A DNA stretch of 64,000 bases. It comes from an uncultured Actinomycetes bacterium. GTDB taxonomy: Bacteria; Actinomycetota; Actinomycetes; Nanopelagicales; Nanopelagicaceae. Below, in pieces: positions 1 to 64,000 of the stretch (within the stretch, counting starts at the first letter, position 1; each line of letters begins with the position of its first letter). A program made the position numbers and the translations under genes. The stretch covers positions 1 through 64,000 of the forward strand of contig CAIJOY010000015.1 in assembly GCA_903822425.1 (NCBI GenBank), written 5' to 3'. A model generated the notes under the pieces. That model saw nothing but the letters and a program-made list of their open reading frames with translations. It was not told the origin of the DNA and did not search any database.

Positions 1-474
1 GGAGTATTTGCAGCGGGTGAAATTACCGGTATCGGAGGTTGGCAATTGTCTGTCACTGAAGGCCGAATTGCCGGTCTGGCAGCAACTGATCGTTCCGCAA
101 GTAAATTGTTACTCCGAAGGTTTTTCCAGAGAAGTTTTGCAACCGCATTAATAAAAAGTTATCCAGTCATGGGTGGATGGCAAAGTTGGCTCAATGATGA
201 AACGATAATCTGTCGTTGCGAAGAGGTTTCTCTGGCTAAAATCAAATACACAATTCACGAATTAGGCGCTGAAGATGCGCGTACGGTCAAACTTTTGGCT
301 CGCCCTGGTATGGGAATGTGTCAAGGTCGAATTTGTGGAAGATGCGTGGTTGACGTCGTAGCCAGTGAGTCTGGGCAAAGTCCCACTATCCAAGATCGTA
401 TTGGTTTGAGCAGTCGTCCTATCGTTACTCCGGTGCCCTTATCTATTTTGGCTGTGTCAGAACGGATTGAATAA
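1..474 (+). CDS. FAD-dependent dehydrogenase with C-terminal BFD-type [2Fe-2S] domain (5' end outside window), probable D-hydroxyproline dehydrogenase subunit
   Basis: Only the C-terminal part is present; the reading frame is open from base 1, so a TTG at 46 is not the true start. The first residues (GVFAAGEITGIGGWQLS) match the end of the FAD domain of pyridine-nucleotide-disulphide-type amine dehydrogenases (the HcnB/OoxA/LhpB kind). A BFD-like iron-sulphur domain follows, with CRCEEV and MGMCQGRICG supplying the four cysteines. In this family the enzyme oxidises an imino or amino acid and passes electrons to the respiratory chain. Because a DHDPS-family deaminase and a proline-racemase-family epimerase follow, I infer oxidation of cis-4-hydroxy-D-proline. 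Octopine or other amine dehydrogenase activity is possible. Confidence 0.72.
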   Translation, partial: GVFAAGEITGIGGWQLSVTEGRIAGLAATDRSASKLLLRRFFQRSFATALIKSYPVMGGWQSWLNDETIICRCEEVSLAKIKYTIHELGAEDARTVKLLARPGMGMCQGRICGRCVVDVVASESGQSPTIQDRIGLSSRPIVTPVPLSILAVSERIE

Positions 475-501
475 CTCCCAAGCAGCGACTAAGTTTCATC
501 C

Positions 502-1410
502 ATGAGCGAATCGATGAAACCTTGGCATGGAATTATTACAGCGACAGCGACTCCATTTCGAGATGATCTCAGTGTTGATTTTGATCGATATGCCGAGCAT
601 GTTAGATGGCTCGCAGCCAATGACACACATGGAGTTGTGACAAACGGTTCACTCGGGGAATATCAAGTATTGACATCTGAGGAACGCGCAAAAATGTTGG
701 TCACTGCGATAGAGGCTGCTCCTAAAGGATTCAATGTTGTCGCGGGTGTTGGCGCATATGGAGCCAATGAATCACGCAAATGGGCCGAACATGCAGCGGA
801 AGTGGGTGCACAGGCGCTCATGCTTCTTCCGCCTACTTCATATCGTGCAAACGATGAAGAGGTTATTGCCCATTACAAAGAAGTTGGCAAAGTTGGCCTG
901 CCCATCATCGCCTATAACAACCCTTTCGATACCAAGATTGATTTGATCCCAGAACTTGTAGGAAAAATCGCAGATGCAGTGCCCAATGTTGTTGCCATCA
1001 AGGAATTTTCTGGAGATGTACGCAGAGTCTGGAAGATTCATCACCATGCTCCACGTATTGAAGTTCTAGTAGGAGCAGATGATGTACTCCTTGAACTTGC
1101 CACCGGTGGGGTTGTTGGATGGATCGCAGGATTTCCTAATGCAATGCCAAAAGAGTCGGCGGAGATTTATAACTTGGCCCTAGCTGGAAAATTCATGGAA
1201 GCAGCACCTGCATATGCCGCAGTCCATAGTCTTTTCATGTGGGATAGCCGTAAAGAGTTTATCCAAGCGATCAAAGTTGCAATGGAAGCAGTCGGTCGTT
1301 ACGGCGGTCCAACGCGTTTACCTCGCTTGCCACTTCCGGCACATGATGCAGCACAACTCAAGAAAGATATTGCCCAAGCTCTTGATTTTTACGCAAAGCG
1401 AAAGAAATAG
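502..1410 (+). CDS. DHDPS/N-acetylneuraminate lyase family protein, probable 1-pyrroline-4-hydroxy-2-carboxylate deaminase
   Basis: A 302-residue class I aldolase-fold protein of normal family length. It carries GSLGEYQVLT near residue 50 (the substrate-carboxylate loop), the Tyr of IIAYNNP near residue 138, and the Schiff-base Lys of VAIKEFSGD near residue 167. It lies 27 bases after the FAD dehydrogenase and 11 before the epimerase. In hydroxyproline degradation a member of this family removes water and ammonia from 1-pyrroline-4-hydroxy-2-carboxylate to give 2-oxoglutarate semialdehyde. That assignment rests on context; sequence alone would also allow dihydrodipicolinate synthase or another aldolase. 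The semialdehyde dehydrogenase expected next in the pathway is not beside it. Confidence 0.75.
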   Translation: MSESMKPWHGIITATATPFRDDLSVDFDRYAEHVRWLAANDTHGVVTNGSLGEYQVLTSEERAKMLVTAIEAAPKGFNVVAGVGAYGANESRKWAEHAAEVGAQALMLLPPTSYRANDEEVIAHYKEVGKVGLPIIAYNNPFDTKIDLIPELVGKIADAVPNVVAIKEFSGDVRRVWKIHHHAPRIEVLVGADDVLLELATGGVVGWIAGFPNAMPKESAEIYNLALAGKFMEAAPAYAAVHSLFMWDSRKEFIQAIKVAMEAVGRYGGPTRLPRLPLPAHDAAQLKKDIAQALDFYAKRKK

Positions 1411-1421
1411 CAGCTAATTCA

Positions 1422-2441
1422 ATGAAACCAAGTTTGAGACCCAGTTTGCGAACTGTCACAACAGTTGAATCTCACACTGAAGGCATGCCAACACGAGTAG
1501 TGACAAGTGGGGTAGAAGTAATTCCTGGCGCAACCATGTTTGAGCGACGTCAATATTTTCTTGAGCATATGGATGGTATTCGCGAATGGTTAATGTATGA
1601 ACCGCGTGGACATGGGGCGATGAGTGGTGCAATCTTGCAGCCCCCTACGCGCCCAGATGCGGATTGGGGCGTGCTTTTTATCGAAGTATCTGGATGTCTG
1701 CCTATGTGTGGACATGGAACCATTGGAGTTGCCACAGTTTTAGTGGAAAAAGGATTAGTTAAAGTCACTGAACCCATCACAACTATCAAGCTAGATACCC
1801 CAGCAGGATTAGTGAGTGTGGATGTATCAGTTAAAGATGGCAAGGCGGTCAATGTCACGTTAACAAATGTCCCATCGTTTTCCTATGCCCTGGATGAAAC
1901 TGTTGATGTGCCAGGTTTTGGCAAAATAACTTACGACATCGCATTTGGGGGGAACTTCTACGCAATAGTTCCGATTGAACGCGTTGGTATTGAGTTTGTA
2001 CGAGAGAACGGGCAGAGATTTCTTAATGCCGGCCTAGCAATCAGCGATGCCATCAATGCACAAAAACGCCCCGTGCATCCAGAAAATCCAGAGATCGCAA
2101 TTTGCCATCACGTCGACTTCATAACACCTGGAGACCAGGGACCGATGCATTGGAAAAATGCAATGGCAATTCATCCCGGATGGTTTGATCGATCCCCGTG
2201 TGGAACTGGCACCAGCGCTCGTCTGGCTCAGATGGTGGCCCGAAATCAGTTCACAGAAGGCGATGTATTGGTCAATGAATCCTGGATCGGCTCGCAATTT
2301 GAAGGAAGAATCGCGGGACGTACAACTGTGGGGAATTTTTCTGCAATCATTCCTACTATCACTGGACGAGCATGGATCATGGGCGAGGCAACGTGGACAC
2401 TAGATCCCACAGATCCTTTTCCAGAAGGTTTCTTGGTCTAA
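1422..2441 (+). CDS. Proline racemase family protein, probable 4-hydroxyproline 2-epimerase
   Basis: A 339-residue proline racemase/hydroxyproline epimerase family enzyme. Both catalytic cysteines are present, in MCGHGTIG near residue 90 and in SPCGTGTSA near residue 258, so it should be an epimerase or racemase and not a Cys/Thr-type dehydratase. The N-terminal substrate motif TVESHTEGMPTRVV is clear. The expected reaction converts trans-4-hydroxy-L-proline to cis-4-hydroxy-D-proline, the substrate of the upstream FAD dehydrogenase. The gene sits 11 bases after the deaminase gene and 9 before the oxidoreductase gene, so co-transcription is likely. Proline racemase is the main alternative; the neighbours favour hydroxyproline. 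Confidence 0.83.
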   Translation: MKPSLRPSLRTVTTVESHTEGMPTRVVTSGVEVIPGATMFERRQYFLEHMDGIREWLMYEPRGHGAMSGAILQPPTRPDADWGVLFIEVSGCLPMCGHGTIGVATVLVEKGLVKVTEPITTIKLDTPAGLVSVDVSVKDGKAVNVTLTNVPSFSYALDETVDVPGFGKITYDIAFGGNFYAIVPIERVGIEFVRENGQRFLNAGLAISDAINAQKRPVHPENPEIAICHHVDFITPGDQGPMHWKNAMAIHPGWFDRSPCGTGTSARLAQMVARNQFTEGDVLVNESWIGSQFEGRIAGRTTVGNFSAIIPTITGRAWIMGEATWTLDPTDPFPEGFLV

Positions 2442-2450
2442 CTTCTAACA

Positions 2451-3422
2451 ATGGGGGATGCAATGGAAAAAGTACGTTGGGGATTTATCGGCGCAGGAAG
2501 TATTGCTAAGAAGGCGCTGTATCCCGCCCTTATGAATTCGCAAGTTGGCGAAATCTATGCCGTGGCTTCAAGAAGTGCGGAACTTGCAAAAAGCCTCGCG
2601 CCTTCTGGTCGAATCTATACAAGTTATGACGACTTGCTCGCAGATGAGAATGTAGAAGCAATCTATATTTCGCTGCCTAATTCTTTGCATATCCCTTGGT
2701 CCATCAAGGCGATGCAAGCAGGAAAACATGTCCTTTGCGAAAAACCAGTTGGCATGAACGCTGATGAAGTAAGAAGTGCAATTGCCGTGCAGAAGGAAAC
2801 GGGAATGTTGTTTACAGAAGCGAGTTGGAATCGTTGGCACCCACGCACAATCCGCCTGAAAGAAATTGTTGCATCAGGTGTTCTGGGAAACATTAAGTCG
2901 ATCCGTACTGCATTTACCTACGATGGCTTAGATGATGGAAATATTCGCACAGCGCCAGAACTTGGAGGCGGTGGACTCTATGACCTCGGACCATACTCTG
3001 TCGCAGCCCCCTTGTGGCTATTGGATTTTGCACCACACAAGGACATCACCAGTAAAGTCACTTGGCACCCACTTGGTTCTGATGAAACAGTGGTTGTTAA
3101 ATTTACTATCGGCACTGCGCAAGCTGAAGCAATGACTTCCATGAATACACCTTTAACTCTTTACTTCGATGTGGTTGGAGAAAAGGGATCAGTTTCAACT
3201 GGTGGAAACGATGCATTTAATTCGCATAACAGTGCCAGCACATTAGAAATTACAATTGATGGTAAAACAAGCATAGAAAACTTTGCTGCTTGTGATCCCT
3301 ATCAACTCATGGCTGATTCGTTCTCGCGAAAAATCCGTGGTGGCGATGCTTGGCTAATGCCGCTCAGCGAGAGCTTGGCGTTTGCGCAATTCTTCGATGA
3401 AATCTTTGCCACGCTCAAGTAG
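2451..3422 (+). CDS. Gfo/Idh/MocA family NAD(P)-dependent oxidoreductase
   Basis: About 320 residues with an N-terminal Rossmann domain (WGFIGAGSIAKKAL) and the family signature Lys in HVLCEKPVGMN near residue 95, followed by the C-terminal alpha/beta substrate domain. An ATG at 2463 preceded by GGGGGA is a credible alternative start. Members oxidise or reduce sugars, inositols and some aldehydes or dihydrodiols; the substrate cannot be read from sequence. It lies in a tightly packed run with the epimerase upstream and an SDR 9 bases downstream. It is not a standard part of hydroxyproline degradation, so it may extend the pathway or serve another substrate handled by the same operon. Confidence 0.8.
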   Translation: MGDAMEKVRWGFIGAGSIAKKALYPALMNSQVGEIYAVASRSAELAKSLAPSGRIYTSYDDLLADENVEAIYISLPNSLHIPWSIKAMQAGKHVLCEKPVGMNADEVRSAIAVQKETGMLFTEASWNRWHPRTIRLKEIVASGVLGNIKSIRTAFTYDGLDDGNIRTAPELGGGGLYDLGPYSVAAPLWLLDFAPHKDITSKVTWHPLGSDETVVVKFTIGTAQAEAMTSMNTPLTLYFDVVGEKGSVSTGGNDAFNSHNSASTLEITIDGKTSIENFAACDPYQLMADSFSRKIRGGDAWLMPLSESLAFAQFFDEIFATLK

Positions 3423-3431
3423 AGTTCTCAT

Positions 3432-4175
3432 ATGCCTTTAGTGAAAGAATTCGATGGCCTCACTGCCATTGTCACTGGAGCAGGTTCGGGAATTGGACTT
3501 GCTACAGCACGATTATTGAATAACAGTGGCGCTAAAGTCTACGGTTTTGACATCTCTGAAGGAGAAATGACCGGTATCGCTACATGGGTCAAATGCGATA
3601 TTTCAGATTCTGATTCGGTTGAAAAAGCTTTCAAAGGCATCACCTCGTTGGATATTTTGATTAATAATGCTGGAATCGGTGCTGCTGGTTCCGTGGAAGA
3701 TGCCAAAGATGAAGAATGGCTTAAAGTTTTAAATATTAATGTGGTGGGATTGGCTCGCGTTTCGCGAAATGCGATCCCACTCCTTCGAAAGAGTAAATCT
3801 GCTGCGATTGTAAATACCTGTTCGGTCGCTGCCATTGTTGGAATCCCAAAGCGTGCAATTTATACGGCATCAAAAGGTGCCGTGCTTTCTCTCACTCTTG
3901 CAATGGCCGCAGATCACCTCGCTGATGGGATTCGTGTCAACTGCGTGAACCCTGGCACCGCAGATACTCCATGGGTTTCCCGATTACTCGCTAACGCTGC
4001 AGATGCGACAGCTGAAAGAAAGGCACTGGAAGCGCGTCAACCCCATGGCCGTTTAGTTTCTCCAGAAGAAGTCGCACAAGCAATTTGTTTCCTTGCCAGC
4101 CCAAGTCAAGGATCAACAACCGGAACAACTTTGAATATTGATGGCGGCTTGCACGGAATTCGAATCCCTAAGTAA
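3432..4175 (+). CDS. Short-chain dehydrogenase/reductase (SDR)
   Basis: A classical SDR of 247 residues, normal length. The cofactor motif TGAGSGIG is near residue 16, NNAG near residue 77 and the catalytic YTASK near residue 140, and the C-terminus has the usual GTTLNIDGG strand. An acidic residue after the second strand (YGFDIS) suggests NAD+ preference. It resembles sugar-acid and 3-oxoacyl-type SDRs; the substrate is unknown. It is packed into the catabolic cluster, 9 bases after the Gfo/Idh gene. A gap with a tandem repeat separates it from the next gene. Confidence 0.82.
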   Translation: MPLVKEFDGLTAIVTGAGSGIGLATARLLNNSGAKVYGFDISEGEMTGIATWVKCDISDSDSVEKAFKGITSLDILINNAGIGAAGSVEDAKDEEWLKVLNINVVGLARVSRNAIPLLRKSKSAAIVNTCSVAAIVGIPKRAIYTASKGAVLSLTLAMAADHLADGIRVNCVNPGTADTPWVSRLLANAADATAERKALEARQPHGRLVSPEEVAQAICFLASPSQGSTTGTTLNIDGGLHGIRIPK

Positions 4176-4182
4176 TCTATTC

Positions 4183-4224
4183 AAACCCTTAAAACCAAAC
4201 CCTTAAAACCAAACCCTTAAAACG
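4183..4224 (+). repeat. Three tandem copies of a 14-base repeat ahead of the 2-hydroxyacid dehydrogenase gene
   Basis: The unit AAACCCTTAAAACC occurs at 4183-4196 and 4197-4210, and at 4211-4224 with the last base changed. It fills the space between the SDR stop and the possible start codons at 4225 and 4237. It is AT-rich and could carry promoter elements; copy number may vary between strains. Confidence 0.9.
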
Positions 4225-4236
4225 ATGAGGCGGAAC

Positions 4237-5463
4237 ATGATCAAGAGCAAAAGGCAATTACCAAATCCGAAGTATTTCTTTTCTCTCATCGACTGGAAAT
4301 TGCCCTCACTCAATCGCAGCAAATCCCTGATGGCTAAGACTTTTACGGTAGCCGATATTGCTAAGGTTGCAAAGAAGAAAGTGCCCAAAGTTGTCTTCGA
4401 CTATGTTGAAGGTGCTGCACTCGAAGAAGATGGCATAGCGCGTTCACGTGCAACTTTTGCCAGAGCAGAGTTCTATCCGCAAATTTTGCGTGACGTGTCA
4501 AACATCGATACAACAACAAAAATTTTAGGAAAGAAAGTAGACCTACCTATTATTTTTGCACCGACTGGCTATACACGTTTAATGCACCATACAGGCGAGC
4601 CGGCAGTGGCCCAAGTAGCGGCAGATCGAAATATGGTCTATTGCCTATCAACTATGGGCACAACTTCGCCTATCGAGCTTGCAAAAGCAGTTCCTGATTC
4701 ACGTCGATGGTTCCAGCTGTACTTGATGAAGAATCGTGTCGATAGTTTAAATATCATCAATCAAGCACGAGAAAATGGATTCGAAACACTTGTTGTCACT
4801 GCAGATACACCGGTTCTTGGAATTCGAATTCGTGACGCACGCAATGGCATGACTGTGCCACCCCGAATCAGACTTTCAACGGTGCTTGCAATCGCGATGA
4901 AGCCACGGTGGTGGGCTAATTTGTTGACTACTCCACCTCTTGAATTTGCCGCCTTTAGGGGCTGGTCACAGACGTTGTCTGAACTAGCACCTTTGATTTT
5001 TGATTCATCTTTGTCATATAAAGATATTCAATGGTTGCAAACGGTGTGGGAAGGCCCAATCGTTGTTAAGGGAGTTCAATGTAAGGAAGATGCCGTCAAG
5101 TTGGCGAAAATTGGTGTGCAAGGAATTGTGCTTTCCAATCATGGCGGACGTCAATTGAACCGCGGAACTGTTCCGTTGGAAATTCTTCCCGAAGTTGTTG
5201 CTGCTGTTGGTAAAAAAATGGATGTCTATATCGATGGTGGTGTTATGTCCGGCCAAGATGTTTATGCAGCTATTGCAATGGGCGCAACTGCCGTGATGAT
5301 TGGGCGCGCCTATCTTTATGGTGTTATGGCTGATGGACAAAGAGGAGTCGAAAAGGTTATCGATATTCTAAAAACCGAATTAATTAATTCGATGGGTCTT
5401 ACAGGAACAAGAACTGTTGCCGAAATTAAAGAGGCAGGAATCCGGATTCGTCCGATCGGCTAG
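4237..5463 (+). CDS. FMN-dependent alpha-hydroxyacid dehydrogenase (LldD/glycolate oxidase family)
   Basis: About 408 residues. The TIM-barrel FMN family is shown by VFDYVEGAALEED near the N-terminus, the FAPTGYTRLMH FMN loop, the catalytic His and Arg of LSNHGGRQLN, and the C-terminal DGGVMSGQDVYAAIAMGA and IGRAYLYG phosphate-binding segments. The long N-terminus with RQLPNP resembles actinobacterial LldD-type proteins, which supports a start before 4330; ATG 4237 has GAGG upstream, and ATG 4225 is also possible. It would oxidise L-lactate or a related 2-hydroxyacid to the 2-oxoacid. Its 3' end overlaps the convergent nitronate monooxygenase-like gene by 38 bases. Confidence 0.85.
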   Translation: MIKSKRQLPNPKYFFSLIDWKLPSLNRSKSLMAKTFTVADIAKVAKKKVPKVVFDYVEGAALEEDGIARSRATFARAEFYPQILRDVSNIDTTTKILGKKVDLPIIFAPTGYTRLMHHTGEPAVAQVAADRNMVYCLSTMGTTSPIELAKAVPDSRRWFQLYLMKNRVDSLNIINQARENGFETLVVTADTPVLGIRIRDARNGMTVPPRIRLSTVLAIAMKPRWWANLLTTPPLEFAAFRGWSQTLSELAPLIFDSSLSYKDIQWLQTVWEGPIVVKGVQCKEDAVKLAKIGVQGIVLSNHGGRQLNRGTVPLEILPEVVAAVGKKMDVYIDGGVMSGQDVYAAIAMGATAVMIGRAYLYGVMADGQRGVEKVIDILKTELINSMGLTGTRTVAEIKEAGIRIRPIG

Positions 5464-6901
5464 ATCTAGATGGCGCTTCCTGCATGAGATATTCAATTGC
5501 TTGAGTTGCACTCCAGCCATCTGGATAGATCTTCAGGAGTGCATATACGCCATTTAGGTCTGCACCTAAGGTGACTAGAGGTTTCTCCGAATAGCCATCG
5601 CCGCGTGTGTTTCCTAGATTGATATCGGCCATGAGTGCATTACATAAGCACTTTCTTCCGAGTGCTTCGCTTTCAGTTCCACCTTTTTTCAAGAAGACGT
5701 GTACTGGTTCTGCTGAACAACGATAGCCAAGAGTTCCTGGTGTTTTCTCGTATGGGTCTCTCAGATAGCCAAGGTCGCACAAGCGTGGGCGTTCTGCATA
5801 CATCGATGTCGTGGAAAGTGTTTTATCCAGAGTCACTACTTTAAATGGGAATCCAGTTGGTGATGCGAAAGCATCAGTACGCACTACAAGGCTTCCCTCT
5901 TGTAATTGTCTTAACATTTCATCGCGAAGATGAGGCGCTAATCCAGTTTCACGTGAAAGTGCAAAGAGAGTTCCAATCTGGACTCCAACTGCTCCTAGCT
6001 CAATGGCTTCACGAATTTTTTCAGGAGATGAATATCCACCTGCCAACCAAACAGGGAGCCCCACTTTGGCAACTTTGTCCACGTCGGCCTCATCGCGCGG
6101 ACCGAATATTGGCTGGTTATCATCATCTAAAATCATCGTGCCACGAGGTGGTGCGTTGTGGCCACCAGCATTAAATCCTTCAATGATGAAACCATCTGGA
6201 CGTGTAACTTCATCACGTGCCAAATATGTTGCTAAGACGTGAGCAGATATTATTGCTAAGAATTTAGGTCGCTTGAGCGGAGCCATTTCATTGCCAGAAA
6301 AAGTTTTTGGTGTGAAAGTTGATTTGTATGGCATGGAACCGCCGGCAACTGTGATGTTGAGCGAAGCAGGTTCATGGTTGGCCAGACGATTGAGCATTTG
6401 AGGAATTTCTGCGGGGATTCCAGCTCCCATGAGGACGTAATCCACACCGGCTAACATTGCACCAAATGCAGATGCGGGCGTAGCCATTTGAATTTTTTCT
6501 AGGTAGTTAATTCCCACAATTCCATTGTGGCCTTCTTTTGCCAGCCAGACTTCGGCGAAATTGGAGAGCATTAGCAGTTCAAGTGCTTCGATGCTGGGAT
6601 TAATTGTTAGTTTGGGAGCAGCCGGATATTGATGTGCTGCAGGTTTTGCTTCAGCGAGAAAGTATCTCCCTAAAACGCGTTCAGCAATTTCTGGAAAAGG
6701 AAATGCTGCTGCTGCTCGACGAAGATCTCCTGTGGGATCTCCATTTTGTAATCGGCGCAGGAATACTGAATCGATAGCAGTTCCAGAAACCACGCCAAGT
6801 TGTCCAGTTTTTGAAACAGCGCGCGCTAATTGCCATGAAGACACGGCGATTCCCATGCCACCTTGAATTACAACAGGATTGCGCTCAGTCTCTGTTTTCA
6901 C
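5426..6901 (-). CDS. Nitronate monooxygenase-like NAD(P)H-dependent flavin oxidoreductase
   Basis: 491 residues starting at a GTG. The N-terminal VIQGGMGIAVSSWQLA and the internal EGFNAGGHNAPPRG and GGYSSPEKIREAIELGAVGVQIGT segments are typical of 2-nitropropane dioxygenase/nitronate monooxygenase TIM-barrel flavoproteins. The protein is longer than the usual 330-370 residues; the C-terminal extension has a small Cys cluster (RCSAEP and KCLCN). Members detoxify alkyl nitronates, but several are flavin reductases or have unknown substrates. TACCCT stands six bases before the GTG (6908-6913), consistent with leaderless transcription. The 3' end overlaps the convergent gene. Confidence 0.75.
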   Translation of the reverse strand: MKTETERNPVVIQGGMGIAVSSWQLARAVSKTGQLGVVSGTAIDSVFLRRLQNGDPTGDLRRAAAAFPFPEIAERVLGRYFLAEAKPAAHQYPAAPKLTINPSIEALELLMLSNFAEVWLAKEGHNGIVGINYLEKIQMATPASAFGAMLAGVDYVLMGAGIPAEIPQMLNRLANHEPASLNITVAGGSMPYKSTFTPKTFSGNEMAPLKRPKFLAIISAHVLATYLARDEVTRPDGFIIEGFNAGGHNAPPRGTMILDDDNQPIFGPRDEADVDKVAKVGLPVWLAGGYSSPEKIREAIELGAVGVQIGTLFALSRETGLAPHLRDEMLRQLQEGSLVVRTDAFASPTGFPFKVVTLDKTLSTTSMYAERPRLCDLGYLRDPYEKTPGTLGYRCSAEPVHVFLKKGGTESEALGRKCLCNALMADINLGNTRGDGYSEKPLVTLGADLNGVYALLKIYPDGWSATQAIEYLMQEAPSRSSRSDESGFLPL

Positions 6902-6961
6902 AAAGTTAGGGTATAGGTGAAAAATGATTTACTCGAGCCAAAGTGCAAGACTCGAGGGTGA

Positions 6962-7369
6962 TTAAGAGGTGGCTCCGGTATGAATAGGCTCATTTTCTAG
7001 AGTTGCCCATTCATCGTCGGTAAATAATCGCGATCTGATCAGGAAGCGGAAACCTTCAGGTGCTTCGAGCGAAAAACCACCACCTCGACCAGGAACTGCA
7101 TCAATGGTGAGGTGGGTATGTTTCCAATACTCAAACTGCCCTAAAGAAATCCAAACTTTGATGGGTTCTACAATTTCACTCACGCTCAGATCTCCAAGAA
7201 ATACATCTGAGCCGCCTACCCGAAATTCTCCAGCTAAGTAACACATGGGAGATGAACCATCACAACAACCTCCCGATTGATGAAACATTAAGGGACCGTG
7301 AAGAGTTGTTAATTTGCGAAGTAAACGTGAAGCCTCCTCTGTGACATCAACACGCGAAGGCAGGGACAT
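6962..7369 (-). CDS. DUF779 family protein
   Basis: 135 residues. It has the family-typical HQSGGCCDGSSPMC motif near residues 30-43, whose paired cysteines could bind a metal, and a C-terminal GGGFSLEAPEGFRF strand. DUF779 genes are very commonly next to an acetaldehyde-type aldehyde dehydrogenase, as here, where the dehydrogenase gene is immediately upstream on the same strand. The biochemical role is unknown; an accessory or metal-related function for the dehydrogenase is an inference from that association. An inverted repeat at 7394-7440 lies between the two genes. Confidence 0.85.
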   Translation of the reverse strand: MSLPSRVDVTEEASRLLRKLTTLHGPLMFHQSGGCCDGSSPMCYLAGEFRVGGSDVFLGDLSVSEIVEPIKVWISLGQFEYWKHTHLTIDAVPGRGGGFSLEAPEGFRFLIRSRLFTDDEWATLENEPIHTGATS

Positions 7370-7393
7370 GCATCACATCCTATTAGCAAATAG

Positions 7394-7440
7394 CAAAGTC
7401 ACGGGAGCCACGCTTTTCTGGCGCGACTCCCGTGACTTTG
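7394..7440 (-). repeat. Perfect 14-bp inverted repeat between aldehyde dehydrogenase and DUF779 genes
   Basis: CAAAGTCACGGGAG at 7394-7407 is exactly complementary to CTCCCGTGACTTTG at 7427-7440, with 19 bases between. It would make a strong RNA hairpin directly after the dehydrogenase stop. No T-run follows on the minus strand, so a partial terminator, processing or stabilising element is as likely as a true terminator. Confidence 0.8.
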
Positions 7441-7448
7441 ACTAGTAG

Positions 7449-8975
7449 TTAAAAGAAACCGAGCTTCTTCGGAGAGTAAGAAACCAGTAGATTCTTTGTC
7501 TGCTGATAATGATCGAGCATCATTTTATGTGTTTCTCGACCGATACCAGATGACTTATAACCACCAAACGCTGCATGCGCTGCATAGTCGTGGTAGCAAT
7601 TTGTCCACACACGACCAGCTTGAATTTCGCGGCCCGCGCGATATCCAGTGTTCATGTCACGTGTCCAAACACCTGCACCAAGACCATAAAGAGTGTCATT
7701 GGCGATTTTCATGGCCTCATCGAAACCATCAAACCGTGTTACCGAAACTACAGGCCCAAAGATTTCCTCTTGGAAGATGCGCATCGAGTTGTTGCCTTCA
7801 AAGATCGTTGGAGCTACGTAATACCCACCAGCTAGATCTCCAGGTAGTTCTACACGATGGCCGCCAGTAACGAGTTTGGCGCCTTCAGCCTTTCCAATAT
7901 CGATGTAAGACAAGATCTTTTCCAGTTGATCGTTGCTAGATTGCGCACCAATCATTGTGTCTGTATCTAACGGGTTGCCCTGCTTGACTGCCTTGGTCCG
8001 AACCGTGGCATCGGCAAGGAATTTGTCATAGATGGAAGTCTCAATAAGTGCACGCGATGGGCAAGTGCAAACCTCACCTTGGTTGAGTGCAAACATCGTG
8101 AAGCCTTCGAGAGCTTTGTCGTAGAAATCATCATTTGCTTCAGCAACATCTTTAAAGAAGATGTTTGGGCTCTTGCCACCTAATTCGAGAGTGACAGGAA
8201 TGATATTTTCTGCTGCGTATTGCATGATTAGGCGACCAGTGGTCGTCTCACCGGTAAACGCGACTTTTGCGATTCGGCGAGATGAAGCAAGTGGCTTTCC
8301 GGCTTCAACACCGAACCCATTGATGATGTTAAGAACTCCCGGTGGTAGAAGATCTTTTATTAGATCCATCCAGAAGTGAATCGAAACGGGAGTTTGCTCA
8401 GCAGGTTTCAGAATAATGCAGTTACCTGCCGCCAGTGCTGGTGCGAGTTTCCAGACCGCCATCAGAATAGGAAAATTCCAAGGAATGATCTGTGCAACTA
8501 CTCCGAGTGGTTCGTGGAAGTGATAGGCAACCGTGTCATCGTTAAGTTCGCTGAGTGCGCCTTCTTGCGCTCGGAGAGCACCAGCAAAATAACGGAAGTG
8601 ATCGATAGCCAATGGCAAATCTGCTGCCATAGTTTCACGAACTGGCTTTCCATTTTCCCAAGTTTCGGCAACAGCAAGTGCTTCAAGATTTGCTTCCATA
8701 CGGTCTGCGATTTTTAACAAGATATTGGAGCGTTCGGTGACGGATGTTTTACCCCATGCACGCGCTGCAGCATGGGCTGCATCTAGTGCCAATTCGACAT
8801 CTTGTGCATTACCGCGAGCAACCTCGCAAAAGACTTTGCCATTAACTGGACTTACATTCTCAAAATACTGACCAGAACTTGGCGCAACAAATGCTCCATT
8901 AATCCAGTGGTCATAGCGTGATCTGTAAACTGCAACAGAACCTGGTTGCCCAGGTGCGGCAAATACTTTTCCCAT
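7449..8975 (-). CDS. NAD-dependent aldehyde dehydrogenase, acetaldehyde type (AldB/ExaC-like)
   Basis: 508 residues from ATG 8975, chosen because AGGAG lies eight bases upstream; the open frame extends to 9071 but the extra 32 residues look like untranslated leader. It contains VPWNFP-type [17 protein letters not shown], the NAD-binding FTGETTTGR, the catalytic Glu of LELGGKSPN and the catalytic Cys in [12 protein letters not shown], a form typical of the AldB/ExaC group. It oxidises acetaldehyde or other short aldehydes to acids. The DUF779 gene follows 79 bases downstream, the usual partner. Exact substrate uncertain. Confidence 0.88.
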
Positions 8976-9091
8976 TTTTTCTCCTAGGTCGGAGTGCTCA
9001 AAAGACGCCCCGTGTTGCTGGAACGCTAAACCTGAGGCGATTGGAGCGACTAGCCCTTTATCGAGTGCCAACCCTTAAAAACGGATAGAAG

Positions 9092-9097
9092 TAGTAT
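9092..9097 (+). promoter_or_regulatory. Probable -10 box of a leaderless MFS transcript
   Basis: TAGTAT is followed by six bases and then the GTG start at 9104. With the usual 6-7 base distance from -10 to transcription start, the mRNA would begin at the start codon. Confidence 0.5.
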
Positions 9098-9103
9098 CCC
9101 TCT

Positions 9104-10336
9104 GTGCAAACTCAAGCAATGGCGCGGATCCAAAGCAAGGTCGTCAAAGTCCTTGCACTGGGTCAGATACTCAATGGGATTGGAGTGGCTGGCACCGTTG
9201 CTGCTGGATCACTTTTAGTTTCTTCAATTTCCAAATCAGAAACTTTGGCTGGACTGGCTCAAACTAGTGCCGTATTAGGTGCTGCTGCAATGGCCTTGCC
9301 GTTATCTCGTCTTACGCAACGAGGTGGTCGGCGTTTAGGTCTTTCCATGGGATACAGCGTCGGGTTAATTGGCGCACTTTTTGCAATCATCGGGGGAACG
9401 CAGAGAATTCTTTTCTTGATGTTGCTGGGAACTTTCATGGTTGGCGCAGCTTCAGCTGCAGGTTATCAAGCTCGTTTTGCCGCAGTTGATCTTGCGACGA
9501 ACGAATTGCGATCTCGTCAACTTGCCTTTGTTGTATGGGGATCAACTTTCGGAGCAGTCGCTGGCCCTAATTTAATGCAACCATCCGGAAATTTAGCGCA
9601 AACACTTGGCCTTCCACGATTAGTTGGTCCGTACATCATTGCGGCTATTTCTCTTGCATTAGCCATAATCGTAATTCAATTATTTCTGCGACCAGATCCT
9701 TATCTCACTGCTGTAGATGCGCGCGGCACTGGATCGGTTCATCATCCAGTTCTGCCGGCGCGTGAAGCACTGCGCCTTATTCGACAAAACCCTCTCGCTT
9801 TATTTGCCATAGCATCAATCGCGATTGGTCATGTGGTGATGGTTTCGATTATGTCGATGACTCCAATTCATATGGCACATGCCGAGATGACACTAACCAT
9901 TATTGGCCTGGTAATCAGCATTCACATTGCGGGCATGTATGCACTTTCACCTGTCGTAGGTTATTTAAGCGATAAGTTAGGCAGAATTAAAGTTATCCAA
10001 GTCGGAATTTCTATTCTCCTTCTATCTGCTTTGATTGCCGGAACCTCATCACCTCATGATGCACGTCGATTGGGAGTAGGGCTTTTCTTACTCGGACTTG
10101 GTTGGTCTTGCACCCTTATCGCAGGATCTGCGCTACTTTCTGAATCAGTAGGAAGTGAATTGCGCCCTTCATCGCAAGGAGCGAGTGATCTTGTAATGAA
10201 TTTGATGGGTGCAGGTGGTGGGGCATTAGCTGGAATTGTTATAGGAGTGCTCGGCTATGGTTGGCTATGTGTTTTTGCCTCAGTACCTGTATTTTCGTTA
10301 GCGATTTGGTCCACACGAATTAGGAGGGTGTCATGA
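9104..10336 (+). CDS. Major facilitator superfamily transporter
   Basis: 410 residues, strongly hydrophobic with about twelve predicted membrane segments. SRLTQRGGRRLGLSMGY near residues 66-82 is the cytoplasmic loop 2-3 signature, and GYLSDKLGRIKVI near residue 287 is its pseudo-repeat in the second half. The N-terminal half is Gly/Ala-rich, as in drug or metabolite efflux members. The substrate cannot be determined. The start is a GTG with a -10-like box six bases ahead and no ribosome binding site. The stop overlaps the rhodanese start (ATGA), so the two are translated from one mRNA. Confidence 0.83.
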   Translation: MQTQAMARIQSKVVKVLALGQILNGIGVAGTVAAGSLLVSSISKSETLAGLAQTSAVLGAAAMALPLSRLTQRGGRRLGLSMGYSVGLIGALFAIIGGTQRILFLMLLGTFMVGAASAAGYQARFAAVDLATNELRSRQLAFVVWGSTFGAVAGPNLMQPSGNLAQTLGLPRLVGPYIIAAISLALAIIVIQLFLRPDPYLTAVDARGTGSVHHPVLPAREALRLIRQNPLALFAIASIAIGHVVMVSIMSMTPIHMAHAEMTLTIIGLVISIHIAGMYALSPVVGYLSDKLGRIKVIQVGISILLLSALIAGTSSPHDARRLGVGLFLLGLGWSCTLIAGSALLSESVGSELRPSSQGASDLVMNLMGAGGGALAGIVIGVLGYGWLCVFASVPVFSLAIWSTRIRRVS

Positions 10337-10644
10337 ATTTATCGGCTGTTGAGTTTTCAAACAAAGCCCAAGGATCGAATGTAGTGATCTTGGATGTTCG
10401 CACCGCTGGCGAGTTTGGACAAGGCCATATCGCAGAAGCAATCAATATCGATATCCAAGCTGAAACCTTCTTAAATAAAATCTCAAGCCTAGACAGAAAT
10501 AACACCTACGCCGTTTATTGCCGCAGTGGCCGCCGCTCTGAGATGGCAATCAATGAAATGCAATCGATGGGCTTTGAATCTTTGCTTCATCTGGAGCAAG
10601 GGATTGAGGATTGGATCGCACACGAGTTACCGGTGGTTGTTTAA
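10333..10644 (+). CDS. Single-domain rhodanese-like protein
   Basis: 103 residues, a complete single rhodanese domain. ILDVRTAGEFGQGHI is the early signature, and the active-site loop VYCRSGRRS near residue 60 holds the catalytic Cys followed by Arg, as in GlpE/PspE-type enzymes. The C-terminal HLEQGIEDW matches the usual L.GG...W region in degenerate form. It is probably a cytoplasmic sulphurtransferase. It is translationally coupled to the upstream MFS gene (4-base overlap); a functional link to transport is possible but unproven. Confidence 0.85.
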   Translation: MNLSAVEFSNKAQGSNVVILDVRTAGEFGQGHIAEAINIDIQAETFLNKISSLDRNNTYAVYCRSGRRSEMAINEMQSMGFESLLHLEQGIEDWIAHELPVVV

Positions 10645-10760
10645 TTCGAGCACATACCAACCTCTTCCATGAAGTCACAAATGTCTGAATGAGTGAGGTT
10701 GATACTTCATAGTTTTCCGGAAGCATATTAATATTCACCAACGAGAGAAAAGGTAGAGAA

Positions 10761-10937
10761 ATGTGTAGCAGGATAACGTGTAGGAAATGCGGCAAACCAA
10801 CTTGGTCTGGATGCGGTAAGCACATTGAAGAAGCCTTGCACGGTGTCCCCAAAGCAGAGCGATGCTCATGCGATAAGAACGTACCGGCAGCTAACCGCGG
10901 TGGGTTCTTCTCACGTTTGCTCGGTGGCAATAAGTAG
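10761..10937 (+). CDS. Small cysteine-rich zinc-ribbon-like protein (58 aa)
   Basis: A short ORF from ATG 10761 to TAG 10937, preceded by AAAAGGTAGAGAA, a fair ribosome binding site. The product begins MCSRITCRKCGKPTWSGCGK and ends with a basic GGFFSRLLGGNK tail. Cysteines are arranged C-x2-C, a single C, and C-x-C, with a conserved-looking CGKHIEEAL block. Comparable short proteins with CRKCGKPTWSGCG..IE.AL occur in unrelated bacteria and eukaryotes as uncharacterised proteins, from memory. A zinc-bound fold is likely; function unknown. It stands alone between the rhodanese gene and the convergent membrane-protein gene. Confidence 0.7.
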   Translation: MCSRITCRKCGKPTWSGCGKHIEEALHGVPKAERCSCDKNVPAANRGGFFSRLLGGNK

Positions 10938-10940
10938 TAA

Positions 10941-11336
10941 CTAGTTCTTGCGAGATTTAAAGAAGTTAAACCAACCATATGCTGCGCTGAGAATAAGATA
11001 CGGGGCAGCACTTGCAAGAGATGCAATGAAATCTAGACCAATGCGTGATGGATGTAGACCATCGATTAAAATTATCGAGAAAAGAATAAATCCTGCAAAT
11101 GCTAGGGGTGGAGTAACCGCGCATACATAGGCGGTACCAGAGCGACCGAAACGAACTCCGCCGATCACTACTGCGATCAAAGCAAGGCCAGTAAGTATTC
11201 CGATGCCATGGCGAAAGACCAGTTCGATCATGGCAAAGAAAGCGATGAAAAGGGATTGCAACAGTGCCACTCCTGGCTTTTTTAGCCCTGCAGCGGAAAT
11301 CTTGACGGGTGGACGTTGCGCGGTTGGGGTTGTCAT
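10941..11336 (-). CDS. Small membrane protein, possibly DUF6542-like
   Basis: 131 residues with a basic N-terminus (residues 1-22) and about four hydrophobic segments from residue 25 on, ending in a short basic tail FFKSRKN. No catalytic motif is visible. Proteins of this size and topology are commonly found between ychF and rmuC in actinobacteria, so I suspect that family, but cannot confirm it. Its ATG directly abuts the stop codon of rmuC, which lies upstream on the same strand, so the two are co-transcribed. Function unknown. Confidence 0.6.
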   Translation of the reverse strand: MTTPTAQRPPVKISAAGLKKPGVALLQSLFIAFFAMIELVFRHGIGILTGLALIAVVIGGVRFGRSGTAYVCAVTPPLAFAGFILFSIILIDGLHPSRIGLDFIASLASAAPYLILSAAYGWFNFFKSRKN

Positions 11337-12467
11337 TTAGTTCTCCTCATCTACTTCTTCTACATCGATAAAATCATCTGGGGCATCTAGTGCGAGATTG
11401 CTCTTGAGTTCGCGCACATTTTCAGATACCTCAGGGAATGCTTTTAGTTTAGTGGCATCACCCGAGACTCCTAAATTGAGAATCTTCTTGGCTGGGCTCA
11501 GCACCGTGCTCTCAGCGGTTGGAATCATTTCGTTATAGGCCTTAAGAGTGCTCTTTAAGCGATCACCAACTGTGACGATCTTTGTATGCAAAGCAGCGAC
11601 ATTTTTAAGGAATGTGCCAGCAAGTTCTTGAATTTCCGTCGCACTTTCTGCAAGACGATTACGGCTAAAAATGTATCCCACAGTACGAAGCAGCGCCATC
11701 ATCGTTGTTGGCGTTGCGATAGTGACGCCCTTGGCAAAAGCTTTGTCGAGGAGGCGACTATCTACGCGAAGGGCTTCGGTGAGAATGGATTCAAAAGGAG
11801 CAAAGAGAACGACAAAGTTTGGAGAAGAATCTTTATCTGCATATCCGCGTTTAGCGAGCGCATCAACGTGCTTGAGCAGATCTTTAGCATGCTGTTGAAT
11901 GAGCTCTTCGCGCTCTGCTGGATCTTTGGACTCAAAAGCGTCAAGAATGCGCTCAAATGGAAATTTAGAATCGATGAAGAGAACGCTGGAGCCAGGCAAT
12001 GAAATTGTTACATCGGGGATGCCGATCTTCTCTTCGTTGCTAGTAATGGATTTTTGACGGGTGAAATGTTCTCCCTCAATGAGTCCAGCATTTTCTAGAA
12101 GTTGTTCGAGCTGTGCCTCACCAAATTTTCCGCGCGTTTGAGAACTCGATAGCGCTCCAGCGATCTTTGTAGTCTCATCTAACAGGGATTTATTTGTTGT
12201 CGCCATATTAGTAAGGTCTTTACGAATATCTTGTTCCGCAGCGATACGACTGCGATCTGCTTCACGTGCTTGAGTGGAGAGCAGCTCAACAGATTTCTTC
12301 ATTGCCTCAAGTTCGGTGGCGACGCGAGTGGTCTCTGTTTGGGCGCTGTGCATCGAGGCAATCTGCTTTTCTAGAGCTGCCACAGCTCCAGAATTACGGT
12401 TGCGCGAGATGGCAAAGCCGAGAGCGATCCCAACGAGCAGGGCAATAATGGCGACGGTAATGGTCAT
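11337..12467 (-). CDS. rmuC: DNA recombination protein RmuC
   Basis: 376 residues: one N-terminal membrane anchor (residues 3-20), a coiled-coil segment of about 90 residues rich in Glu, Lys and Ala, then the RmuC nuclease-like core beginning at QTRGKFGEAQLEQLLE. The core contains IPDVTISLPGSSVLFIDSKFPFE, in which the D..I and D.K acids resemble PD-(D/E)XK nucleases. The protein limits DNA rearrangements in E. coli; the mechanism is not settled. The acidic C-terminal tail is short. It is divergent from ychF, whose start lies 51 bases away. Confidence 0.88.
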   Translation of the reverse strand: MTITVAIIALLVGIALGFAISRNRNSGAVAALEKQIASMHSAQTETTRVATELEAMKKSVELLSTQAREADRSRIAAEQDIRKDLTNMATTNKSLLDETTKIAGALSSSQTRGKFGEAQLEQLLENAGLIEGEHFTRQKSITSNEEKIGIPDVTISLPGSSVLFIDSKFPFERILDAFESKDPAEREELIQQHAKDLLKHVDALAKRGYADKDSSPNFVVLFAPFESILTEALRVDSRLLDKAFAKGVTIATPTTMMALLRTVGYIFSRNRLAESATEIQELAGTFLKNVAALHTKIVTVGDRLKSTLKAYNEMIPTAESTVLSPAKKILNLGVSGDATKLKAFPEVSENVRELKSNLALDAPDDFIDVEEVDEEN

Positions 12468-12503
12468 GGGCCTATCGTGGCATTAACCACTGACGAAGCA
12501 CCG

Positions 12504-12509
12504 TAGGCT
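12504..12509 (+). promoter_or_regulatory. TAGGCT -10-like box before ychF
   Basis: TAGGCT ends nine bases before the ychF ATG, and no good Shine-Dalgarno sequence intervenes. It is the same hexamer as at several other starts in this window, so a leaderless or near-leaderless transcript is likely. Confidence 0.45.
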
Positions 12510-12518
12510 CTACTCCTC

Positions 12519-13592
12519 ATGAGCCTGTCAATCGGAATCGTCGGAATGCCCAATGTGGGTAAGTCCACCCTCTTTAACGCCTTGACCAAGAACAACGTCT
12601 TGGCCGCCAACTATCCCTTTGCCACCATTGAGCCCAACGTGGGAGTTGTTGGTGTTCCGGATCCTCGATTAGCTGTCTTGGCTGGAATTTTCGGTTCACA
12701 AGCACTCTTGCCCGCCGTGGTTTCTTTCGTGGATATTGCCGGCATTGTTAAAGGTGCATCCGAAGGTGCCGGTCTTGGCAATAAATTTTTAGCAAATATT
12801 CGCGAGACAGATGCGATCTGCCAAGTTATCCGCGTATTTAACGATGGCGATGTCGTCCACGTTGAAGGTCGCGTTGATCCAGCAAGTGACATGGAGATTA
12901 TTAATACCGAATTAGCGCTCGCAGATTTGCAGACAATAGAAAAAGCACTACCTCGTTTAGAAAAAGAGGCGCGCACTAATAAAGATCGCCAACATGTTGT
13001 CGATGCAGTGAAAGAGGCTGAGAAAGTTCTCAATGAAGGCAAACCACTTTCTAGTAGCAAGGTAGATCTTGAATTAATCGCCGAACTCCAGTTGATGACT
13101 GCCAAACCATTCTTATATGTTTTTAATGTTGATGCTGCCGAATTAAATGACCAAGAACTGCGCAAATCACTTCAAGCACTGGTTGCACCAGCTGAAGCGA
13201 TTTTCTTAGATGCCAAGACAGAGGCAGAACTTGCAGAACTGAGCGATGAAGATGCCCTCGAACTTCTTGAGTCAATCGGGCTTAAAGAGCCGGGTCTTGC
13301 CACACTTGCCCATGTTGGTTTTAAAACTTTAGGGTTGCAGACTTATTTAACTGCTGGACCAAAAGAGGCACGAGCCTGGACAATTCATGTAGGAGACACA
13401 GCTCCTATGGCGGCCGGTGTTATTCATACAGATTTCCAGAAGGGTTTTATTAAAGCCGAAATTGTTTCCTTTGATGATTTGGTTGCATCAGGTTCAATGG
13501 CTGAAGCAAAAGCTCATGGCAAGGTGCGCATGGAAGGTAAGGAATATGTCATGCACGATGGGGATGTTGTTGAATTTAGGTTCAACGTTTAA
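12519..13592 (+). CDS. ychF: Redox-regulated ATPase/GTPase YchF (OLA1 family)
   Basis: 357 residues, full length. Walker A GMPNVGKSTLFNAL is at residues 8-21, the switch motif DIAGIVKGASEGAGLG near 70-85, and the altered G4 segment YVFNVDAAE near 205. The C-terminal TGS domain begins near LQTYLTAGPKEARAWTI and ends with HDGDVVEFRFNV. YchF binds ATP better than GTP, associates with ribosomes and acts in stress responses. It is monocistronic here and converges on the aminotransferase gene with only four bases between them. Confidence 0.95.
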   Translation: MSLSIGIVGMPNVGKSTLFNALTKNNVLAANYPFATIEPNVGVVGVPDPRLAVLAGIFGSQALLPAVVSFVDIAGIVKGASEGAGLGNKFLANIRETDAICQVIRVFNDGDVVHVEGRVDPASDMEIINTELALADLQTIEKALPRLEKEARTNKDRQHVVDAVKEAEKVLNEGKPLSSSKVDLELIAELQLMTAKPFLYVFNVDAAELNDQELRKSLQALVAPAEAIFLDAKTEAELAELSDEDALELLESIGLKEPGLATLAHVGFKTLGLQTYLTAGPKEARAWTIHVGDTAPMAAGVIHTDFQKGFIKAEIVSFDDLVASGSMAEAKAHGKVRMEGKEYVMHDGDVVEFRFNV

Positions 13593-13596
13593 AGAT

Positions 13597-14949
13597 TTAC
13601 GCCCCCGTGTAGTGCTTCCCAATTTCTGTGAGAGCTTTATCTAGCATCTCAAGACCAAGACGAGCATCGGCTTCTGAGATATTGCATGGTGGCGTCATGT
13701 GTAGACGGTTGAAGTTTGGAAATGGCATAAGCCCATTCTTCTTACACGCCGCAATCAGTTCGTTCATTGCTGGACTCGATGCACCGTATGGGGCGATCGG
13801 TGTACGTGCATCGCGATCGGTCACGATGTCCATTCCCCAAAAGACGCCAACGCCTCGAACATCGCCAATAACTTTATGTTTTTTAGCTAATTCGCGAAGC
13901 CCAGGTCCCAAAATTGTTTCGCCAATGTGTGCCGCGTTTTCAACGATCTTCTCTTCTTTCATTGTGTCAATCGTTGCAACTGCAGTTGCGCAAGCCAAAG
14001 GGTGACCAGAATAAGTCAGGCCACCAGGAAAGACTCGATCATCAAAAGTCTTAGCAATGTAGTCAGGAATAATGACGCCACCTAGTGGCACATATCCTGA
14101 TGTAACACCCTTAGCAAAGGCAATCAGGTCTGGCTCAACGCTTGAGTGTTGGAATGCAAACCATTTACCAGTGCGACCAAAACCTGCCATAACTTCATCG
14201 GCGATCCAGAGAATTTCATACTTATCGCACAGTGCGCGGACACCTTCGAGGTATCCCTTAGGTGGAACCAAAATTCCAGCAGTGCCTGGAACGCTTTCTA
14301 ACAAGATTGCTGCGATCGTTTTTGGACCTTCGAAAATGATTGTTTGCTCTAAGTGTTCAAGAGCGCGCTTGCATTCTTCTGCTTCATCTCTAGCCCAAAA
14401 AGCAGAGCGATAAAGATATGGTCCCCAGAAGTGCACATGTCCCGTGCTGTTTTCATTAGGGAAACGACGTGGGTCACCAGTTGCATTAATCGCCGAACCT
14501 GTGTTGCCGTGGTAGGAACGATAAGTTGAAAATACTTTTTGTTTACCAGTATGCAGACGCGCCATGCGGATGGCGTTCTCAACTGCATCTGCACCAGCAT
14601 TGGTGAAGAAAACTTTCTGGAACTTCTTACCCGCTAATTCAACGATGCGCCCAGCAGCTTCATTGCGTGCAATGTTGGCATGTTGTGGAGCGATCGTGGT
14701 GAGCACTGCAGCTTGTTCTTGAATTGCTTTAACAACTTTTGGATGCTGGTGACCGATGTTGGTAAAAACTAACTGACAAGAAAAATCTAAAAATTTCTTT
14801 CCGTCGTAATCCCAGAAATAGGAACCTTGCCCACCAGCCACCGTCATAGGCGAGATCTGGGCTTGAGCTGACCAAGAGTGAAAGACGTGGGCCTTATCTG
14901 CGGCAGAAACACTTGCACCTAGGGCTGGGTTGGCAATTGGCTCGGTCAT
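13597..14949 (-). CDS. Class III PLP-dependent omega-amino acid:pyruvate aminotransferase
   Basis: 450 residues from ATG 14949, chosen over the frame-open start at 15054 because AAGGAG lies just upstream. FTNAGADAVENAIRMAR, YRSYHGNTGS, WIADEVMAGFGRTGKW and the PLP Lys in LIAFAKGVTSGYVPLGG identify class III. The group resembles taurine or beta-alanine:pyruvate transaminases. It is divergent from a CoA-acylating malonate/methylmalonate semialdehyde dehydrogenase gene, which would take the semialdehyde product of beta-alanine or beta-aminoisobutyrate to acetyl-CoA or propionyl-CoA. Taurine or a polyamine-derived substrate is the alternative. Confidence 0.85.
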   Translation of the reverse strand: MTEPIANPALGASVSAADKAHVFHSWSAQAQISPMTVAGGQGSYFWDYDGKKFLDFSCQLVFTNIGHQHPKVVKAIQEQAAVLTTIAPQHANIARNEAAGRIVELAGKKFQKVFFTNAGADAVENAIRMARLHTGKQKVFSTYRSYHGNTGSAINATGDPRRFPNENSTGHVHFWGPYLYRSAFWARDEAEECKRALEHLEQTIIFEGPKTIAAILLESVPGTAGILVPPKGYLEGVRALCDKYEILWIADEVMAGFGRTGKWFAFQHSSVEPDLIAFAKGVTSGYVPLGGVIIPDYIAKTFDDRVFPGGLTYSGHPLACATAVATIDTMKEEKIVENAAHIGETILGPGLRELAKKHKVIGDVRGVGVFWGMDIVTDRDARTPIAPYGASSPAMNELIAACKKNGLMPFPNFNRLHMTPPCNISEADARLGLEMLDKALTEIGKHYTGA

Positions 14950-15009
14950 GGGGTCTCCTTCAGGACATCTAATTGGCTTCACTATAACGCCCTCAAGTAG
15001 GGTGTTCCT

Positions 15010-16494
15010 ATGACTCACATTACGCATTGGATTAATGGCGCACTTTCCACGCAAAAATCAGATCGCCACGGGGATATTTATAACCCGGCCACCGGCCAAG
15101 TAACAGGCAGCGTTGATTTTGCAAGTGCGGCAACTGTGGATGTGGCAGTACAGGCGGCCACCAAGGCATTTACCGAGTGGCGTCATAGTTCGCTGACAAA
15201 GCGCGTACAAGTTCTCTTCGCATTTCGTGAATTAGTCCATGTTAATAAGGAGAAGATTGCGGCCCTGATTACCGCTGAACACGGAAAAGTTCTCAGCGAT
15301 GCAGCAGGTGAAGTCACTCGTGGTCTTGAAGTTGTCGAATTTGCTTGTGGCATTCCCCATCTGCTCAAAGGTGGTTTTTCTGAAGCGGTCTCAACTGGCG
15401 TGGATGTCTATTCAATCCGCCAACCTTTAGGACCAGTTGCAATTATTTCGCCATTTAATTTTCCAGCAATGGTTCCTATGTGGTTTTTCCCAGTCGCAAT
15501 CGCATGCGGCAATAGCGTTGTTCTCAAGCCATCTGAAAAAGATCCCAGTGCGGCGATGTTCATGGCCCAACTTTGGAAAGAAGCCGGACTCCCAGATGGT
15601 GTCTTTAACGTTGTACACGGCGACAAAGAAGCTGTCGATGCGCTTCTAACACATCCAGGAATTAAATCAGTCTCATTTGTTGGATCAACTCCTATTGCTC
15701 GATATGTGTATGAAACCGGAACAAAAGCCGGAAAAAGAATTCAAGCACTCGGTGGTGCCAAAAACCATATGGTTGTTCTTCCTGACGCCGATCTCAACCT
15801 TGCAGCTGATGCTGCAATCAATGCAGGTTTTGGTTCAGCTGGAGAGCGCTGCATGGCAATTTCAGCACTCGTCGCAGTTGAACCGATTGCAGATGAACTC
15901 GTCGCAAAAATTAAAGAGCGCATGGCAACGCTCAAAACCGGCGATGGAACAAAGGGCGCAGATATGGGCCCACTGGTGACTTTGGTACACCGCGACAAAG
16001 TTGCTTCCTATGTTGAAGCTGGCGAAAAAGAAGGTGCCACACTCGTTGTTGACGGTCGCAATGTAAAGGTAGATGGAGATGGTTTCTTCCTCGGACCAAC
16101 ACTTTTTGACAATGTAAAACCTTCAATGTCGATCTATAAAGATGAAATTTTTGGTCCAGTGCTGAGTGTGCTTCGAGTTAAAAGCTATGACGAAGCACTC
16201 AAATTAGTAAATGATCATCCATATGGAAATGGCACCGCAATTTTCACCAATGATGGTGGCGCTGCACGTCGTTATCAAAACGAAGTTGAAGTAGGTATGG
16301 TGGGAATCAACGTTCCTATCCCTGTTCCGATGTCGTATTACTCATTCGGCGGATGGAAGAATTCACTCTTTGGAGATACTCATGCACACGGCACCGAAGG
16401 TGTGCACTTCTTCACTCGTGGCAAAGTTGTTACTAGTCGCTGGTTAGATCCGAGCCATGGCGGTATTAACTTAGGATTCCCACAAAACACTTAA
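15010..16494 (+). CDS. mmsA: CoA-acylating (methyl)malonate-semialdehyde dehydrogenase
   Basis: 494 residues, normal for the family. IISPFNFPAMVPMWFFPVAIACGN, VSFVGSTPIARYVYETG, LGGAKNHMVVLPDAD and the catalytic Cys in GSAGERCMAIS are hallmark MmsA features; the general-base Glu of ordinary aldehyde dehydrogenases is replaced by Asn in this subfamily. It converts malonate or methylmalonate semialdehyde plus CoA to acetyl- or propionyl-CoA and CO2. Divergent from the omega-aminotransferase gene, with 60 bases between starts that must hold both promoters. Role inferred in beta-alanine, pyrimidine or valine breakdown. Confidence 0.9.
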   Translation: MTHITHWINGALSTQKSDRHGDIYNPATGQVTGSVDFASAATVDVAVQAATKAFTEWRHSSLTKRVQVLFAFRELVHVNKEKIAALITAEHGKVLSDAAGEVTRGLEVVEFACGIPHLLKGGFSEAVSTGVDVYSIRQPLGPVAIISPFNFPAMVPMWFFPVAIACGNSVVLKPSEKDPSAAMFMAQLWKEAGLPDGVFNVVHGDKEAVDALLTHPGIKSVSFVGSTPIARYVYETGTKAGKRIQALGGAKNHMVVLPDADLNLAADAAINAGFGSAGERCMAISALVAVEPIADELVAKIKERMATLKTGDGTKGADMGPLVTLVHRDKVASYVEAGEKEGATLVVDGRNVKVDGDGFFLGPTLFDNVKPSMSIYKDEIFGPVLSVLRVKSYDEALKLVNDHPYGNGTAIFTNDGGAARRYQNEVEVGMVGINVPIPVPMSYYSFGGWKNSLFGDTHAHGTEGVHFFTRGKVVTSRWLDPSHGGINLGFPQNT

Positions 16495-16603
16495 CTATTC
16501 GCGCTTAGAAATTGCACGATTTAAGAGTTCTTCATCCTTGATGCTATTCTGCACCGCTCTATTGATGTTGATACAGAGCACAATCGAGAAGAGCTGAGGG
16601 TCA

Positions 16604-18502
16604 ATGTCTAAGTCATCATCCGTGCACTTGGCAGGATTGCCATTAAAAAAGCGCGAGAACCTGCGCAACGTAGCCATCATCGCCCACGTTGACCATGGCA
16701 AGACAACCCTTGTAGATGCAATGTTGTGGCAATCCGGAGCGTTCGCTTCCTATAAGAAGCAAGGCGAAGGCCAAGAACGCATGATGGATTCGATGGACCT
16801 AGAGCGCGAAAAGGGCATCACGATTCTTGCTAAAAACACCGCAGTAAAGCGTGGAGACACCATTGTTAACATCATCGACACTCCAGGTCACGCAGATTTT
16901 GGCGGCGAAGTAGAGCGCGGACTCGAAATGGTTGACGGCGTGATTTTGTTAGTGGATGCTTCAGAAGGACCGCTTCCGCAAACACGTTTCGTATTGCGCA
17001 AAGCGCTAGAAAAAAACCTTCCAGTAATTTTGCTCATCAATAAGGTGGACCGTCCCGATTCACGTATTGCTGAAGTTGTCGATGAAACATACGAACTTTT
17101 CCTAGATTTAGATGCCAACGAAACTCAAATCGAATTTCCTGTGGTTTATGCATCTGCAAAAGCTGGTCGCGCATCTCTGACTCGCCCAGCCGATGGCGGT
17201 ATGCCAGTTGAGGAAAACTTAGATGTTCTCTTTGACACGATCTTTAGTGCAATCCCAGCTCCTGAATATCACGAAGGTGCACCGCTTCAAGCACACGTAA
17301 CAAACCTTGACTCATCGCCATTCCTTGGACGCCTTGCGCTATGCCGCGTTCGCGAAGGTGTTATCAAGAAAGGCCAAACCGTTACCTGGATTAAGACCGA
17401 TGGCACCATGGAGCGTGTAAAAGTTTCAGAACTATTGATTACCGAAGCGCTAGAGCGCGTACCAGCACTTGAAGCTCATCCTGGAGACATCATTGCTGTT
17501 GCAGGTATTGAGACCATTACATTGGGTGAAACTCTGGCCGATAATGAAAATCCACATGCGCTGCCTTTGATCATTGTTGATGAACCATCTATTTCGATGA
17601 CTATCGGTATTAACACATCGCCTTTGGCTGGAAAGAGCGGGAAATTACTGACTGCTCGCCAGGTGAAGAGTCGTCTAGATGCTGAGCTCGTGGGTAACGT
17701 TTCATTGCGAGTACTTACAACTGAGCGTCCAGATACTTGGGAAGTTCAAGGTCGTGGAGAACTTCAGCTTGCCGTACTCGTTGAAATTATGAAGCGCGAA
17801 GGTTTTGAACTTACCGTGGGTAAGCCACAAGTTGTTATCAAGAAGATCGATGGCAAAGTTCATGAACCAATGGAATCTCTGACAATTGATGCACCTGAAG
17901 AATATTTGGGCGTACTTACTCAGTTGATGGCCCTTCGTAAGGGACGCATGGAGCAGATGGTTAACCATGGCACGGGCTGGATCCGCCTGGATTACCGCGT
18001 TCCATCTCGTGGACTTATTGGATTCCGTACAGAATTCTTAACTGAAACTCGCGGTACAGGTTTACTTCACCACGTATTTGATGGATATGAAGCATGGCAT
18101 GGTGATATCCGCACACGCGGTACCGGTTCCCTCGTGTCAGATCGTATGGGCACCGTAACTTCTTATGCTCTCTATGGCACACAAGATCGCGGAAGCATCT
18201 TCGTCGAGCCTGGCGATGAAGTGTATGAAGGCATGGTCATCGGTGAGAACTCACGTTCTGAAGATATGGATGTCAACTGTGTTCGCGAAAAGAAACTCAC
18301 CAACATGCGCGCATCTGGCACCGATGAAACTGAACGTTTGATTCCGCCAAAGAAACTCAACATGGAAGGCGCTCTCGAGTTTTGCCGCGAAGATGAGTGC
18401 GTGGAAGTTACCCCAGCTGTTGTTCGCATCCGCAAGGTAGTTCTTGATGGATCAGAGCGCGCTCGCTCAACTGCCCGCGCCAAGAAGGCCAACCAGAGCT
18501 AG
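16604..18502 (+). CDS. typA: Ribosome-associated GTPase BipA/TypA
   Basis: 632 residues. The translational GTPase domain starts with [16 protein letters not shown] near residue 28; [12 protein letters not shown] is the switch I region, [16 protein letters not shown] the G3 motif and [10 protein letters not shown] the G4 motif. The EF-G-like domains III and V and the BipA-specific C-terminal region (with [13 protein letters not shown] and [16 protein letters not shown]) follow. It takes part in 50S assembly and stress adaptation. GAGGG precedes the ATG, within a 109-base gap after mmsA. The Lys-rich tail is common in actinobacteria. Confidence 0.96.
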
Positions 18503-18542
18503 ATACAGCGCAATGTCGCCCCTTTCAGGTTGAATGGGCGCC

Positions 18543-21500
18543 ATGAGCAAAGAACCTACTACCCAGATTGGCGCGCTTCTTCGCCGACCTTTGGATAGTA
18601 AGAACCTCGCACTAACTGATCAGCAAAAAGAGGTAATCCAACATCGTGGTTCACCACTGATTGTTTTAGGTGGCCCCGGCAGCGGAAAAACAACTGTATT
18701 AATTGAAGCAGCGCTCTCGCGTATTGCCCAGGGCCAAGACCCTAATTCAATACTGCTGGTGACATATGGACGCGAGCGAGCATCAGAACTCCGTGATGCC
18801 ATTGCGCTGCGCACTACTGCAATTATGAAAGAGCCTTTGGCGCGTACTTTCCATTCACTGGCTTTCTCTATTTTGAAAATGAAATCTCATCCAGATGATC
18901 CTGAACCAATTCTGATGTCAGGTCCAGAGCAAGAATATTTCATTCGCGATCTGCTCGATGGAGATGCAGAGATGGGCAAGAAATATTGGCCCAACGATTT
19001 AGAAGCTGCTCTCACAACAAGTGGCTTTGTGCGAGAACTGAGAGATTTGATTTTGCGAGCTTCCGAACGCAATCTCTCGCCTGCCCAACTTGCAGCGTTA
19101 GGTAGCGAGTTTGGTGAAAACTATTGGCAAGGCGCAGCAACATTCTGGGAGCAATATCTTGAAGTCTCTGACTTACGAGCCGAATCTGCCAGTGATGCCA
19201 AAAACAGAATTGATCCTAGCCAAATTGTTATTGAAGCTTTTAGACACTTAAAGGGTGCACCGAAAGTTGCTCAAGAACTTCGCGCACGTTTTAGAACGAT
19301 TTTGGTAGATGAATTCCAAGAAAGTGACCCGGCACAACGACAACTTCTTCGCGAACTTGCTGGTGCAGATCTGGTCATATGTGCCGATGGCGATAGCGCC
19401 GTAGGCCGTTTTCGCGGTGCAGATCCAGACCAACTTCGCGCTGAACTGGATCACTATCTTTCATCAGGCAAACACATTGTCTTATCTGAAATATTTCGAC
19501 ACGATCCTCAGATTTTTAACGTGGTTAATGCAGTTGCCCATGAATTTCGTGGCACATCTCCTACACGCAAACGAACCTGCTTAGGAGTTGCACACGGGGG
19601 CGATCATCAACCTGTCATTGTTGGACGCTTTCGATCCTCAGCAGAGGAAGCTCAATTCATCGCATACCAAATGCGCCACGCCCATTTAATTCAGGGAAGA
19701 GCATGGAATGAAATGGCTGTGATTGTGCGCTCTGGGGGCGCGGCAAGTTCCACTTTACGTCGAGCATTTTCACAAGCCGGAATCCCTGTGGCATTAGATG
19801 TAGAAGCTTTAGCTAATAATCCAGCAATTGCGCCATTTTTATTGTTGGCGCAAGTTGCCCTTGGCGAAAAGAAATTAAGTTCCGAAATTTGTGAGCGCCT
19901 CTTACTGAGTGAATTTGGTGGTGCTGATTCGGTTTCCTTACGCCGCATACGACGCGCACTCATTGGAGCACGAGGAGATGAAGATCAACGCACCGGAACA
20001 GAACTTCTTGTATCTGCAATAAATGATGGTGAAATAATTATTGAAGGTGCTCAACCTCTCCAGCGAATCCACGACCTACTTTCACGTGCTCGGAAAGTTC
20101 TGCGCAAGTCCTCAACTCAAGGTGAAGATCTTCTCTGGGAAATCTGGAATAACGCTCTTACAAGTGATGGCCAAAAGTTGAGCGAGAGCTGGCGCACTCA
20201 AGCTCTTCGCGGCGGCGCACGCGGAGCAAGTGCAGATCGAGACTTGGATGCCATGATGCAATTGTTCGAAGCGGCACGTCGTTTTGCAGAAAGATTTCCT
20301 CGTTCTAAAGCTGAGAGTTTCATTCGTCAAATCAGCCATGAAGATATTTTGGGTGATGCAATTACCGCGCAAGGACAGCGCTCAGATGTTGTTGAAATTT
20401 TGACTGTTCACTCATCTAAAGGTCGCCAATGGCAGATCGTTGCGGTTGCGGGATTACAAGAAGGAGCTTGGCCAAATTTACGCCAACGTGGTTCTTTGCT
20501 GGGATCAGAAAGACTTGTTGAATACATGCGCCATGGCGCAATGCCACGTAAAGAGTTAGATGTACTAGCTGCTAGTGGATTGGCTGAGGATGAAAGGCGA
20601 TTACTGCACGTTGCTATTTCCCGCGCTCAATCTCAATTGATCGTCACTGCTGTACAAAAAGATGATGATGAACCATCTGCTTACTTTGAAGAATTATCTT
20701 CATTGGTTCTTGGAGATTGGAGTACAGAGCCTGCGATGACAGCGGTTCCCCGGCCAATCACTCCAGCGGCATTGGTTTCCACTTTGCGCCGTGAACTTAT
20801 AGGCGGGGACACTCGTGCTGCCTCTATTCTGGCGCGCTTAAACAAAGAAGGTCTATCGCAAGCAGATTATGAAGCCTGGGCTGGCGTTGCATCCATTACT
20901 ACTTCTGAGCCCATCATTGCACTTGATGCGTTGGTGCCAGTTTCACCCAGCAGTGCAGAGAGTTTCACTGAATGCGGAGTGAAGTGGTTTCTTGAGCGCA
21001 GTGGTGGAACCAATGGAGACAGCGCTGCACAAATTCTTGGTTCGGCCATTCATGCCTTTGCAGCATTAATGGAAGAGGATTCCTCTCTCACGCAATCGGA
21101 TTTGGTGAGTAAATTAAAAAGCGCCTGGAAACTTATTGACCCAAGTTCAGGCTGGGTAAGCACAGCGCAACTCAACAAGGCAGTTCAGATGATTCATAAA
21201 TTTGTGCAGTATCACAACGCTTCAAAGAATCAGATTGTCGGAGTTGAGGCAGAATTCTCGATTGTTGTTGGACGAGCACACATCCGCGGAAGCGTCGATC
21301 GGCTTGAAGTAACTGCCGATGGGGAAATATTTGTCGTAGATTTCAAAACTGGTGCCAACATTGTCACCGGACAAGAAGCTCTCACTAATAAACAGATGCA
21401 GGCATATCAGTTAGCGGTGACCGAAGGTGGCTTTGCAGATCTGCATGAAAGCCGTACAACAATTGGTGCCGAACTTGTCTACTTGGGTTCAGATGCAGTC

Positions 21501-21680
21501 GGAGTAACTAAGCGCGAGCAGCCAAAAATCGTAGTGGAAGATGTCAAAGATGAAATTATAGAAATTGCTGAAGCAATGAGCGGAAAAGAATTCTTTGCCA
21601 CCATCAATAAGAGATGCAAGAAATGCCCTGTTCGAAGTGCTTGCCCCATACAAAGTGATGGACGGGCGGTAATGCAATGA
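18543..21680 (+). CDS. adnA: AdnA-type helicase-nuclease subunit of the AdnAB double-strand break resection complex
   Basis: About 1045 residues; ATG 18534 is an in-frame alternative. The UvrD-like motor has Walker A GGPGSGKTTVL near residue 45 and Walker B ILVDEFQESDPAQ near residue 258. The C-terminal nuclease has VDFKTG near residue 933, a RecB-type active site. Four cysteines, one in TECGVKW and three in CKKCPVRSACPIQ, fit an AddB-like Fe-S clasp. AdnAB resects DNA ends for recombination in actinobacteria instead of RecBCD. The gene overlaps adnB by four bases. Here the putative motor keeps GSGKTT, so it looks ATPase-competent. Confidence 0.9.
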   Translation: MSKEPTTQIGALLRRPLDSKNLALTDQQKEVIQHRGSPLIVLGGPGSGKTTVLIEAALSRIAQGQDPNSILLVTYGRERASELRDAIALRTTAIMKEPLARTFHSLAFSILKMKSHPDDPEPILMSGPEQEYFIRDLLDGDAEMGKKYWPNDLEAALTTSGFVRELRDLILRASERNLSPAQLAALGSEFGENYWQGAATFWEQYLEVSDLRAESASDAKNRIDPSQIVIEAFRHLKGAPKVAQELRARFRTILVDEFQESDPAQRQLLRELAGADLVICADGDSAVGRFRGADPDQLRAELDHYLSSGKHIVLSEIFRHDPQIFNVVNAVAHEFRGTSPTRKRTCLGVAHGGDHQPVIVGRFRSSAEEAQFIAYQMRHAHLIQGRAWNEMAVIVRSGGAASSTLRRAFSQAGIPVALDVEALANNPAIAPFLLLAQVALGEKKLSSEICERLLLSEFGGADSVSLRRIRRALIGARGDEDQRTGTELLVSAINDGEIIIEGAQPLQRIHDLLSRARKVLRKSSTQGEDLLWEIWNNALTSDGQKLSESWRTQALRGGARGASADRDLDAMMQLFEAARRFAERFPRSKAESFIRQISHEDILGDAITAQGQRSDVVEILTVHSSKGRQWQIVAVAGLQEGAWPNLRQRGSLLGSERLVEYMRHGAMPRKELDVLAASGLAEDERRLLHVAISRAQSQLIVTAVQKDDDEPSAYFEELSSLVLGDWSTEPAMTAVPRPITPAALVSTLRRELIGGDTRAASILARLNKEGLSQADYEAWAGVASITTSEPIIALDALVPVSPSSAESFTECGVKWFLERSGGTNGDSAAQILGSAIHAFAALMEEDSSLTQSDLVSKLKSAWKLIDPSSGWVSTAQLNKAVQMIHKFVQYHNASKNQIVGVEAEFSIVVGRAHIRGSVDRLEVTADGEIFVVDFKTGANIVTGQEALTNKQMQAYQLAVTEGGFADLHESRTTIGAELVYLGSDAVGVTKREQPKIVVEDVKDEIIEIAEAMSGKEFFATINKRCKKCPVRSACPIQSDGRAVMQ

Positions 21681-24600
21681 GCCTCGAGATTCGCTACTCA
21701 CCTTTTGATATTGCACAAGCACTTGCCAGCGTCGATGCAAAAGTTCGTATGCCGACTCAAGAACAGGCGCTCATCATTGCAGCGCCTCTTGAACCGGCAG
21801 TTGTTATCGCTGGAGCTGGTTCTGGCAAAACTGAAACTATGAGCGCACGGGTTCTTTATCTCGTAGCAAATGGCATCGTTAAACCCGATGAAGTTTTAGG
21901 ACTGACTTTCACACGAAAAGCTGCTGGAGAATTAGGTGTTCGGATTCGAGGACGCCTCAGACAACTTCGCAGCGCTGGTTTACTACCGAAAAATACTGCT
22001 ATAGATGCTGCGGTGATGACTTATCACTCGTACGCCGGTCGTTTACTCAGTGAACATTCCATTCGATATGGAATTGATGCTAGTGATGAGCCATTGGGAG
22101 ATGCGGCAATTTGGCAAATGGCCTCTGATCTAGTTCGTAACTGGCCTGATGAAGATTTCAGCTCAGATAGCGCATTAAGCACGGTCATTAAGGATGTCAT
22201 CGGCCTTACGCGCTTAGTCCTTGAGCATCAATCTTCCTCTGCAGATATTGAATCAATCTCCATGAAAATTTTGCAAAAAATAGATTCACTTGGACCTAAA
22301 TCTAATAAGGAAGTTCGCACTGTCCAGAAAGTATTACAGCAAAGAATTTCTCTCCTGCCTATGGTCGAATCCTTTATAGGGAAGCGACGTAAAGAAGGCC
22401 TTCTCTCATTTGATGACCAAATGTCTTTAGCGGCAGAAATCGCTACGGGATTTCCAGAGGTTTCCGAACTTGAGCGGTCGCGATATCGCGTTGTGCTTCT
22501 AGATGAATATCAAGATACCTCTCAATCCCAAGTCCGCATGCTTTCAGCACTCTTTGGAAGCGCTCATCCAGTGATGGCAGTGGGAGATCCTTGCCAAGCA
22601 ATTTATACCTGGCGCGGTGCATCGGCTGGGACAATTGGAGCATTTGCACAAAACTTTCCTAAAAGTTCAGAGCAAAAGGGAGCAGCAACGTATTCGTTAT
22701 CAACTACATTCCGCAATGACAAAATCATTTTGGAGCTTGCGAATCGAATTTCAGTTCCGATTCGCGAAAAAGGTCCAGTTCCAGTTTCACCACTTGTAGC
22801 TAGAAGTGGCGCTGGGGATGGTGAATTAGCTTGTGGAATTTTTGAAAGCATCGATGCCGAAGCACACGCAATATCTGAATATTTCTCACAACTATGGTTT
22901 GCACCTGAACGTCTTTCTCAACCCGAGAACAAACGGACATCATTTGCCGTCTTGGTGCGCAAACGATCACAGATTCCAGATATTGAATTAGCTCTTCGCG
23001 CAGCTGATATTCCAGTTGAAGTTCTTGGAGTTGGTGGGTTGATTCACGTGGCAGAAGTTGCCGACGTCATTTCATTAATGCGAATCGTTAGCGATCCTGA
23101 AGCGGGAGCGGCGCTCATGCGCCATCTCACCGGACCACGTCTGAACTTAGGGGCAGCCGATATTGCGGCTTTAGGCCGTTTTTCTCGAGCGCGATCTGAT
23201 GTAACGCATATGACCTCGAAAACCCTTATTGGAAAGATTGCCGCTGGGAATCCATTGCGCGAAGAAGCTGATGATCAATTCCTAGGAAGTTTGATCGATG
23301 CGCTGGATGAAATCGGCTCGGCACCTAAAGATAAGTTTTCAGCGATTGGTTTTACTCGACTCACCCATTTTGCTGCCGATCTTCGTCGGCTTCGTTCTCG
23401 AGCAGGTGGCAACCTCATTGATCTCATCGGCGAGATCGAAAGTTATCTCTCCTTGGATGTTGAAGTAATGCTCCGCGATGGCACCCAAAATGGTCGACGC
23501 CATCTTGATCGTTTTATAGATGAAGCGGCGAAGTTCTCACGTGCCGGCGGAAGCGTTTCAGAATTCTTAACATGGCTAGATGTCGCTTCTGCTGAAGAAG
23601 GCGGATTGAAATCTGGATCCCCTGAAGTACGCCCTGATGTAGTACAAATTCTGACGATTCACACCGCAAAAGGTGCCGAGTGGGATGTAGTTGCTGTGCC
23701 GGGATTAGCCGAGGGAACATTCCCAAGTTCTGGAAATGAAAAAGATAATTGGTTGACGAATGAAAAACATATTCCATTTGAACTCAGAGGTGATAATCAC
23801 GAACTTCCCACACTTGATATCTCTCAGTGCAGCTCCAACACGGAAGTCAAGAAAGTACTCGATAAGTTTGCACAATCGTGTAATGAGATGAAAGCTACTG
23901 AAGAGATTCGTTTGGGTTATGTTGCCGTAACTCGAGCGCGCACTCATTTACTTTGCACGACATCACGGTGGAGGGATGGCGCCAAGGCAGTTGAGCCGAG
24001 TGATCTCTACCAATTTGTCTTCGCGAGCGCCCAAAATGGCGGACGCATCCTTGCTGATACTCCTGCACCGGATGATGAGGAAAAGAATCCAGCTCTTGAA
24101 AACCCTCTGAGCGGGGTTTGGCCACGGGACTGGTTGGGCGATAAGCGAGAAGAATTCGACAGAGCAATTGATCTGGTGAGAAAGAGCCAACCAGATTCTT
24201 TAGATCTCTATGATGACACAAATCTTTGGAGCCGTGATGCGCAAGCGTTGATCAACGAAATCCATCACAGTAAAGCCAAAATAAATATTTTCTTGCCGCC
24301 GAGATTATCGGTTTCAACGATGGTGGCTTTGCGTGAAAACCCTAGCGAATTGGCACTGTCTATCCGCCGACCTATGCCACGCCCACAAGATGAATATTCG
24401 CGCCGTGGAACCATCTTCCATTTGTGGGTAGAGAAACACTTTGGCCAGCAGACGCTATTTGATGAAGAGGATTTAGATCCCATCGATCGCCTCGAAGATG
24501 ATCAGACTCTAGAGGATCTCAAAAAAGCCTGGTTAAGCAGCTCATGGGGAAATCGTCAACCCTTTGCCGTTGAAGTGCCATTTGAAACTGTTATCGCTGG

Positions 24601-24862
24601 TGTTTTGGTGCGCGGACGTATTGATGCGGTCTATAAAGATGGCGATAATTTTGAAATAGTGGATTGGAAGACAGGCTCGAGAAAATTAGGAGAGTCCTCG
24701 GCTATCCAGTTAGCTCTCTATCGATTGGCGTGGGCAAAACTCACCGGGACTGACATTGTGCGAGTTAGTGCAGCATTTCATTATGTACCAACATCTATTA
24801 CCGATAGGCCCGCTGATTTACTTGATGAGGCAGGGTTGATTGCGTTGCTGGAGAAGTACTAG
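21677..24862 (+). CDS. adnB: AdnB-type helicase-nuclease subunit of AdnAB
   Basis: 1061 residues. Walker A AGAGSGKTETM is near residue 46, motif II LLDEYQDTSQSQ near 275, motif III WRGAS near 315, motif VI VAVTRARTHLL near 752, and a RecB-family nuclease domain contains VRGRIDAVY and VDWKTGSRKLG near residue 995. AdnB is the dominant 3'-to-5' motor in mycobacteria and also carries a nuclease. The start overlaps the end of adnA (ATGA), giving coupled translation for a heterodimer. The 3' end overlaps the convergent EEP hydrolase gene by four bases. Confidence 0.92.
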   Translation: MSLEIRYSPFDIAQALASVDAKVRMPTQEQALIIAAPLEPAVVIAGAGSGKTETMSARVLYLVANGIVKPDEVLGLTFTRKAAGELGVRIRGRLRQLRSAGLLPKNTAIDAAVMTYHSYAGRLLSEHSIRYGIDASDEPLGDAAIWQMASDLVRNWPDEDFSSDSALSTVIKDVIGLTRLVLEHQSSSADIESISMKILQKIDSLGPKSNKEVRTVQKVLQQRISLLPMVESFIGKRRKEGLLSFDDQMSLAAEIATGFPEVSELERSRYRVVLLDEYQDTSQSQVRMLSALFGSAHPVMAVGDPCQAIYTWRGASAGTIGAFAQNFPKSSEQKGAATYSLSTTFRNDKIILELANRISVPIREKGPVPVSPLVARSGAGDGELACGIFESIDAEAHAISEYFSQLWFAPERLSQPENKRTSFAVLVRKRSQIPDIELALRAADIPVEVLGVGGLIHVAEVADVISLMRIVSDPEAGAALMRHLTGPRLNLGAADIAALGRFSRARSDVTHMTSKTLIGKIAAGNPLREEADDQFLGSLIDALDEIGSAPKDKFSAIGFTRLTHFAADLRRLRSRAGGNLIDLIGEIESYLSLDVEVMLRDGTQNGRRHLDRFIDEAAKFSRAGGSVSEFLTWLDVASAEEGGLKSGSPEVRPDVVQILTIHTAKGAEWDVVAVPGLAEGTFPSSGNEKDNWLTNEKHIPFELRGDNHELPTLDISQCSSNTEVKKVLDKFAQSCNEMKATEEIRLGYVAVTRARTHLLCTTSRWRDGAKAVEPSDLYQFVFASAQNGGRILADTPAPDDEEKNPALENPLSGVWPRDWLGDKREEFDRAIDLVRKSQPDSLDLYDDTNLWSRDAQALINEIHHSKAKINIFLPPRLSVSTMVALRENPSELALSIRRPMPRPQDEYSRRGTIFHLWVEKHFGQQTLFDEEDLDPIDRLEDDQTLEDLKKAWLSSSWGNRQPFAVEVPFETVIAGVLVRGRIDAVYKDGDNFEIVDWKTGSRKLGESSAIQLALYRLAWAKLTGTDIVRVSAAFHYVPTSITDRPADLLDEAGLIALLEKY

Positions 24863-25662
24863 TCGATCTCTATCGTTAAGGGCATGTGATCGCTGATTCC
24901 TGGAAATGTCGAAGGAAAATGCAGCACATCTTCACTCGCAACTTTTTGAGAAAGAAAATAGTCAATTTGTACTCGTGGCGCCCAACTAGGAAAAGTTTTT
25001 TGAGTTGCAAGGGAATTCCAGCCGAACCCTCGCGCAAAAATACCCATAGGGATATTGAGATCTCCCATGATGATGATTTTCTTCTTATCTTTTATAGGCA
25101 AAGTATTCGCCCACTTTTTGATTTTTATTAACTGCATAAGACTAAAGCCAGGCACAAAGGAAAGATGAGTATTAATAATCAACCAACCGTTATCTAATAC
25201 AGCAGCTAGTGCACAGCGGGGATGATCTCGAACATAAAACCGTTTCATCTTTCCATCTACAGGAAATGCCATCGGTATTCCAACGGGTGAACCCTTAAGT
25301 TCAAGACGGTGCCATGAAATGACAGGAATTTTAGAAACCAAACCAATTCCGTAGGCACCAGCTATTGATTGAGTTTTTGATGTGACGATGAGTTGATCAC
25401 CATCACGTGGATTGCGCCAATCTTCATCGGGTGATCCCATAAGCGCTGGAGCAAATGCCCAATGATTGGTTGCAAGCGCATCTGCAAAATCTTTTACTTG
25501 ATTTGCCATGCCTGAGCGTTCAAGGAGCATGTCCATCTCTTGCAGGCCGATGAGATCACAGCCCGCTTCTGCAAGAGCTGCCTGTATCAAGGCCGGGGGA
25601 TTGGCCGTTGTTGAAGGGGGAGTGATGAGCCCATGCTGGAGATTCCACGAGGTGAGGCGCAT
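24859..25662 (-). CDS. Endonuclease/exonuclease/phosphatase (EEP) family hydrolase
   Basis: 267 residues. The EEP fold is shown by LTSWNLQHG at the N-terminus, the metal-binding Glu of LIGLQEMDMLLERSG, IIMGDLNIP near residue 199 and the terminal catalytic pair in ISDHMPLTIEID. Members cleave phosphodiesters in DNA, RNA, lipids or inositol phosphates; no signal peptide is visible, so it is probably cytoplasmic. It faces nudC divergently, 27 bases apart, and each gene has a TAnnnT box 6-8 bases before its ATG. The substrate cannot be assigned. Confidence 0.8.
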   Translation of the reverse strand: MRLTSWNLQHGLITPPSTTANPPALIQAALAEAGCDLIGLQEMDMLLERSGMANQVKDFADALATNHWAFAPALMGSPDEDWRNPRDGDQLIVTSKTQSIAGAYGIGLVSKIPVISWHRLELKGSPVGIPMAFPVDGKMKRFYVRDHPRCALAAVLDNGWLIINTHLSFVPGFSLMQLIKIKKWANTLPIKDKKKIIIMGDLNIPMGIFARGFGWNSLATQKTFPSWAPRVQIDYFLSQKVASEDVLHFPSTFPGISDHMPLTIEID

Positions 25663-25668
25663 AGGCCC

Positions 25669-25681
25669 ATGCTAGTAGTGT
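25669..25681. promoter_or_regulatory. Paired -10-like boxes for divergent EEP hydrolase and nudC genes
   Basis: On the minus strand TAGCAT (25669-25674) ends six bases before ATG 25662; on the plus strand TAGTGT (25676-25681) ends eight bases before ATG 25690. Both genes would be transcribed with little or no leader from a 27-base gap. Confidence 0.5.
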
Positions 25682-25689
25682 CGCCCATC

Positions 25690-26607
25690 ATGAGCGCGAT
25701 CAAGATCAACCAACCAGCCTTGAGCAACTTAATGTTGGCTCGAAGCAGCATTGATCGCGCCAGCGAATTGCGTACTGATCCTGAAGCACTTGAGAAACTT
25801 TGGCAAAGTGCAAAAATCTTGGTTGTTATTGATGGTTTCATCAGCGCAACTGATGATTCGTTGCTGTATTACGCAGTAAGTGCCCTTTCTGATGTCGGTG
25901 AGCGATATTTCCTCGGGATTGATCCAGAAAGCAACCAGAGTTATTTTGCATGGCACACAGGTTCTCATCCAGAAGAGGAGTTACGTACTTTGCGTCAAGT
26001 GGGTGCAAACTTAACAACTCTGGAAGCTGGGTTAGCCGTTCATGCGATTGCACTTTCACATTGGCATAGCTCCCATCCCTGTTGCCCTAAATGCGGAGCA
26101 CCAACACGCGTTGATCTCGGCGGTGCTGTGCGCGTGTGCACGATTGATCAAAGCCAACATCACCCTCGCACAGATCCTGCCGTCATTGTTTTAGTAAAAG
26201 ATAAAGATGATCGAATTCTTTTAGGTCACCAACCAATCTGGCCTGACAAACGTTTCTCTACTTTTGCAGGATTTGTTGAACCTGGTGAATCCTTTGAACA
26301 ATGTGTTGTGCGCGAAGTGGCAGAGGAATCTGGAGTCTTAGTTGGAGACGTTCGCTACTTAGGATCACAACCATGGCCATTTCCCGCATCAATCATGATT
26401 GCATTCGAAGCAATGACAGAGGATGCTTCCACCTCAAAAGCAGATGGCGTCGAAATTACGGAGATCCGTTGGTTTACACGAACTCAAATGAAAGAGGCGG
26501 TTGCTAGTCAAGAAGTTCTGCTGCCACCGCGTATCAGCGTTGCTAGACGAATGATTGAATTTTGGTATGGCAGCGAGATTGAAACCGGCGAAAGTTGGCG
26601 CCCATGA
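25690..26607 (+). CDS. nudC: NAD(+) diphosphatase / RNA deNADding enzyme NudC
   Basis: 305 residues from ATG 25690; longer in-frame starts at 25633 and 25669 would run into the divergent gene and its promoter. A zinc ribbon begins with CCPKCGAPT, the Nudix box is GFVEPGESFEQCVVREVAEESG, and the SQPWPFPAS signature after it is specific to NudC. The enzyme hydrolyses NADH to NMNH and AMP and removes 5'-NAD caps from RNA. The fourth zinc ligand appears to be in VCTIDQSQHHPR, where a His may replace Cys. The stop overlaps the uvrD2 start (ATGA). Confidence 0.9.
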   Translation: MSAIKINQPALSNLMLARSSIDRASELRTDPEALEKLWQSAKILVVIDGFISATDDSLLYYAVSALSDVGERYFLGIDPESNQSYFAWHTGSHPEEELRTLRQVGANLTTLEAGLAVHAIALSHWHSSHPCCPKCGAPTRVDLGGAVRVCTIDQSQHHPRTDPAVIVLVKDKDDRILLGHQPIWPDKRFSTFAGFVEPGESFEQCVVREVAEESGVLVGDVRYLGSQPWPFPASIMIAFEAMTEDASTSKADGVEITEIRWFTRTQMKEAVASQEVLLPPRISVARRMIEFWYGSEIETGESWRP

Positions 26608-28265
26608 GTGAAGTAAATGAGGTTCGAGCCGAAGAGATTCTTGCCGCATTAGATGAAGAACAACGACAAGTTGCTCTTGCTACGCGAGGCCCTGTCTGTG
26701 TTATTGCCGGTGCTGGAACGGGAAAAACGAGAGCGATTACCCATCGCATTGCTTACGCATCTGCCATTGGGGTTATGAATCCACAAAAAGTCTTGGCGCT
26801 GACTTTTACGGCTCGCGCAGCGGGTGAAATGCGGGCACGCTTGCGATCCCTGGGAGTTCCTAGTGTTTCAGCGCGCACCATCCACTCCGCTGCGCTGAAG
26901 CAACTGCTCTTTTTCTGGCCAAGTGTTTTTGGAGGTCGCACTCCTGACATTTTGACGACAAAAACTAGTTTCATCACTGAAGCAATTTCACGAGCTAAAT
27001 TAACTGGTACTTTTCCGGCGACATCGCGCGAACTATTGCGTGAGGTTGCAACAGAGATTGAATGGGCAAAAGTTTCTGAAATTGCACCAGAGGATTACAT
27101 AGAAGAATCAAAAATGCGCCCAGGACGTAGTCGTATCAATCCCGGACAAATTGCACAGGTGTACTCGGCCTACATGAGTTTGCTCCGACAGGAGCACACG
27201 ATTGATTTTGAAGATGTTCTGCTCCTGACAACTGCGATGATTGAAGAAGATCGTGAAACTCGTGAGCGCGTTCACGACCAATATCGATTCTTTACAGTGG
27301 ATGAATATCAGGATGTTTCACCTCTCCAACAACGATTGATCAACGCGTGGCTTGGAAACCGACAAGAAATCTGTGTCGTGGGAGATCCAGCCCAGACCAT
27401 TTATTCTTTCGCTGGAGCAACTCCAATCTTTCTCAATCAATTCACACAGCGCTTTCCAGAGGCAGAAGTCATTCGCTTAACTTCTGGATATCGATCAACT
27501 CCGGAAATTATTCAGACTGCAAATCGGGTCCTGACACGATCGCAAATGGGTCACGAAATTGTTGCGCTCAACGAACATGGCCAGCGTCCAGTACTGACTC
27601 AATACAAAAATGAAACCAGCGAAGTCGAAGGAGTCGTGGGAGAGATTTCCAAAATGATCTCAACTGGGATTGCACCGCAAGAAATTGCAGTCCTAGCGCG
27701 CACTAATGCTCAACTTAAAGCGTTAGAGAAAGTCTGTTTTGAACAAGGTATCCCATATCAAGTTCGCAACAACGATCGATTCTTTGAGCGCTCAGATGTT
27801 AGAGATTTCCTCAAAGGTGTACGGAAAGCTTCGGTGATTCCGACAGAGGGCGTGTATTGGCTTGATGAACTCAGGACTTTGGCTCAGCCATTTATTACCA
27901 GTACGACAACTGATGGCGTTACCGCTCTTTTACATTTAGCTCGCGAACTTGATGCCGACGCAGCATTTACGCCTAAAAATCTTCGCGCGTATTTACGCGA
28001 ACTCGAAGATCGATCTGAACAAAATAATCCTCCAGTGATGCCCGTTGTCACACTGGCAACGCTGCATGCTGCCAAGGGTTTGGAGTGGGATCAAGTCTTT
28101 GTTGTAGGGGTAGAGGAAGGAATTCTGCCTACGCGCGAGGATGCCGTAGAGGAAGAAAGACGCCTTTTCTACGTGGGCATTACTCGTCCAAAATTGCACC
28201 TGGTTGTCAGTTATCGCCAGAATCCGAGCAGATTCCTGCGTGAATCTGGGTTACTCATCAGTTAG
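26604..28265 (+). CDS. uvrD2: UvrD2-type superfamily 1 DNA helicase, short form without HRDC
   Basis: 553 residues from ATG 26604, which overlaps the nudC stop. Walker A AGAGTGKTRAITHR is near residue 36, motif II FFTVDEYQDVSPLQQ near 230, motif Va-like TLHAAKGLEWDQVFV near 486, and motif VI RLFYVGITRPKLHL near 518. The protein ends about 20 residues after motif VI. Mycobacterial UvrD2, in the same neighbourhood, is about 700 residues with an HRDC domain and a tetracysteine C-terminal region (family knowledge); both are absent here. Its likely role is DNA unwinding in repair or replication. Helicase motifs are intact, so this is a natural short form and not a pseudogene. Confidence 0.86.
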   Translation: MSEVNEVRAEEILAALDEEQRQVALATRGPVCVIAGAGTGKTRAITHRIAYASAIGVMNPQKVLALTFTARAAGEMRARLRSLGVPSVSARTIHSAALKQLLFFWPSVFGGRTPDILTTKTSFITEAISRAKLTGTFPATSRELLREVATEIEWAKVSEIAPEDYIEESKMRPGRSRINPGQIAQVYSAYMSLLRQEHTIDFEDVLLLTTAMIEEDRETRERVHDQYRFFTVDEYQDVSPLQQRLINAWLGNRQEICVVGDPAQTIYSFAGATPIFLNQFTQRFPEAEVIRLTSGYRSTPEIIQTANRVLTRSQMGHEIVALNEHGQRPVLTQYKNETSEVEGVVGEISKMISTGIAPQEIAVLARTNAQLKALEKVCFEQGIPYQVRNNDRFFERSDVRDFLKGVRKASVIPTEGVYWLDELRTLAQPFITSTTTDGVTALLHLARELDADAAFTPKNLRAYLRELEDRSEQNNPPVMPVVTLATLHAAKGLEWDQVFVVGVEEGILPTREDAVEEERRLFYVGITRPKLHLVVSYRQNPSRFLRESGLLIS

Positions 28266-28277
28266 AAATTAATTGAT

Positions 28278-28307
28278 TTGCATCCAAGATGGTGCGTGCT
28301 TTACCAT
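28278..28307 (+). promoter_or_regulatory. Candidate promoter of the whiB7 leader transcript
   Basis: TTGCAT (28278-28283) and TACCAT (28302-28307) are separated by 18 bases. An AT-rich tract (AAATTAATTGAT) lies immediately upstream of the -35, the arrangement described for WhiB7-activated promoters, where the AT-hook binds next to the -35. Transcription would start near 28314. Confidence 0.5.
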
Positions 28308-28317
28308 TTGCATCAAC

Positions 28318-28333
28318 GCAATCGTCCGATTGC
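28318..28333. repeat. Perfect palindrome in the whiB7 leader
   Basis: GCAATCG (28318-28324) and CGATTGC (28327-28333) form 7-bp arms around a TC spacer, just downstream of the candidate promoter. TTGCATC also occurs three times nearby (28278, 28308, 28330). This could be an operator for a dimeric regulator or an RNA stem. Confidence 0.6.
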
Positions 28334-28366
28334 ATCCGAAGGTGAAATGCAGAAAAGGAGCGCACA

Positions 28367-28510
28367 ATGCAATTAGTTACGCATGATTTCATTACAGTGC
28401 TTACTGCTGCCCATTCACATTCATATAAGACAACTACGCACCGCGCCTCAAAGCGCACCGCGTGGTATCCCGCATTTAGCGAGATGGCCGCTTGGAGCTC
28501 AATCGGATAA
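28367..28510 (+). CDS. Upstream leader ORF (47 aa) of the whiB7 attenuator
   Basis: ATG 28367 follows an excellent ribosome binding site (AAGGAG at 28355-28360, six bases away), and the frame ends at TAA 28508-28510. The peptide begins MQLVTHDFITVLTAAHSHS and has no recognisable domain, membrane segment or Cys motif. Its stop codon lies in the apical loop of a hairpin (28485-28534) and 17 bases before a rho-independent terminator. WhiB7/WblC genes in other actinobacteria are controlled by a translated upstream ORF plus terminator, so I interpret this as the regulatory ORF. Whether the peptide sequence matters, or only the act of translating it, cannot be seen. Confidence 0.7.
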   Translation: MQLVTHDFITVLTAAHSHSYKTTTHRASKRTAWYPAFSEMAAWSSIG

Positions 28511-28534
28511 CCCGAACTGAGACCCCAAGGGCCA
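28485..28534 (+). promoter_or_regulatory. Candidate antiterminator hairpin of whiB7
   Basis: Four stacked helices pair across this span: 28485-28489 with 28530-28534 (TGGCC/GGCCA), 28491-28495 with 28525-28529 (CTTGG/CCAAG), 28498-28501 with 28518-28521 (CTCA/TGAG), and 28503-28506 with 28512-28515 (TCGG/CCGA). Its 3' strand uses bases 28528-28534 of the terminator's 5' arm, so the two structures exclude each other. The leader ORF's stop codon is in the top loop. Confidence 0.7.
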
Positions 28535-28570
28535 CGAATCCACACAAGGATTCGAGGCCCTTTTTCTTTT
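28528..28570 (+). terminator. Rho-independent terminator between leader ORF and whiB7
   Basis: The 5' arm (28528-28541) and 3' arm (28548-28561) pair over 13 positions with one A-A mismatch around an ACACAA loop. TTTTTCTTTT follows. It lies 66 bases before the whiB7 start and would abort transcription unless the alternative upstream hairpin forms. Confidence 0.85.
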
Positions 28571-28635
28571 CCCTACGACAACCAAATACAACCAAGAAAA
28601 TCTATAAGCAGATGAGCAGAAGGAAGGTGAAAGCA

Positions 28636-28974
28636 GTGAGCGTTCTATTCAGTGAGTTATTGATTCCAGGCTGGGCAGAAGATAGCGACATGATCGGTTT
28701 AGGTGAGGTGACTGGCGCTTACGGCTCTGACATTGCCTTCGCCTTGCCATGCCATAACGCAGATCCTGAGCTCTTCTTTTCAGAAAAGCAGGCAGAGGTA
28801 GATGTAGCCAAATCATTGTGCGGAGCATGTCCAGTGCGCTCTCAATGTCTAGATGCAGCTCTATCACGCCAGGAGCCCTGTGGAGTTTGGGGCGGCGAAT
28901 TATTTGAAGACGGTCTCGTGATCGCGCGCAAGCGTACGGTAGGTCGTCCACGCTTAGTCAGCGATGCCGCTTAA
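28636..28974 (+). CDS. whiB7: WhiB7/WblC-type [4Fe-4S] transcriptional regulator
   Basis: 112 residues from GTG 28636, chosen because AGGAAGG lies about seven bases upstream; ATG 28612 is in frame but poorly placed. The four Fe-S cysteines are in LPCHNADPELFF, SLCGACPVRSQCLDAAL. The GVWGGELFEDG turn is next, and the C-terminus carries VGRPR, the AT-hook that distinguishes WhiB7 from other WhiB proteins. WhiB7 binds SigA and activates intrinsic antibiotic-resistance and redox genes, including its own promoter. Synteny with uvrD2 and nudC matches mycobacteria. A leader ORF and terminator upstream suggest ribosome-dependent attenuation. Confidence 0.88.
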   Translation: MSVLFSELLIPGWAEDSDMIGLGEVTGAYGSDIAFALPCHNADPELFFSEKQAEVDVAKSLCGACPVRSQCLDAALSRQEPCGVWGGELFEDGLVIARKRTVGRPRLVSDAA

Positions 28975-28981
28975 AACTCAA

Positions 28982-30118
28982 TTACCAGTTGCAGCCACAT
29001 GCAGGGTGTCGGGCAAGCAGGGTTGATTGTGTTCTACCGGGGGAATGGTAATTAATTCTCGCGCTATGACCTATCAATTCTGTTTGCCCGATATCAAGAA
29101 ATTGCAGAATTTCTAGAGCAATAAACCCAGCGACATGATGGGCAACTGCTACGGGCACTTCGGCTGGTTTGACTGAGATGTTCTGGCGATTAATTTCTCG
29201 CCACAAACCTTCTTGATCTTCTTTTGTCAAAGATAGGCAACGCAGACATGGCGTTTTTCCTGGCAACACGAGAGGCCCAACATTTATAGATGCACAATCT
29301 GGATTCTCAACAAGTAGATGCGCCACACCATCGCTCATCCATTCTTGAACATGTTCACTCGGAGGATTCCCGACGCAGATGATTAGCTTGCGCGAAGGTG
29401 GTGTCTTCTTTTTCTCGGATGTTTGGGGGCGTGGGAATAGAGATAGTTCTCTAGCCATTTCATCAGTTCGAGTCTGAAGTCCTTGCCCAATGTCACTATT
29501 TCGAAGAAAGCCAGCGGTCAGATCTCTATCGCTAATCGTGGGCGAATTTTTTATTGCAGTGAATGAAGTTTCTGTGGCTCCACTTGCGAGCAAGATTCCG
29601 TAGACTAATGTAGCAATTCGAGAGTTACCTAGAACTGCAATTTCCCAATCTCTTCTGTGCCCCACAAGAGATACGCCACCATCTTTCACATTATGAAACC
29701 ATGTTGTGAAATTAAGTTCAGGCGAAAGCTTTGTCTGCAATTGTTTGAATGCACCATCGTTGCTGTCATCTCCAGCATGAGTTGTTCGGGTTGGGTTCAG
29801 TGAGTGAAAACGTTGAACACTGATTGTCGTTGATTCGGTATCAATTAAGTGCGCTTGATCTAGCTGCGAGATTAAGTAATCTATCTCTTCCATTTCCACA
29901 CCGAATGCTTCACTGATTTCTTGGCAATTGTTTCGCCCGTTCATGCCGCCAAGAATGGACATAGCACCGGGTAAGTCAATTTCGATTCCGAAGTCAGTGC
30001 GACCAATGAATGTGCGCTCCCCTCTCGGCAAAACCAGAGTTCCAACTTTGAGGCGAGGTATGAGTTTTTCTAATGGTGTGTTCATGAGGCAAGAGTTCAT
30101 GAGGCAAGCCCTTGCCAT
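28982..30118 (-). CDS. E1/ThiF-like, cyclodehydratase C-protein-like conserved protein
   Basis: About 378 residues. The N-terminal part (PLEKLIPRLKVGTLVL and the following FGVEMEEIDYLISQL) resembles the leader-binding winged-helix region of TOMM partner proteins, and the middle and C-terminal parts resemble an adenylating E1 fold. Zinc ligands are visible in TPCLRCLSLTK and in the terminal HPACGCNW. No YcaO gene or precursor peptide is near. An equivalent uncharacterised gene occupies this spot in mycobacteria, from memory. The start is ambiguous: a 15-base tandem duplication gives ATGs at 30100 and 30085 besides 30118. It converges on whiB7, 7 bases apart. Function unknown. Confidence 0.65.
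   Translation of the reverse strand: MARACLMNSCLMNTPLEKLIPRLKVGTLVLPRGERTFIGRTDFGIEIDLPGAMSILGGMNGRNNCQEISEAFGVEMEEIDYLISQLDQAHLIDTESTTISVQRFHSLNPTRTTHAGDDSNDGAFKQLQTKLSPELNFTTWFHNVKDGGVSLVGHRRDWEIAVLGNSRIATLVYGILLASGATETSFTAIKNSPTISDRDLTAGFLRNSDIGQGLQTRTDEMARELSLFPRPQTSEKKKTPPSRKLIICVGNPPSEHVQEWMSDGVAHLLVENPDCASINVGPLVLPGKTPCLRCLSLTKEDQEGLWREINRQNISVKPAEVPVAVAHHVAGFIALEILQFLDIGQTELIGHSARINYHSPGRTQSTLLARHPACGCNW
30080..30108 (-). repeat. 15-base tandem duplication duplicating a start codon
   Basis: GTTCATGAGGCAAGA at 30080-30094 is repeated at 30095-30108 (last base differs). It is in frame with the E1-like protein, so each copy carries an ATG, giving MNSCL and MNTPL as successive N-terminal options. 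Confidence 0.85.
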
Positions 30119-30193
30119 TTTCTAAGACCCGCACATCTGTGGAATACGCCTCCGTACCTTGCTGTGCGTGAAGACATAGTTACGCATAGGGGT

Positions 30194-30226
30194 AAAAAAA
30201 CTGGCGCCCCCGTGTGGGAGCGCCAG
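30194..30226 (-). terminator. Rho-independent terminator of the DUF5679 gene
   Basis: Read on the minus strand, CTGGCGC and GCGCCAG arms (30220-30226 and 30201-30207) enclose a short loop and are followed by a run of seven T (30194-30200). It lies about 50 bases after the zinc-ribbon gene's stop. Confidence 0.85.
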
Positions 30227-30278
30227 CTTTAGAGAACTAGTTGATCACTAGTTAATGCTGATGTAGTGCTATCTGTCG

Positions 30279-30440
30279 TTACTGTGCTTTTCCGAGGATG
30301 CGGTTGACCTTGGTTCCACAGACTGGGCAGATGCCCTGTGCCATGCGACGACCAGAGTCAGAGACCTTTACAGTTCCCTCGAAATCACGCTTTGCTTTGC
30401 ACTTAACGCAGTAAGCGTCACCCTTATATGTCTCCGTCAT
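30279..30440 (-). CDS. Small zinc-ribbon protein (DUF5679-like, 53 aa)
   Basis: ATG 30440 is preceded by GGAGGAG with four bases spacing, a strong ribosome binding site, and the frame stops at 30279. The product begins MTETYKGDAYCVKCKAKRDF and has CPVCGTKVNRILGKAQ at the end, so two CxxC knuckles frame a short beta structure, as in DUF5679 proteins. A structural zinc site is very likely. These tiny proteins are widespread in actinobacteria and of unknown function; a nucleic-acid or ribosome-linked role is only a guess. It is a single-gene transcript with its own terminator. Confidence 0.8.
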   Translation of the reverse strand: MTETYKGDAYCVKCKAKRDFEGTVKVSDSGRRMAQGICPVCGTKVNRILGKAQ

Positions 30441-30591
30441 TTTCTCCTCCAATCGACCGCAAGCCTTTCGCGAGAGAATTTCTCACAAATCCGACGAGCG
30501 TGCAGGCTCACGATACCCCCGACCTCCCTGGAAATCAGGCTTATACGAGCGCAAGTGGGCAACTTTTTGAGCGTGTCCTGAGTTAAGAGTT

Positions 30592-31203
30592 CTAGGAGCC
30601 AAGCACGGGCGGACGCAGAAGATCCTCTGCAGCCTCGTATCCATCCAAATAAGCCTGCGAGGTAGCTCCATTGGGGAAACGAGCAAGGAGATCTTGAAAT
30701 CCCTGCCCATGATCGCCATAGAGCAGGTGAATGCCCTCATGGAATAAGACATAGTCCAGGACATAACCAGGGGCGCGCTGTAATCGGGTGGAGATGCGGA
30801 TTGTGCCATCAACGCTGGTGCAGGAGCCCCAACGCTCATGCATTAAGCGCCACGTAGCACTGGTGGGGCGCTGGATGACCTCAGGAGCAAATTGAGTCAG
30901 GAGTTCATGGATTCGTGTGGCCAGGAGAGATTCATCAAAGGTTCGGGATTCTTCTTGAGCCCGAATTTTGGCAATCATCTCCGGCACAACGGCACGTTCA
31001 TCAGCTTTACTCAACCGAGAGGGAATAGAGACAACGATCTTTCCACCTTGACGGTATGCCGAAATATTTTTCTTTCGACGCTTTGAGCGAATAACAATGA
31101 TGTCGCCCTCACCAATGCCAGGTAGCTCGGCAACAGGAGAATTTTCAACAAACAAGCTCTCAACTCTTACTTCAGAGTTTTTTTGAAGATTGTTCTCACT
31201 CAC
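30592..31203 (-). CDS. YgjP-like (SprT/DUF45-type) zinc metallopeptidase
   Basis: 203 residues. The zincin motif is HEGIHLLYGDH near residue 153 (HExxH, with a downstream His), and before it stands the family signature ERWGSCTSVDGTIRIS with YVLDYVLFHE. The N-terminal region IIVIRSKRRKKNISAY matches the strand pattern of YgjP proteins. It is probably cytoplasmic; substrates are unknown, though relatives process damaged or nucleic-acid-bound proteins. It stands in the conserved actinobacterial neighbourhood of AdnAB, UvrD2, Zincin_2 and UPF0182 genes. The upstream gap to 31379 holds only a doubtful small ORF. Confidence 0.85.
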   Translation of the reverse strand: MSENNLQKNSEVRVESLFVENSPVAELPGIGEGDIIVIRSKRRKKNISAYRQGGKIVVSIPSRLSKADERAVVPEMIAKIRAQEESRTFDESLLATRIHELLTQFAPEVIQRPTSATWRLMHERWGSCTSVDGTIRISTRLQRAPGYVLDYVLFHEGIHLLYGDHGQGFQDLLARFPNGATSQAYLDGYEAAEDLLRPPVLGS

Positions 31204-31378
31204 ATCTCCGAAAGTATCTTAAAACGTATTCGAATGAGTTGATTCACAGGCGATTCTCACGTACGTTTCGGCTACGAAGTCCTCGGATAACCGTTCTGTA
31301 TCTGCAAGGGGAAGGCAGATAAAGAATCGAGCGCCCGGGGACTTCGCTTTTCTTTTCCTAACCCAAAGAGTGGACTTT

Positions 31379-32719
31379 CTAAAGCCCCGAGAGATCATCG
31401 GGCACTTCAACGCTCTTTAAGTACCCAGTGACGTCAGTCAAGTCTTGTTGGGTTGGCAATATTCCACTCCAGATCTGATCACGAGCAGACAAGTCTCGCA
31501 GTTGGCGAAGTTGTGTCCAGAAGGCGCTCGCTTCTCGCGACATTCGAGGTGAGACTTCCAGACCAAAAAGGGATGAAAATAATTGTTGAGCAGGAGAGGA
31601 AGTTGCACGTGCTCTCCGAAGAGATTCTCGCAGTGCATTCAATGATGGAAGTCGAGATGCCGCAGCAACAGTGAGCACATCATCAACCCAACCATCAATA
31701 AGAGCCAGTGCAGTTTCTAACTTTGCCAATGCCAATTGCTGCGATGGACTTTCATCTGGAGTGAATAACCCTTCATTGAGTGCAATTGAAAAAGATGCAG
31801 GATTTTCTGGATCAATTGCGCCAGCATCAATGGCATCTTGGGCTTGAGATTTCATCTTCTCAATGTCGATGCGGATTCCCTTTCCATAGTCGGCAATTGA
31901 ATTTCGCATGTAATCAACGAGCCAAGGATTGCTATCAAATAAGCGAGCGACTGCTCCTTCGCGTAATGCATGGAAAATTCGTACCTCTGATTCGGGCAAG
32001 CCAATATCAGTGCCCCACAATGCAATATTCTCTGGAAGCAGTGCTGGACGAGCTGGTGAAATCAAAGGAAGAGCAACGTCATGAGCTCCTGTCACACTTG
32101 TAGCAAGGGCACCGATTGATTGACCCAATTGAGTTGCGATGAGGGTGCCAATAAATGCCCGCAACATATCTGCAATTGCATTCATGGCCGGGGCCCCTTC
32201 AGGAAGTTCTTGACTTTCTACAACCGAAGCCATGGCCTGTGCTAGACCCGCAGCTAGAGGTTCAACAGTTGACTGCCAACCTTCCACAGTGGCATCGATC
32301 CAATCGATGCGGCTATAAATATTCTTTTCATTTGATTGGGCTGGGAAAACTGTTGCCTCATTGAGCCATAGATCGGCGATCCCCATAGCCTCTCGCATAA
32401 CTACTAGATCTGTTTCTCCAATGAGTTTGGTGCCAGCAGTGTTAACAATTTTCTTAGCTATATCTCGGATAACCTCTTTGGGCAAAGTCTGACCAGTGGC
32501 TTGGGCGTGAAAAGGATTGAGGAAGCCGACAGGGTTGAGTCCAAGTTTTACAAACTCAGCTTCTATATCTTTCTGCAAATTCTCAGGAAGTTGTTCTCCA
32601 AATTGTGATTGCAGTTGAGATTGAAGGGCGGCAAAGAGGGCAGCAAAGTCAGGTGGAGTTTCATCAGAATTTTCTGATTCGTCATTTCCATCTGAGGGAG
32701 TAAACCCAAAAGGAGTCAT
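31379..32719 (-). CDS. Zincin_2 (DUF2342-like) protein, possibly inactive as a protease
   Basis: 446 residues with an acidic, low-complexity N-terminus (residues 1-30). The body contains LPENIALWGTD, LREGAVARLFDSNPWLVDYM and ALIDGWVDDVLTVAA, which I recognise as the conserved blocks of actinobacterial proteins annotated as zinc-dependent metalloprotease or DUF2342. The first two blocks normally carry the putative zinc His residues; in LREGAVARLF I see no HExxH, so catalytic activity is doubtful. No signal peptide. It is divergent from the small membrane protein and the Lon-domain protein, the same partners as in mycobacteria. Function unknown. Confidence 0.7.
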   Translation of the reverse strand: MTPFGFTPSDGNDESENSDETPPDFAALFAALQSQLQSQFGEQLPENLQKDIEAEFVKLGLNPVGFLNPFHAQATGQTLPKEVIRDIAKKIVNTAGTKLIGETDLVVMREAMGIADLWLNEATVFPAQSNEKNIYSRIDWIDATVEGWQSTVEPLAAGLAQAMASVVESQELPEGAPAMNAIADMLRAFIGTLIATQLGQSIGALATSVTGAHDVALPLISPARPALLPENIALWGTDIGLPESEVRIFHALREGAVARLFDSNPWLVDYMRNSIADYGKGIRIDIEKMKSQAQDAIDAGAIDPENPASFSIALNEGLFTPDESPSQQLALAKLETALALIDGWVDDVLTVAAASRLPSLNALRESLRRARATSSPAQQLFSSLFGLEVSPRMSREASAFWTQLRQLRDLSARDQIWSGILPTQQDLTDVTGYLKSVEVPDDLSGL

Positions 32720-32814
32720 AGTTTTGCGATGACCTCCACTTTCTTATGGAAACGGATAGGACTCTACTCTTCTAGGTTGAACAATTCAGAACGACGTTTT
32801 CTTCCCGCGCCCGC

Positions 32815-32820
32815 TACGAT
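32815..32820 (+). promoter_or_regulatory. -10-like box of a leaderless transcript
   Basis: TACGAT ends six bases before ATG 32827 with no ribosome binding site between. It would drive the small membrane protein and probably the Lon-domain and UPF0182 genes downstream. Confidence 0.5.
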
Positions 32821-32826
32821 GTTCCT

Positions 32827-33045
32827 ATGTCTACGGCCCTTTCCGCTCTGATCTGGTGGCTCATTCCGATTGCTGCCTTGCTCGGGGTTCTGGGTTACGT
32901 CCTGTGGGTCACTAAGTTTCAGGCAAAATTTCAGAATGACACAAACCGATCGATGACTCAATTTCAGCGCTTCCAAAGTTCTTTTCGTGAAAAGCCAGAA
33001 TCTGATGCCGCTGTGATTGCTGAGCGCCTCACACCCAACGCTTAA
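32827..33045 (+). CDS. Small single-pass membrane protein (72 aa)
   Basis: One hydrophobic segment spans residues 7-28 (ALIWWLIPIAALLGVLGYVL), followed by a basic, Gln-rich cytoplasmic tail (KFQAKFQNDTNRSMTQFQRF). No known domain. Comparable small proteins precede the PDZ/Lon gene in other actinobacteria, from memory. It is 20 bases or less ahead of the Lon-domain gene and shares its strand, so it is probably part of the same transcript. Function unknown; a membrane adaptor is conceivable. Confidence 0.7.
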   Translation: MSTALSALIWWLIPIAALLGVLGYVLWVTKFQAKFQNDTNRSMTQFQRFQSSFREKPESDAAVIAERLTPNA

Positions 33046-33065
33046 TCACCTAGCAACACGTGGCC

Positions 33066-33821
33066 ATGCGTTTTTCTTCACTCCCGAAAACCAGCGTACT
33101 TCTTGTAGGTGCCTTCCTCACTGCAAGCTTGTTGTTGCCTTTGCCGTATGCAGTTATTTCACCTGGACGTGGAACAAATGTCATGGACTCAGTAATTGAC
33201 ATTGCAGGAGCACCAACTTTCCCAAGTACTGGAAAACTATTGATCACAACAGTGATGGCGACTAGTCCTTCTTCACCAATTTTTGGTCTTGATGTTGTGT
33301 ACTCATGGGCTAAAGGCGAAAGCATTGTGATGCCGCGCTCGGTGCTCTATCCACCAGAACAAAGTGCCAAGCAGATCACTGCTGCAGCGACAAAGGATAT
33401 GAAAGATTCGCAAAGTTATGCAGCGGATGCTGCATTTTCATTTTTAGGTTTTGCAAAGGATCAAACAACAGTCACAGCAACAATCTCTGTTAAAGATACA
33501 GGTGGGCCAAGTGGAGGATTAATCTTCGCTCTTGGCATCATCGAGAAATTAACTTCTGAAGATTTGCTTGCAGGCCGAGTTATTGCCGGAACTGGAACAA
33601 TCGATCCATCTGGCAAAGTTGGCCCCATCGGTGGAATTGATGAAAAACTGATTGCCGCTAAGAGATCTGGGGCAACTATTTTTCTAGCCCCCTCAGACAA
33701 CTGTGAGGATGTTCACCATATTCCCGCAGGGCTAAGCGTCTACTCTGTTTCGACGCTGAAAGAGGCGGTAAAGGTCCTGCAAAATGTTAAGAACTCCATC
33801 CCACATTGCACTTGGCAATGA
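33066..33821 (+). CDS. Membrane-anchored Lon-type serine protease domain protein, PDZ-less YlbL homologue
   Basis: About 251 residues; GTG 33060 is an alternative start. A signal-anchor covers residues 10-30, followed by YAVISPGRGTNV, the usual extracytoplasmic N-terminal segment of YlbL proteins. The Lon proteolytic domain has its catalytic Ser in TGGPSGGLIFALGI and the catalytic Lys in IGGIDEKLIAAKRSGA. In YlbL-type proteins (about 340 residues) a PDZ domain sits between these parts; here AADAAFSFLGFAKDQTTVTA joins them directly, leaving no room for it. Probably a surface-facing protease. The next gene encodes the UPF0182 membrane protein. Confidence 0.8.
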   Translation: MRFSSLPKTSVLLVGAFLTASLLLPLPYAVISPGRGTNVMDSVIDIAGAPTFPSTGKLLITTVMATSPSSPIFGLDVVYSWAKGESIVMPRSVLYPPEQSAKQITAAATKDMKDSQSYAADAAFSFLGFAKDQTTVTATISVKDTGGPSGGLIFALGIIEKLTSEDLLAGRVIAGTGTIDPSGKVGPIGGIDEKLIAAKRSGATIFLAPSDNCEDVHHIPAGLSVYSVSTLKEAVKVLQNVKNSIPHCTWQ

Positions 33822-33839
33822 ATTCGGTAGCGTTAGCGC

Positions 33840-36683
33840 ATGAGTTTTAGTCGCCTTCCAAGAACACGTAAATCCCGAGGTCCCGTTGCAATAACAGCAG
33901 TCATCGTTCTCGTGCTTGTTATGGCCCTTATTTCCACAAGTGGCTTTTATGCTGACTGGCTCTGGTTTCGTTCTGTAAATTTCACAAGTGTTTGGAAGAC
34001 AGTTCTCCTCACCAAAGCCGAACTCTTTATAGCTTCAGGCCTTTTCACATCCTTGATCATCACAAGCAATATCTACATCGCTTTTCGGCGTCGACCACTT
34101 TATGCCCCGATGAACATAGAGGCCGATAACCTCGAGCGTTATCGTGCTCAAATCGAACCTATTCGTCGTTACGTAACGCTTGCAATCTCAGCCGTTCTCT
34201 TTTATTTCGCTGGCTCTGCAGGGTCATTGCTCTGGAGTTCATGGATGCTCTTTCGTAATTCCACTCCATTTGGCGTGACCGATCCACAATTTAATTTAGA
34301 TATCTCTTTCTTTGCATTTAAATTGCCGTTTTGGCAATCTTTACTCGACTGGGGAATCTCTACTCTCGTCCTTTCTTTAATTGCAGCAACCGTAGTTCAC
34401 TATCTCTACGGTGGAATTCGTTTGCAGGTACGAGAAGATCGAACCAGCGTTGCAGCTCGAGTTCAACTTTCAGTTTTACTCGGCCTAATTGTGCTTCTCA
34501 AAGGTGCTGCCTATTGGTTAGATCGTTATCACTTAGCTCTCACTGAAGGTAAATTGATCACGGGATTGACATATACCGATGTCAATGCCGTACTTCCAGC
34601 AAAAGCAATTTTGGCTGGCATCGCAATTGTTTGTTCTTTACTTTTCTTTGCCAATATCGTTCGCCGTTCTTGGGTTTTGCCAACTGCAGGTGTTGCACTG
34701 TTGGTTATTTCTTCAGTTCTAATCTCGGGTGTCTATCCGGGATTGATTCAGCAATTTCAAGTCAAGCCAAGTGAATCAACTAAAGAAGCCCCGTTTATTC
34801 AGAAAAATATTGATGCCACGCGTGCTGCTTACGGCCTATCTGATGTCAAAGTCAATGATTACCAGGCGACGATTTCCACCACTGCGGGTCAGCTTTCGAA
34901 GGATGCCTCAACCATCTCAAATATTCGCTTGATGGATCCCAACGTTTTATCCGCTACTTTCCGCCAACTACAACAGATCAAGCCGTATTACACATTTCCT
35001 GATTCCCTTGATATTGATCGCTATAAAGTCAACGGAGTTGAACGTGACACAGTGGTTGCTGTACGCGAACTCAATATTGCAGGTAACCCAAGTCGCAACT
35101 GGATCAATGATCACTTGGTCTACACCCACGGTTTTGGATTCGTGGCGGCACTAGGCAATGCTCGTGATGCAGATGGAAAACCATCTTTCGTTGTAGGGGA
35201 TTTACCTCCAACTAAGGGTCTTGGCGCATTTGAACCGCGAGTCTATTTTGGTGAGAACGTTCCTGATTATTCAATCATCGGTGCAGCCACGAGTGCCGAC
35301 CCAGTTGAATTCGATTACCCAGATGACACTTCATCAAATGGCCAAAAGAACGTTACCTACACAGGTACTGGCGGAGTCCCAATGGGATCTCTCTTTAACC
35401 GACTTGTTTTTGCTATTAAGTATCAAGAACAACGTATTGTTCTATCTAACTTGATTAATGCTGATTCCAAGATTTTATTCGAGCGAAATCCTCGAGATCG
35501 AGTGGCAAAAGTTGCGCCATGGCTCACTCTTGATGGAGATCCATATCCTGCTCTAGTTGATGGAAAAATTACGTGGATTATTGATGGCTACACGACAAGT
35601 GCCGGCTATCCATATTCTAAGAAGACCACACTTTCGAGTGCAACGTCAGATGCATTAACAACTAATTCAAATTCCATCACAGCTCAATCCAATGAATCTA
35701 TTAACTACATACGTAACTCCGTAAAAGCCACTGTCGATGCTTATAACGGCACTGTTACCTTGTATCAATGGGATGAAAAAGATCCAGTGCTAGCAACATG
35801 GAGCAAGGCATTTCCAGGGACGATCCAACCAAAGAGCGCGATTTCAGCATCTTTACTTGACCACATCCGGTATCCAGAAGATCTCTTCCGCGTACAACGC
35901 GACATCTTGAGTTCATATCACGTGACGACGGCTAGTGCTTTCTACGGTGGCCAAGATTTCTGGCGCGTACCTCGCGATCCTTCAACATTCGGAGCCAATG
36001 CAAGCGCACAGCCACCTTACTATTTAACGATGCAAATTCCAGGAACTACAAAGTCTGCATTCTCACTGACGACCCCATTTGTCCCACGAGGCGGTCGTGA
36101 AAACTTGTCTGCATTTGCAGTAGTCAACTCAGATCCTGGTCCCAACTACGGCAAGATGACGGTTTTGCAATTGCCACGTAGTACAAACATTGCAGGACCT
36201 TCACAGGTTGCCTCAAACTTTGAAGCCAAACCTGAAGTTGCGAATTCACTTTCACTCTTGCGACAAGGTGGTTCTGATGTAGTACTTGGCAATTTGCTGA
36301 CACTTCCAGTGGGTGGCGGACTTCTTTATGTGCAACCCGTCTATGTGCGCGCAACCGCCAACACTGCTTCTTATCCGCTATTGCAGAAAGTTCTCGTCTC
36401 CTTTGGTGATCAAATTGGATATGACGACAATCTTCAAGGAGCCCTTGATCAAGTATTCGGTGGTAACTCCGGTACGACATTAGGTGGATCTACGGGCACA
36501 ACTTCAACTGTATCTACAGGTACGAAGGCTGCAGATATTTCTTCAGCAATTGCCAGTGTCACTCAAGCATTTAAAGATGCAAATGCTGCGCACGCTAAGG
36601 GCGATTACGCTGCCGAAGGTCGCGCGCAAGAACGACTCAAATCAGCAATTGCTGCGCTAAATGCAGCCCAATCACGTAAGTAA
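33840..36683 (+). CDS. UPF0182 family large membrane protein
   Basis: 947 residues. The N-terminal third has about seven membrane segments (residues 20-300) with the family-typical GFYADWLWFRSVNFTSVWKT. The large extracytoplasmic part has blocks such as IQKNIDATRAAYGL, VRELNIAGNPSRNWINDHLVYTHGFG and YPEDLFRVQRDIL, which are diagnostic for UPF0182. A Gly/Ser/Thr-rich linker precedes a C-terminal helical KGDYAAEGRAQERL segment. The biochemical function is unknown in all bacteria. The Lon-domain gene directly upstream recurs as neighbour, suggesting a shared envelope process. Confidence 0.9.
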   Translation: MSFSRLPRTRKSRGPVAITAVIVLVLVMALISTSGFYADWLWFRSVNFTSVWKTVLLTKAELFIASGLFTSLIITSNIYIAFRRRPLYAPMNIEADNLERYRAQIEPIRRYVTLAISAVLFYFAGSAGSLLWSSWMLFRNSTPFGVTDPQFNLDISFFAFKLPFWQSLLDWGISTLVLSLIAATVVHYLYGGIRLQVREDRTSVAARVQLSVLLGLIVLLKGAAYWLDRYHLALTEGKLITGLTYTDVNAVLPAKAILAGIAIVCSLLFFANIVRRSWVLPTAGVALLVISSVLISGVYPGLIQQFQVKPSESTKEAPFIQKNIDATRAAYGLSDVKVNDYQATISTTAGQLSKDASTISNIRLMDPNVLSATFRQLQQIKPYYTFPDSLDIDRYKVNGVERDTVVAVRELNIAGNPSRNWINDHLVYTHGFGFVAALGNARDADGKPSFVVGDLPPTKGLGAFEPRVYFGENVPDYSIIGAATSADPVEFDYPDDTSSNGQKNVTYTGTGGVPMGSLFNRLVFAIKYQEQRIVLSNLINADSKILFERNPRDRVAKVAPWLTLDGDPYPALVDGKITWIIDGYTTSAGYPYSKKTTLSSATSDALTTNSNSITAQSNESINYIRNSVKATVDAYNGTVTLYQWDEKDPVLATWSKAFPGTIQPKSAISASLLDHIRYPEDLFRVQRDILSSYHVTTASAFYGGQDFWRVPRDPSTFGANASAQPPYYLTMQIPGTTKSAFSLTTPFVPRGGRENLSAFAVVNSDPGPNYGKMTVLQLPRSTNIAGPSQVASNFEAKPEVANSLSLLRQGGSDVVLGNLLTLPVGGGLLYVQPVYVRATANTASYPLLQKVLVSFGDQIGYDDNLQGALDQVFGGNSGTTLGGSTGTTSTVSTGTKAADISSAIASVTQAFKDANAAHAKGDYAAEGRAQERLKSAIAALNAAQSRK

Positions 36684-36701
36684 TTTTTTCCGATTTGGAA
36701 T

Positions 36702-36720
36702 GTAGGTCCTTCTGACCTAC
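36702..36720. repeat. Inverted repeat between UPF0182 gene and tRNA-fMet
   Basis: GTAGGTC (36702-36708) pairs with GACCTAC (36714-36720) around CTTCT. It lies 18 bases after the UPF0182 stop. No T-run follows, so its role as a terminator or tRNA leader is uncertain. Confidence 0.5.
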
Positions 36721-36735
36721 GATTGCGCTTACCGA

Positions 36736-36812
<77 letters not shown>

Positions 36813-36816
36813 GAAT

Positions 36817-36856
36817 AAAAAATCAGCGCCTATGCAAATGTAGGCGCTGATTTTTA
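36817..36856. terminator. Bidirectional rho-independent terminator after tRNA-fMet
   Basis: AATCAGCGCCTA (36821-36832) and TAGGCGCTGATT (36841-36852) form a perfect 12-bp stem with an 8-base loop. A-rich sequence precedes it and a T-run follows, so it can end both the tRNA transcript and the minus-strand Cys-rich gene. Confidence 0.9.
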
Positions 36857-36864
36857 TTAAGAAA

Positions 36865-37002
36865 TTAACAACAGGTCTTACTGGAATCCTTGGTATCTGA
36901 ACAACATCCAGAACCTTCGGCTTTGGGCTCTGAACAGCCACCCTCGTTGCCGCAAGCACATTCTTTCTCAACTACTACGAGTTCTAATTTTGATTCGCTC
37001 AT
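36865..37002 (-). CDS. Cysteine-rich 45-residue protein beside the copper ATPase gene
   Basis: ATG 37002 has TAGGAG about four bases upstream; the frame stops at 36865, immediately before a shared terminator. The product has seven cysteines in 45 residues: CACG near residue 15, one at 23, CC at 33-34 and a terminal CC, in an acidic, Gly/Ser-rich chain. No family is recognised. The spacing resembles metallothionein-like or metal-buffering peptides. It is 114 bases downstream of the copA-like gene on the same strand, so a role in copper binding is plausible but inferred from position and composition only. Confidence 0.65.
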   Translation of the reverse strand: MSESKLELVVVEKECACGNEGGCSEPKAEGSGCCSDTKDSSKTCC

Positions 37003-37116
37003 GATCTCCTACTTACTATTAGGTTTTCTTGGTTTATCTAAAGAAAACTTTTGATACTCAACCCTACTTCAGGCAGGAAAATTAGCGTCAATAAAAATGA
37101 GAATATGGAAGTGCTG

Positions 37117-39369
37117 TCACTTAATTCGAAGAGAGTTTGTGACAACAAATAGGCTTGAAAGTGCCATTGCACCAGCAGCATAGGTTGGGCGAAGTTGACC
37201 TAGTGCAGCTACTGGGATCCCGATCACATTGTAAAGAAATGCCCAAGCAAGATTGCCGCGAATTACGTTCAAAGTTTTTGTAGACAAATTGAGGGCAGAG
37301 ATGACACCTCTCAGTTCTGGTTTCATCAGCGTGATATCTGCAGTGGCAATTGCGGTATCTGTGCCCGTACCCATGGCAATGCTCAGATCTGCAGTTGCAA
37401 GGGCGGCAGCATCATTGATTCCATCTCCCACCATCAGCACGCGTCGACCTTGTGATTGCAGAGCTTGCACATGCTCGACCTTATTCTGGGGAAGGGCACC
37501 GGCCACTACATGGTCTGCTGCTATGCCCACTTGTAGAGCAACGTTTAATGCAACTTCAATACTGTCTCCAGTGACTAACCAAGGATCAATTCGCTGACGC
37601 CTGAACTCAAGGATCGTTTCGATAGCGTCTGCTTTGATTTCATCTCCGACTGCAAATGCTGCCAAGGCAATTCCGTCCCACGCTAAAACCGACACCGTTA
37701 GGCCCTTTGATTGCGCGTCAAGGACCCATGATTGCAATTGAGGATCAAATGTAGTGGTGCTGTGTGCAACTGCTTGAGGTGAGCCGATCAAAACCACCGG
37801 TGATAAGAATCCAAGATTTACTCGGCCTGCAGCTCCTGATCCTGGTGAAACCGAGAACTCACTGACTGTTGTGGGTTTAATTCCTTGTTGCGAAATTGAA
37901 TGAGCGATTGCAGTTGCGACAGGATGATCACTCTGACTTTCGATCGAGAGGGCAGAGGATAAAATAGTGGGCTCGCGCAGCAAGTCGCTATATTTTGTAC
38001 CGAGGGCTACACCTGCAGTGGGAAGAATCAACGAACTTAAGACTTTCATCGTTCCTGCCGTCAAAGTTCCAGTCTTATCAAGCACTACGGCATCAATTTT
38101 TCGGGCAACTTCGAGAACTCGAGGTTGACGAATAACAATCCCGCGCTGAGCACCGCGCCCGGAGGCAACAAGGAGAGCTACTGGTGTGGCTAATCCCAGC
38201 GCACACGGGCAAGCAATAACTAGCACGGTGATTGCAGAAGATATCGATTGCGTGAGTGTGTGATCTGTGTAGCGCCAAGCAAAGTATGTACCTATTGCTA
38301 AAACACTCACTACAGGAACAAAGATTGCCGCAATCTTGTCTGCTAATCGCTGAATAGGTGCTTTCGTGCCTTGGGCGCTAATCACCATTGCTGTGATGCG
38401 GGCAAGTTCGGTATCTGAACCAATGCGAGAGGCCCGAACAATTAAGCGACCATTTCGATTCAGTGATGAACCAATGACATGTGAACCAATAGTGACATCG
38501 ATAGGCATGGATTCACCCGTTAACATCGAATTATCCACAGCGCTATCACCGGAAATGACCAACCCATCTGTTGCAATTCGTTCACCCGGTTTAACAAGAA
38601 ATTCATCTCCAATGACCAAGTGCGCAATCGGAATTAGAACCGTTTCACCGTTTCGTAATACAGAAACTTCTTTTGCCCCGAGTGCTAATAAAGTAGATAG
38701 GGCACTACTGGCTCGGCGCTTTGCGCGCGATTCAAGGAAACGACCTGCAATAACCAAAGTAACAACTGTGGCTGCCACTTCTGCATAAACATCGCCTTCG
38801 CCAGTGATGTTTGCATAGATGGACCAACCGTAGGCCGATAAAGATCCGAGGGTTATCAGCGTATCCATCGTAGGGTGCTTGATATTACGCACGGCTGCTC
38901 GATGAATTGGCCAAGCAATTATTGTGACAACGGGTGCACTTAAGCCTATGACTAACCAAGAGGTTGCTGAACCTACTGGTGGCAAAATCTTGAATGACTC
39001 TAATTGTTGAAGCAACCAATTTTCAATCTGGTGGTGCCATGTCATGTTCATGGAAATCGCTAAAACTGGAATTGTGAAAAACGCTGCAAAGAAGAGTGCC
39101 GTCGCTGATTTCTTGCTATGAAGTGCTACTTGACTGGAATCTGAAATTTTAGAACCTGTGTAGCCAGCTGATTTCACGGCGGCGATGAGGACTTTAGTAT
39201 CAATATCTGCAGGCGCCATAATGTATGCAGTTTCGGAAGCAAAATTTACTGTTGCACTTACTCCAGGTATGGCATTCAAAGTACGTTCAACCGCCGCAAC
39301 GCATGCTGAGCAGGTCATGCCCTCGATGTTGAGTGTGACAGGCTCCAATGACTCGGTTTTATTTTCCAT
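37117..39369 (-). CDS. copA: Copper-translocating P1B-type ATPase
   Basis: 750 residues. One N-terminal HMA domain has the metal site GMTCSACVAAVE (residues 14-25). About eight membrane helices follow, with the transport motif VIACPCALGLATP, the phosphorylation site DKTGTLTAG, SDHPVATAI with the HP motif, and VGDGINDAAALATADLSIAMG. CPC plus a CxxC-type HMA domain indicates Cu+ export (P1B-1). The last helix has YNVIGIPVAALG and the MALSSLFVVTNSLR segment typical of copper pumps. Eleven bases overlap hisN upstream, and a Cys-rich peptide gene lies downstream. Confidence 0.92.
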   Translation of the reverse strand: MENKTESLEPVTLNIEGMTCSACVAAVERTLNAIPGVSATVNFASETAYIMAPADIDTKVLIAAVKSAGYTGSKISDSSQVALHSKKSATALFFAAFFTIPVLAISMNMTWHHQIENWLLQQLESFKILPPVGSATSWLVIGLSAPVVTIIAWPIHRAAVRNIKHPTMDTLITLGSLSAYGWSIYANITGEGDVYAEVAATVVTLVIAGRFLESRAKRRASSALSTLLALGAKEVSVLRNGETVLIPIAHLVIGDEFLVKPGERIATDGLVISGDSAVDNSMLTGESMPIDVTIGSHVIGSSLNRNGRLIVRASRIGSDTELARITAMVISAQGTKAPIQRLADKIAAIFVPVVSVLAIGTYFAWRYTDHTLTQSISSAITVLVIACPCALGLATPVALLVASGRGAQRGIVIRQPRVLEVARKIDAVVLDKTGTLTAGTMKVLSSLILPTAGVALGTKYSDLLREPTILSSALSIESQSDHPVATAIAHSISQQGIKPTTVSEFSVSPGSGAAGRVNLGFLSPVVLIGSPQAVAHSTTTFDPQLQSWVLDAQSKGLTVSVLAWDGIALAAFAVGDEIKADAIETILEFRRQRIDPWLVTGDSIEVALNVALQVGIAADHVVAGALPQNKVEHVQALQSQGRRVLMVGDGINDAAALATADLSIAMGTGTDTAIATADITLMKPELRGVISALNLSTKTLNVIRGNLAWAFLYNVIGIPVAALGQLRPTYAAGAMALSSLFVVTNSLRIK

Positions 39370-40135
39370 TGAGATGCTTCACCACCGCTTCATGTAAGTG
39401 GGCATTAGTTGAAAGACCGCTTCCTTGATGTGGACCATGAACTCCATTCACGCCGCTAAATACGCCGCCAGCTTCTCGCACAATAATGTCGATGGCTGCC
39501 ATGTCCCAAAGAGCTAATTTAGGTTCGACTGCAATATCAGCTGCTCCCTCTGCGACCAACATATGTGACCAAAAGTCTCCAAAACCTCTAGTGCGCCAAC
39601 AAGTCTTTATCAATGTATCAAAAGTAGCGCTTCGTTCATCCCAACCAAGGAAATCTGAATATGTGATTGAGGCGTCAGAAAGTTTAGCCACTTTCGAGAC
39701 CGAAATTCTTTTAGGCATTTGTTTATTAAAGCAAACAAATGCACCATTATTTTTAGATGCATACCAACGACGCGTGAGCGCTGGTGCGCTGGCAACGCCA
39801 ACGACTACTTCACCATCCTCGATTAAGGCGATGAGAGTTGCCCATGTAGGAACACCGCGCATGAAGTTTTTTGTGCCATCGATTGGGTCTATTACCCAAT
39901 AACGCTTCTTACCTTCAGCGTTATCTCCAAATTCTTCACCAACTAGGCCATCATCTGGTCGCTGCGCTTTGATCAACTCTCGAATGGCAGTTTCAGTTGC
40001 CTTATCCGCATCCGTGACAGGCGTGTTATCTGGTTTTGTTGTCACAACAAGATCTTGTGCTTGATAGCGGGCAGATGTAATTGAATCTGCCTTATCAGCT
40101 AAAGCAAGTGCGAGTTGTAAATCCGTGGCGTCCAT
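39359..40135 (-). CDS. hisN: Histidinol-phosphatase, inositol monophosphatase family
   Basis: 258 residues. Metal-binding motifs GLVGEEFGDN near residue 68 and VIDPIDGTKNFMRGVPTWATLIAL near residue 82 define the IMPase superfamily, and the late WDMAAIDIIVREAGG motif completes the site. In actinobacteria this subgroup is HisN, the histidinol-phosphate phosphatase of histidine synthesis; inositol-1-phosphatase or CysQ-like activity is the alternative. rsgA and aroA lie upstream on the same strand, a common actinobacterial order. TAGGCT lies nine bases before the start (40145-40150). Confidence 0.85.
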   Translation of the reverse strand: MDATDLQLALALADKADSITSARYQAQDLVVTTKPDNTPVTDADKATETAIRELIKAQRPDDGLVGEEFGDNAEGKKRYWVIDPIDGTKNFMRGVPTWATLIALIEDGEVVVGVASAPALTRRWYASKNNGAFVCFNKQMPKRISVSKVAKLSDASITYSDFLGWDERSATFDTLIKTCWRTRGFGDFWSHMLVAEGAADIAVEPKLALWDMAAIDIIVREAGGVFSGVNGVHGPHQGSGLSTNAHLHEAVVKHLNGK

Positions 40136-40147
40136 ATGTCATACAGC

Positions 40148-41146
40148 CTAGTCCAGCTTGATATCTAGCAAGCTTCTCAAGCTTTCGATGCGAGCTTGGC
40201 GTTCAGAAATAACTTCACCGTTGGGGGCAGCCCATTGCGTAAGTGCACAACTGGCTTCAGCGTGCGAACAATTTGGCATGCATTGAGCAACAACTTCACG
40301 TAGGTCACTAAATGCTGCGATGATTCGATTGGGATCGATGTGAGCCAATCCGAATGCGCGAATTCCCGGAGTATCAATAATCCATCCATCGCTTAACTTC
40401 AATTGTGGAGAGAGGGGAAGGGCAATTGCACTAGAGGAGGTGTGTCTTCCGCGGCCAGTTATTGCATTTACATCGCCAATCACGCGATCGGCATGTGGAA
40501 CTAATGCGTTAATCAGGGTTGATTTACCAACTCCGGAGTGGCCAACTAAAACTGATGTGTGAGCGTGCAAGGCACTTCGGATTTGCGAGATGTCAGCACC
40601 TTTCTTCGTCGTGAGTACTTCAACGCCTAAGGTTCGATACTCATCTAGAAATGATGGCGGGCTCGCGAGATCGACTTTAGTAATCAGAATTATCGGCTTG
40701 ATACCTTCATGAAAAGCACTTACCAAAAACCGATCAATCAAACCTCTGCGTGGTTCTGGGTTCTCTGCCGCCACAACAATTACAAGTTGATCGATGTTAG
40801 ACACGATTGTACGTTCCACTTTGGCTACATCATCAACTGTTCGACTCAAAGAGTTACGCCGCTCAGTTACAGTGACTATTCTGCAAAGAGTCCCAATCGT
40901 GCCACTCACATCTCCGACAATGCCAACGATGTCACCCACCACGACAGATTTTGGACCTAATTCTCGAGATTTCATCGCTGTTAGAACAACGCCATCATCA
41001 GTAATACATGTAGTCCTGCCTCGATCCACCGTCGTCACCAAAGCTTTGATCGCATCGGCATGTAATGGTCGATCCTTACTACGGGGACGTGTACTACGAC
41101 TTGGACGCACCTTCGCGTCGGTCTCATCAAATTCCCGTGCTCCCAT
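40148..41146 (-). CDS. rsgA: Ribosome small subunit-dependent GTPase A
   Basis: About 332 residues from ATG 41146, preceded by AAAGAG; a TTG at 41164 is in frame but would overlap aroA. The G-domain is circularly permuted: G4 LITKVDLAS comes before Walker A VGHSGVGKSTLINAL, and the G3 motif IDTPGIRAFGL comes later. The C-terminal zinc knuckle is CMPNCSHAEASC. An N-terminal OB-fold precedes the GTPase. RsgA matures the 30S subunit. The basic N-terminal 30 residues are rich in Arg and Ser, as usual in actinobacteria. Confidence 0.94.
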   Translation of the reverse strand: MGAREFDETDAKVRPSRSTRPRSKDRPLHADAIKALVTTVDRGRTTCITDDGVVLTAMKSRELGPKSVVVGDIVGIVGDVSGTIGTLCRIVTVTERRNSLSRTVDDVAKVERTIVSNIDQLVIVVAAENPEPRRGLIDRFLVSAFHEGIKPIILITKVDLASPPSFLDEYRTLGVEVLTTKKGADISQIRSALHAHTSVLVGHSGVGKSTLINALVPHADRVIGDVNAITGRGRHTSSSAIALPLSPQLKLSDGWIIDTPGIRAFGLAHIDPNRIIAAFSDLREVVAQCMPNCSHAEASCALTQWAAPNGEVISERQARIESLRSLLDIKLD

Positions 41147-41156
41147 TGTGTTCTCT

Positions 41157-42428
41157 TTATCCAATCAAACTTGACCAAAGCCCAGGGAAATCAGGCAATG
41201 TTTTGGAAGTAGTTGCAATATTTTCAACTTCGATTCCCGCAACGACCAGGCCAATGACAGCTCCAGCGGTTGCTAAACGGTGGTCCTCATAAGTATGAAA
41301 AACTCCAGCATGTAGCGGGGCTGGAATAATGTGTAGCGAAGTAGCGTCTTCTGTAATGTTGCCACCGAGTGAGTTAATTTCACGAGTGAGTGCTGCTAGT
41401 CGATCTGTCTCGTGCATGCGTAAGTGCCCAATTCCCCTCAAATGCGAAGGCGAATCCGCCAACACCGCAAGGGCTGCAATCGCTGGAGTTAACTCTCCAA
41501 CATCATGCAGATCAATATCAATTCCATGAATTTTTCCAGTTGATTGCAGTGTCAAGCCTTCGCTGGTGTGGGAAATATCTGCACCCATCGTGGTCAAAAT
41601 TGTTCGCAATTGATCTCCCGGTTGCGTAGTGCTTGAAGGCCAATCAGAAATAGTGATGCTTCCGCCGCAGACCATAGCGATAGACAAGAATGGAGCAGCA
41701 TTGGAAAGATCTGGCTCAATGACAAGATCTTGTCCGTGCAGTTGAGAGGGGTACACCTTCCAGATATTTTGAGATAAATCTACTTCTACTTGTGCACCAA
41801 AATCTCGAAGCATTGCAACAGTCATGTCGATATGAGGCATGGAGGGAAGAGCTGAGCCAATGTGCCTAGCCGTGATTCCCTCTAAAGTTCTAGGGCCTAT
41901 GAGTAATAGTGAAGAAAGAAATTGGCTCGATGCTGAGGCATCAATTTCAATTTCTCCACCGCGCAATTGACCCGTGCCATTTATCGTTAGAGGTAGTGCG
42001 TAACGACCGTCATGATCAATTCCAACGCCAAGTTCTTCAAGTGCACGAATCACTGGCGCAAGTGGGCGTTCATATGAGCGCGCATCTCCATCAAATGAGA
42101 TTGCTCCAGTTGCGAGAGCTGCAACAGGAGGCAAAAATCGCATCACAGTCCCAGCATTTCCGACATCAACAAGTGCTGGTCCGGAAAGTGTGTTAGGGGT
42201 AATTTTCCAATTCTGTGCGTCATCGGAAATCTGCACACCCATTGCGACTAGACCATTTCGCATCAGAGTTGTGTCGCGGGAAATCAGAGGGCGTCGAAGA
42301 GTCGATGGAGAATTAGCTAATGCAGCTAAAACCAGAGCCCTGTTAGTGACCGATTTAGAACCGGGGATGACAACTTTCGCCGAGAGTGCTTTCTCTCCGC
42401 GAAAAGGGGCTGACCATAGCGCTGACAT
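41157..42428 (-). CDS. aroA: 3-phosphoshikimate 1-carboxyvinyltransferase (EPSP synthase)
   Basis: 423 residues. The two-domain EPSP synthase is shown by IPGSKSVTNRALVLAAL near residue 20, DVGNAGTVMRFLPPVAAL near residue 90, and the late HLRGIGHLRMHETDRLAAL and YEDHRLATAGAVIGL blocks. It joins shikimate-3-phosphate and PEP on the way to chorismate. The start is 53 bases from the divergent SRAP gene, and each gene has a TAGGCT box 6-7 bases before its ATG. rsgA and hisN follow downstream in the same direction, so a three-gene unit is likely. Confidence 0.94.
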   Translation of the reverse strand: MSALWSAPFRGEKALSAKVVIPGSKSVTNRALVLAALANSPSTLRRPLISRDTTLMRNGLVAMGVQISDDAQNWKITPNTLSGPALVDVGNAGTVMRFLPPVAALATGAISFDGDARSYERPLAPVIRALEELGVGIDHDGRYALPLTINGTGQLRGGEIEIDASASSQFLSSLLLIGPRTLEGITARHIGSALPSMPHIDMTVAMLRDFGAQVEVDLSQNIWKVYPSQLHGQDLVIEPDLSNAAPFLSIAMVCGGSITISDWPSSTTQPGDQLRTILTTMGADISHTSEGLTLQSTGKIHGIDIDLHDVGELTPAIAALAVLADSPSHLRGIGHLRMHETDRLAALTREINSLGGNITEDATSLHIIPAPLHAGVFHTYEDHRLATAGAVIGLVVAGIEVENIATTSKTLPDFPGLWSSLIG

Positions 42429-42434
42429 ACCCCG

Positions 42435-42474
42435 AGCCTACCGTTCGCCTTCTCGCGGTGATTACTTCTAGGCT
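42435..42474. promoter_or_regulatory. Divergent TAGGCT -10 boxes for aroA and the SRAP gene
   Basis: On the minus strand TAGGCT (42435-42440) ends six bases before the aroA ATG 42428. On the plus strand TAGGCT (42469-42474) ends seven bases before ATG 42482. Neither gene has a clear ribosome binding site, so both transcripts appear leaderless. Confidence 0.55.
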
Positions 42475-42481
42475 GATACCC

Positions 42482-43210
42482 ATGTGTGGACGCTATGCGC
42501 AATCCAAGTCGATGGCCGATCTGGTTGAAGAGTTCGGAATTAACGGATCAACGCCGGTTGATCCGTTGCCTGCTAATTGGAATATCGCGCCAACAAATGA
42601 AATCTATATAGTCAGGCAAAACGGCTCGAGCAGGGAATTAGAACTAAGCACCGTTTCGTGGGGATTGATTGGACATTGGCATAAGGATGCGGCAACTGCA
42701 CGTGCCTCACAGTCGCATGCAATTAACGCCCGCAGTGAATCGATATTTGAAAAGCCAACGTTTAGAGATTCATTCCGCAAGCATCGTTGCTTGATTCCTG
42801 CCGATGGTTATTACGAGTGGGCAACTGCACTTGGTGTGTATCGCCCTAAGCAACCCTTCTACATTTCTCGCCAAGACGAGCATTCACTTTCCTTGGCAGG
42901 TATTTGGAGTACGTGGATTTCACCGACAGGACATGTCATAGAAAGTGCGGCAATAATTACGCGAGAAGCAGTTGGAATGCTTGAACCCATCCACCATCGG
43001 ATGCCTGTGATCATGCCCTCCGAGCGCTGGGGAGCTTGGTTGGATCCAGCGCAGCGTGAAGTGGAAACGCTCTGTGATTTGATGGAATTTTCTGAGCCAG
43101 ATCGTGGTTTAACAGCACATGCTGTATCAGATTCAGTTAATACCGTCGCCAACAATGGTGCGGCAATGACCCAACCCATAACTTTGGGCGACCCAGAAAC
43201 TCTCTTCTAG
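42482..43210 (+). CDS. SOS response-associated peptidase (SRAP/HMCES family), YedK-like
   Basis: 242 residues from ATG 42482, so that the mature protein starts with the catalytic Cys2 (MCGRYAQS); the longer open frame would hide that residue. [40 protein letters not shown] with the active Glu, and HHRMPVIM with the active His complete the SRAP site. These proteins crosslink covalently to abasic sites in single-stranded DNA and protect them. The upstream start is leaderless-looking. sigR follows 11 bases later, so it may share its transcript. Confidence 0.92.
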
Positions 43211-43221
43211 GGGTAGCCTTA

Positions 43222-43821
43222 ATGACGATGACAACAGAGTTGGTAAAGGAAAGCGCACAAGAGCGCACCGCTCGATTTGAACGTGATGCTCTTGCATTTA
43301 CTAATCAGTTATATGCCGCTGCACTGAGATATACAAAAAATCCTCATGATGCTAAAGATTTAGTTCAAGATACCTACCTCAAGGCATTTGCCTCGTTTCA
43401 CCAATTCGAACCAGGCACAAATCTAAAAGCCTGGCTTTATCGCGTATTAACAACGACCTTTATCAACTCTTATCGCAAAGGCCAAAGACAGCCTCTAATC
43501 GCCGACCATGAAATTGAGGATTGGCATTTAGCAAAATCAGCTTCGCACACAAGTGATCAAGGAAAATCAGCCGAAGTTGAGGCTCTGGAAAATCTTCCAG
43601 ATAGCGATATCAAGCGGGCACTTCAGGAAATTCCCGAAGAATTTCGTATCGCTGTTTATCTTGCCGATGTTGAGGGATTTTCCTATAAAGAAATTGCTGA
43701 AATTGTTGGAGTCCCAACCGGAACGATCATGTCTAGATTACACAGGGGAAGAAAAGCACTTCGCGTCTTGCTCGCTGACTACGCAAAAGAGCGTGGATAT
43801 GGGATTGAGGTGAAACCATGA
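43222..43821 (+). CDS. sigR: ECF sigma factor of the SigR/SigH (RpoE) oxidative-stress type
   Basis: 199 residues. Region 2 is [26 protein letters not shown] with [19 protein letters not shown], a near-consensus SigR/SigH pattern; region 4 is [21 protein letters not shown] with [24 protein letters not shown]. It is followed, with ATGA overlap, by a zinc anti-sigma factor gene, the canonical thiol-stress switch. Expected targets are thioredoxin and protein-quality genes with GGAAT/GTT promoters. AGGGG lies eight bases before the start. Confidence 0.92.
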
Positions 43822-44201
43822 CAACGTCAGAACATCTTGGATCCCCTTGTATTGAAGTCCTAAACGCAGTCGTCATGTTTATCGATGGCGAAATTGGTGA
43901 TTCCCATCAAGTCAGGGCAATCGAATCTCATCTAGAAGCATGCGCGCCGTGTCGTTCCGAGATTTCACATGAACGTCGGATTCATCAGATGCTTCATGAT
44001 GTGCTAACCCGTTCCTGTTGCGAGGTTGCTCCTCAGGAACTTCATGACCAAATTGCTGCGATGGTTTTTGGTTCAACTGGTTTCATTACAGAAACAACGA
44101 CCACCGAGATTTCCATACAGATTGATGAATTTGGCCAAGTAGAACGGCACGAAATCACCATTGAACATACGCAGGAAATTAGATTGCCCCACGAGGATTA
44201 A
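43818..44201 (+). CDS. rsrA: Zinc-containing redox-sensing anti-sigma factor (RsrA/RshA type)
   Basis: 127 residues. The ZAS motif is HLEACAPC near residues 46-53 with an upstream Cys in [18 protein letters not shown], and a CC pair occurs in TRSCCEVAP. In RsrA the zinc-bound Cys/His set forms a disulphide on oxidation and releases the sigma factor. The C-terminal half (residues 85-127) has an acidic segment that extends beyond the usual 100-residue protein. Translation is coupled to sigR by a 4-base overlap. Confidence 0.88.
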
Positions 44202-44203
44202 AA

Positions 44204-44617
44204 ATGGAACGAGCCAGCGAACTATTAGGAGCTGTAGGTTTTTCCTCCATGACTGTGCGCCCTGGCGATAGTGCAGTTGCATTGGGAATTGGGGATCTCC
44301 CGATTGCCGCAAATTCGCATTTTGTAAATCTTATGGAGAGTGCAGCCTTAGCTGCTATCCGAGATTTTCTTCAACCAGGTGAAACAACTCGATTGACCCA
44401 CCTTGAAATCGATGTGCTGGATGCGGTTGCTATAGGGGCAGAGATTCGCTCAACTGCTACTTGTTCTGCTGCTCATGGACGTGAGAGTGAATTTTTGTGT
44501 GACATTTTTGAGGGTGAACGCCACATCGCTCATGCGCAAATGAAAAGAGCGACAGTGGAGCGAGTTTCTTTCCTCGCCCGCACTGCCGCTCAAAGTCTTA
44601 ACTCCCAAGGAAGTTAA
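44204..44617 (+). CDS. Hotdog-fold thioesterase (FlK-like)
   Basis: 137 residues, one hotdog domain. NSHFVNLMESAALAAIRDFLQPGETT is the block that in FlK-type acyl-CoA thioesterases carries the catalytic Glu of the central helix, and LTHLEIDVLDAVAIGAEIRSTA gives the following strands. It begins two bases after the anti-sigma gene's stop, with GAGG upstream, so it probably shares the sigR transcript. The substrate is unknown; links to stress or to fatty acid or toxic acyl-CoA disposal are speculative. Confidence 0.75.
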   Translation: MERASELLGAVGFSSMTVRPGDSAVALGIGDLPIAANSHFVNLMESAALAAIRDFLQPGETTRLTHLEIDVLDAVAIGAEIRSTATCSAAHGRESEFLCDIFEGERHIAHAQMKRATVERVSFLARTAAQSLNSQGS

Positions 44618-44627
44618 GACTTACAAA

Positions 44628-45014
44628 TTATTTCTTTGTCGCCCAGAAAATCTCAGCGATTTCATCAATCTTGCTAATTAACTTTTCTGCAACTGCAACA
44701 TCGTTAGTTCCTTTAGTGCCAGCAGCACCAGCAAGTTTTGTCGTTTCATTGAAAAGTGCACTCAACTGCGGATATGCCTCAAAATGATTTGGCTTGAAGT
44801 AGTCGGTCCAGAGAACCCACAGATGCTCCTTGACCATGTTTGAACGAGCCTCTTTGATGGCAACTGCGCGAGCCTTAAAATCTGGATCGCTACTAGCTGC
44901 ATATTTTTCCATGCATGCCTTAACTGATTGCGCTTCAATTTTTGCTTGAGATGGATCGTAGATCCCGCATGGAAGGTCGCAGTGAGCATGAACAGTAATT
45001 TTTGGTGTAAACAT
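44628..45014 (-). CDS. sodN: Nickel superoxide dismutase
   Basis: 128 residues. The nickel hook HCDLPCGIYDP starts at residue 11, directly after a short propeptide MFTPKITVHA that must be cut so that His1 becomes the N-terminus. The rest (EHLWVLWTDYFKPNHFEAYP) is the four-helix SodN body. The enzyme removes superoxide and makes the cell nickel-dependent for this. AAGGGGAG precedes the ATG. The protease gene sodX is divergent and 49 bases away, the usual pairing in actinobacteria and cyanobacteria. Confidence 0.97.
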   Translation of the reverse strand: MFTPKITVHAHCDLPCGIYDPSQAKIEAQSVKACMEKYAASSDPDFKARAVAIKEARSNMVKEHLWVLWTDYFKPNHFEAYPQLSALFNETTKLAGAAGTKGTNDVAVAEKLISKIDEIAEIFWATKK

Positions 45015-45063
45015 ATTTCTCCCCTTCGAGTATTGGCCTGTAGTGCATTAAGAGTTAATAGAT

Positions 45064-45384
45064 GTGAGACTACCGCCCATGGCAAGATTTAGCAGGTTCG
45101 GATTTGTCGCCGTCGATGGGGGTTCAATGGAACCTACCTACGCTGCGGGGGATTGGTTGCTGGTGCGTTGGGGTGCGCGCGCTCAAGTTGGCCACGTGGT
45201 AGTGGTTGAACGAGAGAGCTATCCGGGCGTCTTTTTTATTAAGAGGTTAGTGAGGATGGATCAACAAGGTTGTTGGGTTGAAGGCGATAATAAAAATTCA
45301 AGCACTGATTCCCGAAGTTGGGGATTGTTGAACTCCGGTGAGGTTGTTGGAAAAGTTTTGTTGAGATATCGCAAAGCTCGTTAG
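45064..45384 (+). CDS. sodX: Nickel-type superoxide dismutase maturation protease (SodX)
   Basis: About 106 residues from GTG 45064; ATG 45079 is an alternative start. It is a compact S26 signal-peptidase-like protein: the catalytic Ser is in VDGGSMEPTYAAGDWLLVR and the Lys in FFIKRLVR, followed by the box GDNKNSSTDSRSWG. It removes the propeptide of SodN to expose the nickel-binding amino terminus. It has no obvious membrane anchor. The stop overlaps the convergent kgd gene by four bases. Confidence 0.92.
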   Translation: MRLPPMARFSRFGFVAVDGGSMEPTYAAGDWLLVRWGARAQVGHVVVVERESYPGVFFIKRLVRMDQQGCWVEGDNKNSSTDSRSWGLLNSGEVVGKVLLRYRKAR

Positions 45385-48300
45385 CGGGTAAAAGCCTCAG
45401 TCATGAGAGCTTTTTGTTCTTCTTCGTGAACATAATGGTTTCCCGTGGCAGGACTTGCCATAGCTCTACGAGATACACGGCGCAAAGTTCTGCCCTCAAA
45501 AGTTTCTGAAGTATTCAATGAAATAAATGGCCATGGGCCTTGATTTGCAGGTTCATCTTGGACCCACAACAAATTTGCTCGTGGATGTTTTGCAGCTTCT
45601 GCAGCAAGTTCGCGAAGAGGCATGGGATAAAGCTGTTCAACACGAATGATTGCTGTATCAACTTCTCTCAAACGCTCGCGTTCAGCAATCAAGTCATAAT
45701 AAATTCTTCCAGAGCAGAAGATAACTCTTGTTGCATTCGTGACTGTCTCATCCGTAATTAAAGGTTGGAAATGCCCTTGCGTGAAATCTTTTAGTGAAGA
45801 GGCGGCCGCTTTCAGGCGAAGCATAGATTTCGGTGTAAATACGATCATTGGGCGTTGAGCCGGATTACTCGCATGCCAACGTAATAAGTGGAAATAAGAG
45901 GCTGGAGTAGAAGGTTGCGCAACGGTCATATTATGTTCGGCACAAAGTGCTAAGAAACGTTCGATGCGAGCCGATGAATGATCCGGGCCTTGGCCTTCAT
46001 ACCCGTGAGGAAGCAACAGAACCAACCCCGAACGCTCCCCCCATTTTTGAAGCGAAGAGGAAATGAATTCATCAATGATTGATTGTGCACCGTTGCTGAA
46101 GTCTCCGAATTGCGCTTCCCAAAGTACAAGCGCTTCACTTCGCACCACCGAATACCCGTACTCAAAGCCCATTGCTGCATATTCAGATAAAAGTGAGTCG
46201 ATCACAAAGAATTGATTCTCATCAGAAATAAGGCCGCGAAGGGGAGTCCATTCACTTCCATTTTCCTTATCAATAATCACGGCATGACGATTGCTAAATG
46301 TTCCACGTCTAGAATCTTGACCAGCCAATCGAATTGGTTTTCCTTCAAGCAAGAGTGAACCAAACGCCAAAGTCTCACCCATCGACCAATCGATTGATCC
46401 GTCATTGAGCATCTCAACGCGCTTGGCTAGTTGCGGCGTCAATTTTGGATGAACATTAAACCCTTCAGGCACTGCAATTTGTGTACCGGCAATCTTGCGA
46501 GCAATTTCTTCTGAAATACTCGTTGCGACATCTGCAGGCTGAGTTGCGACAGGGGCTGGAGGGTGGTTTTCGATAATAGGTTGCAAGTTATGGACAGATG
46601 CGAAAACACCTTCAAGTTGCGCTTGGTAATCGCGAGCAACTTCTTGCGCTTCCTCGTTGGTGATGTCCTTGCGGCCGATGAGTGCTTCTGTGTAAAGAGT
46701 ACGAGTAGATCGTTTCGCATCGATTAATTTGTACATGAGCGGTTGGGTAAAGCTTGGTTCATCGCCTTCGTTATGCCCACGGCGTCGATAACAAATCATA
46801 TCGATGATGACATCTTTGTTGAACGCCTGGCGATATTCGAACGCCAAGCGAGCAACACGAACACAGGCTTCTGGATCATCGCCATTGACATGGAAAATCG
46901 GAGCAGAAATACCTTTTGCAATGTCTGTTGCATATGTGGAGGAACGAGAAGCATGTGGTGAAGTCGTAAATCCAACTTGATTGTTAACAACCAAGTGGAC
47001 AGTTCCGCCCGTGCGATATCCGCGTAGTTTGGAAAGATTCAAGGTTTCAAAAACAACGCCTTGTCCAGCAAATGCTGCATCTCCATGCACCAGGATCGGC
47101 AGTACATTGAAAGCATCACGCAGATTCATACGATCTTGTTTTGCCCGAACTGCTCCTTCCAATACTGGATTCACTGCTTCCAAGTGAGAAGGGTTTGCAG
47201 CGAGATAAATTTTCGTTTTGGCTCCAGATACAGAGACAAATACGCCTTCTGTGCCTAAGTGGTACTTAACATCGCCGGATCCTTGAACAGAATTAGGTAC
47301 ATAGAAGCCTTCGAACTCCTGAAAGATTTGGCCGGCAGATTTACCAGCGATATTCGCAAGAACATTGAGTCGTCCGCGGTGAGGCATTCCGATGCAAACT
47401 TCATCCAATCCAGACTCTGCTGCAGCAGAAATAACTGCGTCAAGCAGTGGGATCATTGTCTCCCCACCTTCGAGTGAGAAACGCTTTTGGCCCACGTACT
47501 TAGTTTGTAAGAATGCTTCAAAAGCTTCAGCACTGTTCAATTTATGAACAATGCGTAGTTGTTCTTCCCGTGGCATCTTCTGGACGCCAACTTCAACTCG
47601 CTCTTGAATCCACTGACGCTCATTTGGATCTTCTATGTACATGTATTCAACACCGATGGAGCGACAATACGAGTCGCGCAGAATGCCAAGGATCTTGCGC
47701 AACTTCATGAAGCTTTGACCACCAAAACCACCTGTTGCAAATTCGCGATCCAGGTCCCAGAGAGTTAGTCCATGTGTAACAACATCAAGATCTGGATGTG
47801 AACGCTGCTTGTATTCGAGGGGATCGATATCTGCCATGAGATGGCCAAATGTGCGGTAGGCATGAATAAGTTGCTGAACTCGGGCAGTTTTATTGATCTC
47901 TTCATCATGAGCAAATTCGATATCAACGACCCAACGAATTGGTTCATAAGGAATGCGAAGAGCGGCAAATATTTCGTCATAGAAACTATCGCAACCAAGG
48001 AGAAGTTCATCAATGCGACGAAGGAAGTCACCCGATTGCGCACCTTGAATAATTCGATGGTCATAGGTACTGGTCAAAGTTACTGTTTTGCTAATTGCGA
48101 GCCTAGTTAAAGTTTCCTCACTGGAGCCTTTAAATTCTGCAGGGTAATCCAATGCTCCAACGCCCAAGATCATCCCTTGTCCCACCACTAAGCGAGGGAC
48201 CGAATGAACTGTGCCGAGAGTGCCTGGATTAGTAAGTGAAACTGTCGTGCCAGCGAAATCTTCAACAGTTAATGCGCCATTGCGAGCTTTGAGAACAGTT

Positions 48301-49088
48301 GCTTCATAAGATGCCCAAAATTGTGCAAAATCTAAATTTTCACATCCCTTGATAGATGGAACCAAGAGTTGGCGGGTGCCATCTTCTTTAGCAAGGTCGA
48401 TGGCGATTCCTAAGTTGATGTGAACTGGATGACCGACAGCGGGCTTGCCTTCAAGTTGAGTGAAGAACGAATTCATTTCTGGCATGGCACGCAGCGCTTT
48501 AATCATCGCGAATGCAATCAAATGAGTAAAGGAGACTTTCCCGCCTCGTGCACGCCGTAAATGATTATTAATTACGATGCGATTATCGATCATTAATTTG
48601 GCTGCGATGGCGCGCACACTGGTTGCCGTTGGAACGGTGAGAGAAGCTTCCATGCTTTGCACAACGCGTCCGGCAACACCACGGAGTGCTTCAACAGCAG
48701 ATGCTTCCGGAGTTGCAAGCACCGGAGCAGGTTTCACGATTGGATCTGCTGGTGTTTGAATCATTTGTGGTGCAGGGCGCACTACTTCTTGACTTTGAAG
48801 AACTGGCGAGGAGACAGCTGGGGCGAGGAGCGCTGGTGCAACTGGTTGAGAAAGAACTGGTTGAGGCGCAACTGGGGGTTGTGCGGCTTTAGGAATTGGA
48901 GGAACTCCACCGCGAGGGGCACCTGCTATCGGAGGTGCGCTTTGGGTTACTGCTGCTGGATTGAAATCTTTAAAGAATGTATGCCAAGCAGCGTCAACAG
49001 ATGTGGGATCTTGTAGAAATCGCTCGTACATTTCTTCTACGAGCCATTCATTTGCTCCGAATTGCTCAGCAAATTGATCGCCAGCCAC
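45381..49088 (-). CDS. kgd: Multifunctional 2-oxoglutarate decarboxylase/dehydrogenase E1-E2 fusion
   Basis: 1235 residues from GTG 49088 with GAAGGG upstream. Order: an N-terminal E1o-type segment (FAEQFGANEWLVEEMYERF), a Pro/Ala linker (residues 45-120), an E2 acyltransferase domain ending in TSTYDHRIIQGAQSGDFLR, then the thiamine-diphosphate E1 domain with GMPHRGRLNVLAN, the HGDAAFAGQG metal-ThDP motif and NNQVGFTT. It matches the actinobacterial Kgd architecture and its roughly 1230-residue length. It supplies the succinyl branch of the TCA cycle. The linker's lipoyl domain is absent, as normal for Kgd. Confidence 0.95.
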   Translation of the reverse strand: MAGDQFAEQFGANEWLVEEMYERFLQDPTSVDAAWHTFFKDFNPAAVTQSAPPIAGAPRGGVPPIPKAAQPPVAPQPVLSQPVAPALLAPAVSSPVLQSQEVVRPAPQMIQTPADPIVKPAPVLATPEASAVEALRGVAGRVVQSMEASLTVPTATSVRAIAAKLMIDNRIVINNHLRRARGGKVSFTHLIAFAMIKALRAMPEMNSFFTQLEGKPAVGHPVHINLGIAIDLAKEDGTRQLLVPSIKGCENLDFAQFWASYEATVLKARNGALTVEDFAGTTVSLTNPGTLGTVHSVPRLVVGQGMILGVGALDYPAEFKGSSEETLTRLAISKTVTLTSTYDHRIIQGAQSGDFLRRIDELLLGCDSFYDEIFAALRIPYEPIRWVVDIEFAHDEEINKTARVQQLIHAYRTFGHLMADIDPLEYKQRSHPDLDVVTHGLTLWDLDREFATGGFGGQSFMKLRKILGILRDSYCRSIGVEYMYIEDPNERQWIQERVEVGVQKMPREEQLRIVHKLNSAEAFEAFLQTKYVGQKRFSLEGGETMIPLLDAVISAAAESGLDEVCIGMPHRGRLNVLANIAGKSAGQIFQEFEGFYVPNSVQGSGDVKYHLGTEGVFVSVSGAKTKIYLAANPSHLEAVNPVLEGAVRAKQDRMNLRDAFNVLPILVHGDAAFAGQGVVFETLNLSKLRGYRTGGTVHLVVNNQVGFTTSPHASRSSTYATDIAKGISAPIFHVNGDDPEACVRVARLAFEYRQAFNKDVIIDMICYRRRGHNEGDEPSFTQPLMYKLIDAKRSTRTLYTEALIGRKDITNEEAQEVARDYQAQLEGVFASVHNLQPIIENHPPAPVATQPADVATSISEEIARKIAGTQIAVPEGFNVHPKLTPQLAKRVEMLNDGSIDWSMGETLAFGSLLLEGKPIRLAGQDSRRGTFSNRHAVIIDKENGSEWTPLRGLISDENQFFVIDSLLSEYAAMGFEYGYSVVRSEALVLWEAQFGDFSNGAQSIIDEFISSSLQKWGERSGLVLLLPHGYEGQGPDHSSARIERFLALCAEHNMTVAQPSTPASYFHLLRWHASNPAQRPMIVFTPKSMLRLKAAASSLKDFTQGHFQPLITDETVTNATRVIFCSGRIYYDLIAERERLREVDTAIIRVEQLYPMPLRELAAEAAKHPRANLLWVQDEPANQGPWPFISLNTSETFEGRTLRRVSRRAMASPATGNHYVHEEEQKALMTEAFTR

Positions 49089-49219
49089 AGTCGGGACCCT
49101 TCTTTTATTTCACAGTGCGTGAGTAAGCCCCCGAAGCCTACCGAGAGTTCGGCGATGGCTTACATTGAATTTCCCAACGCGCTAGGGAGATAGAGCACAT
49201 TTGCTCCCCTATGCGGGAA

Positions 49220-49258
49220 TCAGTCTGGGATTTCAGTCGGGGATTTCAGTCTGGGATT
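49220..49258 (-). repeat. Three tandem copies of a 13-base repeat at the end of a membrane-protein gene
   Basis: The unit TCAGTCTGGGATT occurs at 49220, 49233 (one mismatch) and 49246. The third copy contains the last codons and stop of the gene starting at 49617, so the other copies repeat its final DPII-stop coding sequence beyond the stop. Confidence 0.85.
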
Positions 49259-49617
49259 ATAGAAAGAGCCAAAGCCAAAGTTAAGGCTGCCAGCAGCGCT
49301 AGTGGAATTGCTGTGGCCCAGAGATTTGCTTGCATTTGAAAGTATGCAACACCGAGGGCGATGAAGTTTGCCAGTACAGCAGGTGCCCGTCCGTAGTTGC
49401 GTGCGCTGCGAAAACCTCGAGCAGCTGCAAGCAAACCAAGACCGCCCAGCAATGCAAAAAAAATCACGCCAATCAATGCAGAAAGTGCCTGAACTTCTGA
49501 AGTCACACCTTTAACGAGAAGGTAGGAACCTAGGGCTAATACCATCGCAGCTTCGATAGATAACAGGGATGCCACGATAGACCGACGCCAGCTCTTATCG
49601 CCAAACTTTTCTTTCAT
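49246..49617 (-). CDS. Small integral membrane protein next to kgd
   Basis: 123 residues, four hydrophobic segments (about residues 15-35, 40-63, 76-95 and 98-120), and a basic patch ARGFRSARNYGRAP in the central cytoplasmic loop. No motif or family is certain. A membrane protein gene in the same position beside kgd occurs in mycobacteria, from memory. Its final codons form part of a 13-base tandem repeat. Function unknown. It is divergent from the GGDEF-like gene, 29 bases away. Confidence 0.7.
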   Translation of the reverse strand: MKEKFGDKSWRRSIVASLLSIEAAMVLALGSYLLVKGVTSEVQALSALIGVIFFALLGGLGLLAAARGFRSARNYGRAPAVLANFIALGVAYFQMQANLWATAIPLALLAALTLALALSIIPD

Positions 49618-49646
49618 AGCCGAAACGATAGCAACAATGGAGTGAA

Positions 49647-50066
49647 ATGTTCTCCCATGATGGCGTCAAAGATTCCTTGACTCATTTAGCTGCTCCACCA
49701 TTTCTCTATGCCGAACTCCGACGCGAGGTAGCACATTGTGATCGGAATGGCACAGCACTCTGTTTGCTCCGAATCGAGTTAGCTCTCACTGAGAGAAAAG
49801 AAGCATCAATTGTCGAATTTGCTCATGCGCTCACGATCTCCTCACGGAGTGAAGACATCTGCGCGCGCATCGGTGAATATGAATTTGTTGTCGTTCTCAG
49901 AGGCGATAGCGCTGCCAGTGAAATATTCCTTAAGCGCATCGTGGACCAGTGGCATCTCACAACACATCCCGGCGATCTTTCAATTTCCTGGGTTATGGCA
50001 CAAGCCGGGGAAAACCCGCTCACATTATTAAATAGATTAGATTGCGAGCCAGTGATCCATAGGTAA
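49647..50066 (+). CDS. Degenerate GGDEF domain protein
   Basis: 139 residues. DSLTHLAAPPFLYAELRREV at residues 9-28 has the spacing of the D-x-L-T-x-L start of diguanylate cyclases, and the expected R-x-G-G-D-E-F loop reads ARIGEYEFVVVL (residues 73-84), so the catalytic GGDEF is GEYEF. A functional cyclase is therefore unlikely; a binding or pseudo-enzyme role, or decay, is possible. No sensor domain or membrane segment is present. It precedes the tad genes by 84 bases on the same strand and could be cotranscribed. Confidence 0.6.
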   Translation: MFSHDGVKDSLTHLAAPPFLYAELRREVAHCDRNGTALCLLRIELALTERKEASIVEFAHALTISSRSEDICARIGEYEFVVVLRGDSAASEIFLKRIVDQWHLTTHPGDLSISWVMAQAGENPLTLLNRLDCEPVIHR

Positions 50067-50150
50067 CACAGAGTTAAACTCTTCCCCTCTTTATCCACCG
50101 TGTGTATAACTACGAGCAATTGCCAGTGTATGCGCTCCTAAAGTCACCAC

Positions 50151-51194
50151 ATGTCGACTACTGATCTTTCAATGACATTTGGCCCTCTCGCGGCATATAT
50201 GTCCGATATCGAAATAGAAGAGATATGGATTAATTCCCCAGAACGGATCTTCATCGCTCGTGGAGGGCGAAATGAACTAACTAACCTTCTACTAAGTGCT
50301 GATGAAGTACGCAACATCGTTGAGAGAGCACTTATGTGGAGTGGGCGACGCCTTGATCTTTCACATCCATTTGTTGATGCGCGTCTTCCGGATGGGAGTC
50401 GGCTACATGTTGTGATTCCAGAAATAACCCCAGAGCATTGGGCGGTCAATATTCGGAAACATCTCTTGCGCAATCTTTCTCTGGAAGATTTAGCAAATCG
50501 CGGTGCGATGAGTCCACAAATTGCAACATTGTTACGTAATAGTGTTAAAGCTGGCATAAACATCCTAGTAAGCGGTGGAACTCAAGCTGGAAAGACAACC
50601 GTTCTTAACGCTCTCGTATCTGCAATTCCCCTAGAAGAACGTGTGATCACAATCGAGGAAGTTTTCGAACTCAAGCCCAACTTGCCAGATGTAGTTAGCT
50701 TGCAAACACGAGGAGCTAACTTGCAAGGTGAAGGAGAAATTGCTCTGAGGAGGCTGATTAAAGAATCCTTACGCATGCGCCCATCCCGAATTATCGTTGG
50801 TGAAGTTCGGGAAGCAGAAGCCTTGGATCTTCTTATCGCACTAAATTCTGGGTTACCTGGGATGGGAACCATTCATGCAAACTCGGCAAGAGATGCCATT
50901 GTCAAACTGCAAACCCTTCCGCTCCTCGCTGGCGAAAACATTTCTCACAAATTTATTTGTCCCACCGTCGCTTCATCTATAGATCTTGTTATCCAGGTCG
51001 CACTTGATATTTCTGGAAGTAGAAGAGTTGTTGAAGTAGCGGCAGTCACTGGTCGTACTGAAGGGGATCGAGTGGAAGTTGAAACACTTTGGCATTGGCA
51101 AGGAGTTCGATATGAACGCGGACTTGGAACGGTTCCACATCCTGAAAGATTTGCTAACGCCGGGGTAAATATTCAACAGTGGTGGCCAGAATGA
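50151..51194 (+). CDS. tadA: Type II/IV secretion-system ATPase, TadA/CpaF family
   Basis: 347 residues. Walker A is VSGGTQAGKTTVLNAL near residue 140; the Asp box is ITIEEVFELK, and IIVGEVREAEALDLLIALNSG contains the Walker B and His-box region GMGTIHANS. This is the hexameric motor of tight-adherence pili, also present in natural-competence systems of actinobacteria. It is translationally coupled to a TadB-like gene. The N-terminal all-alpha domain is short compared with CpaF proteins of about 450 residues. Confidence 0.87.
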   Translation: MSTTDLSMTFGPLAAYMSDIEIEEIWINSPERIFIARGGRNELTNLLLSADEVRNIVERALMWSGRRLDLSHPFVDARLPDGSRLHVVIPEITPEHWAVNIRKHLLRNLSLEDLANRGAMSPQIATLLRNSVKAGINILVSGGTQAGKTTVLNALVSAIPLEERVITIEEVFELKPNLPDVVSLQTRGANLQGEGEIALRRLIKESLRMRPSRIIVGEVREAEALDLLIALNSGLPGMGTIHANSARDAIVKLQTLPLLAGENISHKFICPTVASSIDLVIQVALDISGSRRVVEVAAVTGRTEGDRVEVETLWHWQGVRYERGLGTVPHPERFANAGVNIQQWWPE

Positions 51195-52039
51195 AAATTG
51201 CTTCGCCGATGGCATACTCATTTGTCGTTGCTACTATTTCATCTGGGATTTGCGCGCTTGCTTTAGCCATACTTTATGAGCCGATCAAGAGAAAGAGTCA
51301 GATTAAATACCTTCCCTCAAAATTTAGATTGCTAAAAAGAGAGCTATCAAGCACTGCCCTCGCAGCAATCGCGACATCAATTCTTGTATTAATTTGGACT
51401 GGGTCAGCGGTAATAACATTCCCGTTCACATTCTTTGCTGGGACAGTAACTTGGATTTATACCCGCAACAAAGAGTCACGTAACCAAAGCGCTATCGCGA
51501 TGGTTTGGCCAGAAGTTATTGATCACCTCGTGTCGGGAATTCATTCGGGACTTTCCCTCTCAGAGGCAATGGTTGGGCTGAGCACGAGGGGACCAGAAGT
51601 ATTGAGGCCAGCATTCTTAGATTTTCACCAAGATCTCCTTCATACAGGAGATTTTACAGAGTCGGCTGAAAAGTTAAAGGCACGCTTCAATTCTCAAAGC
51701 AGTGATCAAATTCTTGAGGCCGTACTCCTTGCAAAATCGTTAGGCGGTTCAGAACTTTTGCAAATATTCCGAACACTTGGAGATTTCATTCGACAAGATC
51801 TTGCTTTACGCAAAGAGATTGAAATAAAACATGGATGGATAAAGAATTCGGCACATCTATCATCCGCTGCACCGTGGCTATTGCTCTTGCTGCTTTCGAG
51901 TCAACCTGGAACAGTGGAATCCTTCGCACAACCAGGGGGAATTGCAATATTGCTCGTTGGTATTTTTCTTACGGTGGTGGCATATTTTTGGATGGGACGT
52001 TTAGGTCAATTGCCAAAAACACCCCGAGTGTTTGGTTAG
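51191..52039 (+). CDS. tadB: TadB-like inner-membrane platform protein
   Basis: 282 residues from ATG 51191, overlapping the tadA stop (ATGA). Hydrophobic segments lie at about residues 5-25, 50-70 and 225-270. The cytoplasmic type II secretion F domain begins at WPEVIDHLVSGIHSGLSLSEAM, with the later block LLAKSLGGSELLQIFRTLGDFIRQDL. It pairs with TadC as the membrane platform of a Flp-type pilus machine. A GTG at 51179 is in frame but inside tadA. tadC follows after 8 bases. Confidence 0.8.
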   Translation: MKIASPMAYSFVVATISSGICALALAILYEPIKRKSQIKYLPSKFRLLKRELSSTALAAIATSILVLIWTGSAVITFPFTFFAGTVTWIYTRNKESRNQSAIAMVWPEVIDHLVSGIHSGLSLSEAMVGLSTRGPEVLRPAFLDFHQDLLHTGDFTESAEKLKARFNSQSSDQILEAVLLAKSLGGSELLQIFRTLGDFIRQDLALRKEIEIKHGWIKNSAHLSSAAPWLLLLLLSSQPGTVESFAQPGGIAILLVGIFLTVVAYFWMGRLGQLPKTPRVFG

Positions 52040-52047
52040 CGTCGAAA

Positions 52048-52830
52048 ATGCGCATCGAGGAATTATTGGTACCCGTGCTCTTCACGATAGCCGGCATAAT
52101 TGTTCTCTACGCGGAGGACGAAATCCACTTTGACCGTTTGAAAACCTACCCTGATAAAACTCATGTACGCGAACGTCTTGCAAAGATCGGCCGCGAAAAT
52201 GAATACGAATCCTTTCGGATAAAGCAGCTCATCAAGTCAATAATTGTCTTTTTTCTGACTTTTCTCTTTTTACTTGTACTCCTTCGAAGCCTACTTCCAA
52301 CATTATTGTTGGCGCTCATGAGCTCGGTAGCTGCATATTTCTATGTTGATCAACAACTAACTAAGGATGTAAGGAAATATCGTGCTGCAATTGAGAGTCA
52401 GTTTCCGGCAATTATTGAAATGTTGACCTTAGCGTTATCTGCTGGAGAAACACCGGTGAGCGCGATGACGCGGATTGCACAACGTTCACATGGTTCACTC
52501 GCCAACGAACTCAAAACAGTAATCAACAGCGTCAGGAGTGGGGCTCCATTTCATGTCGCACTAGATGCCTTAGGCAGGAGAGTGGAATCGGTAGTGATAC
52601 GGCGTTTTGTGGATGCACTCATCACCGCCATGTTGCGAGGAGCGCCACTTATTGATGTATTGCAACGTCACGCAGCAGAAGCCAGGCAGATTCAGCGAAA
52701 TCACTTGATGGATAAAGCGGGGAAAGCGGAAATTTCCATGATGATTCCTGTTGTATTTTTAATCTTGCCGGTATCAATCCTGTTTGCACTATGGCCCTCA
52801 TTAACACACCTCAACATATTTGCGGCCTAG
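52048..52830 (+). CDS. tadC: TadC-like inner-membrane platform protein
   Basis: About 260 residues from ATG 52048; the open frame reaches back to 51835 inside tadB. A membrane segment near the N-terminus, a hydrophobic pair around residues 70-105 and two C-terminal helices surround the T2SF core FPAIIEMLTLALSAGETPVSAM and VVIRRFVDALITAMLRGAPLIDVL. It is the second platform subunit of a Tad system. No pilin, prepilin peptidase or TadZ follows; the next gene is convergent putA, overlapping by 20 bases. Confidence 0.8.
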   Translation: MRIEELLVPVLFTIAGIIVLYAEDEIHFDRLKTYPDKTHVRERLAKIGRENEYESFRIKQLIKSIIVFFLTFLFLLVLLRSLLPTLLLALMSSVAAYFYVDQQLTKDVRKYRAAIESQFPAIIEMLTLALSAGETPVSAMTRIAQRSHGSLANELKTVINSVRSGAPFHVALDALGRRVESVVIRRFVDALITAMLRGAPLIDVLQRHAAEARQIQRNHLMDKAGKAEISMMIPVVFLILPVSILFALWPSLTHLNIFAA

Positions 52831-55800
52831 GCCCTGCTCCTATATTCCCGTAACGGTGATTGGTAATTGAGACGCTTTGTTCCAATAGCCAGCGTGGTCC
52901 TTCAACATCTCCACGAGCAGCAAGTGGGCGTTTGTCTGTGGAGATACCTTGATTGAGAAGTTCAAGGGTTGGCGCAATTTCCGATGAGAGCCAACGGACT
53001 TTATCTACATCAAATTTGGTTGCAAGTAATTCTGGAATACTTTCTACCGCCGCTTCAGGAGTTGAGGCGATGGGAGTTGGAGAACTGAACTGCACGGATG
53101 TCTTGCTTTCTTGTGCCACCCATTTAATGTAAATAAGGGATTCTTGCGAGAGCGTTTCATCAATGCGTACAAGAATTCCCTTTTTTGATGGCAGATAGCG
53201 CTGGTAGTTTCGTTCAACACTTAGCCCTGCAGGATCAATGGCTTTGCATCCAATCTCTTTCCACCATGTGGAAGATTGTGCGATGGTTTGTATCGATGAG
53301 GTCAGCGGGTTCCAACTGCGAAGGTTGTTGAGGTAGTTGGGACCACCTGCTTTAGATGTTGGACCAACGCTGCTGCGTTTCCACCCACCAAATGGTTGAC
53401 GATTCACAATTGCTCCGGTGGTACCGCGATTGACGTAGAGATTCCCAGCTTGTACTTGCGAGATCCAAAGTTCGCACTCGCCTTCATCTAATGAATGAAT
53501 TCCTGCAGTCAAACCGTAATCCACTTCGTTTTGCCATGTGATGGCGGTATGAAGATCGGGTGATTGCATTATGCCTAGCACTGGACCAAACCACTCAGTG
53601 CGATGACTCCATGAACCGGATTTGATTCCTAACTTCACACCAGGTGACCAGAGATATCCATTGCTATCTAGTTGCTGGGGTTTTACTAACCAACTCTCAC
53701 CGTCATCTAAAGTTGTGAGTGCCCGCAGCAAAGCACCAAGAGGTGGATGGATTATTGGTCCCATGGTTGTTGCGTAATCGGAACCAGCACCGACACTCAA
53801 ACTCTTTACAGCATCTTCTAGTTGTCGCAAGAAAGAAGGATTGTTGTAGATGCTCTTATCGATAATTCCTAAACTGGCAGCGCTGCATTTTTGTCCTCCA
53901 TGGCCAAATGATGATTGAACAAGATCTTTGACGGCACTATCGATATCAGCGCTAGCAGAAACGATGATTGAGTTTTTGCCACTTGTTTCAGCCATCAAGT
54001 GGATATTTGGTTGCCAGCCTGTAAACATTGCGGCAGTATCGAATGCGCCCGTGAGTATGACTGCATCGATTGCTGCATGAGTTACAAGGTGGCGACCTAC
54101 TTCATCATCGCGAGTTGAAACAAATTGAAGAACCTTTCTTGGTACCCCAGCTTTCCATAATTGTTGGGCGATCTTCCATGCTGTGGCAACTGTTTCTGGG
54201 GCAGATTTAAGAATGACTGTATTACCAGCGGCTAGCGCAGAACAAACTCCACCGACGGCAATGGCATAAGGAAAATTCCAAGGCGGAACGATCAAGACCG
54301 TCCCTAGGGCAGTTGAACCATTTTCTTTTTCTCGAGCAGACAGGGCGTAGAAACGTGCAAAATCTATTGCTTCACTTACTTCTGGATCTGCTTCAGCAAC
54401 GCTCTTGCCAGCATCGCGTGCCATCGTTGCGATTGTTTCTGCTCGCTCGGCTTGCATCATCACTGCAGCGCGTTCCAAAATTTCTCCTCGTGAAATTGCA
54501 CCTAATTTTTCCCATGCATCTTGTTCTCTATTAGCGCTTTCGACTGCTGCATCTATTTGCTCCATATCGGCGACGCTGTAGTGATACCAAAGTGCCCCAC
54601 CCCTGCCTGGGTCTAAACCAGGCTCAGTGTGCTGAGAATGAATTTCAAGTCCGTCGATTACGAGTGGGATGCGAAGGTCAGAAATTCCTTCAAGGTGAGC
54701 TCTGGCGCTATCGAGTTCATTTCTAAATATTGGGCTTGTTGAATCACCATCAGCTTCATTCTCAAATATTCCTTTTAAGTAGGAATCATGGCAATCATCA
54801 CGCTTAAGCAAATGCCGTCGAGAGTTCGTTGATACATGATGACGCTCTGTTACTGATTTTAAGAAACGGCTTTTTTGTTCCAAGAACTTCTCATTACCCA
54901 ACTTCATTTCAAATGAGGCACGCAGGTAGTTCTCCGTAGAAGTATTTTCATCTAACCGGCGAACTAGATAAGCAACAGCAGCAGGGAAATCATCGTGCCG
55001 TGTTACCGGGGTATAGAGCAATACATTTCCGGTTTTGCTGACGACGGCGAGTGCCTCAGCATTTGCCATCCCCTCCAACATTTCAATGTCTAGTTGTGCG
55101 CTGACCCCTCGAGCTTGAGCAACTTCAATAGCGAATGCAAGATGAAAAAGATTGTGGCTGGCGATTCCGATGCGGACCGCCTCGGCATGATCTGGACGAA
55201 GAGCGGCATCGATCAATCGCACATAGCTGGCATCCACATCAGATTTGCTTGCATATGGCGCAGCGATCCAGCCATGAAGTTCTGCTTCAGCTTTCTCCAT
55301 TGCCAAGTTTGCGCCTTTTACCAAGCGAATCTTAATTTGGCCACCACCGGATTCTTTTCGCAGTTTTGCCCAGTGAACCAAATCGGCAAAGACGGAATGC
55401 GATTCTGGGAGGTAGGCCTGCAGAACAATTCCTGCATCCATCTTCATAAACTTTTCTTCTGTTAGTAGCTGCTTAAAAACAGCAACAGTGATCTCTAGAT
55501 CGCGAAATTCTTCCATATCCAAATTAATGAAGGTTTTATTGATAAGAGCCTGCGAATATAAAGTCCGTAATCTTGTTGCTACACGTTCAACAGAGCCATC
55601 AAGGTCGACTGTGATCAATTGGCTGGCGATGGAGGAAATCTTCACAGATGCATAATTAACTTCTGGACGCTGAACCATTTCAATGACCGATGCAAGTCGC
55701 TCTTGCGCTTCATGATCTCCAAGGACTGCTTCACCTAGGACGTTAATATTTAATCGTGCATGATCGTTATCTCGATTTTTTATATGCCGGGCCAGCAGCG

Positions 55801-56200
55801 GTTTTTCTGCCGGCAAAATGATTCCGGTAGCAGCCATGCGTACTCGAGCATGAACAACTTTCATCACAAGAGATGGAAATATATGTGAAATGAGACTAAT
55901 AACTTTCAGTCCTACAAAATCTATAAATCCTAAACCTGAGACTGAAGCACTTCGCGAAACTTTGCGCAAAGTGCGTGCTGCACTGGGCATTGAACTCATG
56001 CGCATTACTTCATCCGTTAAGGACATAGTTAATGCGATAGCTGCTGGATCCCTGAGTAAGCGCGCAAAACGTTTGCGGTTTGCTTCATCATGCCTAGAGC
56101 GTTTCTTGTCAGAATTACTGAGAAGTTCGGCAACTGATGCAATAGCGTTTTGAGTGAGTTGATCAACATCACTGCGAGTTTCAAACGGTTGAGATTGCAT
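52811..56200 (-). CDS. putA: Bifunctional proline dehydrogenase/L-glutamate gamma-semialdehyde dehydrogenase
   Basis: About 1129 residues from ATG 56200, with GAGGGG upstream. The N-terminal proline dehydrogenase barrel (residues 80-440) has LARHIKNRDNDHARLNINVLGEA and IRLVKGANLAMEKAEAE. The aldehyde dehydrogenase half has VPPWNFPYAIAVGGVCSALAAGN, the Lys-containing VILTGAFDTAA, and catalytic Cys in FGHGGQKCSAAS. It takes proline to glutamate with electrons entering the quinone pool. No DNA-binding domain is present, so it does not autoregulate like E. coli PutA. Overlaps tadC by 20 bases at the 3' end. Confidence 0.94.
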   Translation of the reverse strand: MQSQPFETRSDVDQLTQNAIASVAELLSNSDKKRSRHDEANRKRFARLLRDPAAIALTMSLTDEVMRMSSMPSAARTLRKVSRSASVSGLGFIDFVGLKVISLISHIFPSLVMKVVHARVRMAATGIILPAEKPLLARHIKNRDNDHARLNINVLGEAVLGDHEAQERLASVIEMVQRPEVNYASVKISSIASQLITVDLDGSVERVATRLRTLYSQALINKTFINLDMEEFRDLEITVAVFKQLLTEEKFMKMDAGIVLQAYLPESHSVFADLVHWAKLRKESGGGQIKIRLVKGANLAMEKAEAELHGWIAAPYASKSDVDASYVRLIDAALRPDHAEAVRIGIASHNLFHLAFAIEVAQARGVSAQLDIEMLEGMANAEALAVVSKTGNVLLYTPVTRHDDFPAAVAYLVRRLDENTSTENYLRASFEMKLGNEKFLEQKSRFLKSVTERHHVSTNSRRHLLKRDDCHDSYLKGIFENEADGDSTSPIFRNELDSARAHLEGISDLRIPLVIDGLEIHSQHTEPGLDPGRGGALWYHYSVADMEQIDAAVESANREQDAWEKLGAISRGEILERAAVMMQAERAETIATMARDAGKSVAEADPEVSEAIDFARFYALSAREKENGSTALGTVLIVPPWNFPYAIAVGGVCSALAAGNTVILKSAPETVATAWKIAQQLWKAGVPRKVLQFVSTRDDEVGRHLVTHAAIDAVILTGAFDTAAMFTGWQPNIHLMAETSGKNSIIVSASADIDSAVKDLVQSSFGHGGQKCSAASLGIIDKSIYNNPSFLRQLEDAVKSLSVGAGSDYATTMGPIIHPPLGALLRALTTLDDGESWLVKPQQLDSNGYLWSPGVKLGIKSGSWSHRTEWFGPVLGIMQSPDLHTAITWQNEVDYGLTAGIHSLDEGECELWISQVQAGNLYVNRGTTGAIVNRQPFGGWKRSSVGPTSKAGGPNYLNNLRSWNPLTSSIQTIAQSSTWWKEIGCKAIDPAGLSVERNYQRYLPSKKGILVRIDETLSQESLIYIKWVAQESKTSVQFSSPTPIASTPEAAVESIPELLATKFDVDKVRWLSSEIAPTLELLNQGISTDKRPLAARGDVEGPRWLLEQSVSITNHRYGNIGAGPRPQIC

Positions 56201-56254
56201 CACGTCCCCTCATTTCGTGCTCATCATAGGGAGTAAGAACCTTGCTGTGTACTG

Positions 56255-56929
56255 CTAGAGAAGGATTGCCAAAGTGGCCATCAACACAATGGTGAAAGGC
56301 AAGGACTGCATAATCCCTTTGAGTGTTGCCACCGTGGCATCAGCCCCAGAGCGCTTTTGATTGAATGCACCAAGAACCGAAGCAATAACCGGATAAGTGG
56401 AGAGCGCACCTGAAACTCTTGCTCCCAATAACGAGGCAAGCCCTGTGAGAGAAAGAATAACAATTAACGTAACAGCGATTCGAGCTGGCAACTCCCAACG
56501 AGGAGGACTTATGAGGCGGTTCTGTTTTGAATATTGTGGCCAAAATTTCGTTACGAGATACCAGGTGATCAAAAGTGACGGCAATAGAAAAATAAGTGGT
56601 ATTTCAAAACTTGTTAAGAACGCCCCTGTAGCAATGCAGGCAATCGTTCCTGTTGAAAGCGCTTGATACCAATTAAGTTTGAGAGCTGTGATGGCATACG
56701 TCCAAGCAAAAACCATCAGTGCCACTTGTCCTACTAAAACACCATGTGCTGCACGCGCGGCAAAGGCACTTCCTTCTTGTAAATATATGATGAAGATAAA
56801 GGGGCCAGTTGTTAAAGGAAGGCCAATTAAGAGACCACCAATGCGATCACCCCAGCGTCTTTGGATAAAACTTACTAGGGCAACAAATATTGGCGCTAAG
56901 AAAAGTTTTAGTGCCAACAGTGATGTCAC
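56255..56929 (-). CDS. Membrane protein with internal duplication, coupled to the racemase gene
   Basis: 224 residues, starting at GTG 56929 one base after the racemase gene's stop, so translation is coupled. About seven hydrophobic helices are predicted. Residues 26-67 (beginning WGDRIGGLLIGLPLTTGP) and 168-209 (beginning LGARVSGALSTYPVIASV) align as a repeat with shared G-x-R-[IV]-x-G, a Pro and a spaced G-x-x-A pattern, consistent with a duplicated transporter fold. Uncharacterised membrane proteins of this type are widespread in bacteria, from memory. A role in moving an amino acid or acyl-amino acid is inferred from context only. Confidence 0.7.
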   Translation of the reverse strand: MTSLLALKLFLAPIFVALVSFIQRRWGDRIGGLLIGLPLTTGPFIFIIYLQEGSAFAARAAHGVLVGQVALMVFAWTYAITALKLNWYQALSTGTIACIATGAFLTSFEIPLIFLLPSLLITWYLVTKFWPQYSKQNRLISPPRWELPARIAVTLIVILSLTGLASLLGARVSGALSTYPVIASVLGAFNQKRSGADATVATLKGIMQSLPFTIVLMATLAILL

Positions 56930-56930
56930 G

Positions 56931-58040
56931 TTAGGAAGCCAGGATTACTTTCTTTGCACTCGTAATTTCATCGACGAAATCCAAATCAATATCGACACCA
57001 ATTCCTGGGCCTGTTGGAACTGTGAGTCTGCCATCAACCATTACAAATGGATTGGTGATGTCGCGAGTAAAGAAGCGAGATGAAGCACTTGTATCCCCAG
57101 GCAGCGTGAATCCAGGCAAAGATGCCAGTGCAACGTTCGCAGCTCGTCCAATACCTGTTTCAATCATTCCGCCACACCAAACTGGAATGTCATTTTCAAC
57201 GCACAAGTCATGAATTTTTACTGACTCAAGATATCCGCCAACACGACCAGGTTTGATGTTAATGACTGTCGTCGCTTTCAATGCAAGGGCATCACGTGCA
57301 GATTCAAAGGAGGTAATCGATTCATCGAGACAAATAGGGGTATCAACTTCTGCGGCCAGCATGGCATGACCTAAGACGTCATGTTCATCAAGAGGTTGCT
57401 CTATAAGCAGCAAGTTAAATGGATCTAATTTCTTAAGCAACCCAAAATCATCCCGAGAAAAGGCTTGATTGGCATCAACTTGTAGCGGGATATTGGGCCA
57501 GAGTCCCCGAATAACGCTTACTGGTTCAATGTTCCAACCGTGTTCAATCTTCAACTTAATTCTGCGATAGCCGTCGGAGACGTATTGAGAGACTTCTTCA
57601 ACGAGTGCATCAATACTTGGGGCAATTCCAACAGAAACTCCACAATCAATTTCTTTCTTTGAGGAACCCAAATATGAAGCAAATGATTTTCCTTCAAGTT
57701 TAAGTTGTGCATCCAAGATTGCTGTTTCCAGAGTTGATTTCGCCATTTGATGCCCAAGGATGGGACGGAACAGCCCAGCAAGGTCTTCAGCACGGACATC
57801 TCCTGCAGCAAATAGGCGAGGAAGCAAGAACCGTTCTATGACATCTTGAGCGCCCGACATGTATTCGGGAGAGTAGAGCGGTTCGATCATCGCAACACAT
57901 TCGGCCCAACCATCAACACCTTCATGCGTTGAGACTTTCATAAGAAGGAGGTCTCGGTTGTATTCAATTCCGAAAGATGTACGAAAAGGGCGAACAAGTG
58001 GAAGTTGCAGAATTCGTAGCTCCACGCTTTTGATCTTCAT
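56931..58040 (-). CDS. Enolase-superfamily o-succinylbenzoate synthase/N-succinylamino acid racemase
   Basis: 369 residues. The MLE-type barrel carries the KxK pair in RRIKLKIEHG near residue 165, the metal ligands in VDANQAF, LIEQPL and ICLDESI, and the second Lys in INIKPGRVGG. Family members are either MenC of menaquinone synthesis or NSAR, which racemises N-succinylamino acids, and some do both. The adjacent GNAT acyltransferase gene (15 bases upstream) is the signature of the D- to L-amino acid conversion pathway described in Geobacillus. No other men genes are near, favouring NSAR. Confidence 0.82.
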   Translation of the reverse strand: MKIKSVELRILQLPLVRPFRTSFGIEYNRDLLLMKVSTHEGVDGWAECVAMIEPLYSPEYMSGAQDVIERFLLPRLFAAGDVRAEDLAGLFRPILGHQMAKSTLETAILDAQLKLEGKSFASYLGSSKKEIDCGVSVGIAPSIDALVEEVSQYVSDGYRRIKLKIEHGWNIEPVSVIRGLWPNIPLQVDANQAFSRDDFGLLKKLDPFNLLLIEQPLDEHDVLGHAMLAAEVDTPICLDESITSFESARDALALKATTVINIKPGRVGGYLESVKIHDLCVENDIPVWCGGMIETGIGRAANVALASLPGFTLPGDTSASSRFFTRDITNPFVMVDGRLTVPTGPGIGVDIDLDFVDEITSAKKVILAS

Positions 58041-58055
58041 AAGTGTTGCCCTTTC

Positions 58056-58823
58056 TTATTTCGTTGAAGTACTAGATTGAGTGACAATGTACGCGCCATC
58101 TTCAGTAAATCCCGTAATCTGCCATCCAGCGCTGAGCCTTGGGTGTAGTTGAGCGCGAAGGGCGTATCTCCATTGGCTCGCAAGTGCTGCATCATCAGTT
58201 CGCAGCGCGATGATGTCTTCAGGTAAGTAGCAAAGAACACTTGTTCCAGAGACTTCCCGTTGTACGGGTGCCCCACTTACATTTGCAAGAGCGACGGGAA
58301 TTGCCTCACCACTAATAGTTGGGGACCAATCTTTTGAGATTTCCCAATGAGCAATAACGCGGTCAGTTGGGTCATTAGCATTGAGAGCATCTGGCATTTC
58401 ACCGTAAAAGTCAGGGAAGTAGTCATAGATTCTTACCCCAAGTCTGACAATATTTAATTTAGCATTTCGGCGAACGAGTGGGTCAAATGTCCAGGTGATG
58501 GTTTGATACCCGCGCGCTAGCGCCCACTCCCTCTGATGCAATTTCAATTCTCTGCCAATATTGAGGTTTCGGAATTTCTCCTTGACTGCAGCCATGTGCG
58601 AATGCAAATGCAAGTGTTTGTTTTCATCGACTCCAGGAAAAGCTAATGCGGCAGCGACTATTTCACCATCGACAAATGCACCAGCAATGTATGCGCCATT
58701 GTGAACTAAGGCTTGAAGTAAATTGGAAGTGACTTGAGTTTCATCACTGGGCCAGACTTCATTAAAGAGTTCGCGAGCTAAGTCTTGCTCGGCAAGCCCT
58801 GTGAGGACTCGAACGGTGGCCAT
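58056..58823 (-). CDS. GNAT acyltransferase, probable D-amino acid N-succinyltransferase partner of NSAR
   Basis: 255 residues. The GNAT core is visible in HLHSHMAAVKEKFRNLNIGRELKLHQREWAL, where the R-x-x-x-I-G-x-x-L segment is the acyl-CoA pyrophosphate loop, followed by ITWTFDPLVRRNAKLNIVRLGVRIYDYFPDFYG, a block that I associate with the GNAT proteins encoded beside N-succinylamino acid racemases. The C-terminal 100 residues are not part of the core. It is upstream of the racemase gene on the same strand. TAGGCT (58830-58835) ends six bases before the ATG. The donor and acceptor are inferred. Confidence 0.75.
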   Translation of the reverse strand: MATVRVLTGLAEQDLARELFNEVWPSDETQVTSNLLQALVHNGAYIAGAFVDGEIVAAALAFPGVDENKHLHLHSHMAAVKEKFRNLNIGRELKLHQREWALARGYQTITWTFDPLVRRNAKLNIVRLGVRIYDYFPDFYGEMPDALNANDPTDRVIAHWEISKDWSPTISGEAIPVALANVSGAPVQREVSGTSVLCYLPEDIIALRTDDAALASQWRYALRAQLHPRLSAGWQITGFTEDGAYIVTQSSTSTK

Positions 58824-58829
58824 GGAGTC

Positions 58830-58873
58830 AGCCTAGAACATAGGACGACAATTGATGTCGGGGGACCTAGGCT
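58830..58873. promoter_or_regulatory. Divergent TAGGCT -10 boxes for the GNAT and quinone oxidoreductase genes
   Basis: TAGGCT on the minus strand (58830-58835) ends six bases before ATG 58823, and TAGGCT on the plus strand (58868-58873) ends seven bases before ATG 58881. Both genes appear to have leaderless mRNAs. Confidence 0.55.
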
Positions 58874-58880
58874 ATTAAGC

Positions 58881-59831
58881 ATGAAAGCAATAAAAGTTTC
58901 TGAATTCGGCGGCCCCGACGTCATGAAGTTGGTGGATTTACCTGATCCCACCCCGGGTGAGAACGAGGAACTGATTAACATCACCTCCATAGGTGTCAAT
59001 TATGCAGACACACATCAGATTGAAAATAGTTATCGAGTGCCACAAACACTTCCGCTTTATCCAGGTCTGGAAGTTGTTGGAACGACTTTGAGTGGTCGCC
59101 GAGTTTTAGCTTCTGTTGGGCACGGTGCCTACGCACAAAAAGCTATAGCAAATAGAAACCTGATCATTGATATTCCAGCAGGAGTTTCAGATGAACAAGC
59201 CCTGGCCATGTTGGTGCAAGGAACAACCGCTTGGCATATCTTGAAAACAGTTGGCCACCTACAGGCAGGTGAATGTGTTGTGATTCATGCAGCAGCAGGT
59301 GGAGTTGGCTGTCTTGCTATTCAATTAGCAAAAATGTGGGGTGCCAAAGTCATTGCTGTCACATCATCTGGAACTAAAAAAGATTTAACGTTCTCACTTG
59401 GGGCGGATCAATGGGTAGATGCCAATTCAGAAGACTTACAAGGCGACATTCGCGCAGCTAACGATGGCAAGCGCCCAGAATTGATTTTAGAGATGGTGGG
59501 CGGGAAAACTTTTGATGATTCACTTGCTATCTTGGCTCCGTTTGGTCGCCTCGTCACATTTGGAATGGCATCACGTAAGCCTCCGACGCTTGTGCAACCA
59601 GCCACTCTCATAGGTGGAACAAAGACGATTGCCGGGTTTTGGTTGGGTAATTGTTTTAATAATAAGGAATTTCTCAATGATGTGATTGTCGAACTTTTTG
59701 CGTTGATTGTTGCCGGCAAACTCACACCTGTAGTCGGACCTATTTTTCCTTTGACTCAGGCGGCCCAGGCGCACAGAGCAATCGTTGCTCGCGAAACAAC
59801 AGGAAAAGTGACCTTGAATCCAGCGTTGTAA
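58881..59831 (+). CDS. Zinc-independent quinone oxidoreductase (MDR superfamily)
   Basis: 316 residues from ATG 58881; the longer open frame begins in the divergent gene's promoter. IGVNYADTHQIENSYRVPQTLPLYPGLEVVG replaces the zinc-ligand region of alcohol dehydrogenases and is typical of QOR-type MDR proteins. The cofactor site is HAAAGGVGCLAIQLAKMWGAKVIA, the AAxGGVG motif of NADPH-preferring members. It reduces quinones or enones. Its promoter faces the GNAT gene. The physiological substrate is unknown. Confidence 0.87.
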   Translation: MKAIKVSEFGGPDVMKLVDLPDPTPGENEELINITSIGVNYADTHQIENSYRVPQTLPLYPGLEVVGTTLSGRRVLASVGHGAYAQKAIANRNLIIDIPAGVSDEQALAMLVQGTTAWHILKTVGHLQAGECVVIHAAAGGVGCLAIQLAKMWGAKVIAVTSSGTKKDLTFSLGADQWVDANSEDLQGDIRAANDGKRPELILEMVGGKTFDDSLAILAPFGRLVTFGMASRKPPTLVQPATLIGGTKTIAGFWLGNCFNNKEFLNDVIVELFALIVAGKLTPVVGPIFPLTQAAQAHRAIVARETTGKVTLNPAL

Positions 59832-59893
59832 TGCCTAGTAACGAGATGATTTTTAGATTAGAGAGGTGAACCTGTACGCTCACTTCTTGATCA

Positions 59894-59966
59894 GCCCCCC
59901 TAGCTCAGTCGGTAGAGTGTTTCCATGGTAAGGAAAAGGTCAACGGTTCGATTCCGTTGGGGGGCT
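59894..59966 (+). tRNA. tRNA-Thr (GGT)
   Basis: Cloverleaf: acceptor GCCCCCC with GGGGGGC, D stem GCTC/GAGT, anticodon stem TTTCC/GGAAA with loop ATGGTAA (anticodon GGT), T arm AACGG-TTCGATT-CCGTT. No CCA is encoded. It is 12 bases from the next tRNA, in the tRNA-tRNA-rpmG arrangement common in actinobacteria. Confidence 0.95.
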
Positions 59967-59978
59967 CGAAGTACCTTT

Positions 59979-60052
59979 GGCGGGGTAGCTCAGCTTGGTA
60001 GAGCAAGCGGCTCATAATCGCTGTGTCGTGGGTTCGAATCCCGCCTCCGCTA
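59979..60052 (+). tRNA. Elongator tRNA-Met (CAT)
   Basis: Acceptor GGCGGGG pairs with CTCCGCT, D arm GCTC-GAGC, anticodon stem AGCGG/TCGCT around CTCATAA (anticodon CAT), T arm GTGGG-TTCGAAT-CCCGC. It lacks the three-G-C anticodon stem and the C1 mismatch of the initiator at 36736, so it is elongator Met. A lysidine-modified Ile tRNA is less likely, since the sequence matches actinobacterial Met tRNAs from memory. Confidence 0.92.
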
Positions 60053-60129
60053 CTAGTAAAAACCTGCAATTTCGCGACAAGCAGGGTCGTCGGGTAACCT
60101 GACGCCCTAATCTACGAAGGAGATTTACC

Positions 60130-60300
60130 ATGGCAAGTAAGAGCGCGGACGTTCGTCCAAAGATCACCATGGCCTGCGTGGATTGCAAAGAACGTAATTA
60201 CATTACGAAGAAGAACCGTCGTAATGATCCAGATCGTCTTGAACTTAAGAAGTTCTGCCCACGTTGCAAATCTTCAACACTTCATCGCGAAACCCGCTAA
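60130..60300 (+). CDS. rpmG: 50S ribosomal protein L33
   Basis: 56 residues starting [20 protein letters not shown], with AAGGAG eight bases before the ATG. The second CxxC knuckle (KKFCPRCK) makes it a zinc-binding C+ form, which under zinc starvation is often replaced by a C- copy. The stop codon TAA overlaps the next ATG by one base (TAATG), so it is coupled to hadA. The tRNA-Thr, tRNA-Met and rpmG order is conserved in actinobacteria. Confidence 0.96.
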
Positions 60301-60689
60301 TGCTCAACCCCGATTCGGTCGGGCGCACGTTCCACAGTGCGGAAGAAGTTCTGGTTACGCAATCTGAAATTCAAGCCTTTGCTGCCGTGCTCGGCGAAAC
60401 TGATACCTCGGTAGCCCCGCCTACGTTTTCTATCCGCATTACATTGGCGCAATCACAAGTGCTTTTATCTGATCCAAGCGTGGGACTAGATTGGGCACGA
60501 CTTGTTCATGGAGATCAGAAATTTGAAATCTATCGCCCAATCCTCGCCGGGGATCGTTTGAAATGTTCATCTACGATTGAAAATTATAAAGTTGCTGCCG
60601 GAAATGAAATTGTCACGGTGAGATCAGATTTGCACGCAGCCTCTGAACTAGTCGTTTCTACATGGTCGACGCTGGTGGTGCGCGCATGA
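60300..60689 (+). CDS. hadA: MaoC/FAS1-like dehydratase subunit, non-catalytic (HadA type)
   Basis: 129 residues from ATG 60300, directly overlapping the rpmG stop; a longer frame from 60264 lies inside rpm[36 protein letters not shown] resembles the HadA N-terminus. It keeps the hotdog fold but lacks the G-D-x-N-P-x-H hydratase motif found in its partner, as expected for the substrate-holding subunit. It probably acts with HadB as a (3R)-hydroxyacyl dehydratase of fatty acid synthesis. The ATGA overlap with hadB ensures equal synthesis. Confidence 0.85.
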   Translation: MLNPDSVGRTFHSAEEVLVTQSEIQAFAAVLGETDTSVAPPTFSIRITLAQSQVLLSDPSVGLDWARLVHGDQKFEIYRPILAGDRLKCSSTIENYKVAAGNEIVTVRSDLHAASELVVSTWSTLVVRA

Positions 60690-61084
60690 TCAAAGTAGGT
60701 GATGTAGTTGCTGAGCGAGTTTTTTGGATTGACCGCGATTTACTTAAAGCATATGCAAATGCAAGTGGAGACCAGAATCCGATTCACCAAGATGAGGTAT
60801 TTGCTAAATCTGTCGGATTGCCCGATGTCATCGCGCACGGAATGTTGACGATGGCCCTAGTTGGAAAATTTGTCACAGATTGGGCTGGCGGGGCAGCAAC
60901 GGTTAAAGAGTTCTCTGGTCGATTTACAAAACCAGTGGTAGTTCCGATTAACCAAAAAGTTGACTTGACTGTCGCGGCTACCGTAAGTGAAATAGCAGCA
61001 GGTATGGCTCGGCTGGACATAACGGCAACTTCTCAAGGCGTGAAAGTACTTGGAATGGCCAAAGCGCTGGTGTTGAAATCATGA
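60686..61084 (+). CDS. hadB: MaoC-like (3R)-hydroxyacyl dehydratase, catalytic subunit (HadB type)
   Basis: 132 residues from ATG 60686. The hydratase 2 motif ANASGDQNPIHQDEVFAKSVG carries the catalytic Asp and His, followed by DVIAHGMLTMALVGKFVTDW. With HadA it would dehydrate 3-hydroxyacyl-ACP. In mycobacteria HadAB and HadBC serve mycolate synthesis, but the pair also exists in actinobacteria without mycolates; there is no hadC here. It overlaps murB by four bases. Confidence 0.88.
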   Translation: MIKVGDVVAERVFWIDRDLLKAYANASGDQNPIHQDEVFAKSVGLPDVIAHGMLTMALVGKFVTDWAGGAATVKEFSGRFTKPVVVPINQKVDLTVAATVSEIAAGMARLDITATSQGVKVLGMAKALVLKS

Positions 61085-62100
61085 CCGATTTATCGAAGTA
61101 CACAAGTTTGCGCGTGGGCGGACCTGCAAGAAAATTTGTCGAAGTATCAACGCAAGATGAAATCATTGCGGCAATTGAGGCGGCGGGGGATTCACCCATA
61201 TTGATTATGGGTGGAGGCACCAACATATTGGTGAGTGATAAAGGTTTTGAAGGCACTGTTATTCATATCTCAAATAATCATATTGAAAGTGAAGTGGATG
61301 CTTGCAGTGGGGCGACCCTGACAATTGGTGCTGGCGAGAATTGGGATGCATTCGTTGCAACGACAATTTCTCGGGGGTTTGCAGGACTTGAAACTTTGAG
61401 TGGAATACCCGGCACGGTCGGCGCTGCTCCGATACAAAATATTGGCGCATACGGTCACGAAGTTTCTGAGTTCATTACGCGAGTGCGCACTTATGACCGC
61501 AAAGAGAAAAAAGTCCGAACCTTTACTAATCAAGAGTGCGAGTTTTCCTATAGAAGTTCCCATTTCAAAACCGAACCCAATCGATATGTGGTTCTAGATG
61601 TCGCATTCCAACTTCGCATCGGAGAAGTAACTACTCCAATTCTCTATGCTGATTTAGCTAAATCTCTCGGGATCGAACTTGGGGAGAAGGCTCCTGTCGT
61701 TACCACTCGTGAACACATCTTGAAACTTCGCGCGAGTAAAGGCATGTTGCTTAATCCAGATGACCATGACTCATGGTCGGCCGGTTCATTCTTTACCAAT
61801 CCAATTATTAGCGCAGAGAGTGCATCCAAGCTTCCAGTTGATGCTCCACGATGGCCACAGGCCGACGGCCGAGTAAAAACTTCTGCCGCATGGTTAATGG
61901 AACATGCAGGAGTTCACAAGGGAGACTCTCTCTTAGGTGCGCGCATTTCAACCAAACATGTATTGGCACTGACTAACGCTGGAGATGCAACTGCCCAAGA
62001 TATTGTCAGTCTTGCCAAGAGCGCACAGCGACACGTTCAGGAAGAATTCGGAATTACTCTAGAACCTGAAGTAAATCTCATTGGCTTAGAGTTACTCTAA
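61081..62100 (+). CDS. murB: UDP-N-acetylenolpyruvoylglucosamine reductase
   Basis: 339 residues. The FAD-binding block is LIMGGGTNILVSDKGFEGTVI, with LSGIPGTVGAAPIQNIGAYGHE as second signature. SAGSFFTNP holds the catalytic Ser that protonates the intermediate, and EPEVNLIG near the C-terminus holds the catalytic Glu, so this is a type I MurB. It makes UDP-N-acetylmuramate for peptidoglycan. It overlaps hadB by four bases and is followed by a secreted-protein gene after 4 bases. Confidence 0.95.
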   Translation: MTDLSKYTSLRVGGPARKFVEVSTQDEIIAAIEAAGDSPILIMGGGTNILVSDKGFEGTVIHISNNHIESEVDACSGATLTIGAGENWDAFVATTISRGFAGLETLSGIPGTVGAAPIQNIGAYGHEVSEFITRVRTYDRKEKKVRTFTNQECEFSYRSSHFKTEPNRYVVLDVAFQLRIGEVTTPILYADLAKSLGIELGEKAPVVTTREHILKLRASKGMLLNPDDHDSWSAGSFFTNPIISAESASKLPVDAPRWPQADGRVKTSAAWLMEHAGVHKGDSLLGARISTKHVLALTNAGDATAQDIVSLAKSAQRHVQEEFGITLEPEVNLIGLELL

Positions 62101-62104
62101 TTCA

Positions 62105-63625
62105 ATGTTTAAGAAAGTCATCGCCGTCGCGGTCTTGCTTTTTGCATCCGTTACTCCAGTACATGCCGAAGACCTTTCTTATCTAGGTCGAGTTATTTCT
62201 TGGGAAGATACTGCGCCTTTTCACGATTACCCTGTCGCGTATTCCTTTTCTGGAGGATCTGGTAATCCGTGCGATGGGGGTTGGTCGGCAACATGCGATC
62301 CGAGTGTTGGCAATGTACAGGTGGTTAACTTTCTACCAGTTTGCGACTCTGCCGACGGATCAGATAAAAGATTAGATTGCGTAGAAAGTGTTTATGCTGA
62401 CGTAAACGGAGTTAAAGTAAAAGGTGAGCGCGTAGTAAGCCCAGTTGGCGTTTGGAACGCCTATGCATTTACGGCAAAACCAGAATTTGGAATTGCGAAG
62501 TCAAGCCCGATTCTTATCTATAAGTTTCCAGGACTAAGCCATGACAAAGGTGACAATTTTATGGTTGACCCTTTTTCAACAAAATCTGTAAACAAGGGCG
62601 TTGTAGGGGAAACTCAGTACACATTTCTAATTGCACCGGCCTTCCAAACTAGCAGTCAAGATTTGTGCGGTTTTATCGATGCATCCGCTGGGTATTGTTG
62701 GAAGAGTGGAAGTTTTCTTTCAGATACTGGGTTTACATTAAATCTTAAACTCGCGACTCCGCCAGTTGGGTGGTTCACAAGCAGAATTACGACACCCGAT
62801 GTTCAAATAAATCCCGCATCTGATGGCAGAACTCAAGTTACTTTTTCTGGTAATTCTCAAGCGATACCTTCAATAAGTAGGTATTACCATTACACAATTC
62901 AAAGTGAACAAGATGAATGGAATCAAGTTGCAAAAACCCTGCCGGGATTGATCTGGGATAAGCTCACTGCAGATGGAAAAAGATATTCCATAAGTATTCC
63001 GTTCAGTTCTGATGCAATAAGCGAATTTCAAGACATAGTTTCTAAAGTTCCCTCATTTAACAATGCAGATGCCCTTAAGAATATCTGGCGCATTGAATCA
63101 AAATCCTTTGGTACTGCGCCTAGCACTCCTTGTTTAAAATCTGGCTTCACTGGGATAGTTTCCAGTAACGCTTTGACCTATGAAAATGCTATTCCAACGT
63201 GGGACGCTGCAAACAGCGCCTTGGTTTATAGAATAGCTTCGCCTCACACTGCACTAGGTAAAGAATTCACCGGAAAATATGATCTTTTGATTTCTGAACA
63301 AGTTGGTAAGTGCCTTTGGCACGTTCAAAATCTTGCGCCTTCGGCTGAAATAAGTGTCACAAGTGCTGACGGTCAAATAAAAGTATTCACAGCCGGCAGC
63401 AGTATTTCTGGCGGATTTTACAAATTTACTGCGACTGGATTCACATTCAGTACAAATAAAATTTCTGTAAAGTTAGTTTCTAAAGCAGCCAGTGCTCCTG
63501 TTGGAAAGCCGATTGCCGCTACCAAATCTTCTGCAGCAAAGACCATTATTTGCCTCAAGGGGAAGATCCAAAAGAATGTCACCGCGGCTAAGCCACAATG
63601 TCCTACCGGTTATAAGAAGAAGTAA
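62105..63625 (+). CDS. Secreted protein of unknown function with Lys-rich C-terminal motif
   Basis: 506 residues. A Sec signal peptide (MFKKVIAVAVLLFASVTPVHA, probable cleavage before EDLS) shows export; no lipobox or LPxTG. The body has scattered cysteines and no recognised domain, with few charged clusters and a beta-rich look. The last 30 residues form a distinct module: ICLKGKIQKNVTAAKPQCPTGYKKK-type spacing with two cysteines and a KKK end. I recall similar tails in secreted proteins of small freshwater actinobacteria, unverified. It follows murB by four bases on the same strand, so it may be cotranscribed. Confidence 0.7.
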   Translation: MFKKVIAVAVLLFASVTPVHAEDLSYLGRVISWEDTAPFHDYPVAYSFSGGSGNPCDGGWSATCDPSVGNVQVVNFLPVCDSADGSDKRLDCVESVYADVNGVKVKGERVVSPVGVWNAYAFTAKPEFGIAKSSPILIYKFPGLSHDKGDNFMVDPFSTKSVNKGVVGETQYTFLIAPAFQTSSQDLCGFIDASAGYCWKSGSFLSDTGFTLNLKLATPPVGWFTSRITTPDVQINPASDGRTQVTFSGNSQAIPSISRYYHYTIQSEQDEWNQVAKTLPGLIWDKLTADGKRYSISIPFSSDAISEFQDIVSKVPSFNNADALKNIWRIESKSFGTAPSTPCLKSGFTGIVSSNALTYENAIPTWDAANSALVYRIASPHTALGKEFTGKYDLLISEQVGKCLWHVQNLAPSAEISVTSADGQIKVFTAGSSISGGFYKFTATGFTFSTNKISVKLVSKAASAPVGKPIAATKSSAAKTIICLKGKIQKNVTAAKPQCPTGYKKK

Positions 63626-64000
63626 TTAACCTTCAGTAATTAGTTTTTTGATTCGAGCAATTCCTTCAATGATGTCTTCATCACTGAGTGCATAGGAAAA
63701 GCGCAAGTAACCAGATGGTCCGAAAGCTTCACCAGGGACCGCTGCAACTTCGACCTCTTCCAGAATCAATGTCGCTAATTGCGCAGAAGTCGTAGGAGTT
63801 TTTCCTCGAATAGTCTTGCCAAGAACACCCTTGACGGATGGATACACGTAGAAAGCACCTGTTGGCATTGGACAAATAAATCCGGGAATCTCATTTAATA
63901 ATCCAACAATCAATTTACGGCGCCGGTTAAAAGCTTCTCCCATTGTATGAACAGCTGATAAGTCACCAGTAAGTGCGGCAATGGCAGCGCGTTGAGCTAC
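63626..64000 (-). CDS. Aspartate/aromatic aminotransferase family protein, C-terminal part (5' end outside window)
   Basis: The frame is open to the window edge; about 124 C-terminal residues are visible. [34 protein letters not shown] and [33 protein letters not shown] are typical of the small domain of class I PLP aminotransferases; the Arg of GYLRFSYA is the alpha-carboxylate-binding residue. The catalytic Lys is outside the window. It probably transaminates aspartate in nitrogen metabolism. Its stop directly abuts the convergent secreted-protein gene. Confidence 0.88.

Follow-up and report, generated by a model that had tools for sequence, protein, structure and literature searches.

A predicted N-succinyl-dependent D- to L-amino acid conversion gene set and its coupled, duplicated membrane protein in a Nanopelagicaceae genome

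Results

Gene arrangement

The window analysed here, a stretch of 64,000 nucleotides (GCA_903822425.1, contig CAIJOY010000015.1, positions 1 to 64,000), comes from contig 15 in the draft genome (1.43 Mb, 98% complete) of an uncultured actinobacterium of the family Nanopelagicaceae. Three genes follow each other on the minus strand, all of them at the place where the initial annotation, made from the sequence alone, had put a set of acyltransferase, racemase and membrane protein. The first is a GNAT N-acyltransferase gene (58056-58823, 255 aa), identified as an open reading frame with a PF00583 domain, the second encodes an N-succinylamino acid racemase of the NSAR/OSBS subfamily (56931-58040, 369 aa; NSAR in the following), recognized by the family profile TIGR01928, a match to the structure 1SJA and its active-site residues, and the third, with a GTG start codon, encodes a membrane protein of 224 aa (56255-56929; MEM in the following) for which comparison with Pfam, NCBIfam and PDB sequences gave nothing over the cut-off. 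The stop codon TAA of the racemase gene occupies positions 56933-56931 and the start codon of MEM positions 56929-56927, with 56930 as the single spacer base, in agreement with the one-base distance given originally.

A conserved fourth neighbour was absent from that three-gene set. A gene for a PutA-type proline dehydrogenase/P5C dehydrogenase (52811-56203, minus strand, 1130 aa; PF01619 E 1.2e-58, PF00171 E 4.2e-99) lies 51 bases downstream of MEM on the same strand, and putA is the same-strand downstream neighbour in most genomes of the window's genus; PutA is considered here as a conserved neighbour of the pathway genes. In some genomes of the genus, an inserted PTS-type cassette, which consists of an EIIA gene on the opposite strand and two further genes, separates PutA from MEM or NSAR. 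Upstream, the divergent zinc-type quinone oxidoreductase-like gene (58785-59831, plus strand) overlaps the GNAT start as its open reading frame is listed, with a likely ATG at 58882; it is kept as the flank of the cluster within the genus and is not thought to be part of it.

The racemase and its acyltransferase partner

Judged by its sequence, the racemase belongs to the canonical N-succinylamino acid racemases, with its activity predicted. It passes the enolase-fold family profile TIGR01928 with 312.6 bits (cut-off 200.65) and matches the Amycolatopsis enzyme 1SJA over residues 1-364 (phmmer E 1.7e-132), with 57% identity over 363 aligned residues. The KxK/Lys active site read in the initial annotation is present as K162/K164 and K263 together with the three metal ligands D189, E214 and D239, all of them invariant across 30 aligned NSAR sequences. 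Position 266 is an arginine in 30/30 of these sequences and a proline in the dedicated MenC; arginine at this position is reported to favour NSAR over OSBS activity. With the Amycolatopsis NSAR/OSBS enzyme (PDB 1SJA-1SJD, 4A6G, 5FJO), the window racemase shares, besides the overall identity, the active site, R266, I293 and F323, while its own relatives mostly carry Leu 293 and Tyr 323. As a separate observation, one genome (G009; L130, L126) contains two NSAR genes, the second of which is 69% identical to that of the window, is located beside a short TauE-like gene and could derive from contamination of the assembly.

The GNAT protein carries an ordinary GNAT domain (PF00583, E 8.5e-8) with no closer family name, and comparison with PDB sequences gave no match. 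Its gene adjoins NSAR in the window genome and in nearly all NSAR-bearing relatives examined, which include the window's genus, some nine further genera of the same family and members of other families in the class; the exceptions are G047, where the two genes are ~12 kb apart, and G052, where they are found on different contigs. Chiefly on account of this constancy beside the racemase, we infer that the protein is a succinyl-CoA:D-amino acid N-succinyltransferase, and its use as a marker of the N-succinyl-mediated D- to L-amino acid route in the initial annotation is supported.

A separate menC

NSAR/OSBS enzymes are promiscuous and commonly retain o-succinylbenzoate synthase (OSBS) activity, the PDB relatives of the window racemase carry both names, and OSBS is also the NCBIfam name of TIGR01928, the profile over whose cut-off the enzyme scores. 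That the enzyme serves menaquinone synthesis as OSBS is nevertheless very improbable. On contig 47, menA, menE, menB, menC, menD, the isochorismate synthase gene and menG are grouped together, with menC between menB and menD and its product at 361.7 bits against NF002782 (curated cut-off 288), while no men gene adjoins the window racemase, which has a constant GNAT partner and keeps R266. As this men cluster is complete and includes a menC, the window enzyme is rejected as the MenC of the cell and NSAR is free for another role. The finding that, according to the initial annotation, would speak against its proposal, a full menaquinone operon in a genome lacking any other menC, is thus not what the genome shows.

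A candidate desuccinylase and relocation of the gene pair

The absence of a desuccinylase, as annotated initially, holds for the window, but not for the genome, where one of three M20 genes, located on contig 47 (G000:C47:48571-49668), is a strong candidate. Its product is 48-54% identical to M20 counterparts within the family and 43-46% identical to those outside, and among solved structures its closest relative is carboxypeptidase G2, followed at a weaker level by DapE, a kinship that fits a putative N-acyl-amino acid hydrolase. The search in related genomes for an M20-type desuccinylase, suggested along with the original proposal, found the counterpart divergently beside GNAT in the genera g5, g8 and g14; in the families f12 and f20 it adjoins GNAT or NSAR, and in f17 it adjoins GNAT.

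The order in g5, g8 and g14 is M20, the GNAT-NSAR pair on the opposite strand and a Helicase_C_3 gene, while the M20 and Helicase_C_3 genes abut, with no pair between them, in the window genome and in almost every other genome of the family that was checked (L008, L132). As the pair sits exactly between these two genes in the former genera and the genes abut here, the simplest interpretation is a departure of GNAT-NSAR from the M20/helicase site; probably the pair was ancestrally located beside M20 and moved in the window's genus to a site upstream of putA. M20 is nearly universal within the family, so that its co-occurrence with NSAR there is not decisive for function, and it is kept in the NSAR-lacking members G023, G025, G026, G028, G031, G035 and G036. 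This retention indicates that its role is not the pathway alone: either M20 has another role or it outlives the pathway.

An internally repeated membrane protein related to DUF3147

The initial annotation had described MEM as repeating itself (residues 26-67 and 168-209). This register, with an offset of 142, is confirmed, weakly by direct comparison of the halves (hhalign P 0.026-0.039, score 16.4-16.7, with 20 column shuffles reaching at most 14.1) and conclusively through DUF3147. The N-terminal half aligns to DUF3147-type proteins with P 3e-8 over 100 columns and the C-terminal half to the same columns in the same register with P 6e-4 to 1e-3 over 64 columns (both hhalign); it is this alignment of both halves in one register that makes the internal repeat convincing. 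MEM itself scores 11.3 bits against DUF3147 (PF11345), under the Pfam cut-off of 23.6, and the N-terminal half of its best relative 23.1 bits; the C-terminal half alone gives no match to DUF3147 by hmmscan, its relation being visible only in profile-profile comparison.

DUF3147, a half-size membrane family, occurs as two adjacent genes in 2/4 actinobacterial genomes where it was found (L189, L190). In both tandem pairs, the upstream partner has its lysine and arginine residues after the first helix and the downstream partner has them clustered N-terminally, which is suggestive of a dual-topology partner pair. The halves of MEM (about residues 4-103 and 145-208) show the same opposed pattern, and on the basis of the two tandem pairs and of charge counting MEM would be a fused antiparallel DUF3147-like pair, that is an inverted repeat. 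MEM differs from DUF3147 in being fused into a single chain, in its shortened second half and in the greater length of its linker region.

The AlphaFold2 model of MEM (pLDDT 81.4, pTM 0.81, with residues 160-180 least certain) has the order helix, broken helix, helix, then two further helices, then again helix, broken helix, helix, the broken helices being located at residues 28-52 and 170-194. Foldseek found no match to the model at E<=0.001. VIA-align placed the NCX_Mj/CAX cation exchangers on top with Z 6.0-6.2 over ~150-170 residues, values that common helical arrangements also reach. These exchangers are built as inverted repeats with broken helices; the helix breaks of MEM (LPLTT and LSTY) contain no acidic residue. 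A Z of 6.2 is too weak for assigning MEM to the NCX/CAX exchangers by fold, and no sequence match to them was found.

Linkage of MEM to the racemase

Among 201 genomes of the family, 68 possess NSAR, 47 MEM and 36 both, with the two genes linked in 26. Co-occurrence exceeds expectation in the family (odds ratio 12, Fisher p 5e-12) and also outside the window's genus (odds ratio 7.5, p 2e-6), both statistics ignoring shared ancestry. In the window's genus, MEM directly follows NSAR in 16/21 genomes, the two genes being spaced or overlapping by no more than about 14 bases; four of the remaining five lack MEM and one has only a distant copy elsewhere. In a second genus, g7, MEM is located within 2 kb of NSAR in ten sampled genomes, and wherever the locus was read in detail an alpha/beta hydrolase gene of opposite orientation separates the two, with outer flanks unlike those in the window's genus. 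In the NSAR tree, the window's genus and g7 stand apart with moderate support, and a single clade of all linked MEMs is weakly rejected (tree test, AU p 0.033), which allows for two linkage events.

On the other hand, 32/68 NSAR-bearing genomes lack MEM and ten possess an unlinked copy, while MEM occurs without NSAR in 11 genomes. The conserved linkage of membrane protein and racemase on which the initial proposal depended is seen in the two genera and not in the NSAR-bearing family as a whole. As many racemase-bearing relatives are without MEM and several MEMs are located elsewhere, MEM is an accessory and not an essential part. Unlinked MEMs follow hflX or stand beside unrelated genes. In L184-L186, MEM relatives end an operon resembling miaB-miaA-dapF-hflX, and in L186 the relative is also next to proline-racemase-like and DapA-like genes, all these gene names coming from reading of the sequences. 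An anecdotal parallel is presented by G021 (L102), a genome without MEM, where the genes immediately after NSAR, on its strand, encode two MFS transporters.

Discussion

The reading that GNAT, NSAR and M20 together constitute a succinyl-dependent irreversible pathway from D- to L-amino acids, with activities and substrate predicted from homology and gene context, is the best one and is held with reasonable confidence; the conversion proposed in the initial annotation is well supported by the gene context. The GNAT protein would convert a D-amino acid and succinyl-CoA to the N-succinyl-D-amino acid, NSAR would interconvert N-succinyl-D- and N-succinyl-L-amino acid, and the putative L-specific M20 hydrolase encoded on contig 47 would release the L-amino acid and succinate. 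Such a pathway, consisting of a GNAT N-succinyltransferase, NSAR and an L-desuccinylase, was reportedly described in Geobacillus kaustophilus by Sakai et al. in 2006. The locus resembles the G. kaustophilus system in an NSAR with all catalytic residues, an adjacent GNAT gene and an amidohydrolase tied to them by synteny in related genera, and differs from it in the non-adjacent gene of the desuccinylase candidate, the extra coupled membrane protein and PutA as the next neighbour. For the synthesis of L-amino acids, NSAR of G. kaustophilus has been combined with an L-succinylase from that species (PMC7431475), so that the chemistry is established in relatives.

The promiscuity of NSARs for N-substituents (PMC7431475), together with the adjoining membrane protein and proline catabolism by PutA, might also point to salvage or detoxification of other N-acyl-amino acids (acetyl, formyl, carbamoyl) taken from the environment instead of D-amino acids succinylated internally. 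The conserved GNAT partner, which implies acylation inside the cell, makes this rather improbable.

What MEM contributes is more difficult to judge. Most plausibly, it would be a transporter and move a small molecule of the pathway across the membrane, either the D-amino acid inward or the N-succinyl-amino acid. This role, suggested already in the initial annotation, is plausible for an inverted-repeat membrane protein, while the proposed comparison with known transporters gave no match in sequence or fold; with topology and role both deduced, the assignment is tentative. Roughly equal to it stands the reading that GNAT-NSAR, with or without M20, forms the D- to L-amino acid pathway and MEM is a hitchhiker of unrelated general function on a shared transcript, which is likewise conceivable without being favoured. 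MEM is missing from many NSAR genomes and present elsewhere, for example at the end of the miaB-miaA-dapF-hflX operon, PutA or PTS genes also follow downstream in the same direction, and genes are often closely spaced where genomes are small and streamlined, all of which would fit a chance passenger. Linkage of MEM and NSAR in two genera with different outer flanks and the tight coupling within the window's genus argue against it, as does the weak rejection of one clade of linked MEMs, which would fit two linkage events. The compound claim, that MEM serves the pathway as its dedicated transporter and is at the same time the first protein to which a role could be assigned in an unrecognised membrane family, one that arose by fusion of a tandem antiparallel DUF3147-like pair, is more doubtful than the transporter role by itself and would have to be called unlikely.

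The enzymes belong to a known pathway and are ordinary; to these come the probable relocation of the gene pair and a coupled membrane partner of undescribed form. A literature search found no paper on DUF3147 or on D-amino acids in Nanopelagicales, and for the gene context of NSAR it found reviews only.

In natural waters, D-amino acids derived from cell walls are a considerable reservoir of dissolved nitrogen. Leftovers of this kind are what small freshwater actinobacteria would be expected to feed on, and succinyl-based salvage, with its clear genetic basis, would be a testable explanation of how they do so. With respect to the membrane protein, its halves, the tandem DUF3147 gene pairs and the fused form together resemble the outcome of a fusion between dual-topology partners, and the MEM family may offer a way into DUF3147, a membrane family of unknown function, for which the link to NSAR suggests first substrates.
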